Assembly: GCA_028276365.1 (NCBI GenBank)
Contig: JAPYWL010000053.1
Coordinates: forward strand, 1-7,575
DNA from: Deltaproteobacteria bacterium
GTDB lineage: Bacteria > DRYD01
DNA: 7,575 nt
Direction of reading: 5' to 3'
Shown: piece after piece, positions 1 through 7,575 of the stretch
Layout: the number at the start of each line of letters is the position of its first letter
Position numbering within the stretch: the first letter of the stretch is position 1
Made by a program: the position numbers and the translations under genes
The notes under the pieces: generated by a model
The model's input: the letters and a program-made list of their open reading frames with translations, nothing else
Databases searched by the model: none
What the model was told of the DNA's origin: nothing

Positions 1-263
1 TTAAATCATATGTTCATCTTTTAGGTGATACTGGATTTTTACTCTCTAATCAATATGTGGAGCGTATTCCGATACCTGCTATAACTTCTGCTAACAAAGG
101 AATAGTAGATAAAATAGTAGATTTAGTAGATAGGATAATACAATTAAAGAATCAGGATATAAATAATGATATTTCTAATTTAGAAAGGGAGATAAATGAA
201 TTAGTATATAAGCTTTATGATTTAACACAAGATGAAATAAAGATAATAGAAGAAAGTAAGTAA
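1..263 (+). CDS. 3' end of a DNA methyltransferase / type IIG-like restriction-modification protein (partial)
   Basis: The reading frame is open from the first complete codon (position 3) to the TAA at 261-263, giving 86 residues, so the gene begins outside the window. The segment runs GDTGFLLSNQYVERIPIP, then a helical tail ending in LVYKLYDLTQDEIKIIEES. This matches my memory of the C-terminus of Eco57I/TaqI-like adenine methyltransferases and type IIG enzymes: a target-recognition domain closing with a 'lPIP' strand, then an amphipathic helix pair ending 'LVYeLYgLteeEI'. The catalytic NPPY motif and any nuclease domain would lie upstream, so modification-only and combined cutting-modifying enzymes cannot be told apart. 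A GTG at 57 could be mistaken for a start, but the family match extends upstream of it. The stop lies 36 bp before the HEPN gene, suggesting co-transcription. The family call is from pattern memory. Confidence 0.78.
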   Translation, partial: KSYVHLLGDTGFLLSNQYVERIPIPAITSANKGIVDKIVDLVDRIIQLKNQDINNDISNLEREINELVYKLYDLTQDEIKIIEESK

Positions 264-285
264 AATTTGGTTTTCATAAATATAT

Positions 286-291
286 AGGGGG
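286..291 (+). promoter_or_regulatory. G-rich ribosome binding site of the HEPN gene
   Basis: AGGGGG lies 8 nt before the ATG at 300 and supports that start. It departs from the usual AGGAGG core. The helicase gene downstream uses a similar AGGGG element, so the two genes share a translation signal style. The minus-strand ATPase gene (GAGGTG) and the coiled-coil gene (AAAGGAG) do not. Confidence 0.6.
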
Positions 292-299
292 TATTAGTA

Positions 300-1685
300 A
301 TGATAAATGAAAATGAAATATTTAGAAATGAATTATTAAAAAATGAAATAATAACTATTGATGGAGAATGGTGGATTCCGGGAGAAAATGAAAAATATAT
401 AGGAAAGTTAAAAATTATACCTAATGTAATGGCTAGCTTAAAGGCTGAATATGAAAAAGAAGAAGATATTGAAAAGAATGTTAATAATAGGAACTCTTAT
501 ACTCAGTATTTTCACCCTATATATATACCTATATTATGGGGTAGAAATTGTTTTGAAGAATTAACATTATTGGGATGTTTAGTAAGAAAAACTGTAGTAA
601 AAGAAGAAGTGGAAAATAAGGAAAAAATTGTAATTGAAGCTAATGTTAGTGGAGTAGTCAGTGGTAAGTATTTAGAAAGTTCTGAAGATTTAAAATTTAA
701 AACTTTAATTTTAGATTATGAATACTATCTAAAAGATGTTGGATTAGGAGAAACATTTGAAGAAATAGAATGGAAAAATTATAAAATATTTCTAAATAAT
801 AAAAATATTAAAATTGACTATAAAAAAGAGCAAAATTTTTTTAATTTTTTTGAGATTTTAGATCATGTTAAAGTTATTTTAAGTTTTTTGGAAAGATATC
901 CTTGTTATCCTAGTAGTATAACAGGTATTACTGTTAATGGTGTAGAAGTAAGGATCTTATATCTATATAATATTGAATATAATAAGGAAAGAATTTTTGC
1001 AAATTTTGGAAGAATTTTAAAAGATAAGATAGTTGTAAAAATTATTAAAACTTTCTTAAATAGTGAGGATTTACATTTTTTGTTTTATATTTATTTCCAA
1101 GTTCTAGAGGAGTTGCATTGTAGAAAATGTAGATCAAATTATAATTATGTTTTTGAACAATTATTTAAAATTATAGAATATTATGTAACGCAAGGAAAAA
1201 AGGCGTATACTATTAAGGAGGTAATAGGAATTTTCCTAACGAAAATACAGGATTATCTTAAACTTTATCATTATTTTATTTTAAATGATATGGATAAACA
1301 GAGGTTTACATTAGAAAGTATTCTTTCAACAAAATATAGTTATTTTATTATGATAGGAAATTTTTCATTGACTGAGGGAGATATTCCTTTTAATAAAGAT
1401 GAATTTATAAATAATGTTGCTAATATAAGAAATTATTTAATTCATTTAAATAAAGAAAAATTGAGTATGTTAAAAAATAATCAAAAGAAAGAGGAAAATA
1501 AGGAAGAATTAGAAGAGTTAAATGCATATGAAGAATTGGTAATGAAAATTTATCCTATAACTTTAAGATTAAGAATATTAGTTGAAATAATTTTAATAAA
1601 TAAGTTATTATTAGAAAAAATTGGGTTAGAGGTATGGAAAATAAGAGAAATAATTGAAAGGTTATTATTGAATTATTCAGGTTAA
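300..1685 (+). CDS. ApeA-like HEPN-domain protein, putative abortive-infection ribonuclease
   Basis: This is a 461-residue soluble protein with no signal peptide or membrane segment. The start is set by AGGGGG 8 nt upstream. The N-terminus has GEWWIPGENEKYIGKL (residues 22-37), a tryptophan-rich strand typical of the ApeA N-terminal domain ('G.WWlP.....i.G.L'), then beta-rich sequence to about residue 220. The C-terminal half (about 230-461) is mostly helical and contains R377-N-Y-L-I-H382, the canonical RNxxxH motif of HEPN RNases. Known for the family: HEPN proteins usually act as metal-independent RNases, and ApeA is an experimentally supported anti-phage HEPN protein. Inferred here: infection sensing through the N-terminal domain and RNA cleavage through the HEPN domain. 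A Lys/Glu-rich insert at about 385-408 follows the motif, and a CxxC (C274, C277) precedes it. It sits between a methyltransferase and a nuclease-helicase, which supports a defence role. The HEPN call is firmer than the ApeA subfamily call. Confidence 0.82.
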   Translation: MINENEIFRNELLKNEIITIDGEWWIPGENEKYIGKLKIIPNVMASLKAEYEKEEDIEKNVNNRNSYTQYFHPIYIPILWGRNCFEELTLLGCLVRKTVVKEEVENKEKIVIEANVSGVVSGKYLESSEDLKFKTLILDYEYYLKDVGLGETFEEIEWKNYKIFLNNKNIKIDYKKEQNFFNFFEILDHVKVILSFLERYPCYPSSITGITVNGVEVRILYLYNIEYNKERIFANFGRILKDKIVVKIIKTFLNSEDLHFLFYIYFQVLEELHCRKCRSNYNYVFEQLFKIIEYYVTQGKKAYTIKEVIGIFLTKIQDYLKLYHYFILNDMDKQRFTLESILSTKYSYFIMIGNFSLTEGDIPFNKDEFINNVANIRNYLIHLNKEKLSMLKNNQKKEENKEELEELNAYEELVMKIYPITLRLRILVEIILINKLLLEKIGLEVWKIREIIERLLLNYSG

Positions 1686-1864
1686 AAATTTAAATATGGA
1701 TATCAGTTAAATTTATTGAGAGTTTTTCTTTTGAAAAAATTAATAAATAACAAATGATTTCAAAGAATAGTACCAAAAATGGTTTATTTGGGAGTAAAAT
1801 AGAGGGTTAATTGATAATTAATAATTTAAAGATAAGGTAAAATTAAAAATAAAAAACTAAAAGT

Positions 1865-1869
1865 AGGGG
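1865..1869 (+). promoter_or_regulatory. Ribosome binding site of the PLD-helicase gene
   Basis: AGGGG is placed 9 nt before the ATG at 1879. It supports this start over the in-frame ATG five codons later (1894), which has no purine-rich element at a suitable distance. It resembles the AGGGGG site of the upstream HEPN gene. Confidence 0.6.
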
Positions 1870-1878
1870 TAAAGATAA

Positions 1879-4800
1879 ATGTTATTAAATAGGATGAATA
1901 ATTTTATAACTAATAATTCAGAAAAAAACTTAAAAAGGCGAATAAATAGGCTTATACTTGATAGCAAAGAACTTAAATTCCTTGTAGGATTCTTCTATTT
2001 CTCTGGACTTAAAGAACTATATGAGGGAATAAAACAAAACCCCAACCTGTTAATAAAAATCTTAGTAGGACTATATGTAGATAAAACTAACTACGGGATT
2101 ATAGAATATGCTGAAAAATCTAATATTAGTTTTGAAGAAAAAATAAACCTACTCATTAACTCAATAAAAAAATCTATTAACACGGAACTATTTGATAATA
2201 AAGATTTCTATGAACAAGCTAACTTCTTTATTAAACTAATTGAAGAAAATAGACTTATAATAAGAAAAACAGATAAACCTAACCACGCTAAACTATACAT
2301 ATTTAAACTTAAAGATAACTCAATAAAAGATGCTATATTTATTACAGGTAGCAGTAACCTAACCCAAGCAGGGCTCACTGAACAACAAGAATTTAACGTA
2401 GAAATAAGCGACTATGGAACCCAGGAAGCTGAAGAATACTTTAATAACCTCTGGGAAAACGCTATAAAATTAACGGAAGATAATATAACTAAAAGAAAAA
2501 TCATTCAAACTATAGAAAACGAAACCTTAATAAAAAAGCTAACTCCTTTTGAAGCTTATACTTTGGTATTAAAAAATTACATTGAAACTTACACACCTAA
2601 GGATACTCAAGATGAAATGATTAAATACATTTTAGAAAAAAACGGATTTAAACTATATAGATATCAAATAGACGCAGTTAAACAAGCACTAAATATAATA
2701 GAAAAAACTAATGGGGTTATAATCGCTGATGTAGTGGGATTAGGTAAGACAATAATCGCTTGTTTAATAGCTAAGCTATTAAATAAAAGAGGGATTATTC
2801 TTTGTCCCCCTGGGATTATGGGAGATGAAAAAATAGAGAGATCCGGTTGGAAATGGTATAAAGAAACTTTTGAACTATATGCTTGGATAGTAGAATCTAT
2901 AGGAAACCTTGATAATCCAGAATTTGTTAAGTCATTGAAAAAACTGAAGAATTTAGAAGTTATAATAGTAGATGAAGCACATAGATTTAGAAACCAGGAC
3001 ACTAAATCATATGAAAACTTAAAGAATTTATGTAGGGATAAAATAGTTATTCTACTTACTGCAACCCCATTTAATAATAAACCCTCTGATATTTTATCTC
3101 TACTTAAATTGTTTATACTACCCAAAAAATCAATAATTACTTTGGAAAGTAATCTTGAATATAAGTTTAATAGGTTTCAGGATCAATTGGAACGTTTAGC
3201 ATATATAGAAAAATACTATAAAGATCCTCAAAAATTAGAAAGTGTAAAACAAAAGTATAAAGCTTTATTTAAAACAGAAGATATAGATTTAAAGAAAGTT
3301 AATTATAGAATAAAGTATATTTCAAAGCAAATAAGGGATATAATAGAGCCGGTAATTATAAGAAGAAATAGATTAGACCTTTTAAAAAATCCATTTTATA
3401 AGGATGAGATTAATGACTTAACAAAAGTAGCTGATCCCCAAGAATGGTTTTTTGAATTAACTCCAGAACAACTTAATTTTTATGAAGAGGTTATAAATTA
3501 CTTTAGATATCCTAATGAAGGGGGATTATTCAAAGGAGCTATTTATAGACCATTTCATTATGAAACAGATTCAAAAGATTTTGAAGATATAGAATATAAT
3601 AACCCTGAAAATTTAGTAAATGAAAATAGAAAACATTATCAACAACAATTTAATTTATATGATTTAATGAGAAGATTACTTGTTAAAAGATTTGAAAGCT
3701 CTTTTGGAGCTTTCCAAAAAAGTATTGAGAATTTTAAAAATATCACTGAAAAATGTCTTGAGTTTATCCAAAAGACAAATAAATTTATCCTTGATAGGGA
3801 ACTCTTAGAAAAAATTTATACCCAAGATATTGAAGAAATAGAAAAAGAATTATTAAAATATTCTGAAAAAATTAGTCAAGGTGAATATCCTAAAAATCAT
3901 AAAGTTTATGATATTAATAAATTCCACAAAAAAGACCAATTTATAAATGATATAAAATCTGATATAAAACTTTTTGAACATATACTTAATAAACTAAAGG
4001 AATTGGATTTAGTTAATAATGATCCTAAATTAAAATGCTTAATTGATAAAATAAAAGAGCTAAGAAAAAAAGAACCTAATAGAAAAATAGTAATATTTTC
4101 TGAATACCTTGATACTGTTAATTACCTAAAAGATCCACTTTTAAAAAATTTTGATAATAGGGTATTGGTAGTTTTAAACGATATAAAAAAAACAAAACTA
4201 GAAGAAATAAATAGTAATTTTGATGCTTCTTATCCTAAAGAAAAACAGGCTAATGATTATGATATATTGCTTTGTACAGATAAACTTTCAGAAGGATTTA
4301 ATTTAAATAGAGCAGGAATAGTTATTAATTATGATATTCCTTGGAATCCTGTCAGAGTTATCCAAAGAGTTGGAAGAATTAATAGGATTGGGAAAAAGGT
4401 TTTTGATGAGATTTATATAGCTAATTTCTTTCCTACTGAAAAGGGAGCAGAATTAGTTAAATCTCGAGAAATTGCTTCTCAAAAAATGTTCTTAATACAT
4501 AACACTCTTGGCGAAGATTCTAAGATATTTGACCCTGATGAAGAACCTTCTCCCTCTAATTTGTATCTCAAAATCAATCAAAATCCAGATAATATAGAAT
4601 CCGAAAGTTTTTATACCAAAATACTTAATGAATTTCAAGAAATAAAAACAAAATATCCTGAGGTAATTGAAAATATTAAAGATTGCCCTTTAAGAGTAAA
4701 AGTAGCTAAGAAATCTGATAAAGATGAACTTTTAGTTTTTATTAGAAAAGCAAAACTTTTTATTAAAAAAGTGGATTATCCCAAGGATAAAGATAATGAA

Positions 4801-5283
4801 AAAAACAGTGAAATCCAAGAAGTTACTCTTGAAGAGATAATAGATAGAATAAGATGTAATTTTGATGAAAAAACTGTTGAATTAAGTAATGAATTTTGGG
4901 ACTATTATGAAGAAATAAAAAACTCAATTGAAAAAGATTTTAATAGAAAACGTTTAAATAATTCTGATTTAAGCTTAGAACAGAAAGCAAGAAATAAAAT
5001 AATGACTTTATTAAAATCTGATATAGAACAATTAAAAGAATATAAAGATTTCTTAAAAACTCTTTTAGAGGATTTAACAGATTATGGGACTTTACCTTAC
5101 TACACTCTAAGAAGAATTGCTAATTTAGAAATCCCTGAAAATAAAAAGAAGATACAAGAAATTATAACAAAACTTGAAGAATTAAAAGATGAATTAGGGG
5201 AAAACTACTTATTAAAAGAAATAGAAAAATTTAAAAATATTCAAAAGGAAATAATAATAGCTATAGAAAATAGAAATATTTAA
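1879..5283 (+). CDS. PLD-family nuclease fused to SNF2-type helicase (restriction-like ATP-dependent nuclease)
   Basis: This 1134-residue protein is complete. Residues 1-200 form a phospholipase D-like nuclease domain: H136-A-K138 is the HxK signature, followed by GSSNLTQAGL (157-166; N160) and E171. Only one HKD is present, so the active site probably forms in a dimer, as in BfiI. Residues about 255-840 are an SF2/SNF2 motor: Q263 (LYRYQ), Walker A G287-L-G-K290-T, D365-E-A-H368, T394-A-T-P397, the SNF2 signature R495-R-N-R-L-D500, motif IV near 736-743, motif V around S804-E-G-F, and motif VI Q829-R-V-G-R833-I-N-R836. About 340 residues separate motifs III and IV, as is common in SNF2 proteins. 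Residues 870-1134 are charged, helical and unassigned. Every catalytic motif looks intact. I infer ATP-driven translocation and cutting of unmodified DNA, with the upstream methyltransferase protecting the host. No separate recognition domain is visible. DrmD/DrmC of DISARM are related in parts but are separate proteins. Confidence 0.9.
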   Translation: MLLNRMNNFITNNSEKNLKRRINRLILDSKELKFLVGFFYFSGLKELYEGIKQNPNLLIKILVGLYVDKTNYGIIEYAEKSNISFEEKINLLINSIKKSINTELFDNKDFYEQANFFIKLIEENRLIIRKTDKPNHAKLYIFKLKDNSIKDAIFITGSSNLTQAGLTEQQEFNVEISDYGTQEAEEYFNNLWENAIKLTEDNITKRKIIQTIENETLIKKLTPFEAYTLVLKNYIETYTPKDTQDEMIKYILEKNGFKLYRYQIDAVKQALNIIEKTNGVIIADVVGLGKTIIACLIAKLLNKRGIILCPPGIMGDEKIERSGWKWYKETFELYAWIVESIGNLDNPEFVKSLKKLKNLEVIIVDEAHRFRNQDTKSYENLKNLCRDKIVILLTATPFNNKPSDILSLLKLFILPKKSIITLESNLEYKFNRFQDQLERLAYIEKYYKDPQKLESVKQKYKALFKTEDIDLKKVNYRIKYISKQIRDIIEPVIIRRNRLDLLKNPFYKDEINDLTKVADPQEWFFELTPEQLNFYEEVINYFRYPNEGGLFKGAIYRPFHYETDSKDFEDIEYNNPENLVNENRKHYQQQFNLYDLMRRLLVKRFESSFGAFQKSIENFKNITEKCLEFIQKTNKFILDRELLEKIYTQDIEEIEKELLKYSEKISQGEYPKNHKVYDINKFHKKDQFINDIKSDIKLFEHILNKLKELDLVNNDPKLKCLIDKIKELRKKEPNRKIVIFSEYLDTVNYLKDPLLKNFDNRVLVVLNDIKKTKLEEINSNFDASYPKEKQANDYDILLCTDKLSEGFNLNRAGIVINYDIPWNPVRVIQRVGRINRIGKKVFDEIYIANFFPTEKGAELVKSREIASQKMFLIHNTLGEDSKIFDPDEEPSPSNLYLKINQNPDNIESESFYTKILNEFQEIKTKYPEVIENIKDCPLRVKVAKKSDKDELLVFIRKAKLFIKKVDYPKDKDNEKNSEIQEVTLEEIIDRIRCNFDEKTVELSNEFWDYYEEIKNSIEKDFNRKRLNNSDLSLEQKARNKIMTLLKSDIEQLKEYKDFLKTLLEDLTDYGTLPYYTLRRIANLEIPENKKKIQEIITKLEELKDELGENYLLKEIEKFKNIQKEIIIAIENRNI

Positions 5284-5292
5284 TATCGCTAA

Positions 5293-5306
5293 CAATAAGT
5301 TTCTTA
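5293..5306 (+). repeat. 14-bp direct repeat, left copy (flanks the AAA/PD-(D/E)XK gene)
   Basis: CAATAAGTTTCTTA occurs here and identically at 7019-7032, in the two intergenic regions on either side of the minus-strand ATPase gene. It overlaps a terminator-like hairpin. In a sequence this AT-rich one or two 14-mers may recur by chance, so identity is certain but meaning is not. Confidence 0.5.
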
Positions 5307-5314
5307 TTTTTTTT
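5294..5314 (+). terminator. Weak intrinsic terminator after the PLD-helicase gene
   Basis: AATAAG-TTT-CTTATT can form a 6-bp stem with a 3-nt loop and runs into an unbroken T tract (5307-5314), starting 10 nt after the TAA of the helicase gene. The stem has only one G-C pair, so it is weak, but the position and T run are right for an intrinsic terminator. Most of the stem is also part of a 14-bp direct repeat that recurs at 7019-7032. Confidence 0.4.
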
Positions 5315-5350
5315 AAAACTTCAATATTTATAAAACAAAATTAATAAAGA

Positions 5351-5382
5351 GTAAAAAGGGGTAGTTAAAGAACTACTTTTAC
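5351..5382. terminator. Hairpin between convergent genes, possible bidirectional terminator
   Basis: GTAGTT (5361-5366) pairs with AACTAC (5371-5376) around an AAAG loop. An outer GTAAAA (5351-5356) can pair with TTTTAC (5377-5382), leaving AGGG (5357-5360) bulged. On the plus strand, G-U pairs offer a continuous alternative extension of the inner stem. Read on the minus strand, the inner stem is followed by CCCCTTTTT. It lies between the plus-strand helicase gene and the minus-strand ATPase gene, where a shared terminator would be expected. It is the strongest hairpin in this 176-bp gap. Confidence 0.42.
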
Positions 5383-5459
5383 CTTCATTATATACATAGA
5401 TTGATCTACCTTATATTAAACTCATATCATTATACATGCTACTATTTTTTATAAAAATT

Positions 5460-6986
5460 TCATTTAATTTGTTGATATTCAAAATTAGCAATTTTTTTAT
5501 TAGTTTTATCAAATTCTATACCTATTAGATAAATTTTTTCGTAATTTAAATACTTTTTATAATACTCTTTTTGTAGAATTTGATTTATAGAATTACCTTT
5601 TTCTTTTTCATCTTGAATAACTTTAAATTCAAGGATATAAACAATAGAATTATTTACAATAATAGTTAAATCAATTCTACCTTTAGATGTATTGTCTTCT
5701 AATATGATATTAAAACCAGTAGAATATATTAATCCATAAATAGCTGCTTGATATACATACTCATTTTTTAATATTTCATAACTTATTGAACTAAAAAATA
5801 TATTTAGTTGATGTTTTATATCTTCAATATTTTCGTGTAGTATTGCTATTTTTAATTTAGAAGTTCTATCAGTTTGGTATTCATTTGTTATATAAAATAG
5901 AAGTTCTCTATTAAATGATTGTCTTACTTCTTTATTGGGATAATTTAGGATAAAAAATTTCTCATTATCTATCTTCTTTACTTCTTTAATAGTTAAATAA
6001 CCAGTTTGAAACATTAGAGCTTCTATACTTATATACTCTAAATCAAATTTATCCAATATCTCATTAGTATAATAAGCTTTAGTTAAATAGGGTAATTGAT
6101 AGTCTTTGTTTTTTAGTAGTTTAAATAAAAATTCAGTTTTTCCAGTCTCATACCAATAACTATTAAACTCCTTACTATCTAAGAATAAAAGTATATCAAA
6201 GGGGTTATAAAGTGTATCTTGTAGGAAATAGTAACCATTATACCATTCTTTAATTTCATCTAAATTTAGTCCTTGTAAATAGTCTTTAAAATAGAATTCT
6301 AATTCATTTTGAGTATATCCGCAAATGTTTCCATATCTTGGATCCAATGATATGTCTTTTAGTTGATTTAATCCACTAAAAAGAGAAACCTTTGAGAATT
6401 TACTTACCCCTGTTATTAATACAAATCTTATATATTCATCTAATCCTTTTAATACTCCGTAAAAATTTTTTAATGAATCTCTTATTTTCTCTACCTCTGT
6501 TTTATTTTCTATATTATCTAATATAACTTTATCATATTCATCTACTAATATTACTACTTGTTTTTTATAATAATCATAGCATTTTTTTATCAATAAAAAT
6601 AGGTTTCCACTTGCTTTATACTTTTTTTCATACTTATACTTGTAGTTTTCTCCTATTTCTTTTAAAAGTAGTTCCATTTGAGTTTCAAAATCTTCTTCTT
6701 TTGTTATTGCTATTTGAGATAAATCTATTCTTATTACAGGATAGAAATTATTCCAATCCCACTTATCTTCTATATATGTTCCTTTAAATAATTCTTTCCT
6801 ACCTTCAAATAAATATCTTATAGTAGAGATTAATAAAGATTTCCCAAAACGTCTAGGCCTGCTTAAGAAGTAGTATCCTCCACCTTCTGTTATTAACTTA
6901 TATATATACTTAGTTTTATCAACATATATAAAATTCTCTTCCCTTAGTTTTTTGAAATCACTTATTCCTATTGGTAATTTTTTCAT
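5460..6986 (-). CDS. AAA-ATPase-like protein with C-terminal PD-(D/E)XK nuclease domain (DUF1703 type)
   Basis: The 508-residue protein is full length for this family. The start ATG (6986-6984) has GAGGTG 8 nt upstream. Residues 1-280 are the 'AAA-ATPase-like' domain: LPIGISDFKKLREENFIYVDKT (4-25), Walker A R45-R-F-G-K49-S50, Walker B VVILVD149-E150, and the downstream ITGVSKFSKVSLFSGLNQL signature (191-209). The C-terminus has the PD-(D/E)XK nuclease pattern of DUF1703: Y412-Q-A-A-I-Y-G-L-I, G436-R-I-D439-L, then E453-F-K455, and Q469 with a following K-x-Y motif. All expected catalytic residues are present, so the gene looks intact. The family is widespread and often multicopy in Clostridia, Bacteroidetes, Fusobacteria and thermophiles. 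Its cellular role is not settled; defence or mobile-element functions are suggested. It is convergent to the defence genes and divergent from the coiled-coil gene, so it is its own transcription unit. Confidence 0.92.
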   Translation of the reverse strand: MKKLPIGISDFKKLREENFIYVDKTKYIYKLITEGGGYYFLSRPRRFGKSLLISTIRYLFEGRKELFKGTYIEDKWDWNNFYPVIRIDLSQIAITKEEDFETQMELLLKEIGENYKYKYEKKYKASGNLFLLIKKCYDYYKKQVVILVDEYDKVILDNIENKTEVEKIRDSLKNFYGVLKGLDEYIRFVLITGVSKFSKVSLFSGLNQLKDISLDPRYGNICGYTQNELEFYFKDYLQGLNLDEIKEWYNGYYFLQDTLYNPFDILLFLDSKEFNSYWYETGKTEFLFKLLKNKDYQLPYLTKAYYTNEILDKFDLEYISIEALMFQTGYLTIKEVKKIDNEKFFILNYPNKEVRQSFNRELLFYITNEYQTDRTSKLKIAILHENIEDIKHQLNIFFSSISYEILKNEYVYQAAIYGLIYSTGFNIILEDNTSKGRIDLTIIVNNSIVYILEFKVIQDEKEKGNSINQILQKEYYKKYLNYEKIYLIGIEFDKTNKKIANFEYQQIK

Positions 6987-6994
6987 CCTTTTTA

Positions 6995-7000
6995 CACCTC
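6995..7000 (-). promoter_or_regulatory. Ribosome binding site of the AAA/PD-(D/E)XK gene
   Basis: On the minus strand GAGGTG stands 8 nt before the ATG at 6986. This fixes the start and agrees with the family's usual N-terminus, which begins only a few residues before LPIGISDF. Confidence 0.65.
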
Positions 7001-7018
7001 TATTTTATTTAAATTCAG

Positions 7019-7032
7019 CAATAAGTTTCTTA
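7019..7032 (+). repeat. 14-bp direct repeat, right copy (flanks the AAA/PD-(D/E)XK gene)
   Basis: This is an identical, same-orientation copy of the 14-mer at 5293-5306. It lies between the start codon of the ATPase gene and that gene's candidate -10 element. Similarity does not extend clearly beyond the 14 bases on either side. Confidence 0.5.
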
Positions 7033-7039
7033 ATTTAGT

Positions 7040-7045
7040 ATTATA
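7040..7045 (-). promoter_or_regulatory. Candidate -10 element for the AAA/PD-(D/E)XK gene
   Basis: The minus strand reads TATAAT here, about 54 nt upstream of the start codon at 6986. No convincing -35 box is seen at 16-18 nt spacing, and such hexamers are common by chance in DNA this AT-rich. Position and exact consensus are the only support. Confidence 0.3.
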
Positions 7046-7136
7046 TTTTTTATTTTGACTTTCCTATATAAATTAAATTAAAGTAAAGTATAAACTAAAT
7101 TAAAAAAATACGAAGTAGGAAAATCTTACAAAAGAG

Positions 7137-7142
7137 TATAAT
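7137..7142 (+). promoter_or_regulatory. Candidate -10 element for the coiled-coil gene
   Basis: An exact TATAAT lies 66 nt before the ATG at 7209. No good -35 hexamer or extended TG motif accompanies it, so the call rests on consensus match and position in the divergent intergenic region (6987-7208), which otherwise holds no gene. Confidence 0.35.
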
Positions 7143-7192
7143 ATAAAAGAAGGGTATAAGGCTATAGAGATTAAATTTGAGGTTTAAATTTT

Positions 7193-7199
7193 AAAGGAG
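7193..7199 (+). promoter_or_regulatory. Ribosome binding site of the coiled-coil gene
   Basis: AAAGGAG precedes the ATG at 7209 by 9 nt. It is the closest to consensus of the plus-strand sites here and shows that the open frame running to the window edge is a real gene start. Confidence 0.7.
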
Positions 7200-7208
7200 T
7201 TGAAAATA

Positions 7209-7575
7209 ATGAAAGTAGAACAATTAATGGAAAAAGTGCTTCAAGGAGTTAGGAATATAATACTATCAGAGGTAAATACTAAAATAGATCAGTTAAATGA
7301 GGATTTAACTAAAAAAATAGAAAATGTTAATACAAATTTAACACAAAAAATAGATGATGTATATCATAAATTAAATGTAAGGATAGATCACACAAACCAA
7401 AGAATAGATTATCTACAAAATGAATTCAATAAATCTATTAACGAACTTAGAAAAGAACTAAAAACAGATATAGAAAGATTAGATAACAAAATAGAGGAAG
7501 TAAGAAAAGAACTAAAAACAGATATAGAAAAATTAGATAACAAAATAGAAGAAGTAAGAAAAGAATTAAAAAACG
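7209..7575 (+). CDS. Coiled-coil protein with hendecad and 18-residue repeats (5' part, runs off the window)
   Basis: An open frame starts at ATG 7209 behind AAAGGAG and is still open at the window end (122 complete codons). I do not recognise a family. After a short N-terminal helix (MKVEQLMEKVLQGVRNIIL) the sequence is a long, highly charged amphipathic helix. Hydrophobic residues at 26, 29, 33, 37, 40, 44, 48, 51, 55 and 59 follow a 3-4-4 spacing, with isoleucine exactly every 11 residues (26, 37, 48, 59): a hendecad coiled coil. From residue 80 the spacing becomes 4-4-3-4-3, an 18-residue unit (hendecad plus heptad) matching two nearly identical copies at 81-98 and 99-116. There are no cysteines and no membrane segment in the visible part. 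It probably self-associates as a rod. Function is unknown, and it may have a C-terminal domain outside the window. Confidence 0.8.
   Translation, partial: MKVEQLMEKVLQGVRNIILSEVNTKIDQLNEDLTKKIENVNTNLTQKIDDVYHKLNVRIDHTNQRIDYLQNEFNKSINELRKELKTDIERLDNKIEEVRKELKTDIEKLDNKIEEVRKELKN
7449..7575 (+). repeat. 54-bp in-frame tandem repeat
   Basis: Copy 1 is 7449-7502, copy 2 is 7503-7556, and a third begins at 7557 and is cut by the window edge. Copies 1 and 2 differ at 2 of 54 bases, one of them silent (GAG/GAA) and one giving Arg/Lys. The third copy already shows several changes in its first 19 bases. Each unit encodes 18 residues beginning RKELKTDIE and keeps the coiled-coil register, so gain or loss of units would lengthen or shorten the rod without a frameshift. 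Confidence 0.88.

Follow-up and report, generated by a model that had tools for sequence, protein, structure and literature searches.

The pair formed by a methyltransferase gene and a PLD-SNF2 nuclease-helicase gene is a real, widespread and little-described two-gene system, and the gene found between the two in the DNA described here, which encodes a HEPN protein, is an exchangeable accessory and not a core component. The locus is probably an ATP-dependent restriction-modification (R-M) core with an exchangeable second-line effector in a slot between the core genes. Linkage of the core genes, their motifs, the slot, and exchange of its contents between near-identical flanks are observed and form the basis of this reading; modification, DNA cutting, RNase activity and an abortive outcome we infer from the protein families.

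The stretch analysed (the window) is a complete 7,575-bp contig, C17, of a 1.59-Mb metagenome-assembled genome (MAG; 124 contigs, 87% complete, 2.8% contamination). It carries three genes, all on the same strand (Table 1). Promoter and terminator matches in the window are at chance level, and Rfam and tRNA searches gave no match. The left border reflects where the assembly stops, as the contig begins at window base 1, and the remainder of the methyltransferase gene falls beyond it. Because only the last 86 codons are present, the label of this gene rests on a type IIG match at the 3′-end, which covers the last 80 positions of the PADLOC model. A full-length copy, of 1198 aa, is seen only on the sister contig C16 and matches Eco57I (PF07669, 1.4e-42) and TaqI_C (1.5e-16). 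The GSGAFPMG and NPPY motifs are conserved in methyltransferase homologues, but the target recognition (TRD) region is not. The first-pass annotation described a composite three-gene operon that starts with a methyltransferase. The gene order and the middle and last genes agree with this, and the 3′-end match and the sister copy support the enzyme's identity, but the window holds its tail and not a complete gene.

Table 1. Features of the window, with the evidence for each
Feature	Position	Strand	Evidence
Eco57I/type IIG-like adenine methyltransferase, C-terminal tail, 86 codons	3..263	+	PADLOC REase_MTase_IIG, 8.8e-26
Left flank common to C16, 97.0% identical, ends just past methyltransferase stop	67..265	+	
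Divergent ApeA-family HEPN protein, 461 aa, predicted RNase/abortive effector	300..1685	+	ApeA HMM
HEPN catalytic motif R377-N-Y-L-I-H382 (RNx3H)	1428..1445	+	Sequence; aligned to RNylvH block of ApeA HMM
Right flank common to C16, 97.8% identical, covering the SNF2 leader and codons 1-119	1827..2236	+	
PLD-SNF2 protein, 1134 aa: N-terminal HKD nuclease and SF2/SNF2 motor	1879..5283	+	Domain matches, alignment
PLD catalytic H136-x-K138, then conserved GSSN	2284..2292	+	Invariant in alignment A1
Walker A lysine K290 (ADVVGLGKT)	2746..2748	+	Invariant in alignment A1
Walker B DEAH, residues 365-368	2971..2982	+	Invariant in alignment A1

The PLD-SNF2 gene is intact and encodes a predicted ATP-dependent DNA-cutting subunit. 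The PLD part matches PF13091 (2.6e-9) and PF09565 (3.7e-9) and is fused to an SNF2/Helicase_C part (8.5e-17). H136, K138, K290, D365-H368 and most of QRVGRINR are invariant across five homologues (41-52% identity), and the nuclease-helicase fusion proposed at first pass is upheld by these data. The division of labour could differ, with a nuclease possibly situated in the methyltransferase N-terminus.

The expectation that methyltransferase and helicase genes would be linked elsewhere was also borne out. Tabulation of neighbours gave 83 linked pairs, spread over many phyla, and linkage almost everywhere; the two genes are mostly on the same strand and often overlap by one base. PLD-SNF2 loci that lack a methyltransferase partner are mostly at contig ends. 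The PLD-SNF2 relatives confirmed number 564, of which 80 were kept; the loci compared were picked by similarity and do not represent independent phylogenetic samples.

A linked methyltransferase, nuclease and SF2 motor, the general gene set of ATP-dependent R-M, is present here. CglI and NgoAVII have the same three activities (PMC5737866, PMC4267653), but their R (PLD+B3) and H (DEAD-Z1) components are separate, whereas nuclease and motor are fused here and a domain search found no B3 match in the PLD-SNF2 protein. The type IV enzyme SauUSI is a single-chain PLD-SF2 protein, as here, but it cuts methylated DNA and has a C-terminal SRA that reads 5mC, in contrast to the linked methyltransferase partner found here (PMC7913695). 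Type-2 BREX-related (BR) systems share an HKD/PLD-Swi2/Snf2 helicase fusion and an N6-methyltransferase (PMC12839542). Type-2 BR membership was rejected, as the DUF499 ATPase (PF04465) is absent from the window's own genome, which is 87% complete, and from 49 of 53 system genomes: G000, G001, G002, G023 and 45 of the 49 others. A search for DUF3780 (PF12635) gave no match, the controls likewise being without a match. BREX itself was rejected for absence of its marker PglZ (PF08665), and DISARM for absence of DrmB/MZB (PF09369), with PLD-SNF2 reaching 144 bits against the DrmD cutoff of 610.

The middle gene begins 36 bp past the methyltransferase end and is, as judged from its sequence, a full-length, very divergent ApeA-type HEPN gene. 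Its product falls below the cutoff of the Pfam HEPN_Apea model (19.5 vs 24.4 bits, E 0.0014). In a search of 4004 sequences with an HMM trained on five ApeA proteins, the window protein not among them, it ranks first (E 1.6e-5), and the shuffle control gave 0 matches among 200 shuffles. The GEWWxP, WGR..TLL and RNYLIH (R377/H382) motifs are collinear with the HMM, and an N-terminal block at residues 20-140, with GxWWLP and WGR..TL motifs, is collinear with ApeA. The ApeA-like assignment made at first pass thus stands. The GxWWLP N-terminal domain and the HEPN RNx3H motif are shared with the ApeA defence protein (Gao, 2020, summarised in PMC7699616, PMC10952713), from which the window protein differs by its strong divergence and its location in an R-M operon. 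Homologues were not found by phmmer or tblastn among 386 genomes, plasmids and viral contigs, and a PDB sequence search gave no match. An AlphaFold model from the single sequence (pLDDT 36) is too low in confidence to show a fold, and a scan of viral sequences for ApeA gave a single relative, which is not enough to predict the fold from an alignment. Only one Pfam ApeA match in the system-carrying genomes is above cutoff, a remote copy (L117) elsewhere in the L072 genome.

The first-pass annotation had looked for recurrence of an ApeA-like HEPN gene between methyltransferase and helicase across lineages, and took its presence in a single genome as evidence against a three-part system. The ApeA gene was found in this slot in this genome only, among the genomes and loci compared, and slot contents vary; a fixed three-gene system is therefore rejected. 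A slot of at least 600 bp is present in 22 of 27 pairs ordered methyltransferase to SNF2 vs six of 43 in the opposite order (Fisher 2e-8; loci not phylogenetically independent). It is absent (gap ≤120 bp) in 38 of 70 pairs, and the accessory gene is therefore dispensable to the core. Slot genes come from toxin or abortive families; occupants elsewhere include AbiE, Fic, HipA, RhuM, Schlafen/AlbA, PIN and other HEPN families, the latter being DUF3644 at L116 (4.3e-41), RiboL-PSP-HEPN at L072 (4.4e-5) and a HepT-like match at L059 (0.0058; methyltransferase off-contig). The occurrence of other HEPN families in the slot agrees with the first-pass annotation, but the HEPN gene is not part of the core. 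With flanking DNA as the baseline, homologues of slot genes are about 16-fold denser in other slots. Some slots contain resolvases and apparently invertible target domains, and one has a weak transposase-like match.

The clearest exchange is between C17 and C16 of the same genome, where slot contents are completely different between 97-98% identical flanks. Window bases 1-66, where the TRD ends, show no relation to C16, and C16 stops within the right shared flank, after 119 SNF2 codons. The C16 slot has a pair consisting of HTH-ImmA/IrrE (PADLOC RmrA 1.3e-22) and DUF4411-PIN. It resembles RosmerTA (PMC10440598), an HTH-ImmA/IrrE antitoxin with PIN/DUF4411, but is embedded in an R-M locus. We lean slightly towards C16 and C17 being strain alleles binned together, or C17 a contaminant, with exchange between strains and not within one genome. 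Each contig breaks off within a shared flank or next to one, and the fragmentation, incompleteness and contamination of the MAG point the same way. However, even then the swap would be a difference between alleles, and given the flank identity both contigs come from the same close lineage.

HEPN genes, including those of the ApeA family, have been proposed as a second defence line inside R-M operons, where toxins replace one another (Anantharaman, 2013, PMC3710099; Makarova, 2012, PMC3506569), and a PrrC-like back-up role was put forward in these 2012-2013 papers. Auxiliary HEPN, PIN and Schlafen effectors were catalogued across BREX/BR in 2026 (PMC12839542). The principle is therefore not new. 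What looks new is a core that lacks DUF499, PglZ or DrmB, with a slot swapped between near-identical flanks. Published HEPN-in-R-M loci are type I, type III or DUF499, in contrast to the PLD-SNF2 and Eco57I-like pair, and the slot described here also takes complete toxin-antitoxin pairs.

A serious but somewhat doubtful alternative is that the gap behind the target domain is a recombination-prone landing site for selfish or generally useful defence genes, with HEPN functionally unlinked to restriction. The abrupt changes in identity at 67/265 and 1827, the resolvases and apparently invertible domains, and the weak transposase-like match fit such passengers. So does decay of the ImmA/PIN cassette adjoining the core, which is broken or incomplete in the close relatives G001 and G002 and thus counts against tight coupling. 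However, the choice of families in the slot is far from random, and the genes are usually packed on the same strand. The first-pass view, that the methyltransferase or the PLD-SNF2 complex binds HEPN, keeps it silent and frees it when phage inhibits restriction, all three genes forming one coupled system, is unlikely, despite the position of HEPN inside the operon just behind the methyltransferase, recruitment of several HEPN families to one slot, and a strong precedent with an explicit proposal (PMC3710099, PMC3506569). PrrC/PrrI likewise has a HEPN RNase within an R-M locus, but PrrC joins an ABC-ATPase to HEPN, whereas the 461-aa protein had no ABC-ATPase match in the domain search and the R-M type is different. 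Moreover, the genes that occupy the slot are unrelated in structure, many cores do without one, ApeA could plausibly sense through its own N-terminal domain, and complete toxin-antitoxin pairs (AbiE, HipBA, M78+PIN, RHH+PIN) carry their own antitoxin and therefore need no silencing by the core. A dedicated effector port, at which strains would trade the target domain and the following effector as a single cassette while the core's state gates all the diverse toxins plugged in, is improbable.

In the favoured reading of a restriction core with an exchangeable effector, the Eco57I-like methyltransferase, with its hypervariable C-terminal target domain, would mark host sites, and PLD-SNF2 would travel along unmodified DNA and cleave it. 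The slot gene would be the second line: here an ApeA-type HEPN RNase, in C16 ImmA/IrrE and PIN, elsewhere AbiE, Fic, HipA, RhuM or Schlafen. The HEPN protein would most likely sense through its own N-terminal domain, and its RNA cutting would halt growth when restriction fails. If the core restricts DNA and slot effectors back it up, one core works with some twelve kinds of toxin that can replace one another. This would be a natural experiment for the immunity-suicide coupling hypothesis in a widespread, apparently uncharacterised system, testable by cassette swapping. If the two are uncoupled, R-M loci would serve as landing pads for abortive genes.

A pairing of an Eco57I/type IIG-like methyltransferase (MT) with a PLD-SNF2 nuclease-motor is found across many phyla. 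A contig scan confirmed 564 PLD-SNF2 relatives, of which 80, from Planctomycetota, Bacteroidota, Chloroflexota, Patescibacteria, Deltaproteobacteria and other taxa, were kept, and 24 of 386 whole genomes have relatives. Together these gave 83 MT/PLD-SNF2 pairs, and most loci without a pair are cut short by a contig edge, with L102 perhaps a genuine exception. The two genes are therefore considered the core. The window's nuclease-motor has PLD, SNF2 and Helicase_C domains, with catalytic residues invariant among homologues of 41–52% identity. The MT label is based on 86 codons, which align with the extreme end of models for type IIG enzyme-methyltransferases (8.8e-26).

Both proteins resemble components of Type-2 BR, BREX and DISARM, but these systems were rejected because their markers DUF499, PglZ and MZB/DrmB were not found in the window's own genome (1.59 Mb, 124 contigs, 87% complete) or in three relatives tested. 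Nucleases with a PLD and an SF2 motor, CglI/NgoAVII (PMC5737866, PMC4267653) and SauUSI (PMC7913695), are ATP-dependent. A 2026 BREX survey (PMC12839542) describes HKD-Swi2/Snf2 and methyltransferase together with DUF499, and records effectors of the HEPN, PIN and Schlafen types for both BREX and BR loci. No description of the DUF499-free pair with a slot, i.e. a stretch between the two genes, was found in the open-access text covered.

The HEPN protein encoded in the window's slot scores under the Pfam cutoff, and phmmer/tblastn searches of 386 genomes, plasmids and viral contigs, together with a sequence search of the PDB, found no close homologues. A single-sequence AlphaFold model reached a pLDDT of only 36, too low to be informative. 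An HMM was built from five other ApeA proteins (L117, L127–L130), with the window protein excluded to avoid circularity. Over 4004 sequences the window protein ranked first (E 1.6e-5), aligning in three collinear blocks that include GEWWxP near the N-terminus and RNYLIH. HMMER flagged a large composition bias on the score (17.8 against 21.7 bits), for which shuffled sequences are the control; 0 of 200 scored. On these grounds the protein is assigned to the ApeA type, as a divergent, full-length member. Elsewhere, in an unrelated genome (G262), an ApeA gene immediately follows a DNA methyltransferase-like gene.

Features of the window (C17), a second contig of its genome (C16) and the loci compared (L)
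Feature	Location	Strand or remark
MT tail	C17 3-263	+
HEPN gene	C17 300-1685	+
PLD-SNF2 gene	C17 1879-5283	+
AAA-ATPase_like/PDDEXK_9 (PF09820/PF08011)	C17 5460-6986	-
Coiled-coil protein	C17 from 7200	+, start only
Eco57I-like MT	C16 gene 1	full, 1198 aa
HTH-ImmA/IrrE	C16 gene 2	Peptidase_M78 2.7e-16; PADLOC RmrA 1.3e-22
DUF4411 PIN	C16 gene 3	5.7e-32
PLD-SNF2	C16 gene 4	first 119 codons, contig end
Slot: AbiEii with partner	L064, L089	
Slot: Schlafen/AlbA_2	L053, L060, L066, L111, L116	
Schlafen/AlbA_2	L071, L084	directly upstream of SNF2
Slot: Fic	L090, L103	
Slot: HipA	L097	
Slot: RhuM	L069, L113	
Slot: Bro-N	L072, L091	
Slot: DUF4268	L073, L093	
Slot: KAP NTPase	L093	
Slot: AAA_21+RloB	L105	
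Slot: DUF4143 ATPase	L094, L150	homologue in L075
Slot: RHH+PIN	L146	
Slot: M78+DUF4411	C16; L059, L070	no visible MT in L059, L070
Slot: HEPN, DUF3644	L116	
Slot: HEPN, RiboL-PSP	L072	below cutoff
Slot: HEPN, HepT-like	L059	below cutoff
MqsA/Panacea-type antitoxin + HepT-like HEPN	L059 2490-4691	upstream of SNF2
Decayed ImmA/PIN, 3' of MT	L164 5116-6578; L165 648-1760	beside core (G001/G002)
MT, target-domain tail, serine recombinase	L075 2825-7731; L115 4892-9975; L113 4240-8803	tail on opposite strand
Inverted repeats	L075 5781-5835/7034-7088	85%
Inverted repeats	L115 8056-8085/8845-8874	93%
ApeA gene	L127 1438-3399	G262

Pairs occur in two gene orders. With SNF2 first, most pairs adjoin: the two genes are no more than 120 bp apart in 33 of 43. 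The window has the MT-first order, and 22 of the 27 pairs arranged in this way carry 600 bp or more of inserted sequence (Fisher 2e-8, for loci that are not independent). Homologues of slot genes recur at 0.37 per kb in other slots versus 0.023 per kb outside; counted as open reading frames of at least 120 aa, 22 of 79 in slots have such homology versus 17 of 892 outside (odds ratio 20), and many outside matches sit 3' of the MT. In L059 the antitoxin and HepT-like genes lie behind an ImmA/PIN pair; multiple effectors are thus stacked within one slot. In three loci the MT is followed by a target-domain tail and a serine recombinase, and the inverted repeats in two of these suggest that members of this restriction-modification family may switch specificity by DNA inversion (phase variation).

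C16 and the window share two flanks, window 67-265 at 97.0% identity and 1827-2236 at 97.8%; nothing is shared between these flanks or at the target-domain end (window 1-66). By inspection of translations, window 1-66 resembles the MT of one close relative (G001) and its C16 counterpart that of another (G002). Therefore, the two alleles differ in target-domain end and effector. They may be alleles of different strains or separate loci on a single chromosome; a metagenome-assembled source is compatible with either. The window comprises all of contig C17 (7,575 bp), so its left border is an assembly edge. The final 127 bp of the window (7449-7575) exactly match the start of contig C9, and the right end is thus probably an assembly-graph edge too; the match is probably a k-mer overlap, so that C9 continues the window. 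The AAA-ATPase_like/PDDEXK_9 gene has at least 28 further copies in this genome (67–82% DNA identity over 1.1 kb), some in tandem (for example five on C73 and three on C48).

In G001, SNF2 and MT are followed by an ImmA gene broken into two parts and then by a PIN gene that is shortened; in G002 (N run at the SNF2/MT junction), the ImmA gene that follows them lacks a PIN partner downstream. Decay of the cassette alongside the core is thus possible, which speaks for an add-on. The first-pass annotation proposed a composite operon with HEPN back-up. The three-gene locus with an ApeA-like HEPN is real and the outline holds, given the HMM result and the core pairs, but a fixed three-part machine was an over-interpretation: no other ApeA was found in the slots of the loci examined.

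HEPN and other toxins are known to sit in restriction-modification loci, where they replace one another and probably have a back-up role; ApeA embedded in epsilonproteobacterial restriction-modification operons was listed in the same work (Makarova 2012, PMC3506569; Anantharaman 2013, PMC3710099). Here the most parsimonious reading is that a restriction-modification core has an accessory site which takes up second-line effectors. Judging from the families, the MT would modify DNA, the PLD-SNF2 protein would cut it, and a HEPN effector in the slot would act as an RNase. The effector might respond to the core, as PrrC does, detect phage independently or be a mere passenger. Part of the evidence, i.e. 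complete toxin-antitoxin pairs, occupant diversity and cassette decay, favours its autonomy; the non-random choice of slot families and operon-like packing point to some benefit of co-location. It is the swapping of slot contents that is worth following up.
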